A stretch of DNA of 64,000 nucleotides, from NCBI RefSeq assembly GCF_900104745.1, contig NZ_LT629732.1:2963981-3027980 (forward strand), in the 5' to 3' direction. Numbering within the stretch: the first letter of the stretch is position 1; the number at the start of each line of letters is the position of its first letter. A model generated the notes under the pieces. It saw only the letters and a program-made list of their open reading frames with translations. It was not told the DNA's origin and made no database searches. Of this stretch, positions 1-64,000 are shown piece after piece. The DNA comes from Actinopolymorpha singaporensis (GTDB lineage: Bacteria > Actinomycetota > Actinomycetes > Propionibacteriales > Actinopolymorphaceae). Both the position numbers and the translations under genes were made by a program.

Positions 1-265
1 TCAGGTCTACGTGCTCTCGAAGGAGGAGGGTGGCCGTCACAAGCCCTTCTTCAACAACTACCGCCCGCAGTTCTACTTCCGGACCACGGACGTCACGGGT
101 GTCGTCCACCTTCCGGAGGGGACCGAGATGGTCATGCCGGGCGACAACACCGAGATGCGGGTCGAGCTGATCCAGCCCATCGCGATGGAGGAGCAGCTGC
201 GCTTCGCCATCCGTGAGGGTGGCCGCACCGTTGGTGCGGGTCAGGTCACCAAGATCATCAAGTAA
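1..265 (+). CDS. tuf: Elongation factor Tu, C-terminal fragment (5' end outside window)
   Basis: The frame is already open at base 2 and ends with TAA at 263-265. The visible 88 residues are domain 3 of EF-Tu, the GTPase that carries aminoacyl-tRNA to the ribosomal A site. Family landmarks are [35 protein letters not shown] and the final VGAGQVTKI. The GTP-binding domain lies upstream of the window, so completeness cannot be judged. A strong hairpin starts 12 bases after the stop, so tuf probably ends its transcript here, separate from the S10 genes. The usual actinobacterial order (rpsL-rpsG-fusA-tuf-rpsJ) explains the neighbours. Confidence 0.97.
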
Positions 266-277
266 CACCACCAGCAT

Positions 278-311
278 GCGGGGTGGACCGCTCCCCAGCG
301 GCCCACCCCGC
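278..311 (+). terminator. Hairpin terminator after tuf
   Basis: A 9-bp perfect outer stem (278-286 with 303-311) continues, past one mismatch, into a 5-bp inner stem CCGCT/AGCGG with a CCCC loop. It is GC-rich and only weakly followed by T, as is common for terminators in high-GC genomes. It separates tuf from the S10 leader. Confidence 0.7.
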
Positions 312-328
312 TTGCTGTGAGGCCCCGA

Positions 329-359
329 TTGGTCAACAAACCGGGGACTCTGGCATACT
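329..359 (+). promoter_or_regulatory. Candidate promoter for the S10 ribosomal operon
   Basis: The -10-like CATACT at 354-359 is preceded by TGG (an extended -10 pattern). A -35-like TTGGTC lies at 329-334, with a spacer of 19 bases. It is the best match between the tuf terminator and rpsJ. The spacer is slightly long, so confidence is moderate. Confidence 0.42.
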
Positions 360-753
360 GCTGCAGTTGCCTACGGCTGGCCGCCGTGGCGTGTTCTGGC
401 GGGAGTTCTCTCCCCGGACACTGCCGACACGGAGGTCTCGCCCCTCGAGGGTGCGCCTGGCGCCTCGATCGCAGCCCGATCGAGGTGACGTGGAAGTCGC
501 AGAGCAATGTTCGCGCTCGGCAGGCCGGGCCTTCGAGATTCCCCAGCGGGTCGCCTTCATGGGATCCATGCGGGCAAGGTGTGCGACACACCCGACCGCG
601 GGGGTCGGAGGACCGACAGTCGGCGCGGGCCGCGGGGCTCCACCCGGGAGCCTGGCGGTGCAGCATCGGGCCGCGGCCAACCGGAGCGAAGCCGGAAAGG
701 CATCTCGGGGGCGAATCGGCTCCCGGCGTACGAGAGAAGGACGCGAAACAGCC

Positions 754-1062
754 ATGGCGGGACAGAAGATCCGCATCAGGCTCAAGGCCTACGACCACCA
801 GGTCATCGACACTTCGGCGCGCAAGATCGTCGACACGGTGACCAGGACTGGCGCGAAGATCGCCGGCCCGGTGCCGCTGCCCACCGAGAAGAACGTCTTC
901 TGCGTCATCCGCTCGCCGCACAAGCACAAGGACAGTCGCGAGCACTTCGAGATGCGGACGCACAAGCGGCTCATCGACATCATCGACCCCACGCCGAAGA
1001 CGGTCGACTCGCTGATGCGACTCGACCTTCCTGCCGGCGTCGACATCGAGATCAAGCTCTGA
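754..1062 (+). CDS. rpsJ: 30S ribosomal protein S10
   Basis: The 102 codons match the usual S10 length (about 102). S10 sits in the head of the 30S subunit and also works in NusB-NusE antitermination. The start [15 protein letters not shown] and the motifs [14 protein letters not shown] and [22 protein letters not shown] are typical. ATG at 754 is chosen because an upstream in-frame extension has no family similarity and a purine-rich AGAGAAGG precedes the start. It is the first gene of a tightly packed run in which most neighbours overlap by 1-4 bases or sit a few bases apart. rplC starts 11 bases after its stop. Confidence 0.97.
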
Positions 1063-1073
1063 GGGACGCACCT

Positions 1074-1754
1074 ATGAGCAGCGTGAACAGTGTGAGCCAA
1101 GGCGCGGCCCGAGAGGTACGCGGCCTGTTGGGCGAGAAGGTCGGCATGACGCAGGTCTGGGACGACCAGAACCGCCTCGTGCCGGTGACCGTGGTCAAGG
1201 CCGGTCCGTGTGTCGTCACCCAGGTGCGCACGCCGGACCGGGATGGCTACGCGGCAGTCCAGATCGCGTACGGCGCGATCGACCCCCGCAAGGTCAACAA
1301 GCCCGAGCAGGGCCACTTCGCCAAGGCCGGCGTGACGCCGCGCCGGCACGTGGTCGAACTCCGTACGGCGAACGCCGCCTCCTTCGACACCGGCCAGGAG
1401 ATCACGGCCGAGGTGTTCGAGGCGGGCGAGGACGTCGACGTGACCGCCACCAGCAAGGGCAAGGGCTTCGCCGGCGTCATGAAGCGGCACGGCTTCCACG
1501 GCCTGCGGGCGAGCCACGGTGTGGAGCGCAAGCACCGCTCCCCGGGCTCGATCGGCGCCTGCGCGACTCCCGGTCGCGTGTTCAAGGGCGTCCGGATGGC
1601 CGGCCGGATGGGCGGCGACCGGGTGACCACCCAGAACGTCACCGTCCACGCGGTGGATGCCGAGAAGGGTCTGGTGCTCCTCAAGGGCGCCGTCCCCGGC
1701 CCCCGCGGTGGTCTGGTGCTCATCCGCAACGCGGCGAAGGGAGCGGCCAAGTGA
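1074..1754 (+). CDS. rplC: 50S ribosomal protein L3
   Basis: The 226-residue L3 is an early-assembly protein of the large subunit whose loop approaches the peptidyl-transferase centre. It shows [18 protein letters not shown] near the N-terminus and the conserved [14 protein letters not shown] and [15 protein letters not shown] segments. About 15 residues precede the usual MTQ core, a short N-terminal extension. ATG 1074 follows GAGGGA by seven bases, a good ribosome-binding site. Its stop overlaps the GTG of rplD by four bases (GTGA), implying translational coupling. Confidence 0.97.
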
Positions 1755-2416
1755 CGGCGACGAGCATTGATGTCGTCGACCACACCGGCGGCAAGACCGG
1801 TTCGGTCTACCTGCCGGCGGAGATCTTCGACGTCCAGGTCAACGTGCCGCTGATCCACCAGGTGGTGGTGGCTCAGCAGGCGGCGGCCCGCCAGGGCACG
1901 CACGCCGCGAAGGGACGCTCGCAGGTGTCCGGTGGTGGCGCGAAGCCGTACCGCCAGAAGGGCACCGGCCGGGCCCGGCAGGGCTCGCGGCGCGCGCCGC
2001 AGTTCGCCGGCGGTGGTGTGGTCCACGGCCCGCAGCCGCGGTCGTACGACCAGCGCACGCCCAAGAAGATGAAGGCCGCCGCCCTGCGTGGTGCGCTGTC
2101 CGACCGGGCCCGTCACGGCCGTGTGCACGTGGTGAGCTCGCTGGTCGAGGGTGACACCCCGTCCACGAAGGCAGCGGTCGCGGCACTGGCGAAGATCACG
2201 ACCGGAGCACAGCTCCTGGTCGTGGTCGACCGTGAGGACGCGCTCACCTGGCACAGCCTGCGCAACGTGCCGAGCGTGCACCTGATCGTGCCGGACCAGC
2301 TCAACACCTACGACGTGCTCACGTCGGACGAGGTGGTCTTCACCAGCGCGGCGTACGCCACCTTCACCGGCGCGAACGCGACAGACACCACGACTGAGGC
2401 AGGGGAGGACGCGTGA
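1751..2416 (+). CDS. rplD: 50S ribosomal protein L4
   Basis: The 221-residue L4 lines the exit tunnel, and in proteobacteria it also represses the S10 operon. The conserved basic loop [20 protein letters not shown] lies at about residues 60-80, and [15 protein letters not shown] follows. The GTG start at 1751 overlaps the rplC stop as GTGA and fits the family N-terminus. The C-terminus carries a short Thr/Ala/Glu-rich tail. It ends in another GTGA overlap with rplW. Whether L4 autoregulates this operon cannot be read from the sequence. Confidence 0.97.
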
Positions 2417-2718
2417 GCAACCTGCACAAGGACCACCGCGACGTGCTCGTCGCGCCGGTGATCAGTGAGAAGAGCTACGGCCTCCTCGACCAGAACAAGT
2501 ACACGTTCCTGGTGAGCCCGAGCGCCAACAAGACCGAGATCAAGATCGCGGTCGAGAAGGTGTTCGACGTGAAGGTGACCGAAGTCAACACGCTCAACCG
2601 GCACGGCAAGCGCCGCCGTACCCGCTACGGCTGGGGTCAGCGGGCGAGCACCAAGCGAGCGATTGTCACCGTGGCCGACGGCCAGCGGATCGACATCTTC
2701 GGCGGACCGGTTTCGTAA
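2413..2718 (+). CDS. rplW: 50S ribosomal protein L23
   Basis: The 101-residue L23 lies at the tunnel exit and docks trigger factor and SRP. Typical motifs are [19 protein letters not shown] near the N-terminus, the [17 protein letters not shown] helix-strand and the basic [13 protein letters not shown] loop. The GTG start overlaps the rplD stop by four bases. The length is normal for bacteria. rplB follows after 15 bases with an AGGCGAGGA ribosome-binding region. Confidence 0.97.
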
Positions 2719-2733
2719 GGCGAGGACTGACGA

Positions 2734-3564
2734 ATGGCTATCCGTAAGTACAAGCCGACGACACCCGGTCGTCGTGGCGCGAGCGTCGCGGACTTCGCGG
2801 AGATCACGCGCACGACGCCCGAGAAGTCGCTGCTGCGCCCCCTTCCGAAGAAGGGCGGCCGCAACAACACCGGCCGGATCACGACCAGGCACCAGGGCGG
2901 CGGTCACAAGCGCGCCTACCGCCTGATCGACTTCCGGCGGTTCGACAAGGACGGCGTGCCGGCGAAGGTCGCGGAGATCGAGTACGACCCCAACCGCACC
3001 GCCCGGATCGCGCTGCTCCACTACGTGGACGGCGAGAAGCGCTACATCCTGGCTCCGGCCCGGCTCCAGCAGGGGCAGCGGGTCGAGAGCGGGGTCGGCG
3101 CCGACATCAAGCCCGGCAACAACCTTCCGCTGCGCAACATCCCGGTCGGCACCACGGTGCACGCGATCGAGCTGCGGCCCGGCGGGGGAGCCAAGATCGG
3201 TCGCTCCGCCGGTGCCAGCGTCCAGCTGGTGGCGCGCGAGGGTGCGATGGCGTCGCTGCGGATGCCCTCCGGTGAGATCCGGATGGTGGACGTGCGCTGC
3301 CGCGCCACCGTCGGCGAGGTCGGCAACGCCGAGCAGAGCAACATCTCGCTCGGCAAGGCCGGCCGCAACCGCTGGAAGGGCAAGCGGCCGTCGGTGCGCG
3401 GTGTCGTGATGAACCCCGTCGACCACCCGCTCGGTGGTGGCGAGGGCAAGTCCTCCGGTGGCCGGCACCCGGTGTCGCCCTGGGGCAAGCCCGAGGGTCG
3501 CACCCGCCGTAACAAGCCAAGTGACCGTTTGATCGTCCGTCGCCGCAAGAGCGGCAAGCGGTAA
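2734..3564 (+). CDS. rplB: 50S ribosomal protein L2
   Basis: The 276-residue L2 is a primary 23S rRNA binder needed for subunit association and peptidyl-transferase function. It begins [15 protein letters not shown] and contains the [19 protein letters not shown] segment and the near-invariant [18 protein letters not shown] loop, which includes the functional histidine. The C-terminus is basic (RRRKSGKR). The length is as expected. Short 15-base gaps flank it on both sides, consistent with one polycistronic message. Confidence 0.98.
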
Positions 3565-3579
3565 GAGGGAGCCTGAACG

Positions 3580-3861
3580 ATGCCACGCAGCCTCAAGAAG
3601 GGCCCCTTCGTCGACGACCACCTGATCAAGAAGGTGGACGCCCAGAACGACAAGGGGAGCAAGCAGGTCATCAAGACCTGGTCGCGCCGCTCGATGATCG
3701 TGCCGGCGATGCTGGGCCACACGATCGCCGTTCACGACGGACGCAAGCACGTGCCGGTCTTCGTGACCGAGGCGATGGTCGGGCACAAGCTCGGCGAGTT
3801 CGCCCCGACGCGGACGTTCCGCGGTCACGAGAAGGATGACCGAAGGAGCCGGCGCCGGTGA
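3580..3861 (+). CDS. rpsS: 30S ribosomal protein S19
   Basis: The 93-residue S19 binds 16S rRNA in the head next to S13 and contacts the A-site tRNA region. [15 protein letters not shown] at the start and the [29 protein letters not shown] core are diagnostic. The C-terminal [17 protein letters not shown] has the usual form. AGGGAGCC lies upstream as the binding site. The last four bases overlap the GTG start assigned to rplV. Confidence 0.97.
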
Positions 3862-4274
3862 CCGCCACAGTCAGGAGTGACGCCATGGAAGCGGCCGTGG
3901 AGGCCAGGGCCGTCGCGCGATTCGTCCGCATCACGCCGAGGAAGGCCCGCCGGGTCGTGGAACTCATCCGCGGCCACCGGGCCGAGGACGCGGTCAACCT
4001 GCTGCGCTTCGCGCCGCAGGCAGCCAGCGAGCCGGTACTGAAGGTGCTGGAAAGCGCGATGGCGAACGCCGAGCACAACCTGCAGCTGGGCCGCGGCACT
4101 CTGCGGGTCGCTCGCGCATACGTCGACGAGGGCCCGACGATGAAGCGCTGGCGTGCCCGCGCTCAGGGTCGGCCCGGCCCGCTGGAGAAGCGGACCTGTC
4201 ACATCACCGTGGTCGTGGAGCCGTCGGCAGACCAGCCGGCCGCCGGCCAGCAGAGGAACAGGAGGACCCGCTAG
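3858..4274 (+). CDS. rplV: 50S ribosomal protein L22
   Basis: The 138-residue L22 has a beta-hairpin that lines the exit tunnel beside L4. The family core starts [20 protein letters not shown] and ends [10 protein letters not shown]. Two starts are possible. GTG 3858 overlaps the rpsS stop and has AAGGAG nine bases upstream. ATG 3885 has its own AGGAG site seven bases upstream and gives 129 residues. I chose GTG because the coupling geometry matches its neighbours. The short basic tail after the core (QQRNRRTR) varies between species. Confidence 0.95.
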
Positions 4275-5125
4275 TGGGACAGAAGGTCAACCCGCACGGG
4301 TACCGCCTCGGAGTCACCACCGACCACAAGAGCCGGTGGTACGCCGACAAGCTCTACAAGTCCTACATCGCCGAGGACGTGGCGATCCGGCGCCTGCTCA
4401 CCAAGGGCATGGACCGGGCCGGCATCTCCAAGGTCGAGATCGAGCGCACCCGTGACCGGGTTCGGGTCGACATCTACACCGCCCGTCCGGGCATCGTGAT
4501 CGGCCGGCGTGGTGTCGAGGCCGACCGCATCCGCGGCGAGCTGGAGAAGCTCACCGGCAAGCAGGTGCAGATGAACGTCCTCGAGGTGAAGAACCCCGAG
4601 GTCGACGCGCAGCTGGTCGCCCAGGGCGTGGCCGAGCAGCTGGCCAGCCGGGTGGCGTTCCGCCGGGCCATGCGCAAGGCGCTGCAGAGCGCGAACAAGG
4701 CCGGCGCGCTGGGGATCAAGGTCCAGTGCTCGGGTCGCCTCGGTGGCGCCGAGATGTCGCGGTCTGAGTTCTACCGCGAGGGCCGGGTTCCGCTGCACAC
4801 ACTGCGCGCCGACATTGACTACGGCTTCTACGAGGCCCGTACGACGTTCGGCCGGATCGGCGTGAAGGTCTGGATCTACAAGGGCGAGGTTCCGGTGTCC
4901 CGGGCCGAGCGTGAGCAGAAGCAGATGGAGGCCCGCAACGCGGCCCAGCGTCGCCCCGGCGGCGAGCGCCCGCCGCGTGGCGGCCGGCGCGGTGGTGGCG
5001 AGCGGCGCGGTGAGCGGCGCGACAGCGGGCGGCAGCAGCAGCCCGCCGCGGCGAGCACCGAGGCGAGCGCCCCCGAGTCCGCCGGCGCGGCCTCCGGTAC
5101 GACAAGCACCGGACAGGAGGGCTGA
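4274..5125 (+). CDS. rpsC: 30S ribosomal protein S3 with extended C-terminus
   Basis: The 283-residue S3 forms part of the mRNA entry site and helicase. Residues 1-215 are standard: [13 protein letters not shown] start, a KH domain with [12 protein letters not shown], and [20 protein letters not shown]. From about residue 225 a long tail rich in Arg, Gly, Gln and Ala follows ([13 protein letters not shown]...), so the protein is clearly longer than the E. coli form (233). The GTG start shares one base with the rplV stop. rplP begins two bases after its stop. Confidence 0.97.
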
Positions 5126-5127
5126 CG

Positions 5128-5547
5128 ATGCTCATCCCGCGGAAGGTCAAGCACCGCAAGCAGCACACCCCGAAGCGGCGCGGCATGGCCAAGGGCGGCA
5201 CGTCGGTGGCGTTCGGTGAGTACGGCATCCAGGCCCTGGAGAGCCACTTCGTCACCAACCGGCAGATCGAGGCGGCTCGTATCGCCATGACCCGGCACAT
5301 CAAGCGTGGCGGCAAGGTGTGGATCAACATCTTCCCCGACCGCCCGCTGACCAAGAAGCCGGCCGAGACCCGGATGGGTTCCGGTAAGGGTTCGCCGGAG
5401 TGGTGGATCGCCAACATCAAGCCGGGCCGGGTGATGTTCGAGCTGGCCTACCCCAACGAGCAGGTCGCTCGTGAGGCACTGCAGCGGGCGATTCACAAGC
5501 TGCCCATGAAGTGCCGCATCGTGAAGCGTGAGGCAGGTGAAGGCTGA
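5128..5547 (+). CDS. rplP: 50S ribosomal protein L16
   Basis: The 139-residue L16 organises the A-site region of the large subunit. It begins [19 protein letters not shown] and includes [17 protein letters not shown], the [24 protein letters not shown] family block (partly quoted) and [21 protein letters not shown]. The length is typical. The preceding gap to rpsC is two bases, and the stop shares a base with the ATG of rpmC (TGATG), so the two are probably translated together. Confidence 0.97.
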
Positions 5548-5795
5548 TGGCCACGACATCGAAGGCCACTGAGCTGCGCAACCTCGGCGCGGACGAGTTG
5601 GCGGACAAGCTTCGCGAGGCGAAGGAAGAGCTGTTCAACCTCCGCTTCCAGGGTGCGACCGGCCAGCTGGAAAGCCACGGCCGGCTGCGCACCGTGCGGC
5701 GGGAGATCGCGCGGATCTACACGGTGATGCGGGAGCGCGAGCTCGGCATCACCGCCGCGGTCGAGTCCGATTCGACGGCGGAGGGAGCCGCATGA
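5547..5795 (+). CDS. rpmC: 50S ribosomal protein L29
   Basis: The 82-residue L29 sits next to L23 at the tunnel exit. The two-helix family pattern is visible: [20 protein letters not shown], then [22 protein letters not shown] and [17 protein letters not shown]. The last 16 residues are an acidic, Ala/Ser-rich tail beyond the usual end. The start codon overlaps the rplP stop, and the end overlaps rpsQ as ATGA. Confidence 0.96.
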
Positions 5796-6109
5796 GCACG
5801 AACGAAGAGGTGGGATCGGTGTCCGCCGCGCAGACGGGTGCTACCACGACCGAGCAGAAGCGTGGCTTCCGCAAGACCCGTGAGGGCCTGGTCGTCAGCG
5901 ACAAGATGGACAAGACCGTTGTGGTCGAGGTCGAGGACCGCGTCAAGCACGCCCTGTACGGCAAGGTCATGCGCCGGACCAACCGGCTCAAGGCCCACGA
6001 CGAGGCGAACGCGTGCGGCGTCGGCGACCGGGTGCTCCTGATGGAGACCAGGCCGCTGTCGGCGACGAAGCGCTGGCGGATCGTCGAGATTCTCGAGAAG
6101 GCCAAGTAA
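5792..6109 (+). CDS. rpsQ: 30S ribosomal protein S17
   Basis: The 105-residue S17 binds 16S rRNA helix 11. The OB-fold core is [20 protein letters not shown]...[21 protein letters not shown] (interrupted here), ending with the usual [21 protein letters not shown]. About 28 residues rich in Ser, Thr, Ala and Glu precede the core, an N-terminal extension. ATG 5792 overlaps the rpmC stop by four bases. After its stop, 112 bases separate it from rplN, the widest gap so far and the likely S10/spc boundary. Confidence 0.96.
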
Positions 6110-6221
6110 GGATTTCGAGCGGCATCATGCCCGCGAAGACCAGAGCCGATCGGCCATGCCGGTCGACGAAGAAGTTGGACAGCCGGCGGGGCCGGTTGGG
6201 TCGTCCGACAGGGAGACTGTG

Positions 6222-6590
6222 GTGATTCAGCAGGAGTCGCGACTGAAGGTCGCCGACAACACGGGAGCCAAGGAAATCTTGTGCATCCGGGTCCTCGGCG
6301 GCTCCGGTCGGCGGTACGCCGGGATCGGCGACGTGATCGTCGCCACCGTGAAGGACGCCATCCCCGGTGGCAACGTCAAGAAGGGCGAGGTCGTCAAGGC
6401 CGTCGTCGTACGCACCGTGAAGGAGCGTCGGCGTCCGGACGGGTCCTACATCCGCTTCGACGAGAACGCCGCGGTTCTGCTGAGGAACGACGGCGAACCC
6501 CGGGGGACTCGTATCTTCGGGCCGGTCGGGCGTGAACTTCGCGAGAAGCGCTACATGCGGATCATCTCGCTCGCTCCGGAGGTGCTCTAG
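6222..6590 (+). CDS. rplN: 50S ribosomal protein L14
   Basis: The 122-residue L14 lies at the subunit interface. [20 protein letters not shown] and [20 protein letters not shown] are signatures, and the protein ends ISLAPEVL as usual. GTG 6222 is chosen over an upstream in-frame ATG (6156) because the family starts MIQ and GGGAG lies six bases upstream. It is the first gene after the 112-base gap that follows rpsQ. I see no convincing promoter in that gap, so read-through from S10 remains likely. Confidence 0.97.
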
Positions 6591-6593
6591 ACA

Positions 6594-6968
6594 ATGGCGA
6601 ATTCGCTGCACATCAAGAAGGGCGACCTCGTACGGGTCACCGTCGGCCGCGACCGTGGGGTCGAGGGCAAGGTGATCGAGGTGGATCCGGCCAAGGGCAG
6701 GGTCTTCGTCGAGGGCGCCAACCGCGTGAAGCGGCACACCAAGGTGGTCCAGGGCGGCGGCCGTCAGGGCACGACCGGCGGGATCGTGACGCAGGAGGCC
6801 TCCATCCCGGTCTCGAACGTCACCCTCCTGGTCGAGGTCGACGGCAAGAAGGTGCCGACCCGGGTCGGCTACGAGCGGCGTGAGGTGGAGAAGACCCGCG
6901 CCGACGGTTCGACGTACAAGGCCTTCCGCAGCGTGCGTATCGCGCGGAAGACCGGCGAGGAGATCTGA
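6594..6968 (+). CDS. rplX: 50S ribosomal protein L24
   Basis: The 124-residue L24 initiates assembly of the large subunit. The KOW motif is visible at residues 6-30 ([22 protein letters not shown]), followed by [20 protein letters not shown]. The C-terminal half, with [15 protein letters not shown] and the tail around TYKAFRS, is a little longer than the common 105 residues. Three bases separate it from rplN, and its last base is the first base of rplE. Confidence 0.96.
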
Positions 6969-7537
6969 TGACGGCTGCGACCGAGGAGCGCGTGCAGCCT
7001 CGCCTCAAGGCGCGCTACCGCAACGAGATTGCCGGCGCCCTGCGCAAGGAGTTCGGCTTCGCCAACCCCATGCAGGTCCCGACGGTGACCAAGGTCATCG
7101 TCAACATGGGTGTGGGTGACGCCGCTCGCGACTCCAAGCTGATCGACGGCGCGGTACGCGACCTGACGAACATCACCGGTCAGAAGCCGGCTGTCACCCG
7201 GGCGCGCAAGTCGATCGCGCAGTTCAAGCTGCGCGAGGGCATGCCGATCGGCACCCATGTGACGCTGCGTGGCGACCGGATGTGGGAGTTCCTGGACCGG
7301 CTGCTCTCCCTGGCGCTTCCGCGCATCCGCGACTTCCGTGGGCTCTCGCCCAGGCAGTTCGACGGCCGCGGCAACTACACGTTCGGCCTCACCGAGCAGG
7401 TGATGTTCCACGAGATCGACCCCGACCAGATCGACCGGTCGCGTGGCATGGACATCACCGTGGTGACGACCGCATCGAACGACGAGGAGGGGCGCGCTCT
7501 CCTCCGGCACCTCGGTTTCCCGTTCAAGGAGTCCTGA
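6968..7537 (+). CDS. rplE: 50S ribosomal protein L5
   Basis: The 189-residue L5 contacts 5S rRNA and the P-site tRNA. Family blocks are [58 protein letters not shown] (split here), and [21 protein letters not shown]. The final [20 protein letters not shown] is also standard. The ATG overlaps the rplX stop by one base, and rpsZ follows one base after the stop. Length and motifs leave little doubt. Confidence 0.97.
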
Positions 7538-7538
7538 C

Positions 7539-7724
7539 GTGGCTAAGACAGCCCTGATCAACAAGGCGAAGGCCAAGCCGAAGTTCGGCGTGCGCGCCTA
7601 CACCCGTTGCCAGCGGTGCGGTCGGCCGCGTGCGGTCTTCCGTAAGTTCGGCCTCTGCCGGATCTGCCTGCGCGAGATGGGACACCGCGGCGAGCTGCCC
7701 GGTGTGACCAAGAGCAGCTGGTAA
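7539..7724 (+). CDS. rpsZ: 30S ribosomal protein S14, zinc-binding type
   Basis: The 61-residue short S14 coordinates zinc with two CxxC pairs, seen in [22 protein letters not shown]. This is the C+ paralogue, normal for the spc operon of actinobacteria. A zinc-free S14 is often encoded elsewhere as a zinc-starvation replacement, but none is in this window. The GTG start lies one base after rplE. The C-terminal [13 protein letters not shown] is conserved. An 81-base gap follows before rpsH. Confidence 0.97.
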
Positions 7725-7805
7725 GCCGACCACAGGCATCGCCTTCCCAACTAGTCACCTCAGGTCCGGAGCCCCGGAAACCGTGGTGAGAAAGTGGCCA
7801 GACCT

Positions 7806-8213
7806 ATGAGCATGACCGACCCGATCGCAGACATGTTGACCCGTCTGCGGAACGCCAACCGGGCCTATCACGACACGACCTCGATGCCCTACAGCAAGCT
7901 CAAGGCGGGCATCGCCGAGATCCTTCAGCAGGAGGGTTACATCGCCGGCTGGCGGGTCGAGGAGCCGGAGGCCGGCGCGGTGGGCAAGACCCTCGTGCTG
8001 CAGCTGCGCTTCGGTCCCAGCCGGGAGCGCTCCATCGCGGGCATCCGGCGGATCTCCAAGCCGGGCCTGCGGGTCTACGCGAAGTCGACCGGCCTGCCGA
8101 AGGTCCTCGGCGGACTCGGCATCGCGATCATTTCGACGTCGCAGGGGCTGCTGACAGACCGGCAGGCCACCCAGCGTCGCGTGGGCGGCGAAGTCGTCGC
8201 CTACGTGTGGTAA
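7806..8213 (+). CDS. rpsH: 30S ribosomal protein S8
   Basis: The 135-residue S8 binds the central domain of 16S rRNA, and in E. coli it is the spc-operon repressor. [23 protein letters not shown] opens the protein (first 20 typical), and the end GGEVVAYVW is invariant-like. An in-frame GTG at 7794 would add four residues, but its ribosome-binding site is too close (GGTGAG three bases away). ATG 7806 fits both the family and a GAGAAAGTGG site. [20 protein letters not shown] is clear in the C-terminal half. Confidence 0.96.
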
Positions 8214-8238
8214 CGGGAACGGGAAGGAGGAACACCGC

Positions 8239-8778
8239 ATGTCCCGCATCGGCAAGCTCCCCATCCCGGTGCCCTCGGGCGTCGACGTGTCGATCGATGG
8301 CCAGACGGTAACCGTGAAGGGGCCCAAGGGAACCCTGGCGCACACCGTCTCGGCACCCATCACGGTCGTCCAGGAGGAAGGGCAGCTCGAGGTCAGGCGC
8401 CCTGACGACGACCGCAGGAGCAAGGAGCTCCACGGGCTCAGCCGCACGCTGGTCTCCAACATGATCATCGGTGTGACGCAGGGCTACGAGCGCAAGCTGG
8501 AGATCGTCGGCGTCGGCTACCGCGTCGTGCCGAAGGGCCCGACCCAGTTGGAGCTCTCGCTCGGTTACAGCCACTCCATCACGTTCGACGCCCCCGAAGG
8601 GGTGTCGTTCGCCGTGGAGACGGCCACCAAGTTCTCGGTCTCCGGGATCAACAAGCAGCAGGTCGGTGAGGTCGCCGCCAACATCCGCAAGCTGCGCAAG
8701 CCGGAGCCGTACAAGGGCAAGGGCATTCGTTACGCCGGCGAGCAGATTCGGCGCAAGGTCGGAAAGGCGGGTAAGTAA
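8239..8778 (+). CDS. rplF: 50S ribosomal protein L6
   Basis: The 179-residue L6 lies near the factor-binding site of the 50S subunit. It starts [19 protein letters not shown] and shows the two-domain repeat, with [28 protein letters not shown] and the closing [21 protein letters not shown]. The length is usual. GGAAGGAGGAAC lies just upstream as a strong ribosome-binding site. Only three bases separate it from rplR. Confidence 0.97.
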
Positions 8779-8781
8779 GCT

Positions 8782-9165
8782 ATGGCCGCCAGTCTCAGCA
8801 GCCACAGGACCGCCAACGCCAAGACGCGCGCGCGACTGCGCCGCCAGATGCGGGTGCGGAAGAAGATCTTCGGCACGCCCGAGCGCCCCCGCCTGGTGGT
8901 CACCCGGTCCGCTCGCCACATGGTGGCGCAGGTCGTGGACGACACCGCGGGCCACACGCTGGCGTCCGCCTCCACGCTGGAGGCCGACCTGCGTGCCTCG
9001 GACGGCGACAAGACCGCGCGGGCCCGTCAGGTCGGTGCTCTGGTCGCCGACCGGGCGAAGTCCGCCGGTGTGACCGCCGTGGTGTTCGACCGCGCCGGCA
9101 ACCGGTACCAGGGGCGCGTCGCCGCGCTCGCGGACGGGGCCCGCGAAGCCGGGCTCGAGTTCTGA
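8782..9165 (+). CDS. rplR: 50S ribosomal protein L18
   Basis: The 127-residue L18 mediates 5S rRNA binding to the 50S subunit. After a short basic N-terminus it shows [20 protein letters not shown], and [20 protein letters not shown] follows. The C-terminal [27 protein letters not shown] ends as in the family (quoted in part). The start ATG lies three bases after the rplF stop. A 27-base gap with AGGAGAAGAGAGG leads to rpsE. Confidence 0.97.
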
Positions 9166-9192
9166 CGTTCGACCAGGAGAAGAGAGGTAACC

Positions 9193-9795
9193 ATGGCTGG
9201 ACCCCAGCAGCGCCGCGGTAGCGGCACTGGTGACCGCCGGGACCGCCGGGACGAACGTCGGGGCGGTTCGGCGGCGGAGAAGACCGCCTACATCGAGCGC
9301 GTCGTCTCGATCAACCGCGTCGCCAAGGTCGTGAAGGGTGGCCGGCGCTTCAGCTTCACCGCGCTGGTCGTCGTCGGCGACGGTGACGGCACGGTGGGCG
9401 TTGGCTACGGCAAGGCGAAGGAAGTGCCCTCCGCGATCGCCAAGGGCGTAGAGGAGGCCAAGAAGCACTTCTTCAAGGTCCCCCGTATCCAGGGCACCAT
9501 CCCGCACCCCGTGCAGGGCGAGAAGGCGGCCGGTGTCGTCCTCCTCCGCCCGGCTTCGCCCGGTACCGGTGTGATCGCCGGTGGACCGGTGCGTGCCGTG
9601 CTGGAGTGCGCGGGCATCCACGACATCCTGTCCAAGTCCCTCGGCTCCTCCAACGCGATCAACATCGTCCACGCGACGGTGGAGGCGCTGCGGCTGCTCG
9701 AGGCGCCGGAGAAGGTCGCGGCGCGCCGCGGCCTGCCGGTCGAGGACGTCGCTCCGGCCGCGTTGCTGCGGGCCCGGGCGGAGGTGAGCGCGTGA
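9193..9795 (+). CDS. rpsE: 30S ribosomal protein S5
   Basis: The 200-residue S5 takes part in decoding fidelity and mRNA unwinding at the entry pore. About 30 residues of Gly/Arg/Asp-rich extension precede the dsRNA-binding-like core [41 protein letters not shown] and the second-domain [16 protein letters not shown] are diagnostic. The C-terminus runs a little beyond the usual end. The final A of its stop is the first base of rpmD. Confidence 0.97.
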
Positions 9796-9977
9796 TGGCG
9801 CAGCTCAAGGTCCGCCAGGTCCGATCGACGATCGGCCGCAAGCAGAATCAGCGGGACACCCTCCGGTCGCTCGGGCTCAAGCGCCTGAACGACGTGGTGG
9901 TCAAGGAGGACCGTCCCGAGATCCGGGGCATGATCGCGACGGTTTCCCACCTCGTCGCGGTCGAGGAGGTCGACTGA
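9795..9977 (+). CDS. rpmD: 50S ribosomal protein L30
   Basis: The 60-residue L30 is a small 50S protein absent from some bacteria but usual in actinobacteria. It reads [20 protein letters not shown], then [20 protein letters not shown] and [15 protein letters not shown], matching the family throughout. ATG 9795 overlaps the rpsE stop by one base. An in-frame GTG directly before it (9792) would add one residue and cannot be excluded. rplO starts two bases downstream. Confidence 0.96.
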
Positions 9978-9979
9978 CG

Positions 9980-10471
9980 ATGGCTAGCCAGGCCAGGAAC
10001 AACACCGCGGAGCGGGAGGGCGCGGGCGGCACTCCGCTGCGCGTCCACCACCTGCGGCCGGCGCCGGGCGCCAAGACCGCCCGCACCCGCGTGGGTCGCG
10101 GTGAGGGAAGCAAGGGCAAGACGGCCGGGCGCGGCACCAAGGGCAGCAAGGCCCGCGGCAGCGTCCCCGCGATGTTCGAGGGCGGTCAGATGCCCCTGCA
10201 CATGCGGATGCCGAAGCTGAAGGGCTTCAAGAACCCCTTCCGCACCGAGTACCAAGTGGTCAACCTGGACAAGATCAGCGCGCTCTACCCCGACGGCGGC
10301 AACGTCACCGTCGAGGCGCTGATCGCCCACGGAGCGGTCCGGCCGGACCGCCCGGTCAAGGTCCTCGGTGACGGCGAGGCGTCGGCGGCGTTCGAGGTGA
10401 CCGCGCACAAGTTCTCCCAGAGTGCGCGGGACAAGATCACCGCGGCGGGTGGAACGGTCACCGAGCTGTAG
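9980..10471 (+). CDS. rplO: 50S ribosomal protein L15
   Basis: The 163-residue L15 is a late-assembly 50S protein with an extended N-terminal arm. After about 18 variable residues come [20 protein letters not shown] and the Gly/Lys-rich [20 protein letters not shown], then [20 protein letters not shown], all characteristic. The C-terminal domain ends [11 protein letters not shown]. It is the last ribosomal gene before secY, from which 205 bases separate it, containing no gene. Confidence 0.97.
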
Positions 10472-10676
10472 AAGTCGTCGCACGCGCGACAAAGTGGGGC
10501 GCCGCCGGCGGTAAGGTTCCATGGGACCCCGCCGGGGCGCCCCGCGCGGCGTCGTCGGCCCCAGCGGGCTGTATTGTCCGAGGGAACGTCAGGGCTCCGG
10601 GGCGGCGTCGCGTCGGTTCCCAGTGGTGTCCACCGATCACGAGGATCCGCCGCCAGGCGGTACGCAGGAGGACTGG

Positions 10677-11975
10677 GTGCTCACCGCGTTCGTCAACGCG
10701 TTCAAGACGCCGGACCTGCGCAAGAAGCTGCTTTTCACGCTCTTCATCATCGCGTTGTTCCGGGTCGGTTCGGTGCTACCCACGCCAGGGGTGGACGCCG
10801 CGGCCGTACGCCGTTGCCTGAATCCCGCACTTTCGGGTGGCGGCAACAACATCTACGGGATGCTCAACCTCTTCTCCGGCGGCGCGCTGCTGCAGCTGTC
10901 GGTCTTCGCGCTCACGATCATGCCGTACATCACGGCGAGCATCATCATCCAGCTGCTCACGGTCGTGATCCCGCGCCTGGAGACCCTCAAGAAGGAGGGG
11001 CACTCCGGCACACAGAAGATCACGCAGTACACCCGGTATCTCACCATCGGCCTGGCCATCCTGCAGTCGACCACCATCGTGGCGCTGGCGCGGTCGGGCC
11101 GGATGTTCCAGGGCTGCAACGAGACGATCATCCCGAACGACAGCATCCTCACCCTGGTGACGATGGTGCTGACGATGACCGCCGGCACCGGCGTGATCAT
11201 GTGGTTCGGCGAGCTGATCACCGACCGCGGCGTCGGTAACGGGATGTCGGTGCTGATCTTCGTGTCGATCGCCGCGGGCTTCCCGACCGCGCTGTGGGGC
11301 ATCCGCCAGCAGAAGGGCTGGGTCACCTTCCTCGCGGTGATCGCGATCGGCCTCGTCATCATGGGGGCGGTCATCTACGTCGAGCAGGCCCAGCGCCGGA
11401 TTCCGGTGCAGTACGCCAAGCGGATGCTCGGCCGGCGTGCCTACGGCGGCAGTTCGACGTACATCCCGCTCAAGGTCAACCAGGCCGGCGTGATCCCGGT
11501 GATCTTCGCCTCCAGCCTGCTCTACGTGCCGGTGCTCGCCGCACAGTTCAATCCGAACGCCCCGTGGGCGCAGTGGATCACCACCAACATCTCCCGGGGC
11601 GACCATCCGGTCTACATGCTCGGCTTCTTCTTGTTGATCGTCGCGTTCACGTACTTCTACGTGGGCATCACGTTCAACCCGACGGAAGTCGCCGACAACA
11701 TGAAGAAGCACGGTGGCTTCATCCCGGGCATCCGCGCCGGCAAGCCCACCGAGGACTACCTGCAGTACGTGCTCTCGCGCATCACCGCACCGGGCTCCCT
11801 CTACCTGGGCGTGCTCGCACTGATCCCGCTGATCGCGTTCGCGCTCATCGGGGCCAACCAGAACTTCCCGTTCGGCGGCACGTCCATCCTGATCGTGGTC
11901 GGGGTGGGTCTCGACACGGTGAAGCAGATCGAGAGCCAGCTCCAGCAGCGGCACTACGAAGGGTTCCTGCGTTGA
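10677..11975 (+). CDS. secY: Preprotein translocase subunit SecY
   Basis: The 432-residue SecY is the ten-helix core of the SecYEG protein-export channel in the cytoplasmic membrane. It begins LTAFVNAFKTPDLRKKLLFT, then a first membrane helix with FRVGSVLPTPGVD. The plug and second-helix region GMLNLFSGGALLQLSVFALT and GVGNGMSVLIFVSI are typical. GTG 10677 is preceded by AGGAGG with good spacing, and it replaces an upstream in-frame extension that lacks family similarity. The 205-base gap before it holds a TATTGT box at 10572-10577 without a clear -35. adk overlaps its stop. Confidence 0.97.
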   Translation: MLTAFVNAFKTPDLRKKLLFTLFIIALFRVGSVLPTPGVDAAAVRRCLNPALSGGGNNIYGMLNLFSGGALLQLSVFALTIMPYITASIIIQLLTVVIPRLETLKKEGHSGTQKITQYTRYLTIGLAILQSTTIVALARSGRMFQGCNETIIPNDSILTLVTMVLTMTAGTGVIMWFGELITDRGVGNGMSVLIFVSIAAGFPTALWGIRQQKGWVTFLAVIAIGLVIMGAVIYVEQAQRRIPVQYAKRMLGRRAYGGSSTYIPLKVNQAGVIPVIFASSLLYVPVLAAQFNPNAPWAQWITTNISRGDHPVYMLGFFLLIVAFTYFYVGITFNPTEVADNMKKHGGFIPGIRAGKPTEDYLQYVLSRITAPGSLYLGVLALIPLIAFALIGANQNFPFGGTSILIVVGVGLDTVKQIESQLQQRHYEGFLR

Positions 11976-12538
11976 CGCGCCTGCTCATCATGGGTCCACC
12001 CGGAGCGGGCAAGGGCACCCAGGCCAAGAAGATCGCCGAACGACTGAGCATCCCGGCCATCTCGACCGGCGACATCCTCCGGCAGAACGTCGAGGACCGC
12101 ACGCTCCTCGGCCGGGAGGCGGCTCGCTACCTCGACGCCGGTGAGCTCGTCCCCGACGAGATCATCAACGGCATGGTGCGGGCCCGGCTGGACGAACCGG
12201 ACACCGACCACGGCTTCCTGCTCGACGGCTACCCGCGCACCCTCGCCCAGGTGGGGACGCTGGACGACATCCTCGCCGACGAGGGCGTGTCCCTGGAGCG
12301 CGTGCTGGTGCTCACCGTCGACCCCGACGAGCTGGTCAAGCGGGTGCTCAACCGCGCCCAGGAGAGCGGCCGCAGCGACGACACCGAGGACGTCATCCGG
12401 CGCCGGCTGGAGGTCTACTCCGAGCAGACCGAGCCGCTGCTCGACGTGTACGACGGCCGCGGGCTCCTGGTGCCGGTGAACGGCATGGGCGAGGTCAACG
12501 AGGTGACCGAACGGGTGCTGTCCGCGCTCGCGAAGTAG
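11972..12538 (+). CDS. adk: Adenylate kinase (short form)
   Basis: The 188-residue enzyme converts ATP + AMP to 2 ADP. The P-loop GPPGAGKGTQ is at residues 8-17, the AMP site ISTGDILRQN follows, and FLLDGYPRT is the conserved segment. The LID insertion of long adenylate kinases is absent, as in the mycobacterial enzyme. The proposed start is TTG 11972, inside the secY stop (TTGA overlap). The next ATG falls just before the P-loop and would remove the first strand. secY-adk-map is a common order. Confidence 0.95.
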   Translation: MTRLLIMGPPGAGKGTQAKKIAERLSIPAISTGDILRQNVEDRTLLGREAARYLDAGELVPDEIINGMVRARLDEPDTDHGFLLDGYPRTLAQVGTLDDILADEGVSLERVLVLTVDPDELVKRVLNRAQESGRSDDTEDVIRRRLEVYSEQTEPLLDVYDGRGLLVPVNGMGEVNEVTERVLSALAK

Positions 12539-12558
12539 GCGGGGCGACAGGAGGCACC

Positions 12559-13392
12559 GTGTTCTCAGACCGCAGACTGCACCTGAAGAAGCCGGCCGAG
12601 ATCTCGCTCATGCGGGCCGCCGGGCTGGTGGTCGGGCAGACCCTGGAGGCGTTGCGCGCGGCGGTGGCGCCGGGTGTCACCACCGCCGACCTGGACGCAC
12701 TGGCCGAGGAGCGGATCCGGGCCAGCGGGGCGGTCCCGTCGTTCCTCGGCTACCACGGCTACCCGGCCTCGATCTGCACCTCGGTCAACGACGAGGTGGT
12801 GCACGGGATCCCGGGCGGCCGGACCCTGCGTGAGGGTGACCTCATCTCCATCGACTGCGGCGCGATCGTGGACGGCTGGCACGGCGACGCGGCGATCACC
12901 GTCCCCGTGGGAGAGGTCGAGCCGCGGCTGCTCGAACTCGCCCGGGTCTGCGAGGAGGCGCTGTGGCGGGGGCTGGCCGCGGTGCGCACCGGTGGCCGGC
13001 TCAGCGACGTCTCCGCCGCGGTGGAGGCTCACGTACGCGGCCAGGGCGACTACGGCATCGTCGAGGACTACGTGGGCCACGGGATCGGCACCCAGATGCA
13101 CATGCCGCCCAACGTCCCCAACCTCGGCAAGCCCGGCAAGGGCCCGCGGCTGCAGCCGGGGTTGACGATCGCGGTGGAGCCGATGATCACCCTGGGCTCC
13201 CAGGACACCGACGTCCTCGAGGACGACTGGACGGTGGTCACCCGCGACGGCGGCACGGCGGCGCACGTGGAGCACACGGTGGCGCTGACCGAGTCCGGGC
13301 CGTGGGTGCTCACCGCGCTGGACGGGGGAGCGGCGAAGTTCGCCGAACTCGGCATCTCCGTCGGCGGGCAGGGCCACCAGCCCGTCGGGTAG
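12559..13392 (+). CDS. map: Type I methionine aminopeptidase
   Basis: The 277-residue metallopeptidase removes initiator Met from nascent proteins. Visible metal and active-site segments are CTSVNDEVVHGIPGG, ISIDCGAIVDGWHGDAA (first Asp pair), GHGIGTQMHMPPNVPN (His ligand) and AVEPMITLG (Glu ligand). The N-terminal SH3-binding extension of mycobacterial MapB is absent. GTG 12559 follows ACAGGAGGCACC closely. It ends the secY-adk-map unit. A short weak hairpin (13416-13436, 6 bp) lies downstream. Confidence 0.96.
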   Translation: MFSDRRLHLKKPAEISLMRAAGLVVGQTLEALRAAVAPGVTTADLDALAEERIRASGAVPSFLGYHGYPASICTSVNDEVVHGIPGGRTLREGDLISIDCGAIVDGWHGDAAITVPVGEVEPRLLELARVCEEALWRGLAAVRTGGRLSDVSAAVEAHVRGQGDYGIVEDYVGHGIGTQMHMPPNVPNLGKPGKGPRLQPGLTIAVEPMITLGSQDTDVLEDDWTVVTRDGGTAAHVEHTVALTESGPWVLTALDGGAAKFAELGISVGGQGHQPVG

Positions 13393-13572
13393 GGCGCACA
13401 GACAGGACGCGGGGACGTACCTGCTCCCTGGGTACGCGACACCACCCCGTTTGGGTACTACCGCCGACCCCGGGTAGGGCGGACCCCACCCCTGTCCAGG
13501 AGGTTTCCTCCCGCTTCCCCTCGGGGGTCATCCCGGATGCGGTTCCGGGTGCGGCCGGGGCACACTGTCCAC

Positions 13573-14010
13573 GTGCCATATGGACCGGACATGCGCGCCT
13601 CCGACGGCGATCGGGAGAAGATCGCCTCCCGGCTTCGTGACGCGCACGCGGAGGGACGGCTGTCCCTCGGGGAGTTCCAGGATCGCCTGGACGCGCTCTA
13701 CTCCGCGCAGACCTACGGCGAGCTCGAGCCGCTGGTACGCGATCTGCCGGTGAGCCGCACGCCGCACACGCAGGCGGTCGTCCCGGACCGTCCCGCGCCC
13801 GCCCACCCCACCCGCCCCGCCCGCCGGGACAAGGCACTCGCGGTCATGTGGACCATCTGGGCGGCGGCCGTGGCCGTCAACCTGGTCGTCTGGATCCTGG
13901 TCAGCATCACCAACGGGCATCTGGAGTACTTCTGGCCGATCTGGGTGGCCGGCCCGTGGGGGGCGATCCTGGCCACGATCACGGCGGGCCGCCGGTACGT
14001 CCGGGACTGA
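13573..14010 (+). CDS. DUF1707/SHOCT-like small membrane protein
   Basis: A 145-residue protein of the actinobacterial DUF1707 type. Residues 7-57 hold the domain (MRASDGDREKIASRLRDAHA, then EGRLSLGEFQDRLDALYSAQ, TYGELEPLVRDLP). A Pro/Arg-rich linker follows, then two hydrophobic stretches, WTIWAAAVAVNLVVWILVSI and an IWVAGPWGAILATI segment, likely membrane helices. No catalytic motif is seen and the role is unknown. The start is uncertain: GTG 13573 follows a CACACT box by six bases (possible leaderless start), ATG 13591 begins exactly at the domain, and ATG 13537 is also in frame. Confidence 0.75.
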   Translation: MPYGPDMRASDGDREKIASRLRDAHAEGRLSLGEFQDRLDALYSAQTYGELEPLVRDLPVSRTPHTQAVVPDRPAPAHPTRPARRDKALAVMWTIWAAAVAVNLVVWILVSITNGHLEYFWPIWVAGPWGAILATITAGRRYVRD

Positions 14011-14171
14011 TCGAGGCTCCTTCGGCCAGGAACCCGCCAGGCTCCGGCTAGGATCGGGGGCAGCCGTCGAGTCCCGGCCGGATCGACCCGGTTCGGGGGC
14101 ATTTCACAGGATGGCGAGGCCCGACCGAGCGGCGGGTCGGTGCCGGTTTCGCATCCTGCCCACCTGTGACG

Positions 14172-14177
14172 TAAACT
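14172..14177 (+). promoter_or_regulatory. Candidate -10 box upstream of infA
   Basis: TAAACT matches the actinobacterial TANNNT -10 pattern well and lies in the 291-base gene-free stretch 14011-14301. The region 17-19 bases upstream (TTTCGC) is a poor -35. If used, the infA message has a leader of about 115 nt. Nothing else in the stretch looks like a gene. Confidence 0.35.
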
Positions 14178-14301
14178 CTGACGTCGGTCTTTCCCTGCCC
14201 AGCGGCTGGTCGATCGTGCGTGGGCGGGCACAGATGCGGGTGGGCAGTGACCAAGACGTACGCCCGCGACGTTCACACAAGCCAGGCGAAGTGCGGAGGA
14301 C

Positions 14302-14523
14302 ATGCCGAAAAAGGAAGGTGTCATCGAGATCGAGGGCACGGTGGTCGAGGCGCTCCCCAACGCGATGTTTCGCGTGGAGCTCCAGAACGGCCACAAGGTC
14401 CTCGCGCACATCAGCGGCAAGATGCGGCAGCACTACATCCGGATCCTCCCCGAGGACCGCGTGGTGGTGGAGCTCTCACCCTACGACCTGACTCGTGGGC
14501 GGATCGTCTACCGCTACCGCTAG
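14302..14523 (+). CDS. infA: Translation initiation factor IF-1
   Basis: The 73-residue S1/OB-fold protein occupies the A site during initiation. It reads [40 protein letters not shown] and [20 protein letters not shown], ending RGRIVYRYR, which is identical in style to all actinobacterial IF-1. GGAGGA sits directly before the ATG with unusually short spacing. It heads the alpha-operon block infA-rpmJ-rpsM-rpsK-rpsD-rpoA-rplQ. Confidence 0.98.
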
Positions 14524-14625
14524 CAACAGCGGGGGTGCCGCCCCCGTGGAGCCGACATTCCCGTACGCGGGGCCAGCCCGCCGAGTGGACTGATGGGAGC
14601 AGTGCTCCCGTCCGGAGAAGAAGTC

Positions 14626-14739
14626 ATGAAGGTCCAGCCCAGCGTCAAGAAGATCTGTGACAAGTGCAAGGTGATCCGGCGGCACGGCCGGGTCATGGTG
14701 ATCTGCGAGAACCCGCGGCACAAGCAGCGCCAGGGCTGA
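14626..14739 (+). CDS. rpmJ: 50S ribosomal protein L36
   Basis: This 37-codon gene encodes the smallest 50S protein. It begins [20 protein letters not shown] and ends [17 protein letters not shown]. The zinc ligands of the C+ type are present (C11, C14, C27, H32). A CGGAGAAGAAGTC ribosome-binding region lies just before the ATG. It follows infA by about 100 bases and precedes rpsM, its usual position. A zinc-free L36 paralogue is not in this window. Confidence 0.96.
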
Positions 14740-14944
14740 GCCTGGCGCGGTTCGCCAGCGGGTGCGGCTCACCACACCCAACCCAAGCGTGACCGCTCAT
14801 CGGTGCACCCGCACCGGTGTCACCCCCGGTCGGAGGCCGGGGCCCGGTCGGAACGCCCGAGTCGAAACGGCTCGGCGGTCCAGGGCAGACCGGGACGCGG
14901 CACGTGAGCTAGACCTCCGCCAACCGAAAGGAAACCTGCCCCAC

Positions 14945-15325
14945 ATGGCACGACTCGTCGGTGTCGACCTTCCGCGCGACAAGCGCATCGAGGTGGCACT
15001 CACCTACATCTTCGGCATCGGTCGCACCCGCGCCCTGGAGACGCTGGACGGCACCGGGGTCAACCCCGACCTCCGCGTCCACCAGCTGGGCGACGAGGAG
15101 CTCGTGAAGCTCCGCGACTGGATCGAGGCGAACTACCGGACCGAGGGTGACCTCCGTCGTGAGGTCTCCGCCGACATCCGGCGCAAGATCGAGATCGGTT
15201 GCTACGAGGGCGTGCGGCACCGCCGCGGTCTCCCCGTACACGGTCAGCGCACGCGCACCAACGCGCGCACCCGTAAGGGCCCCAAGAAGACCGTCGCCGG
15301 GAAGAAGAAGCCGGGCCGCAAGTAG
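14945..15325 (+). CDS. rpsM: 30S ribosomal protein S13
   Basis: The 126-residue S13 lies in the 30S head and contacts the P-site tRNA and the B1 bridges. It starts [20 protein letters not shown] and has [14 protein letters not shown], while [20 protein letters not shown] closes the conserved part before the lysine-rich tail. ATG 14945 is chosen over an upstream in-frame start (14762) because it matches the family and follows GAAAGGAAAC. The 205 bases before it contain GC-rich inverted repeats but no gene. Confidence 0.97.
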
Positions 15326-15406
15326 GCCGCCGGCTCCACCCAGCCCGCAACGTCAACCGATTCCGGGACTTGATCCCCACCTCGATTTCAGGAGTTTGCC
15401 GAGCTC

Positions 15407-15814
15407 ATGCCTCCCAAGAGCAGGACCGCCGGCGCCGCCAAGAAGGTGCGCCGCAAGGAGAAGAAGAACGTCGCCTTCGGGCACGCGCACGTCAAGAGCA
15501 CGTTCAACAACACGATCGTGACCGTCACCGACCCCAACGGTTCGGTGATCGCCTGGGCCAGCGCCGGCACCGTGGGCTTCAAGGGCTCGCGCAAGTCGAC
15601 GCCGTTCGCCGCCCAGATGGCCGCCGAGGCGGCCGCCCGCCGGGCGATGGAACACGGCATGAAGAAGGTCGACGTCTACGTCCGCGGGCCGGGTTCGGGC
15701 CGCGAGACGGCGATCCGCTCCCTCACGGCCACCGGCCTCGAGGTGGGCACCATTCAGGACGTCACCCCCGTGCCCCACAACGGATGCCGCCCGCCGAAGC
15801 GGCGTCGCGTCTGA
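15407..15814 (+). CDS. rpsK: 30S ribosomal protein S11
   Basis: The 135-residue S11 forms the platform near the E-site codon. A basic N-terminus ([20 protein letters not shown]) leads to [20 protein letters not shown] and [33 protein letters not shown] and the C-terminal [17 protein letters not shown] are conserved. TTCAGGAG lies upstream of the ATG. The gene is 81 bases after rpsM and 38 bases before rpsD. Confidence 0.98.
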
Positions 15815-15852
15815 CCCGAGCTGCGCGTACCACGAAGGAGTAGGTCTCAACC

Positions 15853-16461
15853 ATGGCCCGTTACACCGGACCGATGAGCAAGAAGTCGCGCCGACTCGGA
15901 ACCGACCTCGTCGGCGGCGACAAGGCGTTCGAGCGCCGTCCGTACCCGCCCGGCCAGCACGGCCGCGGGCGCCCCAAGGAGAGCGAGTACCTCCTGCAGC
16001 TGCGGGAGAAGCAGAAGGCCCGCTACTCCTACGGCATCCTGGAGAAGCAGTTCAGCCGTTACTACGCGGAGGCCCACCGGCGTCCGGGCAAGACCGGCGA
16101 CAACCTGCTGCAGCTCCTGGAGTGCCGGCTCGACAACGTGATCTACCGCGCCGGCATCGCCCGCACGCGGCGCCATGCCCGGCAGCTGGTCGTTCACGGC
16201 CACTTCCAGGTCAACGGCCAGAAGGTCAACGTGCCGAGCTACCAGGTCAGTGCACACGACGTGATCGACGTACGGCAGAAGTCGCGGGAGTCGACGCCGT
16301 TCGTGATCGCCCGCGAAACCCACGGCGAACGACCCGTTCCCGGCTGGCTGGAGGTTCTCCCCGGCAGCCTTCGGGTCCTCGTCCACCAGCTCCCGGTCCG
16401 GTCCCAGATCGACATCCCGGTCCAGGAGCAGCTGATCGTCGAGTACTACTCGAAGGTCTGA
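15853..16461 (+). CDS. rpsD: 30S ribosomal protein S4 (zinc-independent form)
   Basis: The 202-residue primary 16S rRNA binder nucleates assembly of the 5' domain. It opens [20 protein letters not shown]. The N-terminal segment that holds a zinc-binding cysteine cluster in C+ S4 proteins has no cysteines here, so this is the C- form. The S4 RNA-binding domain shows [20 protein letters not shown] and [20 protein letters not shown]. It ends IVEYYSKV as expected. CGAAGGAG precedes the start. rpoA follows after 82 bases. Confidence 0.97.
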
Positions 16462-16543
16462 TCCAACCCCCGGGGGCCCACGCGCCCCCGGGGCACCACC
16501 ATTCGCGACGTCATATGGCGGATGTCGCGGAAAGGAACGAACC

Positions 16544-17557
16544 ATGCTCATCGCACAGCGCCCGTCCCTGACCGAGGAAGTCGTCGACGAACACCGTTCG
16601 CGGTTCGTCCTCGAGCCGCTCGAGCCGGGCTTCGGCTACACGCTCGGCAACTCCCTGCGGCGCACGCTGCTGTCGTCGATCCCCGGCGCGGCGGTCACCA
16701 GCGTCAAGATCGACGGCGTCCTGCACGAGTTCTCCACCATCCCCGGGGTGAAGGAGGACGTGACCGAGGTCGTCCTCAACCTCAAGGAGCTCGTCGTCTC
16801 CAGCGAGCACGACGAGCCGGTGACGATGTACCTCCGCAAGCAGGGCCCCGGTGACGTCACCGCGGCCGACATCGCGCCGCCGGCCGGTGTCGAGGTGCAC
16901 AACCCGCAGCTGCAGATCGCCACTCTCAACGGCAAGGGCAAGCTGGAGATGGAGCTGGTCGTCGAGCGCGGCCGCGGCTACGTCTCCGCCGTCCAGAACA
17001 AGAGGGCGGACGCCGAGATCGGCCGGATCCCGGTCGACTCGATCTACTCGCCGGTCCTCAAGGTCACCTACAAGGTGGAGGCGACCCGCGTCGAGCAGCG
17101 CACCGACTTCGACCGGCTGATCGTCGACGTCGAGACCAAGCCGAGCATGCGGCCGCGCGACGCGGTGGCCAGCGCCGGCAAGACCCTGGTCGAGCTGTTC
17201 GGTCTGGCCCGGGAGCTGAACGTCGACGCGGAGGGCATCGACATCGGCCCGTCGCCGGTGGACGCCCAGCTCGCCGCCGACCTGGCGCTTCCGGTCGAGG
17301 ACCTCAACCTCACCGTCCGGTCGTACAACTGCCTCAAGCGCGAGGGCATCCACACCGTCGGTGAGCTGATCTCGCGCAGCGAGCAGGACCTGCTGGACAT
17401 CCGCAACTTCGGCGCCAAGTCCATCGACGAGGTGAAGCAGAAGCTGGTCGGCATGGGCCTGTCCCTCAAGGACAGCGCGCCCGGGTTCGACCCGACGGCG
17501 GCGGTCGACTCCTTCGACGAGGAGGAAGAGAGCTACGCCGAGACCGAGCAGTACTGA
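16544..17557 (+). CDS. rpoA: DNA-directed RNA polymerase alpha subunit
   Basis: The 337-residue alpha subunit dimerises to start polymerase assembly, and its C-terminal domain contacts UP elements and activators. The N-terminal domain has [13 protein letters not shown] and [20 protein letters not shown]. The alpha-CTD near residues 245-310 includes [20 protein letters not shown] and [20 protein letters not shown], then [16 protein letters not shown]. An acidic tail closes the protein. GGAAAGGAACGAACC provides the binding site. It lies between rpsD and rplQ, as in most bacteria. Confidence 0.98.
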
Positions 17558-17692
17558 GGCTCGAGGGCCCTGGCGTACTGCGCGGTCGCAAGCAGTTTGT
17601 GACCCCACCCATCCGCGGGCGGGACCTCCGGGTACTCGCCCGCACTGACACCGGTACCTGATCCGGCCGGTGCAGGAAGGAGAACCTGTTCG

Positions 17693-18250
17693 ATGCCTAC
17701 TCCCACCAAGGGCGCCCGTCTGGGCGGCAGCCCCGCGCACGAGCGGCTGATGCTGGCCAATCTCGCGACGTCGCTGTTCCGCCACGGCCGCATCACCACG
17801 ACGGAGACCAAGGCCCGTCGGCTGCGCCCGTTCGCGGAGCGGCTGGTCACCAAGGCCAAGCGAGGTGACCTGCACGCGCGTCGGCAGGTGCACTCGGTGA
17901 TCCGCGACAAGCAGGTCGTGCACACGCTGTTCGCCGAGATCGGCCCGGGCTTCGAAAGCCGCCCGGGTGGCTACACCCGCATCACCAAGCTCGGCCCCCG
18001 CAAGGGCGACAACGCCCCGATGGCGGTGATCGAGCTGGTCGAGAGCGGCCCGATCACCACGTCGACGCCGAGCGGCGGTAACCGGGCCGCCGCAACGCCG
18101 GCTCCGGCCGCGGCCCCCACCGAGGAAGAGACCACGACCGAGGCGCAGGCCCCGGCGCAGGACACCTCGGCGGAGACCCCGGCGCAGGACTCGGCCGACT
18201 CCAGCGGTGCCGAGCAGGCCGGTGAGGGCGACCAGGACGGTAAGTCCTGA
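17693..18250 (+). CDS. rplQ: 50S ribosomal protein L17 with acidic C-terminal tail
   Basis: The 185-residue L17 is a 50S protein near the tunnel exit. Residues 1-120 are standard: [40 protein letters not shown] and [20 protein letters not shown]. After about residue 120 an Ala/Pro/Glu/Thr-rich tail of some 60 residues follows ([19 protein letters not shown] and on), a long form seen in actinobacteria. AAGGAGAACC precedes the ATG. A 7-bp hairpin (17614-17642) lies in the 135-base gap after rpoA. It is the last alpha-operon gene. Confidence 0.97.
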
Positions 18251-18275
18251 CGGCCGACCGTCCACCCGCGCACGA

Positions 18276-18316
18276 CGAGCCCGCTGTGCCTCCTACCCAG
18301 GAGGCCGGCGGGCTCG
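18276..18316 (+). terminator. Two-part hairpin ending the alpha operon
   Basis: A 9-bp perfect stem (18276-18284 with 18308-18316) encloses a second perfect 6-bp stem, GCCTCC (18288-18293) with GGAGGC (18300-18305). There is no T-run, which is common in high-GC genomes. It begins 26 bases after the rplQ stop and overlaps one possible truA start. Confidence 0.7.
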
Positions 18317-18348
18317 CGTGCCTTCCGGGTGAGCAGGCCGCCGCGGAT

Positions 18349-19215
18349 GTGCAGGGCGAGCAGGGCGAGCAGGACGTACGCCTGCGGCTGGACGTGGCCT
18401 ACGACGGCACCGACTTCGCCGGCTGGGCCGCGCAGCCGGGGCAGCGGACCGTGCAGGGTGAGCTGGAGGAGGCGCTGGTCCGGGTACTGCGCCTGCCCGG
18501 CCCAGCCGCGGTCACCTGCGCGGGGCGCACCGACGCCGGAGTGCACGCCCGCGGCCAGGTGTGCCACGTCGACGTACCTTCCGCGTCGCTCGCGGCCGCG
18601 TCGGGGCGCTCCACGCGCAGCCCCGAGGTCGCACTGACCACCCGGCTGCTCGGGGCGCTCCCGCCCGACGTCCGCGTCCGGGACGTGCGGGTGGCACCGC
18701 CCGGCTTCGACGCGCGCTTCTCCGCCCTGTGGCGGCGCTACGCCTACCGGGTGTGCGCCGACCCGGCGGCGGAGGACCCCCTGCGCCGGCACGAGGTGCT
18801 CCAGCACCATCGCCGGCCGCTGGACCTGGCGCTCATGAACGCCGCCGCCGAACGCCTGCTCGGCGAGCACGACTTCGCGGCGTTCTGCCGGCGACGGGAG
18901 GGCGCCACCACGATCCGGCGACTGCTGGAGCTCCGGTGGGACCGCGACCCGTCCGGGCTGCTGGTGTGCCGGGTGGTGGCGGACGCGTTCTGCCACTCGA
19001 TGGTCCGGGCGCTGGTGGGTGCCCTGCTGCGGGTGGGCGAGGGCGGCCGTCCGGTCGAGTGGCCGGGGCAGGTGCTGGCCGGACGCGTCCGCGACTCCGG
19101 CGTGCACGTCGTACCCGCCCGTGGTCTGACGCTGGAGGAGGTCGGCTACCCGCCGGCCGAGGAACTCGCCGCCAGGGCCGAGCAGGCCCGCCGAAGGAGG
19201 ACACCGGCACCGTGA
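18349..19215 (+). CDS. truA: tRNA pseudouridine(38-40) synthase TruA
   Basis: The enzyme isomerises uridines 38-40 in the tRNA anticodon stem. The core begins [20 protein letters not shown]. The catalytic Asp lies in [19 protein letters not shown], and [16 protein letters not shown] and [19 protein letters not shown] are further family blocks. An in-frame GTG at 18286 would give 309 residues, but it falls inside the alpha-operon hairpin. I prefer GTG 18349 (288 residues), close to the family start. Neither has a good ribosome-binding site. The stop overlaps the next gene as GTGA. Confidence 0.93.
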
Positions 19216-19814
19216 GCGACCACTACTTCGCCGCCACACCGGAGTCGAAGGCCACGCCCCGGACGGTGACCTTCTCGGCGTACGGACAGGCCTACACGCT
19301 GGGGTCCTCGACCGGCGTCTTCTCCGGTGACCGGCTCGACCTCGGCACCTCGGTGTTGATGCGGGAGGTGCCGCTCCCCGCGCGGCCGGGCACGTTCCTC
19401 GACCTCGGCTGCGGCTGGGGGCCGATCGCTGCCGTCCTGGCGACCCAGGTGCCCGGCAGCACCGTCTGGGCGGTGGACGTCAACACCCGCGCCCTGGACC
19501 TGACCCGCGACAACGCCGCCCGGCTCGGGGTGGCCGAGCGGGTCCGGGTGGCCGCGCCGGACGACGTGCCCGGCGACGTGCGGTTCGACCAGATCTGGTC
19601 CAACCCGCCGATCCGGATCGGCAAGCCTGCCCTGCACGCGCTGCTCGAACGCTGGCTGCCCCGGCTCGCCCCTGATGGTGTGGCCTGGCTGGTGGTGGGC
19701 CGCAACCTCGGCGCCGACTCGCTGCAGCGGTGGCTGGCCGAGCAGGGTTGGCGGTGTGAGCGGCACGCGAGTGCCAAGGGTTTCCGCGTGCTCGCCGTAC
19801 GACCGCCCGCCTGA
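19212..19814 (+). CDS. Class I SAM-dependent methyltransferase, RsmC-like
   Basis: A 200-residue methyltransferase. [14 protein letters not shown] near residue 65 is the SAM-binding motif [21 protein letters not shown] follows, and the catalytic-type [20 protein letters not shown] motif marks base N-methyltransferases. It resembles the C-terminal catalytic half of RsmC, which makes m2G in 16S rRNA, but the substrate here is inferred. GTG 19212 overlaps the truA stop, so it is likely co-translated with truA and an RNA target is plausible. Confidence 0.85.
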
Positions 19815-19969
19815 CGGCCCGCCCGGCCGCCCGCCTGACCGCCCGCCTGTCGGCTGCCTGACGGACAGCGGGAACGAACCCGGCGAACTCCGGCATCCGC
19901 GGCCCTTGCGCGGACCGAGGCGGAAAACGAGTTCGCTCCCGGCGCGCGCGGCCGTCACACTTGGGTCCC

Positions 19970-21652
19970 GTGGGACATGTGGATGTGGCCGGGATCAGGT
20001 ACGAGCTCCCCGACGGCAGGGTGCTGCTGGACGACGTGTCGTTCCGCGTCGGCGAGGGCGCCAAGGTCGCCCTGGTCGGTGCGAACGGCTCGGGCAAGAC
20101 CACCCTGCTCCGCATCGTCGCCGGAGACCTCGCCCCGCACGAGGGTGCGGTGACCCGGGGCGGCGGGCTGGGCGTGATGCGGCAGTTCGTCGGCAGCGTG
20201 CGCGACGCCACCACCGTGGCCGAGCTGCTGCTGTCGGTGGCGCCGCCGCGGGTGCGCGAGGCCGCGGCCGCGGTCGACCGGGCCGAGCTGGCGATGATGG
20301 AACGCGACGACGAGCGAACCCAGCTGCGCTACGCACAGGTCCTGTCGGACTGGGCGGACGCCGGCGGGTACGACGCGGAGGTGCTGTGGGACGTCTGCTG
20401 CACCGAGGCGATCGGCCTGCCGTTCGACCGGGCGCGCTACCGCGAGGTGCGCACGCTGTCCGGCGGTGAACAGAAGCGGCTGGTGCTGGAGGCGTTGCTG
20501 CGCGGACCGGACGAAGTGCTACTGCTCGACGAGCCGGACAACTATCTCGACGTACCCGCCAAGCGCTGGCTCGAGGAGCGGCTCAGGGAGAGCCAGAAGA
20601 CCGTGCTGTACGTCTCCCACGACCGCGAGCTGCTGGCCAACACCGCGACCAGGGTGGTGACGGTCGAGCTGGGTGCGGCCGGCAACACTGCCTGGACCCA
20701 CCCGCAGGGGTACGCGAGCTACCACCAGGCACGGCGGGACCGGTTCGCCCGGCTGGAGGAGCTGCGCCGTCGCTGGGACGAGGAGCACCAGAAGCTCAAG
20801 GATCTCGTGGCGCTGTACAAACTCAAGGCCACACTCAACGACGGCGCGGCCGCGGCGTACAAGGCAGCGCAGACCCGGCTGCGGAAGTTCGAGGAGAAGG
20901 GCCCGCCGCAGGCGGTGCCGCGCGAGCAGAACGTCAAGGTCCGCTTGCGTGGCGGGCGCACCGGCAAGCGGGCCGTGGTGTGCACCGACCTGGAGCTGAC
21001 CGGTCTGATGAAGCCGTTCGACCTGGAGGTGTGGTACGGCGAACGCGTGGCCGTGCTGGGCTCCAACGGCTCGGGCAAGTCGCACTTCCTGCGGCTGCTT
21101 GCCGCCGGTGGCACGCTGCCCGAACGCGAGCACCTGCCGGTCGGCGACGCGGTGATCACACCGGTCGCGCACAGCGGGCGCGCGAAGCTGGGCGCGCGGG
21201 TGCGGCCGGGCTGGTTCGCGCAGACGCACGAGCACCCCGAACTCGTCGGCCGCACCCTGCTGGAGATCCTGCACCGCGGGGACGAGCACCGCGCGGGGAT
21301 GCCGCGGGAGGAGGCGGCCCGGGCGCTGGACCGGTACGAACTCGCCGAAGCGAGCGAGCAGACCTTCGACTCGCTGTCGGGCGGCCAGCAGGCGCGGCTG
21401 CAGATCCTCTTGCTGGAGCTGTCCGGTGCGACGTTGCTGCTGCTGGACGAGCCGACCGACAACCTCGACGTGGCGTCGGCGGACGCTCTGGAGGAGGGGC
21501 TGGCGTCGTACGCGGGCACCGTGCTGGCGGTGACTCACGACCGGTGGTTCGCTCGCGGTTTCGACCGGTTCCTCGTGTTCGGTGCCGACGGGGAGGTCTA
21601 CGAGTCCGACGAACCGGTGTGGGACGAGGGTCGGGTCCGCCGAGTGCGGTGA
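19970..21652 (+). CDS. ABC-F family ATPase (tandem ATP-binding domains)
   Basis: A 560-residue soluble protein with two nucleotide-binding domains and no membrane segment, the ABC-F plan of ribosome-acting ATPases. Domain 1 has GANGSGKTTLLRIVAGDLAP, signature LSGGEQKRLVLEALL and Walker B LLLDEPDNYLDV. A charged coiled linker follows (RFARLEELRRRWDEEHQKLK). Domain 2 has GSNGSGKSHFLRLLAAGG, LSGGQQARLQILLLELSG and LLLLDEPTDNLD. Whether it rescues ribosomes or protects against an antibiotic cannot be decided. GTG 19970 is preferred. TTG 19961 is possible. A CACACT box lies eight bases upstream of the GTG. Confidence 0.9.
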   Translation: MGHVDVAGIRYELPDGRVLLDDVSFRVGEGAKVALVGANGSGKTTLLRIVAGDLAPHEGAVTRGGGLGVMRQFVGSVRDATTVAELLLSVAPPRVREAAAAVDRAELAMMERDDERTQLRYAQVLSDWADAGGYDAEVLWDVCCTEAIGLPFDRARYREVRTLSGGEQKRLVLEALLRGPDEVLLLDEPDNYLDVPAKRWLEERLRESQKTVLYVSHDRELLANTATRVVTVELGAAGNTAWTHPQGYASYHQARRDRFARLEELRRRWDEEHQKLKDLVALYKLKATLNDGAAAAYKAAQTRLRKFEEKGPPQAVPREQNVKVRLRGGRTGKRAVVCTDLELTGLMKPFDLEVWYGERVAVLGSNGSGKSHFLRLLAAGGTLPEREHLPVGDAVITPVAHSGRAKLGARVRPGWFAQTHEHPELVGRTLLEILHRGDEHRAGMPREEAARALDRYELAEASEQTFDSLSGGQQARLQILLLELSGATLLLLDEPTDNLDVASADALEEGLASYAGTVLAVTHDRWFARGFDRFLVFGADGEVYESDEPVWDEGRVRRVR

Positions 21653-21670
21653 CTCACGACGCGGGTACGC

Positions 21671-21704
21671 CGGCCCGGTGCGTGCGCAGGCGCGTGCCGG
21701 GCCG
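21671..21704. terminator. Hairpin between convergent genes
   Basis: A perfect 8-bp GC stem (CGGCCCGG at 21671-21678 with CCGGGCCG at 21697-21704) can be lengthened by G-T and G-C pairs inside. It lies between the stop of the ABC-F gene and that of the convergent minus-strand gene, so it can serve both. Confidence 0.55.
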
Positions 21705-21724
21705 ACGGCCGCGTGGTGCAGGTC

Positions 21725-22159
21725 CTAGACCGGTTGGACGCTTTCCACCAGCAGGTCGGAGACGCTGAACCCCTCGGGAGAGAAGTCGTTCGTCCAGCCG
21801 TCCCGCAACAGCGTGTCGCGCAGGACGTCCGCCGACGCGCGGTAGTCGACCGCGACGGTCGACGCGAGTGCCACCAGGGTCAGGCGCGGCAGCGCGGTGC
21901 GGACGATCTCGTCGAGCCCGTCGGTGACGAACGCGAGTGGGAACAACGCGGAGGCGATCGCGGTGGCCTCGCCGTTGCGGACCACGATCCACTCCTCGTC
22001 CGGCGGCTCGTGGGCGGTGAGGCTCAACCCGTACGCGCGGACCAGGGACCGAAAGGCCGGTCCGGCGCTCTCTCGTCCCCAGTTCGGCAGCGGTGTCTGC
22101 CAGGGCGTGGTGCCCCGCCAGGGGCGGAGCACGGGGTCAAGGTCGATCATCGCTGGCAT
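21725..22159 (-). CDS. Conserved-looking protein of unknown function
   Basis: A 144-residue soluble protein that I do not recognise. It starts MPAMIDLDPVLRPWRGTTPW and ends SDLLVESVQPV. The middle has EEWIVVRNGEATAIASALFP and ALPRLTLVALASTVAVDYRA, a mixed alpha/beta composition with no signal peptide, membrane helix or metal motif. Codon usage matches its neighbours, which supports a real gene. GGGGGAA precedes ATG 22159, and an alternative ATG lies nine bases further in. It lies downstream of the sugar dehydrogenase on the same strand, 132 bases away, across a weak 6-bp hairpin (22194-22210). Confidence 0.7.
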   Translation of the reverse strand: MPAMIDLDPVLRPWRGTTPWQTPLPNWGRESAGPAFRSLVRAYGLSLTAHEPPDEEWIVVRNGEATAIASALFPLAFVTDGLDEIVRTALPRLTLVALASTVAVDYRASADVLRDTLLRDGWTNDFSPEGFSVSDLLVESVQPV

Positions 22160-22291
22160 TGATTCCCCCGGTCGGGACGGGGAAACGAGCCGACGGACGC
22201 TTTCCGTCCGACAGCGACAGGCGGTGCTTCGTACCGATCGCCCGATCCGTCCCCGCCGGTTCCCGGAGTGGCCGTGGCCCGCGGCAGGGAG

Positions 22292-23773
22292 TCAGCGGAC
22301 GGTCGGGCTCTGCATGGGACTGGGCATGGGACTGTGCATCGGACTGGGCAGTGGACTGCGCGCCGGACCGCGTGTCGGGCCGGCCGTCGGACCGGGCGTG
22401 ACGCCGGACCCGCCGGTGGCACCCGGCATCGCGGCCGGGCGCAGCGTGAGCCGGATGATCCGGTCGTCCTCGGCAACCGGCTGGTTGCGTCCGTCCCGGT
22501 TGGACGTCGTGAGCCACACGCTGCCGTCCGGTGCCACGACCGCCGCGCGCAGCCGCCCGTACTTCCCGACCAGCGCGGCCAACGGCCGTCCCAGCACGCC
22601 GGCGGCCGGTCGCCACCGGATGCTCGCCTCACCCGTGCCCGTGCCGACGATCCGGGTACTGGCAAAGTCGATCGGCCGGCCCAGGTCCACGAGGTAGATC
22701 CGCTGTCCGCGCAGGCAGGTGATGATCGCGGCGTGCCCGATGATGGCGATGCCGTCGGTCACGCCGACCTCGGGCCGCCACACGGCGACAGGGTTGGTCA
22801 TCCCGGCCATCCGGCCCATTCCCTGCACCTTGGGCCAGCCGTAGTTGCGGCCCGGCAGGACGAGGTTGAGCTCGTCCCACATCGCCTCGCCGATCTCCGC
22901 GACGTACATCCGGCCGCTCGCGTCCCAGGCCATCCCCTCCGGATTGCGGTGGCCGTACGACCAGACCAGGGAGCCGGGAAACGGGTTGCCGGGCGGGGGC
23001 TTGCCGTCGGTGGTCATCCGCAGGATCTTCCCGCCGAGGTTGCGAACGTCCTGGGACGCGCCGGCGCGGGAGGCGTCGCCGGTACTGGCGTACAGATATC
23101 CGTCCGGGCCGAACGCGAGCCGGCCGCCGTTGTGCACGCCGGCCAGCGGGATCCCGGTGACGATCGCCTCCGGTCTGGGCCGGGGCCCGACGAGGCGCAT
23201 CCGGGCGATCCGGTTGTCGACCTTCGTCGTGTAGTAGACGAACACCGTCTTGTCGCGGGCGAAGCGGGGAGACGCCGCGATGCCGAGCAGCCCGCCCTCG
23301 TTGTTGGAGTACACGCCCTCGACGGAGGTCAGCGGCGTGACGGTCAGCTCGCCGCTCGCGGTGCGCCGCGGCCCGACCCGCAGGATCCGGCGCTTCGCGC
23401 GCTCGGTGACCAGGGCGCTGCCGTCGGGCAGGAACGCCACTCCCCACGGGACGTCCAGATGGGTGACGAGGGTTCGCTGGGAGGCGATCAGGCCGTCACC
23501 TCGTACGGCGTTCCGCGGGGCGCGCAGGAACGCGAAGCTTGTCGGCTTCGGGCCGTTGAGCACGACCGGCGTCGGCGACGGGGACGGCCTGTGGGAGGGG
23601 GCCGCCACCGGCAGCACCGCGCAGGCGGTGACCAGCCCGGCCAGGAGGACCACGCCGGTCACCGCGGTCACGGCGTGCGGCCAGGTGCCCCTGGTCCTCC
23701 TGGCACTCCCGGTTCTCCTGGTCCCCACGGTCCCCGTGGTCGACCCGACGTGGCGGCGTCGAGCGGCGAGCAC
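22292..23773 (-). CDS. PQQ-dependent sugar dehydrogenase-type lipoprotein
   Basis: A 493-residue secreted protein of the glucose/sorbosone dehydrogenase beta-propeller family. A basic N-terminus and hydrophobic stretch end in VTAC, a lipobox, so it is probably a membrane-anchored exoprotein. Family segments are VPWGVAFLPDGSALVTER, NNEGGLLGIAASPRF, AGVHNGGRLAFGPDGYLYAS, YGHRNPEGMAWD and EIGEAMWDELN. PQQ dependence and substrate are inferred from the family. The last 35 residues are a tetrapeptide Pro repeat (SPMH/SPMP/SPMQ), encoded by a 12-bp tandem array. GTG 23773 sits six bases after TAGGAT, so the start may be leaderless. GTG starts nearer the hydrophobic stretch are possible. Confidence 0.85.
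   Translation of the reverse strand: MLAARRRHVGSTTGTVGTRRTGSARRTRGTWPHAVTAVTGVVLLAGLVTACAVLPVAAPSHRPSPSPTPVVLNGPKPTSFAFLRAPRNAVRGDGLIASQRTLVTHLDVPWGVAFLPDGSALVTERAKRRILRVGPRRTASGELTVTPLTSVEGVYSNNEGGLLGIAASPRFARDKTVFVYYTTKVDNRIARMRLVGPRPRPEAIVTGIPLAGVHNGGRLAFGPDGYLYASTGDASRAGASQDVRNLGGKILRMTTDGKPPPGNPFPGSLVWSYGHRNPEGMAWDASGRMYVAEIGEAMWDELNLVLPGRNYGWPKVQGMGRMAGMTNPVAVWRPEVGVTDGIAIIGHAAIITCLRGQRIYLVDLGRPIDFASTRIVGTGTGEASIRWRPAAGVLGRPLAALVGKYGRLRAAVVAPDGSVWLTTSNRDGRNQPVAEDDRIIRLTLRPAAMPGATGGSGVTPGPTAGPTRGPARSPLPSPMHSPMPSPMQSPTVR
22305..22400. repeat. Tandem array of eight 12-bp units in a coding tail
   Basis: Eight consecutive 12-base units of the form GG(A/G)CTG-GCAT- and variants occupy these 96 bases. 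They encode the Pro-rich tetrapeptide tail of the sugar dehydrogenase on the minus strand. Units 2-4 are most alike, and divergence increases toward 22400. Confidence 0.85.
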
Positions 23774-23779
23774 CCCACC

Positions 23780-23785
23780 ATCCTA
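23780..23785 (-). promoter_or_regulatory. Candidate -10 box for a leaderless sugar dehydrogenase mRNA
   Basis: Read on the minus strand, TAGGAT is followed by six bases and the GTG start at 23773. This spacing would place the transcription start at the start codon. No good -35 is evident. Confidence 0.45.
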
Positions 23786-23947
23786 GTAGCGCACGGTGGA
23801 CAGACGGCGACTCTTCGTGTGTGATCGTGTGTCCTCGCGAGCATACGGATCCCGGGGCGAACCGGGGTATCCTGCTCGTCGGAGCCGAGCCCGGACGGTG
23901 GCTGGGGTCCGTCCCGGGACTCGTTCGGGGCGGGATCGGCACCCATT

Positions 23948-23977
23948 TTGACCAGTCCGCCGAGCCCCGAGTATTCT
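23948..23977 (+). promoter_or_regulatory. Promoter of the rplM-rpsI operon
   Basis: TTGACC (23948-23953), an 18-base spacer and TATTCT (23972-23977) form one of the best housekeeping-sigma promoters in the window. Transcription would start near 23984, giving a leader of about 120 nt before rplM. Confidence 0.75.
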
Positions 23978-24104
23978 GGGCGGTCGTTGCGCCTGCTGGC
24001 TGCTGCCATGCGCGAGCGCACTCTCCGTTCCGGAGAAGTTCCACCAAGACCAGTCGTGTCGCCATGGCACGGCTCACCCCGACGATCAGCGAAGGCCGAC
24101 GACT

Positions 24105-24548
24105 GTGCGCACCTACAGCCCCAAGCCCGGCGACGTCCCACGCGAGTGGCACGTCATCGACGCCTCCGACGTCGTCCTCGGTCGGCTCGCGAGCCAGGCG
24201 GCGACGCTGTTGCGCGGCAAGCACAAGCCGACCTACGCGCCGCACGTCGACACCGGCGACTTCGTCGTCATCATCAACGCCGAGAAGGTCGCGCTGTCCG
24301 GCAACAAGCGCGAGACCAAGTTCGCCTACCGGCACTCCGGTTACCCGGGCGGGCTCTCCGCGGTTCCCTACGGCGAACTGCTGGAGAAGGACCCTCGTAA
24401 GGCGATCGAGCGGGCGGTGTGGGGAATGCTTCCCAAGAACCGCCTGAGCCGGAAGCTGCTGAAGAAGCTGAAGGTTTACGCGGGCCCCAACCACCCGCAC
24501 CAGGCTCAGAAGCCGCAGACCTACGCCATCACCCAGATCTCGCAGTAA
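24105..24548 (+). CDS. rplM: 50S ribosomal protein L13
   Basis: The 147-residue L13 is an early-assembly 50S protein. [40 protein letters not shown] and [20 protein letters not shown] are family blocks, and [20 protein letters not shown] with [14 protein letters not shown] closes it. GTG 24105 follows GAAGG by nine bases. It heads the rplM-rpsI pair under the strong promoter at 23948. The gap to rpsI is 26 bases. Confidence 0.98.
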
Positions 24549-24574
24549 CCGACTGCGCCGAAGTGAGGAATCCC

Positions 24575-25105
24575 GTGGCTGAGTCCACCACCACTGTCGA
24601 GGCCGAGGGCGCGACCGTCGAGGGCGCCGCCGGCCAGACCGAGGGCGACGCGACCGTCGCCTACAGCTCCGAGAGCGCTCCCGAGGCTGCTTCGGCTGCT
24701 CCCCGGCCGGCGGCCATCGGCCCGGCTGCCGCGACCGGTCGTCGCAAGGAAGCCGTGGCGCGGGTGCGGGTCTTCCCCGGCAGTGGCCAGTGGCGGATCA
24801 ACGGCAAGACGCTGGACCAGTACTTCCCCAACAAGGTCCACCAGCAGCACGTCAACGAGCCGTTCGTCCTGCTCGACCTGGACGGTCGGTACGACGTGAT
24901 CGCCAACCTCGACGGTGGCGGCGTCACCGGCCAGGCGGGTGCGCTGCGGCTCGGCATTTCACGGGCGCTGAACGAGGTCGACGCCGAGGCCAACCGTCCG
25001 CCGCTGAAGCGGGCCGGCATGCTGACGCGTGACCCGCGGGCCAAGGAGCGCCGCAAGGCCGGGCTGAAGAAGGCCCGCAAGGCTCCCCAGTACTCCAAGC
25101 GGTAA
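24575..25105 (+). CDS. rpsI: 30S ribosomal protein S9 with N-terminal extension
   Basis: S9 has a C-terminal tail that reaches the P-site tRNA anticodon. This 176-residue form has about 50 extra residues at the front, acidic and rich in Ala, Thr and Glu. The core starts [20 protein letters not shown] and has [15 protein letters not shown] and [20 protein letters not shown], ending QYSKR, the invariant tail. GTG 24575 is chosen because GTGAGGAA precedes it. A start inside the extension is less likely because the acidic segment is continuous with it. Confidence 0.96.
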
Positions 25106-25114
25106 GTCCTCACC

Positions 25115-26461
25115 GTGGGCCGGTTGTTCGGCACCGACGGAGTGCGGGGGCTCGCCAACGGCGAGCTCACCGCCGAACTCGCCCTCGACCTGTCCGTCGC
25201 CGCGGCGCACGTGCTCGGCGAGGTCGGCGCGTTCGAGGGACACCGGCCGCGGGCAGTGGTCGGTCGTGACCCGCGTGCCTCCGGGGAGTTTCTGGAGGCC
25301 GCGGTCGTGGCGGGCCTGGCGGGCGCGGGCATCGACGTCATTCGTCTCGGTGTCATCCCCACGCCCGCGGTCGCGCACCTGACCGACGCCATGGGCGTCG
25401 ACGTCGGCGTGATGCTGTCCGCATCGCACAACCCCATGCCGGACAACGGCGTGAAGTTCTTCTCCCGGGGCGGGCACAAGCTCGACGACGCCCTCGAGGA
25501 CCTCATCGAGGCCCGCATCCGGGAGCCGTGGCAGCGGCCCACCGGAGCCGGCGTCGGCCGGGTGACCGACGACCGGGACGGCTTCGACGCCTACGTCGCC
25601 CACCTGGTGCGATCGGTGCCCAACCGGTTCGACGGGCTCCGCGTGGTGGTCGACTGTGCCAACGGCGCCGCCTATCGCACCGCTCCGGAGACGCTCGGTC
25701 GGCTCGGCGCGACGGTGATCCCCATTCACGCCGAGCCCGACGGCCTCAACATCAACGACGGTTGCGGCTCCACGCATCCGGAGTCGCTGGTCGCGGCGGT
25801 CGCCGAGCACGGCGCCGACGTCGGGATCGCCCACGACGGTGACGCCGACCGCTGTCTTGCCGTGGACCGGTTCGGCAACATCGTCGACGGCGACCAGATC
25901 CTGGCGATCCTCGCCCTCAGCCTGCGCGAGGCGGGCCGGCTCGCCTCCGACACCGTGGTCGCCACCGTGTTGAGCAACCTCGGTTTCTCGCAGGCGATGC
26001 AGCGTGAGGGCATCGCGGTGGAGCAGACCAAGGTCGGCGACCGGTACGTCCTGGAAGCCATGAAGACCGGCAAGTTCAACCTCGGCGGCGAGCAGTCCGG
26101 GCACATCGTCCTGCTCGACCACGCCACCACCGGCGACGGTGTGCTGGCCGCCGCGCACCTGCTGGCGCGGATGGCGGCAACCGGCCGGCCGCTGGACGAA
26201 CTCGCCGCGGTGATGACCAGGCTTCCGCAGGTCATGGTCAACGTGCGTGGCGTCGACCGGACCCGGGCCGACACCGACCCCGACGTGGCCGCCGCCGTGA
26301 CCGCGGCCGGCGCCGAGCTGGGGGAGACCGGCCGAGTCGTACTCCGGCCTTCGGGCACCGAGCCCGTGGTGAGGGTGATGGTCGAGGCGCCGACGTGCGA
26401 ACACGCCCAGCAGGTGGCCGACCAGCTCGCCCGAACCGTCCAGCGCGCGCTGGCCCTCTAG
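25115..26461 (+). CDS. glmM: Phosphoglucosamine mutase
   Basis: The 448-residue enzyme converts glucosamine-6-P to glucosamine-1-P for UDP-GlcNAc and peptidoglycan. [20 protein letters not shown] opens it. The phosphoserine loop [18 protein letters not shown] has the catalytic Ser near residue 104. The metal site [13 protein letters not shown] and the sugar-binding [19 protein letters not shown] are clear, and [15 protein letters not shown] is the phosphate-binding loop. GTG 25115 lies nine bases after rpsI, a common actinobacterial linkage. An 18-base tandem duplication covers its stop codon. Confidence 0.97.
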
Positions 26462-26481
26462 ACCGCGCTGGCCCTCTAGAC
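26446..26481. repeat. 18-bp tandem duplication across the glmM stop codon
   Basis: Bases 26446-26463 and 26464-26481 are identical copies of CGCGCTGGCCCTCTAGAC. The first copy contains the last codons and TAG of glmM, so the second is a non-functional echo of the gene end. Confidence 0.9.
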
Positions 26482-26520
26482 CGCCCTGTCCTCGTGGGAC
26501 GACAACGGGAGGTCGGGCAC

Positions 26521-26670
26521 ATGCCGCTCACCCAGCTGGGACATGCCTGCGTACGGCTGACGGACGGCGCGACTCTCGTCGTCGATCCCGGTGCATGGAG
26601 CGGGTTCGAATGCCGGCCGCTGGGAGGAACGTTCACCCGGCCGGAGCCGGGCGGCCAGGTCGATCTGTGA
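26521..26670 (+). pseudogene. Truncated MBL-fold metallo-hydrolase remnant
   Basis: The 49-residue frame starts MPLTQLGHACVRLTDGATLV and continues VDPGAWSG. This matches the N-terminus of UlaG-like metallo-beta-lactamase-fold hydrolases, which go on to an HxHxDH metal motif. Here the similarity stops after about 28 residues, the metal motif is missing and TGA follows at 26668. ACGGGAGGTCGG precedes the ATG, so the original start signals remain. It is best read as the 5' end of a gene whose body was deleted. The 18-bp duplication lies just upstream. Confidence 0.6.
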
Positions 26671-26722
26671 CTCGCCGGAAAACGTCTTGGCGGGGCGAAA
26701 GTAGTCGTGGCAGGCTCCCCGC

Positions 26723-27820
26723 GTGCGCGAAGACAACGACGTCGGGCTGCAGACGAACCCGGACGCATCGCCGGAGCCGGGCAACGGCGCCGGCGCGCGG
26801 AACGCCGCGCCCGTGAACGTCTCCGTCGTCGACCCGGCCGACGAGACCGCGATGCGGCGTTGGCACGCGGTGTTCCACGCGGGCCTGATGGCCGGCCTGC
26901 AGGACCCGCCCGCCTGGACGCTCCAGGAGAGCCTGGTCCTCCACCGTGCGGCCGATTCCAGCATGCGCCGGGAGCCGTTCGTCGCCGTCGACGGCAACGG
27001 CGACGTGGTTGGTGCGGGTGAGGTTCAGTTTCCGCTGCGGGAGAATCTCCGCCTTGCGATCTTCGAGATCGGCGTCCCGCCGGAGCACCGGCGGCGAGGC
27101 GTGGGGAGCGCGTTGTACGGCCACGTGGTCGAGCGGGCACGAGCCGAGGGCCGCATCAGCCTGCTGACCGAGGTGAACGTCCCCGACGGCACGCCGCACG
27201 AGGAGTGGCCCGGGGTGGCGTTCGCACGGATTCTCGGCTTCACCCTGCGCAACACGGAGTTGCGCCGGCAGCTCCGGCTGCCGGTCGAGCCGCTGCACCT
27301 GCGAACCCTCGCCGGCAAGGCCGCCCAGCGCGCCTCGGACTACCGCCTGGTGTCCTGGTCGGGTCCGTGTCCCGCGGAGTACGCCGAGCAGTACGCCGAG
27401 CTGAAGGGCCGGCTCTCGGCCGACGCACCGCTGGGCGACCTCGACTACGAGCAGGAGGTCTGGGACGTCGCCCGGCTGCGGGAGGCCGAGGACCGCACGG
27501 CGGCACAGGGACGGACCCTCTTCACCACGGTCGCCGTCGCACCGGACGGAACGCTCGCCGGGCACACCCAGCTCGCGGTACCCCGGCACGAGCCCGGTCG
27601 GGCGTACCAGTGGGACACCCTGGTGCACGCCGCGCACCGCGGTCACCGGCTCGGGCTCGCGTTGAAGGTCGCCAACACCCAGGCGCTGTCGGAGGCGCAC
27701 CCGGAAGTGACCCGCGTCGACACCTGGAACGCCGTCCAGAACGGCCCGATGGTGGCGGTGAACGTCGAGCTCGGTTACCGGATCATGGACGCCTGCCAGG
27801 AATGGCAGCGCGAGCTGTGA
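26723..27820 (+). CDS. Tandem-GNAT N-acetyltransferase
   Basis: A 365-residue protein with two GNAT folds, as in mycothiol synthase-like and aminoglycoside-acetyltransferase-like families. The first acetyl-CoA site is IGVPPEHRRRGVGSALYGHV near residues 113-132. The second is degenerate: VHAAHRGHRLGLALKVANTQ near 295. DTWNAVQNGPMVAVNVELGY near the end is typical of such double-GNAT proteins. About 30 variable residues precede the first domain. The substrate is unknown. GTG 26723 has no clear ribosome-binding site. The gene stands alone, with coaA convergent. Confidence 0.85.
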   Translation: MREDNDVGLQTNPDASPEPGNGAGARNAAPVNVSVVDPADETAMRRWHAVFHAGLMAGLQDPPAWTLQESLVLHRAADSSMRREPFVAVDGNGDVVGAGEVQFPLRENLRLAIFEIGVPPEHRRRGVGSALYGHVVERARAEGRISLLTEVNVPDGTPHEEWPGVAFARILGFTLRNTELRRQLRLPVEPLHLRTLAGKAAQRASDYRLVSWSGPCPAEYAEQYAELKGRLSADAPLGDLDYEQEVWDVARLREAEDRTAAQGRTLFTTVAVAPDGTLAGHTQLAVPRHEPGRAYQWDTLVHAAHRGHRLGLALKVANTQALSEAHPEVTRVDTWNAVQNGPMVAVNVELGYRIMDACQEWQREL

Positions 27821-27851
27821 GCCCGCACTTCGTGGGGCCCGGCGCGACGGC

Positions 27852-28895
27852 TCAGATCTTGCGGAGCCGTACCCGGGTCACCGAGTGGTCGGCGCCCTTG
27901 TGCAGCACCAGCCGGGCCCGGCCCCTGGTGGGCTGGACGTTCTGTTCGAGGTTCGGGCCGTTGATGGTGTCCCACAGCCGGCAGGCGCGTTCGACCGCCT
28001 CGGCGTGACTGAGGTCGGCGTACCTGCGAAAGTACGACTCCTCGTCCCGGAACGCCGTCTCACGCAGCGCCAGGAACCGTTTGACGTACCACTCCCGCAC
28101 GTCGGCCGGCGAGGCGTCGAGATAGATCGAGAAGTCGAAGAAGTCGCTGACCGCGAGGCCGCGCCGGCCGTCCTCGTGCGCCCGCGCAGGCTGCAGGACG
28201 TTCAGGCCCTCGATGAGCAGGATGTCCGGTGCGCGCACCTCGAGACGCTTGTCCGGAACGATGTCGTACTTCAGGTGGGAGTAGACCGGTGCGGTGACGA
28301 CCGGCACGCCGGACTTCACCGCCACCACGAACCGCAGCAGCGCCCGCTGGTCGTAGGACTCCGGGAAGCCCTTGCGCTGCAGTAGGCCCCGGCGTTCCAG
28401 TTCGGCGTTCGGGAGCAGGAAGCCGTCCGTGGTGACCAGCGACACCCGGGGGTGGTCCGGCCAGCGGGCGAGGAGTTCGCGCAGCAGCCGGGCCACCGTG
28501 CTCTTGCCGACGGCGACCGACCCGGCGATGCCGATGACGAACGGGGTCCGCCCGGCCGTCGGGGCGGCACCGGCGACACCGCCGTTGGTGCCGTTCGCCC
28601 CGGTCGCACCCGGTTCGCCCGGGTGCGGCGGCTCGCTGGTGAGGAACGTCTGGGTGGCCTGGTGCAGCGCGCCGGTGGCTCGCACGTAGAGGTTGAGCAG
28701 CCTGGTGAGCGGCAGGTAGACCTCGCGGACCTCGGCCAGGTCGATCTCGTCGGCGAGGCCGCGCAGGCGCTCGACCTCCTCGGCGGTGAGGGGGAGTGGG
28801 GTGGAGGCGGCCAGCCGCGACCAGGCGGTCCGGTCGAGTTCGACGTACGGCGTGGTCGTGCCGTTCACGAGGCGGGCCTCCCGGATGCGCTGCAT
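27852..28895 (-). CDS. coaA: Pantothenate kinase, type I
   Basis: The 347-residue kinase makes the first step of coenzyme A synthesis. The P-loop is [26 protein letters not shown] and [20 protein letters not shown] follow, and [12 protein letters not shown] and [20 protein letters not shown] are further family blocks. It is about 30 residues longer than the usual 311-318. The surplus is a Pro/Gly/Asn/Thr-rich insert ([19 protein letters not shown]) just before the P-loop strand. ATG 28895 lies seven bases after AAGAAT, possibly leaderless. It is divergent from glmS. Confidence 0.95.
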
Positions 28896-28993
28896 GGGCC
28901 CGATTCTTCCCTGACGACCGTTCGGCCCGTCACAGGCGGTACTCGGAAGCCCTCCTCTTGCCCGATGGTCGCCCGGCGTTCACCGCTGGTGGC

Positions 28994-28999
28994 TACCCT
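28994..28999 (+). promoter_or_regulatory. Candidate -10 box of leaderless glmS
   Basis: TACCCT lies eight bases before the glmS ATG, and no ribosome-binding site is visible between them. This is the spacing expected when transcription begins at the start codon. The -35 region is not convincing. Confidence 0.4.
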
Positions 29000-29007
29000 G
29001 AGCTTCC

Positions 29008-30861
29008 ATGTGCGGAATCGTCGGGTACGTAGGTTCGGGTTCGGCCAAGGGTGTCGACGTCGTGGTCGAGGGCCTGCGCCGGCTGGAGTACCGCGGGTAC
29101 GACTCGGCCGGGGTCGCGGTCGCCGACCGCGGCGGGGTGCGGGTCCGCAAGCGGGCCGGCAAGCTCGCCAACCTCCAGGCGGCGCTCAGCGAGGACCCCC
29201 TGCCGGCCAGCGGTACGGCGATGGGCCACACCCGCTGGGCCACCCACGGGGCGCCGACCGACCCCAACGCCCACCCGCACATCGACTGCGCGGGCCGGCT
29301 GGCGGTGGTCCACAACGGCATCATCGAGAACTTCGCGGCGCTGCGTGCCGAACTGGAGGCCCAGGGTCACCAGCTGACCTCCCAGACCGACACCGAGGCG
29401 GTGGCCCACCTGCTGGAGGACGCCTGGGAGCCCAGCGGCCGCGACCTCGCCGAGGCGATGCGGCACGTGTGCCGCCGGCTCGAGGGCGCGTTCACGCTGG
29501 TCGCGGTGCATGCGGACGCGCCGGACGTCGTGGTCGGCGCCCGCCGCAACTCCCCTCTGGTCGTGGGCCGCGGCGAGGGGGAGAACTTCCTCGCCTCCGA
29601 CGTGGCGGCGTTCATCGAGCACACCCGCAACGCGGTCGAGCTGGGCCAGGACCAGGTTGTGACGATCACCGCCGACTCGGTGACCGTCACCGACTTCGCC
29701 GGGCAGAAGGCACCGACCCGCGACTACCACGTCGACTGGGACATCTCCGCCGCCGAGAAGGGCGGCCACGACTACTTCATGCTGAAGGAGATCGCCGAGC
29801 AGCCCAAGGCGGTCGCCGACACCCTGCTCGGACGGCTCACGCCGCAGGGCCGGCTGCGGCTGGACGAGATGCGGCTGTCCCACGACGAACTGCGGGAGAT
29901 CGACAAGATCGTCATCATCGCCTGCGGTTCGGCGTTCTACGCCGGCCTCACCGCGAAGTACGCCATCGAGCACTGGACCCGAATCCCGTGCGAGGTGGAG
30001 CTGTCCAGCGAGTTCCGCTACCGCGACCCGATTCTCAACCGGGCGACGCTGGTGATCGCGATCTCGCAGTCCGGGGAGACGATGGACACCCTGATGGCGC
30101 TGCGGCACGCCCGCGAGCAGCGCGCCCGGGTGCTCGCGATCTGCAACACGAACGGCTCGACGATCCCGCGCGAGTCCGACGCGGTGCTCTACACCCACGC
30201 GGGCCCCGAGGTCGGGGTGGCGGCGACCAAGACGTTCCTCACCCAGGTGGTGGCCTGCTATCTCATCGGCCTGTATCTCGCGCAGGTCCGCGAGTCGAAG
30301 TTCGGGGACGAGGTGGCTGCCGAGGTCGACCAGCTCGACCGGATGCCCGCGGCCGTCCGTGCCGTACTCGGAACGATGGCCGACATCCGGGCGCTGGCCC
30401 GGGAGCTCGCCACCGCGAAGTCGGTGCTGTTCATCGGCCGCCACGTCGGTTACCCGGTGGCGCTGGAGGGTGCGCTCAAGCTCAAGGAACTCGCCTACAT
30501 GCACGCCGAGGCGTTCGCGGCGGGTGAGCTGAAGCACGGGCCGATCGCGCTGATCGAGGAGGGGCTGCCGGTCGTGGTGGTCGTACCCCCGCGCGGTCGC
30601 GACGTCCTGCACGACAAGATCGTCAGCAACGTGCAGGAGATCCGGGCCCGCGGCGCCCGCACGATCGTGCTCGCCGAGGAGGGCGACGAGTCGGTCGTCC
30701 CGTGGGCGGACACGCTGATCAGGCTGCCGCGGGTGCCCACCCTGCTGCAGCCGCTGGTCGCGACGGTCCCGCTGCAGATCTTCGCCTGTGAACTCGCGAT
30801 GGCGCGGGGCAACGACGTCGACCAGCCGCGCAACCTGGCGAAGTCGGTGACGGTCGAGTAG
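29008..30861 (+). CDS. glmS: Glutamine-fructose-6-phosphate aminotransferase
   Basis: The 617-residue enzyme makes glucosamine-6-P from fructose-6-P and glutamine, feeding GlmM. The N-terminal nucleophile is Cys2 in MCGIVGYVG. The glutaminase domain has GHTRWATHGAP and NGIIENFAALRAEL. Two SIS domains follow: ACGSAFYAGLTAKYAIE, then ISQSGETMDTLMALRHAREQ, and GRHVGYPVALEGALKLKELA. The C-terminus DQPRNLAKSVTVE is invariant-like. No glmS ribozyme can fit before the ATG, since a -10 box lies eight bases upstream. The enzyme acts in the same pathway as the nearby glmM. Confidence 0.98.
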   Translation: MCGIVGYVGSGSAKGVDVVVEGLRRLEYRGYDSAGVAVADRGGVRVRKRAGKLANLQAALSEDPLPASGTAMGHTRWATHGAPTDPNAHPHIDCAGRLAVVHNGIIENFAALRAELEAQGHQLTSQTDTEAVAHLLEDAWEPSGRDLAEAMRHVCRRLEGAFTLVAVHADAPDVVVGARRNSPLVVGRGEGENFLASDVAAFIEHTRNAVELGQDQVVTITADSVTVTDFAGQKAPTRDYHVDWDISAAEKGGHDYFMLKEIAEQPKAVADTLLGRLTPQGRLRLDEMRLSHDELREIDKIVIIACGSAFYAGLTAKYAIEHWTRIPCEVELSSEFRYRDPILNRATLVIAISQSGETMDTLMALRHAREQRARVLAICNTNGSTIPRESDAVLYTHAGPEVGVAATKTFLTQVVACYLIGLYLAQVRESKFGDEVAAEVDQLDRMPAAVRAVLGTMADIRALARELATAKSVLFIGRHVGYPVALEGALKLKELAYMHAEAFAAGELKHGPIALIEEGLPVVVVVPPRGRDVLHDKIVSNVQEIRARGARTIVLAEEGDESVVPWADTLIRLPRVPTLLQPLVATVPLQIFACELAMARGNDVDQPRNLAKSVTVE

Positions 30862-30900
30862 ACGGTGGCCTGGGCGGGCGGTGGCGTAGCGAGAGCGGCG

Positions 30901-31641
30901 TCAGACGCCGACGCCGACCAGGTGGCCGACGCCGTAGGTCACCACCATCGCCAGCGCCCCGCCGACGACGGTGCGGATGGCGGCGCGGCGCGGCTTGGCG
31001 CCACCGAGGCGGGCGCTCACGGCGCCGGTGACCACCAGGGCGACCACGACGGCGCCGAACGTGATCGGCACCCGCAGGCTGGTGGGCGGGAAGATGATCG
31101 CCGCCATCGGCAGCAGGGCACCGATGGTGAACGCGACGAACGACGCGAGGGCGGCGTGCCAGGGGCTGGTGAGGTCGTCGGGGTCGATCCCGAACTCGAT
31201 CTCGGCGTGCGCCCGCAGAGCGTCCCGCTCGGTGAGCTCCTCGGCGATCTTGCGGGCCAGCTCCGAGGAGATGCCCTTGGCCTCCCACATCCGGGCCAGC
31301 TCCTCCAGCTCCTGGTCGGGCATGTGGGCGAGCTCCCAGCGCTCCTTGTCCAGCAGCGCCTTCTCGGTGTCACGCTGAGTGCTCACCGAGACGTACTCAC
31401 CCGCGGCCATGGAGAAGGCCCCGGCCAGCAGACCGGCGATGCCGGCGACCAGGATCGCCGACACCTCGGCGGTGGCGGCGGCGACACCCACGACGATGCC
31501 GGCGACGGAGACGATCCCGTCGTTGGCGCCGAGCACGCCTGCACGCAGCCAGTTCAGCCTGTTCGAGACGCTGCCGATGCCCTGGTCTGCGTCGTTCGCG
31601 TGGATCTCCTCGCTGCCGGTTTCGGTCCGCGCGTCGCTCAT
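30901..31641 (-). CDS. VIT1/CCC1-family membrane transporter
   Basis: A 246-residue protein of the vacuolar iron transporter family, which moves Fe2+/Mn2+ in plants and yeast. The bacterial substrate is inferred. The first helix LGANDGIVSVAGIVVGVAAA is the family signature, followed by FSMAAGEYVSVSTQRDTE. A cytosolic helical segment rich in Glu (residues about 95-150, KERWELAHMPDQELEELARM) corresponds to the metal-binding domain of the family. Three more helices end the protein. ATG 31641 lies six bases after TAGCGT, probably leaderless. It is convergent with glmS. Confidence 0.9.
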   Translation of the reverse strand: MSDARTETGSEEIHANDADQGIGSVSNRLNWLRAGVLGANDGIVSVAGIVVGVAAATAEVSAILVAGIAGLLAGAFSMAAGEYVSVSTQRDTEKALLDKERWELAHMPDQELEELARMWEAKGISSELARKIAEELTERDALRAHAEIEFGIDPDDLTSPWHAALASFVAFTIGALLPMAAIIFPPTSLRVPITFGAVVVALVVTGAVSARLGGAKPRRAAIRTVVGGALAMVVTYGVGHLVGVGV

Positions 31642-31647
31642 GGGGGA

Positions 31648-31653
31648 ACGCTA
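31648..31653 (-). promoter_or_regulatory. Candidate -10 box of the leaderless VIT gene
   Basis: On the minus strand TAGCGT is followed by six bases (TTCCCC) and the ATG at 31641. There is no Shine-Dalgarno sequence in between. Confidence 0.42.
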
Positions 31654-31654
31654 G

Positions 31655-33919
<2,265 letters not shown>

Positions 33920-33970
33920 GGCTGGGCCCGCCTTACGCATACGACGGGAACGATGCGCAAGGATGGAGGG

Positions 33971-34324
33971 ATGATCGTCGGGCTGGGAATCGACGTGGTC
34001 GACGTCGAGCGATTCGAGGCGACGCTGGACCGTACACCCGGACTACGCACTCGGCTGTTCACCGACGACGAGCGGACCCGGCCGATCGCGGGCCTGGCCG
34101 CCCGGTTCGCGGCGAAGGAGGCGCTGGCCAAGGCGCTCGGTGCCCCCGTCGGCATGCGCTGGCACGACGCCGAGGTGATCACCGACGGAGACGGCCGGCC
34201 CTGGCTGGAGGTCCGGGGCACGGTCGCCCGGCAGACCGAGAAGCTGGGCGTGACCTCCATGCACCTGTCCATGTCGCACGACGCCGGGATCGCGTCGGCG
34301 GTCGTCGTACTCGAGAGGGGTTGA
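33971..34324 (+). CDS. acpS: Holo-[acyl-carrier-protein] synthase
   Basis: The 117-residue enzyme transfers phosphopantetheine from CoA to acyl carrier protein. [19 protein letters not shown] has the catalytic Asp of the GIDxV motif. [13 protein letters not shown] holds the metal-binding Glu, and [20 protein letters not shown] is the C-terminal strand pair. ATG 33971 fits the family. An in-frame ATG at 33953 would add six residues, and the GGAGGG between them is very close to 33971. nnr follows nine bases after the stop, a frequent pair. Confidence 0.95.
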
Positions 34325-34333
34325 CGGCAGCCG

Positions 34334-35761
34334 ATGCGGACCGCGCACTCCGTCGTCCAGATCCGGGCCGCCGAGGCCGCGCTGATGGCGACCGTTCCCG
34401 ACGGCACGTTGATGGACCGTGCCGCCACCGGGCTGGCCACCGCCTGTGTGGACTTCCTGGGCGGCGCCTACGGCGCCGACGTCGTGATCGTGGCGGGATC
34501 GGGCGCGAACGGCGGCGACGCGCTGTACGCCGGAGCCCGGCTTGCCCGGCGCGGCGCCCGGGTGGCCGCGATCCTGCTGGACCCCGGCAAGGCGCACGCC
34601 GGTGGCCTGGCCGCGCTGCGCTCGGCGGGTGGTCACGTCGTGCCCGAGGACGAACGCGAGGACGCCGTGGCCCGTGCCGACCTGGTGCTCGACGGCATCG
34701 TCGGCATCGGGGGCAAGCCCGGCCTGCGACCGGAGGCCGCCGCCGTCATGGAGCTGGTCGAGCGGTACGACGTGCCCGTGGTCGCGGTCGACGTACCGTC
34801 CGGCATCGACGTGGACACCGGCGAGACGCCCGAGCCGCACGTCCGCGCCGCGGTGACGGTGACGTTCGGCACCCACAAGGTGGGCCTGCTCGTCGATCCG
34901 GGTGCCTCCGCCGCCGGAGTGGTGCACCTGGTCGACATCGGGCTCGGCCCGTACCTCCCGGATCCGGTGGTGGAGTCGCTGCAGGCCTCCGATGTCGCCG
35001 CCCTGCTGCCGGCGCCGGACCGGACCTCGCACAAGTACACCCGCGGCGTACTCGGCGTGGTGGCCGGCTCCGACCAGTACACCGGCGCGGCGGTGCTCGC
35101 GGTCAGCGGCGCCCTGGGCGGGCCGCTCGGCATGGTCCGCTACGTCGGGCCGGACGAGCCCGCCCGGCTCGTTCGCGCGCGCTGGCCCGAGGTGGTCGCG
35201 GGCGAGGGCCGGGTGCAGGCCTGGGTGGTCGGGTCCGGTCTCGGCGACGCGCCCGAACGCGCCGAGGACGTCGCCCGCGCGCTGGCCGACGACGTACCCG
35301 TGCTCGTCGACGCCGACGGGCTGCGCCACGTGCTCGCGCGGTGCGAGGGCGAGGTGCTGCTCACTCCCCACGAGGGCGAGCTGGCCCGGATGCTGGAGGT
35401 GGAGCGTTCGAACGTCACCGCCCGCCGGCTGCACTACGCGTGCGAGGCCGCCGACCGCTGGAACGCCACCGTGCTGCTCAAGGGCGCGACGACGGTGGTG
35501 GCGTCGCCGAACGGCCGCGTCCGGGTCAACTCGGTGGGTACGCCCTGGGTGGCGACCGCCGGGTCCGGCGACGTGCTGTCCGGCATCTGCGGTGCACTGC
35601 TGGCCGGCGGGCTTTCGCCGCTGGACGCGGGCAGCGTGGGCTGCTTCCTGCACGAGACGGCCGGCGTCCTCGCCTCGCGCGGCGGGCCGATCGTCGCCGA
35701 GGACATCGCCGCCGCACTGCCGGACGCCTACCGCTACGTCCGGGCAGCCGAGGGAACCTAG
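34334..35761 (+). CDS. nnr: Bifunctional NAD(P)H-hydrate epimerase / ADP-dependent dehydratase
   Basis: A 475-residue repair enzyme that restores hydrated NAD(P)H. The N-terminal YjeF epimerase domain (1-210) has VIVAGSGANGGDALYAGARL and VPVVAVDVPSGIDVDTGE. The C-terminal YjeF_C dehydratase (220-475) has RTSHKYTRGVLGVVAGSDQY, LLTPHEGELARML and the nucleotide-binding VATAGSGDVLSGICGALLAG. Fusion of the two is usual in bacteria. It lies between acpS and alr, separated from alr by the divergent P1 peptidase. The start ATG is nine bases after acpS. Confidence 0.96.
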   Translation: MRTAHSVVQIRAAEAALMATVPDGTLMDRAATGLATACVDFLGGAYGADVVIVAGSGANGGDALYAGARLARRGARVAAILLDPGKAHAGGLAALRSAGGHVVPEDEREDAVARADLVLDGIVGIGGKPGLRPEAAAVMELVERYDVPVVAVDVPSGIDVDTGETPEPHVRAAVTVTFGTHKVGLLVDPGASAAGVVHLVDIGLGPYLPDPVVESLQASDVAALLPAPDRTSHKYTRGVLGVVAGSDQYTGAAVLAVSGALGGPLGMVRYVGPDEPARLVRARWPEVVAGEGRVQAWVVGSGLGDAPERAEDVARALADDVPVLVDADGLRHVLARCEGEVLLTPHEGELARMLEVERSNVTARRLHYACEAADRWNATVLLKGATTVVASPNGRVRVNSVGTPWVATAGSGDVLSGICGALLAGGLSPLDAGSVGCFLHETAGVLASRGGPIVAEDIAAALPDAYRYVRAAEGT

Positions 35762-35813
35762 GGTCTGCTCGGCTGCCGGACGGCGTTCGGCAGGCGCCTT
35801 GGCTCGACCCGCC

Positions 35814-36920
35814 TCAGCGCCCGGGCGGGCGCGCGGACGGATAGCGGTCGAGGTAGCCCGGCAGGTCCACGGCCGGCGTCCGTACGTGCGTCGCGGCGAG
35901 GACCGCGTCCACCATCGCCAGCGTCACCGCGTCGGCGGCGGCGGCCTGCACCGCGGCCACGCCACCGATCTCGGCGGCGCCGGGCCAGGACACCGGTGCG
36001 GCCGCGACCGCGTCGGTCGTTCCCGTGGCCAGGGCGAAGATCGAGTCCCCGTCGACCAGGGTGTGCACCGGCCGGACCGACCGGGCCAGTCCGTCGTGTG
36101 CCGCCGCGGCCATCCGCTGCGTCTGCGGGTGGGTGAGCCGGGCGTTCGTGGCCACGACGGCGAGGGTGGTGTTCAGGACGTCCGGCTGCTCGCCCGAACC
36201 CCCTGCCACGGTCGTCGGGCCGGCCTGCACCCGGGCGTGCTCCGTGGGCGACGGAACTCCCGGCCGCAACGCCTCGTCGGTGACGTACTGCGCGGCCAGC
36301 AGCGCACCCGTGTCGTCCAGGCACGGCGAACCGTAGGCGTTGGCCACCACCAGCGCACCGACCACGATGCCGCCGGGGAGCCGGACACTTGCCGTACCCA
36401 CGCCGCCCTTGAGCCGGGGGAGGCTGAACGACGCGCCTGCACCCGCTCCGACGCAGCCGGTGCGGACCGCGCCGTCGGCGGCCTCGGCGGCCGCGGCGTA
36501 GCCGAGGTCGGCGTCCGGGCGGTTGTGGAGGTCGCCGCCCTTGCCGAGGTCGAAGACGATCGCGGCCGGCACCACCGGCACCACGGCCTCCGGGCCGATG
36601 GCGACGCCGCGCCCCTGCTCCTCGCACCAGCGCTGCACGCCGGTGGCGGCGGCCAGCCCGAACGAACTCCCGCCGGCCAGCGTCACAGCGTCCACGGTGT
36701 CGACCAGCGTCCCGGGCGCCAGCGCGTCGGTCTCGTGCGTACCGGGCCCACCGCCGCGTACGTCGACCGCACCGATGGTCCCGTTGGGCGGGATCACCGC
36801 CGTGACGCCGGTCAGCCAGCCGCCACCCACGCGCTCGACCTGGCCCACCAGTACGCCCGGCACGTCGGTCAGGGCGCCGTACGGATTGACCGGCCCGCCC
36901 GCGTTCTGCTCTTCGTCCAC
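35814..36920 (-). CDS. P1 (S58/DmpA-type) family peptidase
   Basis: A 368-residue Ntn-type hydrolase of the DmpA/ornithine-acyltransferase-like fold, which self-cleaves to expose its nucleophile. GALTDVPGVLVGQVERVGGG and TVDAVTLAGGSSFGLAAATG are family blocks. The segment NTTLAVVATNARLTHPQTQR aligns with the GS-IIVVVATDA cleavage site of DmpA, so the predicted nucleophile is Thr near residue 251 rather than Ser. HTLVDGDSIFALATG follows, as in relatives. The substrate is unknown. GTG 36920 lies eight bases after TAAGCT (possible leaderless start). It interrupts the acpS-nnr-alr linkage on the opposite strand. Confidence 0.88.
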   Translation of the reverse strand: MDEEQNAGGPVNPYGALTDVPGVLVGQVERVGGGWLTGVTAVIPPNGTIGAVDVRGGGPGTHETDALAPGTLVDTVDAVTLAGGSSFGLAAATGVQRWCEEQGRGVAIGPEAVVPVVPAAIVFDLGKGGDLHNRPDADLGYAAAAEAADGAVRTGCVGAGAGASFSLPRLKGGVGTASVRLPGGIVVGALVVANAYGSPCLDDTGALLAAQYVTDEALRPGVPSPTEHARVQAGPTTVAGGSGEQPDVLNTTLAVVATNARLTHPQTQRMAAAAHDGLARSVRPVHTLVDGDSIFALATGTTDAVAAAPVSWPGAAEIGGVAAVQAAAADAVTLAMVDAVLAATHVRTPAVDLPGYLDRYPSARPPGR

Positions 36921-36928
36921 AAGCGTGG

Positions 36929-36934
36929 AGCTTA
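36929..36934 (-). promoter_or_regulatory. Candidate -10 box of the leaderless P1 peptidase gene
   Basis: On the minus strand TAAGCT lies eight bases before the GTG start. A TTGGAT further upstream is 20 bases away, too long for a good -35. The 140 bases between this gene and alr must serve both directions. Confidence 0.4.
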
Positions 36935-37060
36935 GAGGGGTTGGTCCCGGGTGGATCCAACCGTTCCGAACGGCGCGTCCGGCCCCCGGTAGGCGCGGAC
37001 AAGCGTTGCGGCCCTGCCTGAACGGACCTTGGGAGTGGGGCCTGGAACACTGGAGCCGTC

Positions 37061-38350
37061 ATGAACGCGGTTCGCCGAACCCGCGGAGCAGATCGAACGG
37101 GCAGAAGGATGGACACAGGTCGAACGCACTCACGCCGCGTCGCCGCGGGTCGGAAGGGCGCGGACAGCACCGCCGCACGCGCCGCCGTCCCCGAGCACGG
37201 CGACCCCTCCACCCGCGCCGAGGCGCGAGTCGACCTTGCCGCCATCCGCGCCAACGTCGAGGCGATCCGCGGCCGGGTCGGCGACGCGGCCGTGCTGGCC
37301 GTGGTCAAGGCCGACGGCTACGGCCACGGCCTGGTCCCGGCGGCCCGGGCCGCGGTCGACGGCGGCGCCGGCTGGCTGGGCGTGGCCACGATCGAGGAGG
37401 CGCTGGCCCTGAGAGCGGCCGGGCTGACCGCGCCGCGGATCCTGTCCTGGCTGGCCGCACCCGGGGAGCGGTGGCAGCCGGCGCTGGCCGCCGGCGTCGA
37501 CGTCGCCGCCTACTCCGCCTGGCAGCTGAACGAGATCGCCGAGGCGGCCGAGCACGCCGGCGCCACGGCGCGGGTGCACCTGAAGATCGACAGCGGACTC
37601 AACCGGGGCGGCGCCGGGCCGAAGGACTGGCCGGCCCTGATCGACGCGGCGCTCAGCGCGCAGGCGGAGGGCACCGTCCGGGTCGCCGGGATCTGGTCCC
37701 ACCTGGCCTGCGCCGACGAACTCGGCCACCCCTCGGTCGACCGGCAGCTCGCGGTGTTCCGGGAGGCGGTGGCGTTCGCCGAGCGGGTGGGAGTCCGGCC
37801 CGAGGTACGCCACCTCGCCAACTCCGCGGCGACGCTCACCCGGCCCGACACCCACTTCGACCTCGTACGCCCAGGCCTCGCGGTCTACGGCCTGTCCCCG
37901 GTGCCCGAGGTGTCCTCGCCGGGCGAGTTGGGCCTGGTCCCCGCGATGTCGGTGCGGGCTCGGCTGGCCCTGGTCAAACGCGTCCCGGCCGGCGAAGGCG
38001 TGTCGTACGGCCACCGGTACGTCACCTCCACCGAGACCACGCTCGGTCTGGTGCCGCTGGGGTACGCCGACGGGGTGCCGCGGGCGGCGAGCAACCTCGG
38101 GCCGGTCTGGGCCGGCGGGCGGCGGCGTACGATCGCCGGCACCGTGTGCATGGACCAGTTCGTTCTCGATCTCGGCGACGTCGCCACCGTCGCCGGGGAC
38201 GAGGTGGTGCTCTTCGGCGCGGGGACCTCCGGCGAGCCGACCGCCCAGGACTGGGCCGACGCCACCGGCACGATCTCCTGGGAGATCGTCACCCGCATCG
38301 GTGCCCGGGTTCCCAGGCACTACGTCGGGGGAGGGCCGGATGGCAGGTGA
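37061..38350 (+). CDS. alr: Alanine racemase
   Basis: The 429-residue PLP enzyme supplies D-alanine for peptidoglycan. The PLP lysine is in VVKADGYGHG (about residue 83), GSGLNRGG-like IDSGLNRGGAG is the substrate-side loop, and VSYGHRYVT holds the catalytic tyrosine of the other subunit. MDQFVLDLGDVATVAGDEVV is typical of the C-terminal domain. About 50 basic residues precede the family start, so the true start may be later (ATG 37109 or beyond). AACACT lies nine bases before ATG 37061. The stop overlaps the next gene by 11 bases. Confidence 0.95.
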   Translation: MNAVRRTRGADRTGRRMDTGRTHSRRVAAGRKGADSTAARAAVPEHGDPSTRAEARVDLAAIRANVEAIRGRVGDAAVLAVVKADGYGHGLVPAARAAVDGGAGWLGVATIEEALALRAAGLTAPRILSWLAAPGERWQPALAAGVDVAAYSAWQLNEIAEAAEHAGATARVHLKIDSGLNRGGAGPKDWPALIDAALSAQAEGTVRVAGIWSHLACADELGHPSVDRQLAVFREAVAFAERVGVRPEVRHLANSAATLTRPDTHFDLVRPGLAVYGLSPVPEVSSPGELGLVPAMSVRARLALVKRVPAGEGVSYGHRYVTSTETTLGLVPLGYADGVPRAASNLGPVWAGGRRRTIAGTVCMDQFVLDLGDVATVAGDEVVLFGAGTSGEPTAQDWADATGTISWEIVTRIGARVPRHYVGGGPDGR

Positions 38351-39581
38351 GGTGGAGCGGGTCGGCCGCGCTGCCGACCGTGCCCAGGCGGGCAGGGCCG
38401 GCCGAGCCACCCGGGTCTCACGGGTCGCCCAGGTCGCGAAGGCCGCCAGGGCCGCCCGGCCCGGGAGAGCCGAGGGGGCGGACCGGATGGTCGAGCTGCT
38501 CCGGAGCCGGACCGGCGTCCTCGGTGCCGCCACCGGCATGCTGGCGGCCGGCGCGGCGGCCGGGATCGCGCTCGAACGCTACGTCGTGGGCCGGCGCCGC
38601 ACGGCCGACCTGCGCGACGACGGCCCGCTCGGCACCCGGCGCGGCGATCCGACGATCGTCAAGACCGCTGACGGCCTGGAGCTGTACGCCGAGATCGACG
38701 AGCCCAGCCCCCGGGTGGCGAACCCGCTCACCGTGGTCTTCTGCCACGGGTACGCCCTCAACCTCGACTGCTGGCACTTCCAGCGCGCGGCGTTGGCCGG
38801 CGAGGCGCGGCTGGTGTTCTACGACCAGCGGTCGCACGGCCGCTCCGGCCGCTCACCGAGCGACCTGTGCAACGTCGACCAGCTCGGCAAGGACCTCGGC
38901 GAGGTCGTCACCGCCCTCGCCCCGGAGGGCCCGCTCGTGCTCGTCGGCCACTCGATGGGCGGCATGTCCGTGCTGGCGCTGGCCGACCAGCACCCCGAGC
39001 TGTTCGCCGACCGGGTCGTCGGTGTCGCCCTGCTGGCCAGCAGCGCCGGTGGCCTGGACTCGGTGACGCTCGGCGTACCCGGGCCCGTGGGGCGGCTGGT
39101 GCACCGGCTGACGCCGGCCGCGGTCGCCGCGATGTCGCGGGCGCCGGGCCTGATCGAACGCGGCCGCAAGGCCGGCAGCGACGTGGCGTACGTCCTCACC
39201 AAGCACTACTCCTTCGGCTCGAAGGTCCCCCGGGCGCGGGTGGAGTTCGTGGCGGAGATGCTCGCGGGTACGCCGATCGAGGTGGTGGCGGACTTCTACC
39301 CGGGGTTCGCCCAGCACGACAAGTACCACGCGCTGGAGGCGCTGCACGGCGTGGAGACGCTGGTCATGGGCGGCCGCGACGACCTGATCACCCCGGTGGA
39401 GCACAGCCGGGAGATCGCCGAGCGGCATCCCGCCGCCGAGTACATCGAGCTGTCCGACAGCGGGCACATGTTCCTGATCGAGCATCCGGACGTGGTCAAC
39501 GCCGCACTGGCGGACCTGCTCGGCCGGGCCGCCGTCGCGGCGGGTTCGATGACGGGACGACCAGTGGACGAGACCGGCTGA
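38340..39581 (+). CDS. Alpha/beta-hydrolase with N-terminal membrane anchor
   Basis: A 413-residue hydrolase found next to alr in many actinobacteria. A basic, Ala/Arg-rich N-terminus is followed by a hydrophobic stretch (VLGAATGMLAAGAAAGIALE), probably one membrane helix. The catalytic domain shows the oxyanion segment VVFCHGYALNLDCWHFQR, nucleophile elbow VLVGHSMGGMSVLALA, acid in VMGGRDDLITPVEHS and the His in SDSGHMFLIEHPD. The substrate is not identifiable. GGGGGAGGG precedes ATG 38340. The 11-base overlap with alr suggests co-translation. Confidence 0.88.
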   Translation: MAGEVERVGRAADRAQAGRAGRATRVSRVAQVAKAARAARPGRAEGADRMVELLRSRTGVLGAATGMLAAGAAAGIALERYVVGRRRTADLRDDGPLGTRRGDPTIVKTADGLELYAEIDEPSPRVANPLTVVFCHGYALNLDCWHFQRAALAGEARLVFYDQRSHGRSGRSPSDLCNVDQLGKDLGEVVTALAPEGPLVLVGHSMGGMSVLALADQHPELFADRVVGVALLASSAGGLDSVTLGVPGPVGRLVHRLTPAAVAAMSRAPGLIERGRKAGSDVAYVLTKHYSFGSKVPRARVEFVAEMLAGTPIEVVADFYPGFAQHDKYHALEALHGVETLVMGGRDDLITPVEHSREIAERHPAAEYIELSDSGHMFLIEHPDVVNAALADLLGRAAVAAGSMTGRPVDETG

Positions 39582-39660
39582 CCGGCCAACGAGGACCGGC
39601 CCGACGAAGACCGACTGAACCCGGAACGACCGAACGAGCAGACGAAGCGGAGCGCACACG

Positions 39661-40713
39661 GTGACCGACCTGCACGTCGTCGAGGCGAAGCCCACGGACG
39701 CGGCTGCCCTGGTGGGGGTCATCCACGCGGCGTTCGGCGCCCGGCCGCCACTGGACCCACCAGGCACCGCGCTGCGGGAGACGGTGCAGACGGTGGAGGA
39801 CGCGGTGCGTTCCCACGGCGGGCTGCTGGCCCGGGTCGACGGCCGCGCCGCCGGGGCCATGCTGCTCGCCGAGAACCACGGGTGGCTCGACCTGCGCCGT
39901 GTGTCGGTGCACCCGAGGTTCCAGCACCGCGGCGTGGCCACCGCGATGGTCGGTTGCGCGGAGGAGGTCGCGGCCGAGCGCGGGCTCGCGGGCGTACGTC
40001 TGGTCGCCCGCGCCGAGCTTCCGGCCACACTCACGTTCTGGCGCCACCGCGGCTACCTCGAGGCCGGCCGGGACGGCCCGAACATCCACCTGGGCAAGCG
40101 ACTGCCGGTGGAGGTGACGGCGGGCAGCGTCGAGGACACCCAGGAGGTCGGCCGGCGGCTCGCGAAGATCCTGCGCGCCGGTGACCTGGTGCTTCTGACA
40201 GGGGAACTCGGTGCCGGCAAGACCACCCTGACGCAGGGGATCGGCGCCGGCCTGGGCGTCCGCGGCCAGGTCACCTCACCCACGTTCGTCATCGCCCGCG
40301 CGCACCCGTCGACGGTCGGCGGTCCGCCCCTGGTGCATGTCGACGCCTACCGGCTGGGCGGCGTGGCCGAACTCGACGACCTCGACCTGGACACCTCCGT
40401 GGACGACGCGGTCACGGTGGTCGAGTGGGGCGAGGGACTCGCGGAGGGCCTGGCCGAGGACCGGCTGGAGGTCGTGGTGAGCCGGGCCGTCGGGGAGGAA
40501 TCCACGGGCGAGGTCGTGGGCGGAAGCACGGGCGAGCGCGAGGGCGAACCCGACGACGAACCCGACGACGAGTTCGGCGACGACGCCGAGGACGAACGAG
40601 CGGATGTCCGGCAGGTCCGGGTCGTCCCGGTCGGCCGGCGCTGGCTGGACGTCGCGGTGCGCGACGCGCTCGCCGGAGGGCTCGCGGCCGACGTCAGGTC
40701 CGTCCCGAACTGA
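39661..40713 (+). CDS. tsaE: GNAT acetyltransferase fused to TsaE (t6A ATPase)
   Basis: A 350-residue two-domain protein. Residues 1-150 are a GNAT fold with RVSVHPRFQHRGVATAMVGC as the acetyl-CoA site. Residues 155-350 are TsaE, the ATPase of the tRNA t6A complex: LTGELGAGKTTLTQGIGAGL is the P-loop, VTSPTFVIARAH is the switch-like motif, and VHVDAYRLGGVAELDDL and VTVVEWGEGLAE follow. An Asp/Glu-rich insert (residues about 285-320) extends TsaE. A frame-shift artefact is unlikely because both domains are continuous and in normal codon usage. GTG 39661 follows a purine-rich stretch. Confidence 0.92.
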   Translation: MTDLHVVEAKPTDAAALVGVIHAAFGARPPLDPPGTALRETVQTVEDAVRSHGGLLARVDGRAAGAMLLAENHGWLDLRRVSVHPRFQHRGVATAMVGCAEEVAAERGLAGVRLVARAELPATLTFWRHRGYLEAGRDGPNIHLGKRLPVEVTAGSVEDTQEVGRRLAKILRAGDLVLLTGELGAGKTTLTQGIGAGLGVRGQVTSPTFVIARAHPSTVGGPPLVHVDAYRLGGVAELDDLDLDTSVDDAVTVVEWGEGLAEGLAEDRLEVVVSRAVGEESTGEVVGGSTGEREGEPDDEPDDEFGDDAEDERADVRQVRVVPVGRRWLDVAVRDALAGGLAADVRSVPN

Positions 40714-40739
40714 CCTTCGCCGCCGGCCCGGGCTAGCCT
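40710..40739 (+). promoter_or_regulatory. Candidate promoter of leaderless tsaB
   Basis: CTGACC (40710-40715), an 18-base spacer and TAGCCT (40734-40739) lie so that the GTG of tsaB follows seven bases after the -10. This is a good fit for a leaderless transcript starting inside the tsaE-tsaB gap. Confidence 0.55.
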
Positions 40740-40746
40740 GACCAAC

Positions 40747-41406
40747 GTGCTGCTCCTCGCGTTCGACACGGCCACCCCGGCGATCACGGTCGCACTCCAC
40801 GACGGGACGTCGGCGGTGGCGACGTCCACGGTCGTGGACGCCATGCGTCACGGCGAGCTTCTCGCCCCCGGGATCGCGTCGGTTCTCGACCAGGCCGGTG
40901 CCGACCGGACCGACCTGACCGACATCGCCGTGGGCGTCGGCCCCGGCCCGTTCACGGGGCTGCGGGTGGGCCTGATGACGGCCCGGACGTTGGGCCACGT
41001 TCTGGACATCCCGGTGCACGGCGTGTGCACGCTCGACGTGCTCGCCGCCGCCGCCGAGGTCGACTCCGGACCGTTCTGCGTGGCGACGGACGCGCGGCGC
41101 AAGGAGGTCTACTGGGGGAGGTACGCCGACCGGCACACCCGCGTCGACGGCCCGCTGGTGGACCGGCCGGACGCCTTGGCCACCGCCGACCCCGTGGTGG
41201 GGCGGGGCGCGGTGCTGTACCCGGCGGCGTTCCCGACGGCGGCCGGCCCGGTGGACCCCGATGCCGCGGTGCTGGCCGACCTGGTGGCGTCGGGCACGGC
41301 GAAGGTCGTACCCGCGACCCCCATGTATCTCCGCCGGCCCGACGCGGTCGAGCCCCGCAGCCGCAAGCGCGTCCTGACCGCACGGGAGGAGCGGGTCCCG
41401 TCGTGA
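40747..41406 (+). CDS. tsaB: tRNA t6A biosynthesis protein TsaB
   Basis: A 219-residue ASKHA-fold partner of TsaD, needed for N6-threonylcarbamoyladenosine at position 37 of ANN-decoding tRNAs. LAFDTATPAITVALHDG is the ATPase-like first strand, and VGVGPGPFTGLRVGLMTART is the family hallmark. DARRKEVYWGRY follows in the second half. The GTG start lies seven bases after a -10 box, without a Shine-Dalgarno. Its stop overlaps the GTG of rimI. The tsaE-tsaB-rimI-tsaD order is typical of actinobacteria. Confidence 0.95.
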   Translation: MLLLAFDTATPAITVALHDGTSAVATSTVVDAMRHGELLAPGIASVLDQAGADRTDLTDIAVGVGPGPFTGLRVGLMTARTLGHVLDIPVHGVCTLDVLAAAAEVDSGPFCVATDARRKEVYWGRYADRHTRVDGPLVDRPDALATADPVVGRGAVLYPAAFPTAAGPVDPDAAVLADLVASGTAKVVPATPMYLRRPDAVEPRSRKRVLTAREERVPS

Positions 41407-41924
41407 TCTCCATCCGGCCGGCTCGGACCGCTGATCTCGTGACGTTGCGCGCGCTGGAGACGGCCTGCTTCGGCCGGGACGCCTGGGGTGAGCAGGCACT
41501 GGAGGGCGAGCTCGCCGGGGTGCCGGACACCAGGTGCGTACTCGTCGCCGAGGACACCGGCGCCTCCGGCTCTGCCGGCCCATCCGGACCCCCCGGCGAG
41601 ATCTCTGGGGCCGCAGCGGGCGGGGACACGGCTGTCGCGGGGTACGCATCCCTGCTCGCGGTCGCGGCCACGGCCGACGTCCAGCGCATCGCCGTACGAC
41701 CGGACCGCCGCCGGGAGGGGATCGGCCGGGCGCTGCTGGACGCGCTGCTCGCGGAGGCCCGGGAGCGTGGTTGCGCCGAAGCGTTGCTGGAGGTTCGCCA
41801 CGACAACGCCGCCGCGCTGGCGATGTACGAGGCGACCGGCTTCGAGCAGATCGCGCGGCGGCGCGGCTACTACCACGGTGTGGCCGACGCCCTGGTTCTG
41901 CGACTCGCCCCGCTGGGGGAGTAG
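41403..41924 (+). CDS. rimI: Ribosomal-protein-alanine N-acetyltransferase RimI-like
   Basis: A 173-residue GNAT enzyme. In E. coli RimI acetylates the N-terminus of S18. Here the target is inferred. IAVRPDRRREGIGRALLDAL is the acetyl-CoA binding loop, and ALLEVRHDNAAALAMYEATG and FEQIARRRGYYHGVADALVL are RimI-type. A Gly/Ala/Pro/Ser-rich insert (residues about 52-75) replaces a short loop. GTG 41403 overlaps the tsaB stop as GTGA. In most relatives tsaD follows directly, but here a 2.1-kb lipoprotein gene intervenes. Confidence 0.92.
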   Translation: MISIRPARTADLVTLRALETACFGRDAWGEQALEGELAGVPDTRCVLVAEDTGASGSAGPSGPPGEISGAAAGGDTAVAGYASLLAVAATADVQRIAVRPDRRREGIGRALLDALLAEARERGCAEALLEVRHDNAAALAMYEATGFEQIARRRGYYHGVADALVLRLAPLGE

Positions 41925-41977
41925 GCCGGGTCGGAGACGCGCAGGTTGCCGGTCCCGGACGATCTTGACCCGATCCC

Positions 41978-42006
41978 TTGACGGCCCTGGAGCGGACTCT
42001 TACGTT
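41978..42006 (+). promoter_or_regulatory. Promoter of the solute-binding protein gene
   Basis: TTGACG (41978-41983), a 17-base spacer and TACGTT (42001-42006) form a near-consensus promoter in the 171-base gap after rimI. The leader before ATG 42096 would be about 83 nt, with a clear GGGAGGGAA ribosome-binding site. Confidence 0.7.
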
Positions 42007-42095
42007 CATCCCGGAAATCGATTGCTCGCACGCTTTCGCCGTGCGTTCGACGCCGGCGGCTCTTGGTGAGGCGTACCGCCGGTCGGGAGGGAACC

Positions 42096-44228
42096 ATGAA
42101 CGACCGACTCGGCCTGAGCCGCCGTGCCCTGCTGCACCTGTCCGCGGTCGCGGCCGGCAGCGTGGTCCTCGCGGGATGTTCGGGTGGCGACAACCAGACC
42201 GACGGTGGCGCCGGCCCGAAGGGTGGCGGCAAGCCGACCTCGCGGGCCCGCAAGGGATCGCGCGTCAAGCCGCTCGCGGTGCCGGCGAAGCTGAAGGAGT
42301 CGCCGGAGCTCGCCAAGCTCGTGCAGGCCGGCAAGCTGCCCAAGCTCGAGGAACGGCTGCCCAAGAAGCCCTACGTCGTACCCCACAACTGGCTGGAGCC
42401 CGGGAAGTACGGCGGTGCGATCAGCACGGTCACCTCCGCCAGCGACTCCGGCACCCATGCGGAGTTCATGTACGGTCACTCGCTGCTGCGCTGGCTCAAC
42501 GACGGCCAGGACATCGGCCCGGGTCTGGTGGAGTCGTGGGAGTCCAACGCCGACGCCAGCGAGTGGACGCTGCACTTCCGCGAGGGCCTGAAGTGGTCCG
42601 ACGGCCACCCGTGGTCCACCGACGACATCATGTTCTGGTGGAACGACATGGTCCTCAACACCCAGCACAGCGAGGTCCCCCCGGACGAGGCCCGTTCGGG
42701 CAAGGGCACCGTGATGACGATGACGGCGCCGGACGCACTGACCATCTCGATGAAGTTCGACGCGCCCGCTCCGCTGACCGCCGACCGGCTGGCGATGTGG
42801 GTCAAGCGCGGGAACGGGCCGGGCTGGATGGAGCCCAAGCACTACCTCAAGCAGTGGCACCCGAAGTACAACAAGTCGGTGGGGAAGGACTGGGCCACCG
42901 ACAAGGGGTTGTTCGACCAGAAGCGGGCCTGGATCCGCAACCCCGACTGCCCGGTGATGACCGGCTGGAAGTGCAAGTCGTACTCGGAGGGTCGCCGGGT
43001 CGTCTTCGACCGCAACCCGTACTACTGGTGCGTCTCGCCCGACGGCGCGCAGCTTCCCTACCTGGACACGCTGAACTTCAACGTCGTCCAGAACCCCGAG
43101 GTGCAGAAGCTGCAGGCCGTCGAGGGAAAGATGAACTTCCTCTTCGGTGGGTTCACCTCGCTGTTCCTCAGCGACATCTCCTCGCTCAAGCAGGCGCAGT
43201 CGAAGACCAAGCTCGAGGTGCTCCTGTGGGACGCCGGTGACGGCAGCGGCTCGCTGGTGTTCTTCAACCAGGACTACTACGAGCCGAAGATGCGCAAGCT
43301 GATCCGGAACGCGAAGTTCCGCCAGGCCCTTTCGCACGCCTACAACCGCGCCGAGGTGCAGAAGGCGGTCTACTACAACACCGGCGAGCTCACCACCGGG
43401 ACGATGAGCCCGAAGGCGATCGAGTTCCACGTCAACGAGGAGGGCAAGAAGGTCTACAAGTCGTGGCGGGACAGCTACATCAAGTACGACCCCGAGCTGG
43501 CCAAGAAGATCCTCGACGAGATCGGCGTGGTGGACAAGGACGGTGACGGCAAGCGGGAGATGCCGGACGGCTCCAAGCTCGTCGTACGGCTGGACTACCA
43601 GGCCGACACCGCACCGGAGCACCTGCACAAGAACAACCTGCTGAAGAAGGACTGGGACGCGATCGGGATCGACACCCGGCTCAACCCGGTGCCGCCGGAC
43701 GGCTTCGGTGACCAGTGGCGGTTCGGCAAGCTGATGACCAACACCACGTGGGAGACCGGTGACGGCCCCAACTGCCTGGTCTACCCGCAGTGGCTGGTGC
43801 CGATGGAGTCCTCGCGCTGGGCGCCGTTGCAGGGCGAGTTCTACAACCAGCGTGGTGGGCCGAACGAGAAGAAGCAGCTGGACGTCGACCCGTACAAGCG
43901 CACACCGCCGCGGATGGACGCCGAGCCCGGCGGCCCGGTCGCCCGGTTGTGGAAGATCTACGACCAGACCAAGATCGAGCCGGACGAGCTGAAGCGGCAC
44001 CAACTCGTCTGGGAGATGGTGAAGATCCACATCACCGACGGCCCGTACCTGCTCGGCGTCGTGGCGAACACGCCGTACATCCTGCTCGTGCACGAGGACA
44101 TGAAGAACGTCCCGGCACGAAACGAGCTGGCCATGGGCGGGTTCGCCGCACCCTGGATCCATCCCACCCCGGCGGTGTACGACCCGGAGACGTGGTTCTG
44201 GACCAACCCCGACCAGCACACGATCTGA
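42096..44228 (+). CDS. Family-5 extracellular solute-binding lipoprotein
   Basis: A 710-residue periplasmic-type binding protein of the peptide/nickel/sugar ABC family (SBP_bac_5). The signal has a twin-arginine SRRALL and a lipobox LAGC with Cys28, so Tat export and lipid anchoring are likely. ESWESNADASEWTLHFREGL, KWSDGHPWSTDDIMFWWNDM and FRQALSHAYNRAEVQKAVYY are family motifs. The length is greater than for most dipeptide binders (500-600). No permease or ATPase gene is adjacent, so its transporter lies elsewhere. It has its own promoter and terminator and splits the rimI-tsaD pair. Confidence 0.92.
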   Translation: MNDRLGLSRRALLHLSAVAAGSVVLAGCSGGDNQTDGGAGPKGGGKPTSRARKGSRVKPLAVPAKLKESPELAKLVQAGKLPKLEERLPKKPYVVPHNWLEPGKYGGAISTVTSASDSGTHAEFMYGHSLLRWLNDGQDIGPGLVESWESNADASEWTLHFREGLKWSDGHPWSTDDIMFWWNDMVLNTQHSEVPPDEARSGKGTVMTMTAPDALTISMKFDAPAPLTADRLAMWVKRGNGPGWMEPKHYLKQWHPKYNKSVGKDWATDKGLFDQKRAWIRNPDCPVMTGWKCKSYSEGRRVVFDRNPYYWCVSPDGAQLPYLDTLNFNVVQNPEVQKLQAVEGKMNFLFGGFTSLFLSDISSLKQAQSKTKLEVLLWDAGDGSGSLVFFNQDYYEPKMRKLIRNAKFRQALSHAYNRAEVQKAVYYNTGELTTGTMSPKAIEFHVNEEGKKVYKSWRDSYIKYDPELAKKILDEIGVVDKDGDGKREMPDGSKLVVRLDYQADTAPEHLHKNNLLKKDWDAIGIDTRLNPVPPDGFGDQWRFGKLMTNTTWETGDGPNCLVYPQWLVPMESSRWAPLQGEFYNQRGGPNEKKQLDVDPYKRTPPRMDAEPGGPVARLWKIYDQTKIEPDELKRHQLVWEMVKIHITDGPYLLGVVANTPYILLVHEDMKNVPARNELAMGGFAAPWIHPTPAVYDPETWFWTNPDQHTI

Positions 44229-44255
44229 CCGGACGACCACAGCAACGAACGCAGA

Positions 44256-44296
44256 CCGCGAGCTCGGCCCGCCACACCGGCGGGCTAGGCTCGCGG
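44256..44296 (+). terminator. Hairpin between the solute-binding protein gene and tsaD
   Basis: An 8-bp outer stem (CCGCGAGC at 44256-44263 with GCTCGCGG at 44289-44296) and a 7-bp inner stem (GCCCGCC at 44267-44273 with GGCGGGC at 44279-44285) lie 28 bases after the lipoprotein stop. The distal arm contains the TAGGCT box of the next unit. Confidence 0.65.
44286..44291 (+). promoter_or_regulatory. Candidate -10 box upstream of the tsaD leader peptide
   Basis: TAGGCT is followed by seven bases and GTG 44299, the same geometry as TAGCCT-N7-GTG at tsaB. It lies in the distal arm of the terminator hairpin. The -35 position has no good match. Confidence 0.38.
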
Positions 44297-44298
44297 TC

Positions 44299-44352
44299 GT
44301 GCGTTGGGTGAGCCGTGGCGTGAACGACGAGTGGGCCGAGGTGGTCGGGTGA
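44299..44352 (+). CDS. Putative 17-residue leader peptide coupled to tsaD
   Basis: A short frame encodes [17 protein letters not shown] and ends TGA at 44350-44352, overlapping the GTG of tsaD by three bases (GTGA type). Its GTG is seven bases after a TAGGCT box, so it may be translated from a leaderless transcript and hand ribosomes to tsaD, which has no good ribosome-binding site of its own. It could equally be chance. There is no family evidence. Confidence 0.3.
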
Positions 44353-45395
44353 GCGACGAACCACTGGTGCTGGGCATCGAAACGTCGTGCGATGAGACAG
44401 GTGTCGGAATCGTCCGGGGCGGCACCCTGCTTGCCGACGCGGTCGCCTCCAGCCTGGAGGAGCACGCGAGGTTCGGCGGCGTGGTGCCCGAGGTCGCCAG
44501 CCGTGCGCACCTGGAGGCGATGATCCCGTCGGTCGACCGCGCCTGCGAGACGGCCGGCGTCCGGCTCGCCGACGTGGACGCGATCTCGGTGACCAGCGGG
44601 CCCGGACTCGCCGGCGCTCTCCTCGTCGGCGTCGCCGCGGCGAAGGCGCTGGCCCTCGGCCTGGGCAAGCCGCTGTACGGCGTCAACCACCTGGCCGCCC
44701 ACGTCGCGGTGGACACCCTCGAACACGGCCCGCTGCCCGAGCCGTGCGTGTCCCTGCTGGTGTCCGGCGGGCACTCCTCGCTGCTGCTGGTCGAGGACGT
44801 CACCGACACCGTCGACCCGCTCGGCTCCACCGTCGACGACGCGGCCGGCGAGGCGTTCGACAAGGTGGCCAGACTGCTGGGCCTGCCGTTTCCCGGTGGC
44901 CCCTACGTCGACCGGGAGGCCAAGGCCGGCGACTCGGCGTACGTCCGGTTCCCGCGCGGGCTGACCAGTCAACGTGACCTTGCGCGGCACCGGTTCGACT
45001 TCTCCTTCTCCGGCCTCAAGACGGCCGTCGCGCGCTGGGTGGAGACCCGGGAGCGTGCCGGTGAGCCGGTGCCGGTGGCCGACGTCGCCGCGTCCTTCCA
45101 GGAGGCGGTGTGCGACGTGCTCACCCGCAAGGCGGTGGACGCCTGCCGCAGCAGGGGAGTGGAGGACCTGCTGATCGGCGGTGGTGTCGCTGCCAACTCC
45201 AGGTTGCGGGCGATGGCGGAGGAACGCTGCGCCGCGGCCGGGATCCGGCTGCGGGTGCCCAGGCCCAAGCTGTGCACGGACAACGGCGCCATGGTGGCGG
45301 CGCTGGGCGCACAGATGCTGGCTCGCGGGCGGACCGCGTCCCGGTTGGACCTGGTGGCCGACTCCTCGCTTCCGGTCACGACAGTCGCCGGCTGA
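44349..45395 (+). CDS. tsaD: tRNA t6A threonylcarbamoyltransferase TsaD
   Basis: The 348-residue catalytic subunit transfers threonylcarbamoyl to A37 of t[21 protein letters not shown] is the N-terminal ASKHA signature. [15 protein letters not shown] holds the two metal-binding histidines, and [16 protein letters not shown] and [20 protein letters not shown] follow. [13 protein letters not shown] and [10 protein letters not shown] close the fold. GTG 44349 is preferred. TTG 44304 would add 15 non-family residues. Three 9-bp repeats (45400-45426) follow its stop. Confidence 0.96.
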
Positions 45396-45399
45396 CGCC

Positions 45400-45426
45400 G
45401 CTGTCGCTGCTGTCGCTGCGGTCGCT
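45400..45426. repeat. Three 9-bp tandem repeats downstream of tsaD
   Basis: GCTGTCGCT, GCTGTCGCT and GCGGTCGCT follow each other directly, five bases after the tsaD stop. The remainder of 45396-45630 (235 bases) shows no gene and no strong terminator. Confidence 0.7.
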
Positions 45427-45630
45427 GCCGGCCCGCGTTCCCCTTTTCGCACGTTTGCTTACAGGATGGGGCGATGGTTCGGTTCGCCCTGGATTGCCCC
45501 GCCGGTCGGCGGCCGCTGTCAAGGTCTGCTTGCGCCTGGCCCCGGCGCCGGATTCCGGTCGAACGGTTGGTGAGGCGGGGGAGCGGATAGGAGGCGGACA
45601 GAAGCAGCGTCACAGCTCACCGGAGCCGCC

Positions 45631-46767
45631 ATGACCACTCGCACCGCGACCGGGTCCGGCGTCGCCCCCGAAGACCAGCCCGGGATTCAGCCCGGTGGCC
45701 GGCGCCGGAGAAACACCACGGGCCGGCCCAGGAGCCGGGACAGAGCCCGTCCGGGCAGGAGGATGGTCTGGGTGCCCGGCGGCACGTTCGCGATGGGCAG
45801 CGACGACTTCTACCCCGAGGAGCGTCCGGTCCGCACGGTCGAGGTGGACGGCTTCTGGATGGACGAGCATCCGGTCACGGTGTCGGAGTACCGCCGGTTC
45901 GTCCGGGCCACCGGCTACGTCACCGTCGCCGAACGCGAACTCGGGGCGGGCCGGAGCCCAGGTGCGGAATACAGGCCGGCGACGCCAGGGTCGCTGGTCT
46001 TCCATCCCACCCCGGGTCCGGTGGACCTGTCCGACTGCCGGAACTGGTGGTCGTACGTTCCGGGCGCGTGCTGGCTCCGGCCCGAAGGCCCCGGCAGCAG
46101 CCCGCACGGCCGCGAACGCCATCCGGTGACGCACGTCGCCTACGAGGACGCCGAGGCGTACGCGACCTGGTCGGGCAAGCAACTTCCGACCGAGAGCGAG
46201 TGGGAGTACGCAGCGCGCGGGGGGCTGGACGGCGCGGTCTACGCCTGGGGGAACGACTTCAGCCCGCACGGGCGGCTGATGGCCAACGTCTGGCAGGGCG
46301 ACTTCCCGTGGCGCCATGCCGGGCTCGGCCCGCTCGAGCGAACGTCGCCGATCGGCAGGTTTCCCGTCAACGGGTACGGCCTGCTGGACATCACCGGCAA
46401 CGTGTGGGAGTGGACGAGCGACGTCTACCGCGCGCCGGAGCCGGACCGCGCGGCCAGCGCGGTCTGCGTGCCTCTCGCCGTGTCCCTCGCCGGGCCCCTC
46501 GACCGGCGGGCGCCGCTGCCCCGGCAGCGCACCGCCGCCGACACCGAGGCTGGCACCGAGACTGGCACCGAGGCTGGCACCGACGCCGAGGCCGCCACCG
46601 TCACCGACGCCGAGGACGGAAACCGCGTGGTGCGGGTGATCAAGGGCGGCTCGTACCTGTGTTCGGCGACGTTCTGTCTGCGGTACCGTCCGGCGGCCAG
46701 ACAGCCCAGCGACTCGGCGACCACGGCCTGCCACGTCGGGTTCCGGTGCGTCGTCCACCCCCGCTGA
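45631..46767 (+). CDS. Formylglycine-generating enzyme (FGE/SUMF1) homologue
   Basis: A 378-residue protein of the FGE-sulfatase family, which oxidises a Cys of sulfatases to formylglycine. MVWVPGGTFAMGSDDFYPEE, FWMDEHPVTVSEYRRFVRAT and PTESEWEYAARGG are hallmarks, and the end has KGGSYLCSATFCLRYRPAAR. Cys344 and Cys349 are five apart, like the catalytic copper-binding pair of characterised actinobacterial FGEs, so true activity is plausible. A Thr/Glu/Ala/Gly repeat insert (about 302-328) sits before the active site. No sulfatase gene is in the window. About 44 variable residues precede the core. Confidence 0.88.
   Translation: MTTRTATGSGVAPEDQPGIQPGGRRRRNTTGRPRSRDRARPGRRMVWVPGGTFAMGSDDFYPEERPVRTVEVDGFWMDEHPVTVSEYRRFVRATGYVTVAERELGAGRSPGAEYRPATPGSLVFHPTPGPVDLSDCRNWWSYVPGACWLRPEGPGSSPHGRERHPVTHVAYEDAEAYATWSGKQLPTESEWEYAARGGLDGAVYAWGNDFSPHGRLMANVWQGDFPWRHAGLGPLERTSPIGRFPVNGYGLLDITGNVWEWTSDVYRAPEPDRAASAVCVPLAVSLAGPLDRRAPLPRQRTAADTEAGTETGTEAGTDAEAATVTDAEDGNRVVRVIKGGSYLCSATFCLRYRPAARQPSDSATTACHVGFRCVVHPR
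46546..46581. repeat. Three 12-bp tandem units inside the FGE gene
   Basis: GAGGCTGGCACC, GAGACTGGCACC and GAGGCTGGCACC are adjacent and in frame, encoding EAGT-ETGT-EAGT in a variable loop. They resemble the 12-bp arrays of two other genes in this window in period but not in sequence. Confidence 0.85.
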
Positions 46768-46817
46768 AGCGGGCGGCGAGCTGAGGGGCCGAGAGAGCTC
46801 CGGCCAGCAGCCCCGGC

Positions 46818-47140
46818 TCAGCCGAACCCGAGCACACACGCGGCGATGAACGCGATGGTGGCGAGGTAGAGCCCGGCGGCCCCCGGCGCCGCTGTGTAGG
46901 GCCCCATCATGTCGCGGTCGCGCGAAATGCCGTACATGAACGCCAGCGGGGGCAGCAGCAGGGTTCAGCACCTGCGTCAGCACCAGGATCGGGATCAGCG
47001 GCGCGCTCGGCTCCAGCACCACGGCCGCCGCGCCGCCGGTGACCAGCAGGTACGTCAGGTAGAAGAGGGTGGCGTCGCGCATTGCCCGTCTCGCCGGTGA
47101 GCGCCACCATGAGCCGAGCGTAGTAGGACAGCTCGGGCCC
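46818..47140 (-). pseudogene. Frameshifted C-terminal remnant of an NRAMP-like metal transporter
   Basis: On the minus strand, RDATLFYLTYLLVTGGAAAV and EPSAPLIPILVLTQVLN are read in one phase (from about 47082). The phase then shifts near 46962 to LLLPPLAFMYGISRDRDMMG and PGAAGLYLATIAFIAACVLG, ending TGA at 46818-46820. Together they look like the last two or three helices of an NRAMP-type divalent-metal transporter. A further shift near 47083 would join PELSYYARLMVALTGETG. The N-terminal two thirds are missing. The rhodanese gene lies immediately upstream, so this is probably decay rather than a sequencing error, although the latter is possible. Confidence 0.6.
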
Positions 47141-47181
47141 GGTGAGGACCCACGAACCGCCTCGGCCGGCACGTGCCTCGC

Positions 47182-47595
47182 TCAGCGGCCGTCCGCCGTC
47201 GTACGACCGCGTTGCCACCACGCTCGTCGCCACGGGCGCAGGCGTCGTGCGCGGCCGCGTTCGCCAGGGTCGGCGCCGGTGTGCGTCGGCAGTCCTGCGG
47301 CCACCCACGCCTTGGTGCCGCCGCGCAGGGAGACCGCCGGGCGACCGAGGCGGGCCAGCCGCTCCGCACCCTGCCGTGACCGGTTGCCCAGAGAGCACAC
47401 CGTCAGCACCTGGCCGGGCGGCAGGGTGCCGAGGACGAACGCCAGCCGGTCCAGCGGGACGTTCACCGCGCCTGCGACGTGGCCGGCCGCGTACTCCTGC
47501 GGGCTTCGTACGTCGACCACCGGGTCGCCGGCCGCCCACAGCGCCCGCGCCACCGTGAGGTCGACCTCCTCCGCCGCCGGTGGGGTCGCCGTCAT
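47182..47595 (-). CDS. Rhodanese-domain protein
   Basis: A 137-residue single-domain sulfurtransferase-like protein. VVDVRSPQEYAAGHVAGAVN is the CH2A-type motif, and VCSLGNRSRQGAERL has the active-site Cys67 in the six-residue loop CSLGNR with the following Ser. RGGTKAWVAAGLP is the CH2B-like end. A basic, Trp/Arg-rich tail (about 28 residues) extends past the fold. ATG 47595 follows GGGAGG by eight bases. It is divergent from the GH3 gene and precedes the NRAMP remnant on the same strand. The physiological sulfur acceptor is unknown. Confidence 0.88.
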   Translation of the reverse strand: MTATPPAAEEVDLTVARALWAAGDPVVDVRSPQEYAAGHVAGAVNVPLDRLAFVLGTLPPGQVLTVCSLGNRSRQGAERLARLGRPAVSLRGGTKAWVAAGLPTHTGADPGERGRARRLRPWRRAWWQRGRTTADGR

Positions 47596-47755
47596 CCGGC
47601 CATCCTCCCGGCACCGGGTCCGGCCGATGTCGGACCCCGGGCGAACCGTGTGCACGGCCGGGTGCTCACAATCGACGGTGGCCACGAACTCACCTGAGTC
47701 CCCAACGCCGGCGGCCGGGCCCGCGGGCCCTACGGAGGTTTGGCACCATGATCGG

Positions 47756-49453
47756 ATGCCGCTACGCCGATGGCGGGCGAGGACGGCCCGAGCCGTCGCG
47801 CTCGCGCTCCTGCTGATCATGTCCACCGCCTGCGGGATGTCCGGTGACGATGGCGGCCGGGACCGGGCCGGGAGCGCGAACCAGGGTGCCCGGGGCGACC
47901 AGAAGGTGACGCCCAAGGCCGGCCGGGGCCGGCCCACCGCCACGCCGACGCCCACGCCGAGATCGGACTCCAAGTCGCTGGCGTGGGGGCCGACCGAGGC
48001 GGAGTGGCACCGCGCCCAGCAGACCGTGGCGGGCATGACGGCCAGCCAGAAGGCCGGCCAGGTGATCGTGGCCGGCTTCCAGGGGACAGCGGCGCCAATC
48101 GAGTCGCTGCGCCGCTACCACGTCGGCGGCGTGATCGTGATGGGTTACAACGTCGACTCGGTGGCGCAGGTACAAGCTGTCAACGCTGCCCTGCACGCGG
48201 AGGCCCGCAACGAGGGCCGCGACTGGCCGCTGCTGGTCGGCGTGGACCAGGAGGGTGGGCCGGTCGCCAGGGTCACCGAGCCGTTGACGGAGTTTCCGTC
48301 CTACATGACGCTCGGCGCCGCCCGCGATCCGTTGCTCGCCCGCCGCGTGGCCCGGGCCAGCGGGGAGGAGCTGCGCAAGCTCGGGTTCACCATGGTCTTC
48401 GCGCCGGACGCCGACGTGACGACCGGGCCGGACGACCCGACCATCGCCAGCCGCTCCGCCGGTGACGACCCCGACCTGGTGTCCGCCATCGTCAAGGGCT
48501 CCCTGCGCGGGTACGCCGACGCCGGGATCCTCTCCGTTCCCAAGCACTTTCCCGGGCACGGCAGCGTCCCCGCGGACAGCCACGTCAGCCTGCCGGTCCA
48601 GCACGCGTCGCTGGCCACGCTCGAGCGCCGTGACCTGGTGCCGTTCGCCGCGGCCGTCAAGGACGGCGTGTCGGCGGTCATGGTCGCCCACATCGACGTA
48701 CGCGCGGTCGACCCGGGCACCCCGGCGTCGGTGTCGAAGCCGATGATCGACGGGGTTCTGCGCAAGCAGCTCGGCTTCCAGGGCGCGGTGTTCACCGACG
48801 CGCTGGAGATGGCCGGGGTGGCCGACAAGTACGGCAGCGCGGAGGCGGGTGTACGCGCCCTGCTCGCCGGTGCCGACGTCCTCCTGCTGCCCGCCAGTGC
48901 GGCGAAGACGCACGACGCGATCATGGCGGCGCTGAGCTCGGGCCGGCTACCGCAAGCGCGTCTTGACGAGGCTGCCGCGCGCTCCATCGCGTTGATGCTG
49001 CACGCCAGGTCGACGGCTCAGAAGACACCGTCGGAGGTCGAGCTCGGCGGGGCGAAGGACGTCTCCTACGCCGCCTCGCTGAAGGGGCTGACCGTGGTGT
49101 CGGGCAGGTGCGAAGGTCGCCTGGTGGGTGAGCGGATCAGCGTGGTCGGTGGCCGGTCCGAGGACCGTGCCCGGCTCACCGAGGCCGCCCGCAAGGCAGG
49201 CTTGACAGTAGGTGAGGGCGGTGACGTCGTGCACCTGTTGGGCCGCGGTGAGGCGGGCTCCGGCGCGGTGGTCGTCGCCCTGGACACGCCGTACGGCCTG
49301 GCGCGCAGTTCCGCCTCCGAGGCGCGGATCGGGTTGTACGGGCGTACGCCGGAAGCGTTTCACGCCCTGGTCGACGTGCTCACCGGCAGGGCACGCGGCG
49401 GCGGCCGGCTTCCGGTGCACGTCGGGGACCTGCCCGCACAGCACTGCAGGTAG
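47756..49453 (+). CDS. GH3 family lipoprotein, NagZ-like beta-N-acetylhexosaminidase
   Basis: A 565-residue exported glycosidase. A basic N-terminus and hydrophobic stretch end at Cys26 (MSTAC), an atypical lipobox, and a Thr/Pro linker follows. GH3 features are VGVDQEGGPVARV, SVPKHFPGHGSVPADSH (the KHFPGHG/DSH dyad of NagZ-type enzymes, about 263-275) and VFTDALEMAGVADKY with the nucleophile Asp near 348. A C-terminal accessory domain follows. It may trim peptidoglycan amino sugars. The substrate is inferred. GGAGG is 17 bases away, too far for a normal ribosome-binding site. A leaderless start is possible. Confidence 0.9.
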   Translation: MPLRRWRARTARAVALALLLIMSTACGMSGDDGGRDRAGSANQGARGDQKVTPKAGRGRPTATPTPTPRSDSKSLAWGPTEAEWHRAQQTVAGMTASQKAGQVIVAGFQGTAAPIESLRRYHVGGVIVMGYNVDSVAQVQAVNAALHAEARNEGRDWPLLVGVDQEGGPVARVTEPLTEFPSYMTLGAARDPLLARRVARASGEELRKLGFTMVFAPDADVTTGPDDPTIASRSAGDDPDLVSAIVKGSLRGYADAGILSVPKHFPGHGSVPADSHVSLPVQHASLATLERRDLVPFAAAVKDGVSAVMVAHIDVRAVDPGTPASVSKPMIDGVLRKQLGFQGAVFTDALEMAGVADKYGSAEAGVRALLAGADVLLLPASAAKTHDAIMAALSSGRLPQARLDEAAARSIALMLHARSTAQKTPSEVELGGAKDVSYAASLKGLTVVSGRCEGRLVGERISVVGGRSEDRARLTEAARKAGLTVGEGGDVVHLLGRGEAGSGAVVVALDTPYGLARSSASEARIGLYGRTPEAFHALVDVLTGRARGGGRLPVHVGDLPAQHCR

Positions 49454-49473
49454 CGAACCCCCACCGGAACGAA

Positions 49474-49511
49474 CTCCGGCCCGCGTCTTCGGGTGAGATC
49501 GCGGGCCGGAG
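49474..49511. terminator. Bidirectional terminator between the GH3 gene and ridA
   Basis: A perfect 12-bp stem (CTCCGGCCCGCG at 49474-49485 with CGCGGGCCGGAG at 49500-49511) encloses a 14-base loop. It lies between two converging genes, 20 and 23 bases from their stops. Confidence 0.8.
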
Positions 49512-49534
49512 GTTCGTGCGGGTGGGTGCGGAGG

Positions 49535-49915
49535 TCAGGACCGCAGCGCGGCCACGACGTCGATCTCCACCAGGATGTTGTTCAGCTGGGACCCCACCGT
49601 GGTGCGGACGGGGTAGGGCTCCTCGAGGAACGACTCGTACACGCGGTTGAAGTCCGCGAAGTCGGCCAGGTCGGCCAGGTGCACGGTGGCCTTCACCACG
49701 TCGGCGAAGGTGAGTCCGCGCTCGGCGAGCACCGCGGCGACGTTGCGCATCACCTGCGCGGTCTGCTCGGCTACCCCGCCCTCCACGAGCTTGCCGGTCT
49801 TCGGGTCGGCCGGGCCGAAGCCCGCCGTGTAGAGGAAACCGTTGGCCACGATGCCCTGGGAGTAGGCACCGGCCGGGTTGGGCGCCTGGTCGGTCTTGAT
49901 CGCTTCCTTGGCCAT
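49535..49915 (-). CDS. ridA: RidA family reactive-intermediate deaminase
   Basis: A 126-residue trimeric enamine/imine deaminase that removes 2-aminoacrylate formed by PLP enzymes. PNPAGAYSQGIVANGFLYTA, VAEQTAQVMRNVAAVLAERG and YPVRTTVGSQL are family blocks. The Arg in the last is the conserved carboxylate-binding residue. The C-terminus ILVEIDVVAAL has the expected Glu. GGAAGGACC precedes ATG 49915. A 17-bp perfect palindrome lies about 54 bases upstream of the start and may be an operator. Confidence 0.94.
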   Translation of the reverse strand: MAKEAIKTDQAPNPAGAYSQGIVANGFLYTAGFGPADPKTGKLVEGGVAEQTAQVMRNVAAVLAERGLTFADVVKATVHLADLADFADFNRVYESFLEEPYPVRTTVGSQLNNILVEIDVVAALRS

Positions 49916-49968
49916 GGTGGTCCTTCCGCTCGGTCGGCTGGCAGCCGCTGCGTCCGCCGTCGTGTGCC

Positions 49969-49985
49969 TTCGTACGCCGTACGAA
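49969..49985. promoter_or_regulatory. 17-bp perfect palindrome upstream of ridA
   Basis: TTCGTACGCCGTACGAA is symmetric around the central C (49977), with two 8-base arms. It lies in the 168-base region between ridA and the methyltransferase gene. The length and symmetry are those of a dimeric repressor site, for example TetR or GntR type. No regulator gene is adjacent. Confidence 0.5.
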
Positions 49986-50083
49986 CCTCTGGGGTCGGTG
50001 CGTACGGTTACTTCCGAATACTGCCGCTAAGCGACACTAACGGGTGCGTCCGGTGCGCCCGCCGCGGCGTTGGGGGTAGGCCT

Positions 50084-51400
50084 TCACGCGGGTGGCGGCG
50101 AGCTCGACAACGGCGTCACCAGCAGGGCGACGCTGCCGGCGGCGGTTCTGGTCACCACCAGCGTCGCCGCGGCCGAACCCCGCGGAGCGAGGCGCTTGCG
50201 GAGCACGTCCGGGTCCACGTCCACGCCCCGCTTCTTCACGGTGAGGGTCCCGACGTCGCGGGCACGCAACGCGCGCTTGAGCGCCTTCACGTCGTACGGC
50301 AGCACCTCCTCGACGCGGTACGCGGTGGCGAACGGTGTCGGCACGTGCCGGTCGGAGGTGAGGTAGGCGATCTTCGGGTGCACCAGCGCCCCGTCCACCA
50401 GCGGCGCCACCGCGGTCACCAGCCCGGCGCGGATCACCGCACCGTCGGGTTCGTAGAGGTAGGCCCGCGGCTCGCTGACCGGCGCCTCGCCCGGGTCGTC
50501 GGCGTCGGTGAGCCCGGCCGCCGCAGGGAGCACGGTCGCGCGCCGGCGTACGGGTTCGCCGGAGCGTTCCGCCCGCGACCGCAGCGCACCCGACCACAGG
50601 GCCGCCTCCTTGACCTCGCGGCCCTCGCTGATCCACTCCGCCTCCACCTGGGCGGGGACCAGCGAGTGCGGGATGATCGGTGCGGTCTTGACGCAGGCGG
50701 TGCCGGTGAGCAACTCGGTCACGAACGACCAGGGCGGTGAGTAGTCCGCCGGGTCGAAGACCCTGCCCCGGCCCGAGCGCCTGGCCGGGTCGGCCACCAC
50801 CCCGGCGTACACCGATCGGTCCACGTCGGTGACGTCGGCCACCTCGACCCGGGCGTGCACCCGTCCGGGCAGGCCGGGCGCCGGCGGACCAGGGGAGTCG
50901 GGTGGCACGTCGGGGCCGGCCAGGCCGGCCAGGCCGGCCAGGTTCGCGCGGGCGATCTCGGCGGTCAGCGGGTCCCGGTCGAACCCGGTCACGGCCAGCC
51001 CGGCCCGCACCAGCGCCAGCAGGTCTCCGCCGATGCCACAGCACAGGTCGGCGACCGGCGCGGCCACGGCCTGATCCGGGTGGACGCCCGCCGAACTTCC
51101 CTCGGCGCCGAGCACGGCGGCGATCCGGCCCGCACGGTACGCCGCGACGCCGGCCGTGGTGGCCTGCTCCAGTCCGTCGCGGGTGAAGAACATCCGGTCC
51201 GCGTCGGGGCCGAACTTGGTCCGGGCCCGACGGCGCAGAGCGACCTGGGTGAGGGCAGCGGCCACCAGGTCGGCGGGGTGGTCGCGGCGCAGCCGGGTGG
51301 CAAGGGCGATCGCGGCCCGTTCGTCGTAGGCCGCCTCCACGTCGGCGAGCAGGCCCTGGCCGGCGGGTCCGCGGAGTGCCCGGAACACCTCGAGGTCCAT
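50084..51400 (-). CDS. Class I SAM-dependent methyltransferase with THUMP-like C-terminal domain
   Basis: A 438-residue protein. An N-terminal helical region (1-110) precedes the Rossmann methyltransferase domain with motif I ADLCCGIGGDLLALVRAGLA and VTGFDRDPLTAEIARANLAG. The C-terminal part (about 330-425) has YEPDGAVIRAGLVTAVAP, DGALVHPKIAYLTSD and TLTVKKRGVDVDPDVLRKRL, matching the THUMP-like domain found in actinobacterial methyltransferases. An RNA substrate is an inference. A Leu-Ala-Gly repeat near residue 155 reflects 9-bp repeats in the DNA. CGGAGGAGCCG precedes ATG 51400. Confidence 0.85.
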   Translation of the reverse strand: MDLEVFRALRGPAGQGLLADVEAAYDERAAIALATRLRRDHPADLVAAALTQVALRRRARTKFGPDADRMFFTRDGLEQATTAGVAAYRAGRIAAVLGAEGSSAGVHPDQAVAAPVADLCCGIGGDLLALVRAGLAVTGFDRDPLTAEIARANLAGLAGLAGPDVPPDSPGPPAPGLPGRVHARVEVADVTDVDRSVYAGVVADPARRSGRGRVFDPADYSPPWSFVTELLTGTACVKTAPIIPHSLVPAQVEAEWISEGREVKEAALWSGALRSRAERSGEPVRRRATVLPAAAGLTDADDPGEAPVSEPRAYLYEPDGAVIRAGLVTAVAPLVDGALVHPKIAYLTSDRHVPTPFATAYRVEEVLPYDVKALKRALRARDVGTLTVKKRGVDVDPDVLRKRLAPRGSAAATLVVTRTAAGSVALLVTPLSSSPPPA

Positions 51401-51446
51401 CGGCTCCTCCGCGGGTCGCGGTTTTCGGGGTCCGGTTCCGACCCGC

Positions 51447-51473
51447 CTGGCACTCAGGTTGACCGAGTGCTAA
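51447..51473. promoter_or_regulatory. CIRCE element 1 (HrcA operator)
   Basis: CTGGCACTC, nine bases and GAGTGCTAA match the CIRCE consensus TTAGCACTC-N9-GAGTGCTAA almost perfectly. It overlaps the -35 hexamer of the groE promoter, as expected for repression by HrcA under non-stress conditions. Confidence 0.9.
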
Positions 51474-51487
51474 CAACCGCATAGATT
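51459..51487 (+). promoter_or_regulatory. Promoter of groES-groEL
   Basis: TTGACC (51459-51464), a 17-base spacer and TAGATT (51482-51487) form a housekeeping-sigma promoter. It is embedded between two CIRCE elements. Transcription would begin near 51494, at the second operator. The leader to the groES GTG is about 147 nt. Confidence 0.85.
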
Positions 51488-51492
51488 CGGCA

Positions 51493-51519
51493 TTGGCACT
51501 CTCGACCTTAGGGTGCCAG
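51493..51519. promoter_or_regulatory. CIRCE element 2 (HrcA operator)
   Basis: TTGGCACTC, nine bases and GGGTGCCAG form the second CIRCE-type inverted repeat, slightly less perfect than the first. It covers the predicted transcription start, and its distance from element 1 (46 bases) is about four helical turns. Confidence 0.82.
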
Positions 51520-51640
51520 CAACAGCCCGCGACGAGGCGGCCGGCACCGCGACGACGGCTCGCCAGCGTCGCTCCACAGGTGAAAACAAACTCACGTACA
51601 CGTGTTCACCGTGACATCCCGTGAAGGGGGAGGTCAGCAA

Positions 51641-51937
51641 GTGTCGGTCTCCATCAAGCCGCTCGAGGACCGCATCGTCATCAAGACCCTCGACGCCGAA
51701 GAGACAACCGCGTCGGGTCTGGTGATTCCCGACACCGCGAAGGAGAAGCCCCAGGAGGGCGAAGTTGTCGCGGTCGGTCCGGGTCGCATCGACGACAACG
51801 GCAACCGGGTCCCGCTCGACGTCGCTGTCGGCAACAAGGTGATCTTCAGCAAGTACGGCGGCACCGAGGTGAAGTACAGCGGCGAGGAGTTCCTCATCCT
51901 CTCCGCGCGCGACGTGCTCGCCGTCGTCGAGAAGTAG
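51641..51937 (+). CDS. groES: Co-chaperonin GroES
   Basis: The 98-residue heptameric lid of Gro[42 protein letters not shown] and VVAVGPGR are typical. The mobile loop (about residues 18-32) is present, and [20 protein letters not shown] ends the fold. GTG 51641 follows GGGGGAGG by seven bases. An upstream in-frame start at 51602 would add 13 residues outside the family. It is controlled by two CIRCE operators. groEL follows after 259 bases that contain a large hairpin. Confidence 0.97.
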
Positions 51938-51948
51938 GCCAACGCCGC

Positions 51949-52047
51949 CGGCAGGAGGGCGGGCCGCGCGCCCGGGTCCCCCGGCGGGCGCGACCCGCGA
52001 CCACCTGGTCGCGACCGAGTGGTCGCGTCGCCACCGCCCTCCTGCCG
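51949..52047 (+). other. Large intercistronic hairpin between groES and groEL
   Basis: A perfect 14-bp stem (CGGCAGGAGGGCGG at 51949-51962 with its complement at 52034-52047) encloses a 71-base loop. Inside, CGCGACCA (51996-52003) can pair with either of two copies of TGGTCGCG (52006-52013 or 52020-52027). GCGCCC/GGGCGC arms form a further helix. It could act as a partial terminator, an mRNA processing site or a stability element that sets the groES:groEL ratio. Confidence 0.6.
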
Positions 52048-52112
52048 TCGGCTCCTGCCGCCGGCCCGGGTCCCGTCCCTGGCCGCACGCGGCAACAGAC
52101 GTACACGTTTGA

Positions 52113-53819
<1,707 letters not shown>

Positions 53820-53872
53820 TTCGCTAGCCGGCTGAGACCGGCCGGCTCCGGCGTACGCCGGACAGCACGCAG

Positions 53873-53927
53873 AACGGCCGAGGGGCCGGGATTCCTCCGC
53901 GGAGGAGTCCCGGCCCCTCGGCCGTTT
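53873..53927 (+). terminator. Strong terminator after groEL
   Basis: A stem of about 24 bp (arms 53873-53897 and 53899-53926, interrupted only by an ATT/AGT mismatch) has a small GC loop and is followed by TTT. It is the most stable intrinsic terminator seen in the window. Confidence 0.92.
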
Positions 53928-53987
53928 GTCGCCGGTGAGCCGCGACCCGTTCAGTTGCTCGCCCCGGCCGCGTCCGGGCACGACCCG

Positions 53988-54038
53988 CGCGAATCGCCCG
54001 AACCCGCGAATCGCCCGAACCCGCGAATCGGCCGAAGC
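53988..54038. repeat. Three 17-bp direct repeats upstream of an MFS gene
   Basis: CGCGAATCGCCCGAACC occurs at 53988-54004 and 54005-54021 without change, and at 54022-54038 with two substitutions. The array ends 23 bases before the MFS ATG. Its function may be an operator, or it may be simple repeat expansion. Confidence 0.8.
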
Positions 54039-54061
54039 CGGAACCGGCGACAATAGGTCTG

Positions 54062-55249
54062 ATGTCCACCCAGGTCACCCTCAGGTCCCTCGGCGTGCGG
54101 GTGTACCTGCCGTCCCTCCTCTACGGCGTGGGCCAGGGCGCCATCGCGCCGATCGTGGCGTTGTCCGCCCGTGACCTGGGCGCATCGGTCGGCTCCGCAA
54201 GCCTGGTCGTGGCGGCCGCCGGTGTCGGTCAGCTCGTCGGTGACCTGCCTGCTGGAGCCCTGGCCGGGCGCATCGGTGAGCGGCGGGCGATGCTGGCGGC
54301 CTCCGCACTCGTGGTCGGTGCACTCGGCGCGTGCATGCTGGCGTCCACCGAGTGGCTGCTCGCGCTGGGCATCTTCTGCACCGGTCTCGCCGGAGCGGTG
54401 TGGGGCCTCGCGCGGCAGGCGTACCTCGCCGAGGTGGTGCCGTTCCACCTGCGGGCCCGGGCCATGTCCACTCTCGGCGGGGTGCAGCGGATCGGGATGT
54501 TCGCCGGGCCGTTCCTCGGCGCGCTCGCGGTCCGGGTGTGGGGGACCGACGGGGCGTACGGACTGCACGCCGCCACCGCGGTGCTCGCCGGTCTTCTCCT
54601 GCTGGCGATGCCCGAACCCGCCCACGAGGGCAGGGCCGTACACGCCGGCGGCCCTGTCCGCACCCTCGACGTCGCCCGCAGCCACGCGAGCGTGCTGCGC
54701 ACCCTCGGCATGGGTGCCCTGCTGGTGGGTGCGGTCCGGGCTTCGCGTCAGGTGGTCATCCCGCTGTGGGCGGACTCCATCGGGCTGGACGCAGCGTCCA
54801 CCAGTCTGATCTTCGGGATCGCCGGCTCGGTGGACATGCTGTTGTTCTATCCGGCGGGACGGGTGATGGACCGCAGGGGCAGGGCGTTCGTGGCCGTGCC
54901 CTCGATGGTGATCCTGGGACTCGCCCATCTGCTGCTTCCCATGACCCACCACGCGGTGACGCTGGCCGGCGTCGCTTTGCTGATGGGTTTCGGGAACGGC
55001 ATCGGCAGCGGAATCATCATGACGCTAGGCGCCGACGTGTCCCCGCTCGTCGGGCGGACGGCGTTCCTCGGCGCCTGGCGGCTGTGCGCGGACGCCGGCA
55101 ACAGCGCGGGCCCACTGGTGATCGGAGCGGTGAGCGCCTCGGTGGCGCTCGGCCCGGCAGTGCTCCTGATGGGCGGGGTGGGCCTGGTCGGGGCGGTCCT
55201 GATGGGCCGGTGGATCCCGCGGCACGCGCCGGCGCCCACAGGCCCGTGA
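54062..55249 (+). CDS. MFS transporter (12-helix)
   Basis: A 395-residue major facilitator. VYLPSLLYGVGQGAIAPIVA begins the first helix. GDLPAGALAGRIGERRAMLA is motif A, and GVQRIGMFAGPFLGALAVRV is a motif C-like segment in helix 5. FYPAGRVMDRRGRAFVAVPS is the motif A copy in the second half. The substrate is unknown. Drug-type exporters of this shape are common. The start ATG 54062 has no clear ribosome-binding site. AATAGGT lies just upstream, so it may be leaderless. The 17-bp triple repeat lies upstream. Confidence 0.9.
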   Translation: MSTQVTLRSLGVRVYLPSLLYGVGQGAIAPIVALSARDLGASVGSASLVVAAAGVGQLVGDLPAGALAGRIGERRAMLAASALVVGALGACMLASTEWLLALGIFCTGLAGAVWGLARQAYLAEVVPFHLRARAMSTLGGVQRIGMFAGPFLGALAVRVWGTDGAYGLHAATAVLAGLLLLAMPEPAHEGRAVHAGGPVRTLDVARSHASVLRTLGMGALLVGAVRASRQVVIPLWADSIGLDAASTSLIFGIAGSVDMLLFYPAGRVMDRRGRAFVAVPSMVILGLAHLLLPMTHHAVTLAGVALLMGFGNGIGSGIIMTLGADVSPLVGRTAFLGAWRLCADAGNSAGPLVIGAVSASVALGPAVLLMGGVGLVGAVLMGRWIPRHAPAPTGP

Positions 55250-55428
55250 CCGGGTGGTCGCGGCCGGGGAGCCGGGTACGGCCGAGCGCTGCCGCAGAGC
55301 CCGCGACGCCGCGATCCGGGTGGGCCGCTGTCCTGGGGTGACGCCGGACCGAACTGCGGGCGTTCCGGGGAAATGCCACATATGACACACCGGCCCCGCG
55401 TCGAGGGCGCACCGGGAACCCTCGCTAG

Positions 55429-56982
<1,554 letters not shown>

Positions 56983-57035
56983 GCGATCCGGGGGGCCTGA
57001 CCGCGGTCCTCGCGGCGTAGGGGAGAATCAGGGCC

Positions 57036-58142
57036 GTGACCGAGATCGAGATCGGCCGTGGCAAACGCGGTCGCCGGGCGTACTCCTTCGACGACATCGC
57101 GATCGTGCCCAGCCGGCGCACCCGCGACCCCGAGGAGGTGTCGACGGCCTGGCAGATCGACGCCTACCGCTTCGAGATGCCGGTGATCGCCGCGCCGATG
57201 GACTCGGTGGCCTCGCCGAGCACGGTGATCGAACTCGGCCGCCGCGGCGGGCTCGGCGTCCTCAACCTCGAGGGGCTGTGGACCCGCTACGACGACCCCG
57301 AGCCGCTGCTGGCCGAGATCGCCGAACTCGGTCCTGACGCAGCCACGGCGCGGATGCAGCAGATCTACGACGAGCCGATCAAGCCCGACCTGATCACCGC
57401 CCGGCTGGCAGAGATCCGTGCCGCCGGTGTGACCGTGGCCGGCGCGCTGTCACCTCCGCGCACCAAGCAGCTGTGGAAGACGGTGGTCGACGCCGGGGTG
57501 GACATCTTCGTGATCCGCGGTACGACCGTCTCCGCCGAGCACGTCTCCTCCCAGATCGAGCCGCTCAACCTCAAGCAGTTCATCTACGAGCTGGATGTGC
57601 CCGTCGTGGTCGGCGGGTGCGCGACCTACCAGGCGGCGCTGCACCTGATGCGGACCGGCGCGGCCGGCGTCCTGGTCGGGTTCGGCGGCGGTGCCGCGCA
57701 CACCACCCGCAGCGTCCTCGGCGTCGCGGTGCCCATGGCTTCCGCGGTGGCCGACGTCGCCGCCGCCCGCCGCGACTACCTCGACGAGTCCGGTGGCCGC
57801 TACGTCCACGTGATCGCCGACGGTTCGGTCGGCCGGTCCGGTGACCTCGCCAAGGCGGTCGCCTGCGGGGCCGACGCGGTGATGCTCGGCTCGCCGCTGG
57901 CCCGCGCCCAGGAGGCGCCAGGGCACGGGTTCCACTGGGGACTGGAGGCGCATCACGGCGAGCTGCCGCGTGGAGCCCGGGTGGAGGTGGGCACGATCGG
58001 CACGCTGGAGGAGATCCTCTTCGGACCGTCCCGGCGTTCCGACGGCACGATGAACCTCGTCGGCGCGCTGCGCCGGGCGATGGCGACCACGGGTTACACC
58101 GACCTCAAGGAGTTCCAGCGCATCGAGGTCGTCGTCCAGTAA
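57036..58142 (+). CDS. guaB3: GuaB3-family IMPDH-related protein lacking the catalytic Cys
   Basis: A 368-residue paralogue of guaB without CBS domains. IGRGKRGRRAYSFDDIAIVP opens it, and MPVIAAPMDSVASPSTVIEL and HVIADGSVGRSGDLAKAVAC correspond to the IMPDH barrel. The loop aligned with GPGSICTTR reads GGGAAHTTR, so His222 replaces the catalytic Cys. In mycobacteria only GuaB2 of the three paralogues shows IMPDH activity, so this gene's function is open. GTG 57036 lies shortly after GAGAAT, possibly leaderless. It is conserved next to guaB. Confidence 0.93.
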   Translation: MTEIEIGRGKRGRRAYSFDDIAIVPSRRTRDPEEVSTAWQIDAYRFEMPVIAAPMDSVASPSTVIELGRRGGLGVLNLEGLWTRYDDPEPLLAEIAELGPDAATARMQQIYDEPIKPDLITARLAEIRAAGVTVAGALSPPRTKQLWKTVVDAGVDIFVIRGTTVSAEHVSSQIEPLNLKQFIYELDVPVVVGGCATYQAALHLMRTGAAGVLVGFGGGAAHTTRSVLGVAVPMASAVADVAAARRDYLDESGGRYVHVIADGSVGRSGDLAKAVACGADAVMLGSPLARAQEAPGHGFHWGLEAHHGELPRGARVEVGTIGTLEEILFGPSRRSDGTMNLVGALRRAMATTGYTDLKEFQRIEVVVQ

Positions 58143-58231
58143 CTGTGCGACGGCCGCGAACCCGACAGCACGAAACCGCCCCCGGCCAGAGCAACGCCGG
58201 GGGTGGCTCTGCGTTTGGAAGCCTCGGCAGT

Positions 58232-58283
58232 CGAAGTGTGGAGACTTACGGGGGCTCTGACCCCCGTAAGTCTCCACACTTCG
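58232..58283. terminator. Perfect 23-bp hairpin between guaB3 and the RND gene
   Basis: Arms 58232-58254 and 58261-58283 are exact reverse complements of 23 bases around a CTCTGA loop. Outer arms read CGAAGTGTGG and CCACACTTCG. There is no T-run. It may terminate both convergent genes, or be a dispersed palindromic element, which its unusual perfection suggests. Confidence 0.75.
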
Positions 58284-58354
58284 CCATCTCGCGCTCGCAC
58301 TGACGGGCCCGGTACCTCTCAGGCTGAGCGACCGAGCGGTGGTAGGTGGGCAGG

Positions 58355-61300
58355 TCAGTCGTCGGCGGCGGGGGGACGGGTGTCCGGCTCGGAGGGGACC
58401 GTACGCACCACGACCTCGACCTGGACCCGGACCGGCTCGCCGGGGCCGACGCCGTCTGCCGACGGGGGACGGTTGGCGTTCACCGTCGTCACCGCGCTGC
58501 CCGCCACCGCGCCGGCCGCACCACCCACCGTGGCGGCCGGAGCCGACGAACCGTTCCCGGTCCGGCTGGGCGCCGGAACCCCGTTGAGGTGCGCGTCCGT
58601 GTCCTCGCCGTGCTCACCCACGTGCTCATCCGGCCCGGCCACGTGGCTGTGCGCGGCGTGGTGGTGTGCCGCGGCGTGTGTGCTGCGGACGTGCCCACCC
58701 GCGTCGGCGTACTCGCCGGCGCGTGCTTGCCCGGCGTGCGCGCCGTTGCGCCGCGGCGTACCGTCCTGTCGCGCCACGTCGCCCTCGCGGGTGTCGCTTC
58801 CCCGGCGCCGGCGGCGGCGTTCCTTGAACTCCTCCACCAGCGTGTAGAGCGTCGGCACCAGAACCAGCGTCAGCAGGGTGGAGCTGACCAGGCCGCCGAT
58901 CACCACGATCGCCAGCGGCTGGGAGATGAACACCCCGCCGCCGGTGAGGCCGAGTGACATCGGCACCAGTGCGCAGATGGTCGCCAGCGCCGTCATCAGG
59001 ATCGGCCGCAGCCGCCGCCGGCCGCCCTCGATCACCGCCTCGCGCACGCTCATGCCGCGATCGCGGTACTGGTTGATCAGGTCGATCAGCACGATCGCGT
59101 TGGTGACCACGATGCCGACCAGCATCAGCATGCCGATCAGGGCGGGTACGCCGAGCGCGGTGTCGGTCGCCAGCAGCAGCGCGAGCGCTCCGGTCGCCGC
59201 GAACGGCACGGACACCAGGAGGATGAGCGGCTGCACGATGCTGCGGAACGTCGCCACCATGACCAGGAAGACGATCGCGATCGCGGCGAGCATCGCCACC
59301 CCGAGCTGTCCGAAGGCGTCGCTCTGCTCAGAGCTCACGCCGCCCAGCTTGTACGTCGCGCCGCCTGTCAACTTCAGCTTGCTCAGGGCGGCGTCGAGGT
59401 CGCTGGAGACCTTGCCGACGTTGGAGGTGTTCGGTGTGGCGGAGATGGTGGCGGTACGCCGCCCGTCGGTCCGGGTGAGCTGCGCGGCCTTGGCGACCTC
59501 GGACACCTTGGCCACCGAGTCCAGCCGCACGGTGGTCCCGAGCGGTGTGGGCAGCGGCAGCCGGCGCATGGAGGCGAGGTCCCTGGGCGTGCTGCCGGCG
59601 TAGACCATCACGTCGCTCTGCTCGGAGTCGAGGGTGACGGTGCCCGCCTGCTGCCCCTCGAACGCCTGGCGTACGGCCTGACCGATCTGGGCCTCCGACA
59701 GCCCGGCCGCGGCCGCCTTCGCCCGGTCGACCTCGACCTGGACGGTCGGCCTTTCCGAGCTGAGGTTGTTGGTCACGTCGGAGGCGCCGTCGACACCGCG
59801 AACGGCCTTCTCCACCTGCTCCGCGGCGGTCCGCAGCGCCTCGGTCGTCGGCGCGGAGACCTCGACCTCGAGGTTGCTGGACCCGGGCGGCCCGGACTGG
59901 GCGCCCTCGACGGTGAGCGTCCCCACGCCGGTGAGCCGGTCGAGGTCCTTGCGCAGCCGGTCGCGGAAAACCGTCTGGTCGATGTCGTCCTTCGTGGTGA
60001 GGGAGAACGTCGCCTGGTTGGTGCGGCCGCCGGTGGAGAAGCTGCCGAACTCCGCCGTGCCCACGGTCGTCTGGTACGACTTCACCCCGTCCAGGCCGGC
60101 GATGACCTTCTCCACCTTCTTGGCCGCGGTGTCGGTGGCGGCCAGGGAGGAGGAGACCGGCATTGCCTGGTTGACGGTGACGGTGTTCTGCCCGCTGTCG
60201 TCGAGGAAGTTGGTCTTCAGCAGCGGTGCGGCGCCGATCGTCCCGGCGAACACGAGTACGCCGACCAGCAGGGTGATCACCTTGTGCCGCGTGGTCCAGC
60301 TGATCACCGGGATGTACGCCCGCTGCAGCGGGTTGCGGCGTTCCTTGGCGACCGCCTCGGCCCGCACCCGCGCCTCGTCGGCGGGGTCGACGCTGGGGCG
60401 GCGCAGGAACCAGTACGCGAGGACCGGAATGATCGTCAGCGAGACCAGCAGCGACGCGGCGAGCGCGATGCTCACCGTGACGGCGAACGGCCGGAACAGC
60501 TCGCCGACCTGGCCGCCCACGAACGCGATCGGGGCGAAGACGCCGACCGTGGTGACCGTGGACGCGGTGACCGCGCCGGCCACCTCGCGTACGGCGTCCA
60601 GGATCGCCCGGAGCTTGTCCTCGCCGTAGCCCAGGTGCCGCTTGATGTTCTCCAGCACGACGATCGAGTCGTCGACCACGCGTCCGATGGCGACGGTGAG
60701 TGCGCCCAGCGTGAGGATGTTGAGGGAGTAGCCGCCGGCGTACAGCCCGAGCATCGCGACCAGCAGCGAGAACGGGATGGACACCGCGGTGACCAGCGTC
60801 GACCGCAGCGACAACAGGAAGACGAGGATCACCAGAACGGCGAACAGCAGGCCGATCGCGCCCTCGGTGGTGAGCCCGTGGATGGACTCCTCGATGAACG
60901 GTGCCTGGTCGAACACCACCGTCAGCTTGGCGTCGCCGCCGATGGAGGTGCGCAGCTCGTCCAGCCGGTCCTGGACCGCGTGGGAGACGGCGACGGTGTT
61001 GCCCTCGGCGGTCTTGGTGACCGCGATGCCGAGCGTCGGCCGGCCGTTGGTGCGGGTGATCGAACTCGTCGGCGCCAGGGTCTCCTCGACGGTGGCGACG
61101 TCGGACAGCCGTACGGGCGTCGGAGCGGCCGGAGCCGCCTGGCCTGCCCCGCCGGGCGAGCCCGCGGATCCAGTGCGGGACCCAGTGCCGGACCCGGACG
61201 CGGACCCGGACGGGGACCCGGACGCGGACCCGGAGGTGGACCCGCCGCCCGCCTGCCCCGCGGAGGACTGGCCGGCGCCACCCGCGCCCGCCGATCCTCC

Positions 61301-62077
61301 GGTCCCGCTCCCGGTCCCGGCACCGGCCGTGCCGGCTCCCGGCAGGACGGGCAGGTTGCGGAGGTCGGCGACCGAGGTGAACGGCGACCCCACGGACACC
61401 GACAGCGAGCGGTCACCCGAGTCGAACTGCCCGCCCGGCACGTTGACGCCGTTGGCCTGCAGCGCGCCGATCACGCCCTGCAGACTGACGCCGCGATCGG
61501 CCAGCTTCTTGTCGTCCACGGTCACCGAGACCTGCCGGTCGCGCTCACCGGTCACCATCACCTGGCGTACGTCGGTGAGTTTGTCCAGCTCCGGGACCAC
61601 CCGGTCGTCGAGGGCGCGGGCGAGGTCCTGCTGGCTCTGGTCGGAGCTGACCGCGAGCAGGACGACGGGCAGGTCGTTGAAGCTGCCGGCCTGCACGGTC
61701 GGCTGGACGTCGTCGGGGAGCTGCCCGGAGAGCCGGTTGATCGACTGCTGGATGTTCTGGACGGCGCGGCCGATGTCGGTGCCGTAGGTGAAGTCGGCCT
61801 GTACGAGCGAGAAGCCGTCGCTGGAGGTGGAGGTGGTCTTGTCCAGGCCGTCGACGCCGGCGACGGCGGACTCGATCGGCTTGGTGACCTCGCGTTCGAC
61901 GATCTCGGGCGAGGCGCCCGGGTAGACCGTGCTGATGTAGGCGCCGGGGATCTCGAGGCTGGGGATCAGCTCCTGCTTCAGGGCGCCGGTGGCGACCAGG
62001 CCGAAGCCGAGGATGGCGATCGAGACCAGGGCGACGAGGCTCCGGTAGGCGAGACTCAGTCTGGCCAGTCTGGACAT
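58355..62077 (-). CDS. RND-superfamily efflux permease (HAE/AcrB-like) with low-complexity insert and His-rich tail
   Basis: A 1240-residue twelve-helix proton-driven exporter. LSLAYRSLVALVSIAILGFG is the first helix, VYPGASPEIVEREVTKPIES is diagnostic of AcrB-type pumps, and GRVVDDSIVVLENIKRHLGY is the helix 4 motif with the proton-relay Asp pair. MLVGIVVTNAIVLIDLINQY repeats it in the second half. A Gly/Ser-rich insert (about 275-350) interrupts the first porter domain. The C-terminus has a His-rich stretch (HAAAHHHAAHSH). No adaptor (MFP) gene is adjacent. GAGGGGAATCC precedes ATG 62077. It is divergent from a MarR gene. Confidence 0.9.
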   Translation of the reverse strand: MSRLARLSLAYRSLVALVSIAILGFGLVATGALKQELIPSLEIPGAYISTVYPGASPEIVEREVTKPIESAVAGVDGLDKTTSTSSDGFSLVQADFTYGTDIGRAVQNIQQSINRLSGQLPDDVQPTVQAGSFNDLPVVLLAVSSDQSQQDLARALDDRVVPELDKLTDVRQVMVTGERDRQVSVTVDDKKLADRGVSLQGVIGALQANGVNVPGGQFDSGDRSLSVSVGSPFTSVADLRNLPVLPGAGTAGAGTGSGTGGSAGAGGAGQSSAGQAGGGSTSGSASGSPSGSASGSGTGSRTGSAGSPGGAGQAAPAAPTPVRLSDVATVEETLAPTSSITRTNGRPTLGIAVTKTAEGNTVAVSHAVQDRLDELRTSIGGDAKLTVVFDQAPFIEESIHGLTTEGAIGLLFAVLVILVFLLSLRSTLVTAVSIPFSLLVAMLGLYAGGYSLNILTLGALTVAIGRVVDDSIVVLENIKRHLGYGEDKLRAILDAVREVAGAVTASTVTTVGVFAPIAFVGGQVGELFRPFAVTVSIALAASLLVSLTIIPVLAYWFLRRPSVDPADEARVRAEAVAKERRNPLQRAYIPVISWTTRHKVITLLVGVLVFAGTIGAAPLLKTNFLDDSGQNTVTVNQAMPVSSSLAATDTAAKKVEKVIAGLDGVKSYQTTVGTAEFGSFSTGGRTNQATFSLTTKDDIDQTVFRDRLRKDLDRLTGVGTLTVEGAQSGPPGSSNLEVEVSAPTTEALRTAAEQVEKAVRGVDGASDVTNNLSSERPTVQVEVDRAKAAAAGLSEAQIGQAVRQAFEGQQAGTVTLDSEQSDVMVYAGSTPRDLASMRRLPLPTPLGTTVRLDSVAKVSEVAKAAQLTRTDGRRTATISATPNTSNVGKVSSDLDAALSKLKLTGGATYKLGGVSSEQSDAFGQLGVAMLAAIAIVFLVMVATFRSIVQPLILLVSVPFAATGALALLLATDTALGVPALIGMLMLVGIVVTNAIVLIDLINQYRDRGMSVREAVIEGGRRRLRPILMTALATICALVPMSLGLTGGGVFISQPLAIVVIGGLVSSTLLTLVLVPTLYTLVEEFKERRRRRRGSDTREGDVARQDGTPRRNGAHAGQARAGEYADAGGHVRSTHAAAHHHAAHSHVAGPDEHVGEHGEDTDAHLNGVPAPSRTGNGSSAPAATVGGAAGAVAGSAVTTVNANRPPSADGVGPGEPVRVQVEVVVRTVPSEPDTRPPAADD
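61189..61236. repeat. Four 12-bp tandem units in the RND gene
   Basis: CGGACCCGGACG (twice), GGGACCCGGACG and CGGACCCGGAGG follow one another. On the minus strand they encode part of the Ser-Gly repeat in the porter-domain insert. Confidence 0.85.
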
Positions 62078-62146
62078 GGATTCCCCTCGGACTAGCTGCC
62101 CCGGCGCGGGCGCGACGTGCTGGTGCGGCCGACTTTGGCCGTCCCC

Positions 62147-62177
62147 GACAATACTTCGCCTCGGACGGAATATCGTC
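62147..62177. promoter_or_regulatory. Imperfect inverted repeat in the RND-marR divergent region
   Basis: GACAATACTTC (62147-62157) and GGAATATCGTC (62167-62177) are complementary at 8 of 11 positions, nine bases apart. It is an AT-richer spot in the 153-base region 62078-62230 and a plausible MarR operator controlling both genes. Confidence 0.4.
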
Positions 62178-62230
62178 ATCAGGCGAGCTATTTCAGGGTC
62201 TTACCGGAGAAGATCCTCCGGAGGGATGAG

Positions 62231-62770
62231 ATGGGGGTACGCGGCGTGGAGTACAGAGCCGGGCTGATTGCCCGGATCGAGGCGGCTGAGGACGATTTCC
62301 GTCAGTCCCTGCTGCGGCTGTGCGGTCCGGATCTGCTCTCAGTGGACCTCACGATGACCCAGCTGCGGGCACTTTTCGTTCTCGGCGCGTCCGGGGCACT
62401 GTCGGCGCACGAGCTGGCCGACGCGCTCGGCGTCGGCCCCACCACGCTGACCGGGATCGTCGACCGGTTGCAGGTACGCGGCCTGGTCCACCGCATTCCG
62501 GACGGCCACGACCGCCGGGTCCGGCGGGTGGATCTCACCGAAGCCGGGCGGACCCTGCTGGGGGACGTGGACGAGGTGCGCCGGGCGTACCAACGCAGGA
62601 TGTTCGACCGCCTGGACGATGACGTTCTGTCCGGGCTGGCCACCGCCGTGGAGGCGCTGGCGAGGGTCTGCGCCGAGGAGGTCGCGGCCGAGGGCGGCGC
62701 GGCCGGCGGTGACCCCGATCACCCGCTCGCCCACTCCGCCCGTGATCCGCGAGCACGACGCCTAGGCTGA
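62231..62770 (+). CDS. MarR family transcriptional regulator
   Basis: A 179-residue winged-helix repressor. LTMTQLRALFVLGASGALSA leads into the recognition helix region ADALGVGPTTLTGIVDRLQV, followed by the wing RGLVHRIPDGHDRRVRRVDL (DxRxR motif). Helices for dimerisation flank it. ATG 62231 follows GGAGGG by six bases. An upstream in-frame start (62117) would run through the promoter region. Being divergent from an RND pump, it probably represses that pump in response to a ligand, which is an inference from arrangement. Confidence 0.92.
   Translation: MGVRGVEYRAGLIARIEAAEDDFRQSLLRLCGPDLLSVDLTMTQLRALFVLGASGALSAHELADALGVGPTTLTGIVDRLQVRGLVHRIPDGHDRRVRRVDLTEAGRTLLGDVDEVRRAYQRRMFDRLDDDVLSGLATAVEALARVCAEEVAAEGGAAGGDPDHPLAHSARDPRARRLG
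62763..62768 (+). promoter_or_regulatory. Candidate -10 box of leaderless aldehyde dehydrogenase gene
   Basis: TAGGCT lies at the very end of the marR gene, six bases before ATG 62775. No ribosome-binding site intervenes, and the -35 position is poor. Confidence 0.42.
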
Positions 62771-62774
62771 AACC

Positions 62775-64000
62775 ATGACTGAGCGGGAACTCACCTCCGC
62801 CCGGGTGGCCGAGCTGACCGGCCGGGTGTTCGCGACGACGGGGGAGACCCTGGACGCCGTCTCGCCGCTGACAGGAAAGCCCCTGGGTCAGGTCCCGGTG
62901 TCGAGCACCGGCGACGTGGCCGAGGCGTTCTCCCGGGCCCGGGCGGCCCAGGCGGAGTGGGCCCGGGTGCCGGTGGCCGAGCGCGCCGAACTGCTGCTGC
63001 GGGTGCACGACCTGGTGCTCGACCGTCAGCGCGACATCCTGGACCTCGTTCAGTGGGAGTCCGGTAAGGCGCGCAAGCACGCGTTCGAGGAGCTGGCGGA
63101 CGTCGCGAACACCGCGCGCTACTACGCCCGGGTCGCCCAGCAGCACCTGCTGCCGACCAGGCGGGCAGGCATGTTCCCGTTCCTCACCCGGGCCACCGAG
63201 CTGCGGCACCCCAAGGGTGTGGTCGGCGTCATCGCGCCCTGGAACTACCCGTTCACGCTGGCGATCTCCGACGCGCTGCCCGCGCTGGTCGCGGGCAACG
63301 CGGTGGTCACCAAGCCGGCCAGCCTCACCGCGCTGTGCGCCCTGGCCGGCGCCGAACTCCTCGCCGACGCCGGCCTGCCGCCCGACCTGTGGCAGGTGGT
63401 GGTGGGTCCGGGTTCCTCGATCGGGAACGCCCTGATCGACCACTCCGACTTCGTCTGCTTCACCGGCTCCACGAAGACCGGCCGCTCGGTGGCCGCCCGG
63501 TGTGGTGAGCGACTGATCGGCGCCACCATGGAGCTTGGCGGCAAGAACGCCATGCTGGTCCTCGACGACGCCGACCTGGACGTCGCCGCCGAGGGTGCGG
63601 TCCGGGGATGCTTCTCCAACGCCGGCCAGCTGTGCATCTCGATCGAACGCCTCTACGTCGCGGCACCCGTGTACGACGGGTTCGTCGAACGCCTCGTGGC
63701 CCGGGTGGAGGCGATGCGGATCGGCCCGGCGCTGGACTTCGGCCCCGACATGGGCTCGCTCGTCTCCGCCGAGCAGCTCCGCACGGTCACCGCGCACGTC
63801 GAGGACGCCAAGGCCAAGGGCGCGCGCGTGCTCACCGGCGGGGTCGCCCGGCCCGACCTCGGGCCGTACTTCTTCGCGCCCACCGTCCTGGCCGAGGTGA
63901 CCCCGGACATGACCTGCTTCGCCGAGGAGACGTTCGGCCCCGTCGTGTCGGTCCACCGCGTCGCCGACGAGGGCGAGGCGGTGGCCCTTGCCAACGACAC
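62775..64000 (+). CDS. Aldehyde dehydrogenase, succinate-semialdehyde type (3' end outside window)
   Basis: The open frame runs from ATG 62775 past base 64000, giving 408 residues of an enzyme usually near 500-530. VVGVIAPWNYPFTLAISDAL is the NAD(P)-binding segment, TKPASLTALCAL follows, and the catalytic Glu253 in TMELGGKNAMLVL and Cys287 in NAGQLCISIERL are 34 apart, as in active ALDHs. FGPDMGSLVSAEQL and FAEETFGPVVSVHRV are further blocks. The succinate-semialdehyde label rests on overall resemblance to GabD2-type enzymes. Its start is four bases after the marR stop. Confidence 0.93.
   Translation, partial: MTERELTSARVAELTGRVFATTGETLDAVSPLTGKPLGQVPVSSTGDVAEAFSRARAAQAEWARVPVAERAELLLRVHDLVLDRQRDILDLVQWESGKARKHAFEELADVANTARYYARVAQQHLLPTRRAGMFPFLTRATELRHPKGVVGVIAPWNYPFTLAISDALPALVAGNAVVTKPASLTALCALAGAELLADAGLPPDLWQVVVGPGSSIGNALIDHSDFVCFTGSTKTGRSVAARCGERLIGATMELGGKNAMLVLDDADLDVAAEGAVRGCFSNAGQLCISIERLYVAAPVYDGFVERLVARVEAMRIGPALDFGPDMGSLVSAEQLRTVTAHVEDAKAKGARVLTGGVARPDLGPYFFAPTVLAEVTPDMTCFAEETFGPVVSVHRVADEGEAVALAND

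Follow-up and report, generated by a model that had tools for sequence, protein, structure and literature searches.

A predicted leaderless mini-ORF that probably couples the translation of tsaD in Actinopolymorpha singaporensis

Introduction

How do ribosomes reach tsaD, the gene of the t6A tRNA threonylcarbamoyltransferase, in Actinopolymorpha singaporensis, where a gene for a family-5 solute-binding protein (SBP) lies between it and rimI? The locus is part of the window, as we call the whole stretch of 64,000 nucleotides that was analysed (positions 2963981-3027980 of the 6.4-Mb single-contig genome). Its plus strand carries, in this order, a GNAT-TsaE gene, tsaB, rimI, the SBP gene and tsaD (Table 1). 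The data favour, with a probability of roughly 0.7, a leaderless mini-ORF that couples the translation of tsaD and an upstream hairpin that serves as the end of the SBP transcript.

Table 1. Features of the tsaB-tsaD region, in window coordinates.
Feature	Position	Strand	Details
GNAT-TsaE fusion	39661-40713	+	PF00583 + PF02367
Leaderless-type tsaB start, TAGCCT-N7-GTG	40734-40749	+	TAGCCT 40734-40739, GTG 40747
tsaB	40747-41406	+	
rimI	41403-41924	+	GTGA overlap with tsaB
SBP gene (SBP_bac_5)	42096-44228	+	Pfam PF00496, 3e-56; between rimI and tsaD
Inverted repeat/hairpin	44254-44298	+	10 bp + 3x3 internal loop + 7 bp; no T-tract
Predicted -10 box TAGGCT	44286-44291	+	Sequence; spacing statistics; TANNNT-N7 in 6/8 family genomes
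Predicted leaderless mini-ORF, 17 codons	44299-44352	+	Sequence; first base predicted to be the transcript start
Shine-Dalgarno-like GAGGTGGT for tsaD	44338-44345	+	Inside the mini-ORF; can pair with the 16S 3' end of this genome
GTGA stop/start overlap	44349-44352	+	Mini-ORF TGA 44350-44352, tsaD GTG 44349
tsaD	44349-45395	+	TIGR03723, 410.6 bits; PF00814, 1.8e-90

Results and Discussion

Anatomy of the tsaD start region

The layout given by the original prediction is present in the sequence: TAGGCT, seven bases (44292-44298), and a GTG frame of 17 codons whose stop codon overlaps the start of tsaD. The same -10 geometry had been claimed for tsaB and is found there as well; all seven family relatives carry TAGCCT or TAGGCT, N6 or N7, and then GTG at the tsaB start. 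The start of tsaD at GTG 44349 is backed by the N-terminus DEPLVLGIE, which, with variants, is common to many relatives as judged by eye. Starts farther upstream in the frame of tsaD (TTG 44304 and others) were rejected since they are not kept; among the six genomes checked, G002, G003 and G007 have no such in-frame start. The closest named relatives of the TsaD protein, among the best 80 matches kept, are two from Nocardioides (81 and 83% identity), in a named-genome search that may omit the nearest records. A scan of positions 40000-48000 for E. coli-type promoters gave no match and is uninformative for this promoter class.

Leaderless spacing in the A. singaporensis genome

We analysed the distance between TANNNT and RTG in 464 kb of the genome (the window plus 20 other stretches, 21 pieces in all), which contain 622 TANNNT sites. 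At N6 and N7, RTG followed in 40 and 41 cases, whereas the other 18 spacings averaged 16.9 and peaked at 29 (N19). RTG codons that open frames of at least 100 codons numbered 33 at N6 and 26 at N7, compared with 3-13 elsewhere. TAGGCT itself precedes GTG at N7 at 5 of its 18 sites, including that of tsaD, and the other 19 spacings total 6. This genome has TANNNT-N6/N7-RTG as a leaderless signature, in agreement with the one described for Actinobacteria by Zheng et al. (PMC3160421). Because tsaD is preceded by TAGGCT-N7-GTG and the genome has this spacing profile, TAGGCT is predicted to be the -10 element and GTG 44299 to lie at, or within a base of, the transcript start. A whole-genome count of TANNNT-N7-GTG (241, versus 396 for the reversed pattern, which makes a poor control) was replaced by the spacing profile.

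Coupled cases at N6-8 numbered four in the 464 kb, tsaD included, versus eight over 17 other spacings, a small excess. Candidate coupled mini-ORFs of 5, 21 and 42 codons precede long ORFs at L182 15441 (-), L186 1939 (-) and L189 1537 (-), respectively; one or two of them may be due to chance.

Conservation of the coupled arrangement

Three sets of loci were compared: the family set (n=8 including the window; the family search covered eight genomes and every one was used), an order set (33 loci of other families, a hand-picked selection of the matches listed for 188 outside-family genomes), and the 80 named actinobacterial loci. The coupled signature (TANNNT-N7-GTG, a frame of 17-22 codons, RTGA and tsaD) is conserved in six of the eight family genomes, with mini-ORFs of 17, 17, 18, 18, 22 and 19 codons that end in GTGA in five genomes and in ATGA in G007. 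Conservation of the frame in relatives had been put forward by the original prediction as a check, and this result bears it out for the frame, the -10 spacing and the RTGA overlap alike. Neither coupled nor directly leaderless starts occurred among the 33 order loci; the 80 named loci contained no coupled case and five directly leaderless ones. The counts of directly leaderless starts are lower bounds, because some tsaD starts that are probably leaderless have CACAAT or CACGAT and escape the strict TANNNT rule. In L139, L140 and L142-L146 (order set) and in L027 (Nocardioides), one of these hexamers is found 6-7 nt upstream of a possible tsaD start and is perhaps a variant -10 element of leaderless tsaD.

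When the spacing was displaced as a control, the six sets of displaced spacings yielded five hits in total among the 113 non-family loci. In the family, N15-17 gave hits in four of eight genomes, and the remaining displaced sets gave none; we read these four hits as the same TAGGCT matched to a GTG that lies in frame three codons inside the mini-ORF. The independent coupled cases are at most about three, because four of the six genomes are close relatives with TsaD proteins 98-100% identical. The arrangement is not essential, because G001 has neither a coupled nor a direct leaderless start and tsaD of G006 is directly leaderless.

The peptide is not conserved

Over the six non-independent pairs of the four close genomes, we counted 37 nonsynonymous versus 3 synonymous codon differences; two variable columns fell on first codon positions, seven on second and seven on third. 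The sole length difference among these four mini-ORFs is one whole codon, and the frames of G003 and G007 still close on RTGA. Gapped identities between mini-ORFs are inflated by the alignment and were judged solely against shuffles: by this measure, the G007 mini-ORF shows no likeness to that of the window above chance (0.60 versus 0.66 in shuffles) while its frame and ATGA hold, and the G003 mini-ORF is borderline (0.85 versus 0.76, with 5% of the shuffles as high). Pooled GC content by codon position is coding-like (0.77/0.49/0.86). The peptide is under no visible purifying selection, and it is the linkage and the frame that are kept. The proposed coupling of tsaD through the short frame is thus supported by the arrangement kept in the six genomes and not by the peptide itself, which has not been kept.

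These data also bear on whether the short frame could be a regulatory leader peptide or attenuator that senses an amino acid or the state of a tRNA, a reading that we consider extremely improbable. The position and size of the mini-ORF fit such a role, leaderless cysteine attenuators exist in mycobacteria (cited in PMC9031893), and cysteine occurs in two of the six peptides. Against it, the peptides are unconserved, none has a residue run longer than two that could represent a regulatory codon run, and threonine is absent from all six. The mRNA segment 44299-44400 is not structured beyond shuffles either (z +1.49; 191 of 200 shuffles reach an equally good fold; the centroid is open). For these reasons the term leader peptide, as used in the original prediction, is not supported in the attenuator sense.

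Codons that start with A are those decoded by t6A-bearing tRNAs. They make up 14 of the 105 codons (13%) of the six mini-ORFs, two or three in each; the share is 14% in both tsaD and tsaB, and the SBP gene reaches 24%. This lack of enrichment argues further against an attenuator. One may speculate that the mini-ORF is a t6A sensor, in which under-modified tRNAs would decode A-starting codons poorly, alter the hand-over at GTGA and so tune tsaD; we give this idea hardly any credence. If true, it would amount to autoregulation of t6A synthesis.

A Shine-Dalgarno-like site inside the mini-ORF

The original prediction held that tsaD lacks a strong ribosome-binding site. This premise is wrong: with GGATCACCTCCTTTCT, the 3' tail of the 16S rRNA in the same genome (identical in both copies), GAGGTGGT can form up to eight base pairs, six of them being the Watson-Crick core GAGGTG-CACCTC. 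The duplex has a predicted energy of -11.6 kcal/mol, a value reached by 1.7% of 5000 random 20-mers. The corresponding duplexes of G002-G005 range from -10.7 to -11.6 kcal/mol, and that of G007 is weak (-6.1 kcal/mol, attained by 30% of random segments). Shine-Dalgarno sequences embedded in the upstream ORF have been described at overlapping operon junctions, and the same was suggested for coupled small ORFs, by Shell et al. (PMC4633059).

With such a site, initiation at tsaD might not need the mini-ORF. The GTG at +1 might then be incidental, with tsaD starting by its own GAGGTGGT behind an ordinary 50-nt 5' UTR and any translation of the mini-ORF being a side effect. The absence of mRNA structure beyond shuffles in the start region suits this explanation, as does G001, which does without the coupled arrangement. 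On the other hand, an RTG at exactly N7 and a frame of 17-22 codons that ends in RTGA recur together, in G007 within dissimilar sequence, and we regard an incidental GTG as unlikely.

Under the preferred reading, coupling through the mini-ORF, a transcript driven by TAGGCT would begin at or next to GTG 44299, where a ribosome would start without a leader and read 17 codons whose identity is immaterial. It would terminate at the TGA of the GTGA overlap, and the same ribosome, or a 30S subunit caught by GAGGTGGT, would then start tsaD. The role of the mini-ORF would be to deliver ribosomes to tsaD.

The upstream inverted repeat

The inverted repeat begins 25 nt past the SBP stop codon and ends one base before the predicted transcript start. 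Its 20-nt arms are 85% complementary and separated by a 5-nt loop, and the fold of 44226-44352 has z = -5.19, with none of 200 shuffles as good. The -10 box had been placed in the arm of an upstream terminator. It does lie in the 3' arm (44279-44298), with TAG in the 3x3 internal loop and GCT paired; the name terminator goes further than the hairpin itself, which has no T-tract and does not appear in a scan for T-tract terminators. A stable hairpin without a U-tract shortly past a stop codon is what characterizes tail-less (I-shaped) terminators, and this hairpin is probably the tail-less terminator of the SBP gene, akin to the one reported downstream of tsaD in M. tuberculosis (PMC5335608). 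Since the predicted transcript start lies past the whole hairpin, the latter would form in SBP read-through RNA and not in the tsaD mRNA. Most likely, it ends the transcript of the SBP gene.

All 17 pairs are kept in the window, G002, G004 and G005; the 5' side carries two G-U changes and no two-sided change was found among these four genomes, so covariation gives no support to the hairpin. The intergenic region of G003 contains no ungapped inverted repeat of at least 10 nt, although a bulged stem appears farther upstream in its fold, and its promoter and mini-ORF are kept. G001 has a repeat elsewhere, and a different one surrounds the promoter of G007. The latter (L014:1396-1446) is a 16-nt inverted repeat whose loop encloses the -10 box and the leaderless GTG of the mini-ORF. 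Repeats of the strength of that at tsaD (at least 17 of 20 pairs, loop of 3-8) occur 18 times in the 464 kb, this one included, and mononucleotide shuffles of six of the 21 pieces yielded none. With 18 cases, hairpins of this kind are nothing unusual in the genome. A search for a repeated promoter-hairpin element found the arm-plus-promoter 18-mer only once exactly, and 53 times with up to three mismatches versus 65 for the reversed-pattern control, and the idea was abandoned.

We also asked whether the repeat could be an operator or a cis-acting switch on the tsaD promoter, either as the site of a regulator or through collision of termination with initiation. The repeat spans the -10 box, its pairing is complete in four genomes and G007 has its own repeat around the promoter, all of which are compatible with this role. 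The lack of an ungapped repeat in G003, of any two-sided change in the pairs and of any rarity of such repeats in the genome makes it very unlikely. Interference between terminator and promoter is possible from the geometry.

The rimI-tsaD junction

Among the 113 non-family loci, 90 have a RimI-type tail that stops -12 to +40 nt from a possible tsaD start, and 45 of these 90 show a 4-nt NTGA overlap between the two (44 RTGA and one TTGA). The tail motif is loose and the tsaD start nearest the stop was taken, which favours close junctions; 17 of the 113 loci gave no tail. In the family, an ORF homologous to the SBP gene ends 120-249 nt 5' of tsaD in seven of the eight genomes (the window, G001-G005 and G007). 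G006 has tsaB and rimI upstream of tsaD on the opposite strand. Because the SBP gene precedes tsaD in these seven genomes, the mini-ORF probably replaces rimI as the translational partner of tsaD, and would plausibly stand in for the rimI stop/start junction usual in the other actinobacterial loci examined. We infer that the SBP gene broke the old rimI-tsaD junction and that the mini-ORF restored one.

Comparison with known systems

The architecture is already known from mycobacteria; what would be new is its occurrence at tsaD in another actinobacterial family. Shell et al. (2015; PMC4633059) reported that "coupled" leaderless small ORFs, linked by RTGA to the next gene, are over-represented in mycobacteria, with precedents in M. 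tuberculosis and M. smegmatis. The tsaD mini-ORF resembles them in its RTG at the transcript start, which is predicted here, and in its RTGA overlap, which is found in six of the eight family genomes, the window included; with GTG and 17 codons, it falls within their class of ATG/GTG-started ORFs of 5-50 codons. In some of the mycobacterial cases the linkage is kept beyond the peptide sequence, a property that is not required of the class and that the tsaD mini-ORF shares. Among the cases consulted, none is from the present family or at tsaD. The proposal that coupled ORFs possibly serve only ribosome delivery is repeated in a 2025 review (PMC12548453). We found no report of a coupled leaderless mini-ORF at tsaD in the open-licence literature.

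The alr-groEL1 operon of M. tuberculosis (PMC5335608) is like the window in that tsaD has its own TANNNT promoter, PtsaD, that a hairpin without a U-tract lies near tsaD and that genes overlap by 4 bp. It differs in that PtsaD is inside rimI, with the start site 275 nt upstream of tsaD, and in that the hairpin is downstream of tsaD instead of upstream. Leaderless architecture is absent from this operon according to its authors, unlike the leaderless-type tsaB start of the window and all seven relatives; the same authors point out that whether termination can occur without a U-tract is a matter of dispute. The leaderless cysteine attenuators of Canestrari et al. (2020, as cited in PMC9031893) also have a short leaderless ORF in front of a gene, and the tsaD mini-ORF differs from them in having no repeated regulatory codon.

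The tsaD case would extend the coupled leaderless ORF architecture to a core tRNA-modification gene of a further actinobacterial family. It also suggests how such ORFs might persist: a gene that comes to sit in an operon breaks a stop/start junction, and a non-conserved mini-ORF can restore ribosome delivery. The mini-ORF is in addition an example of a short frame that is invisible to peptide-based conservation tests.

Other observations

Comparison of the window with Rfam at gathering scores gave a single match, the L17 ribosomal-protein leader RNA (RF03132) at 17615-17675, and none at tsaD. An N-terminal GNAT acetyltransferase domain and TsaE form one frame in the window, and ORFs that resemble this fusion by eye are present in G003 and G007. 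A second TsaD-like stretch in three pieces (L016, L018 and L019) was seen at G006:C1:7109289-7110226, perhaps a decayed or frameshifted paralog.
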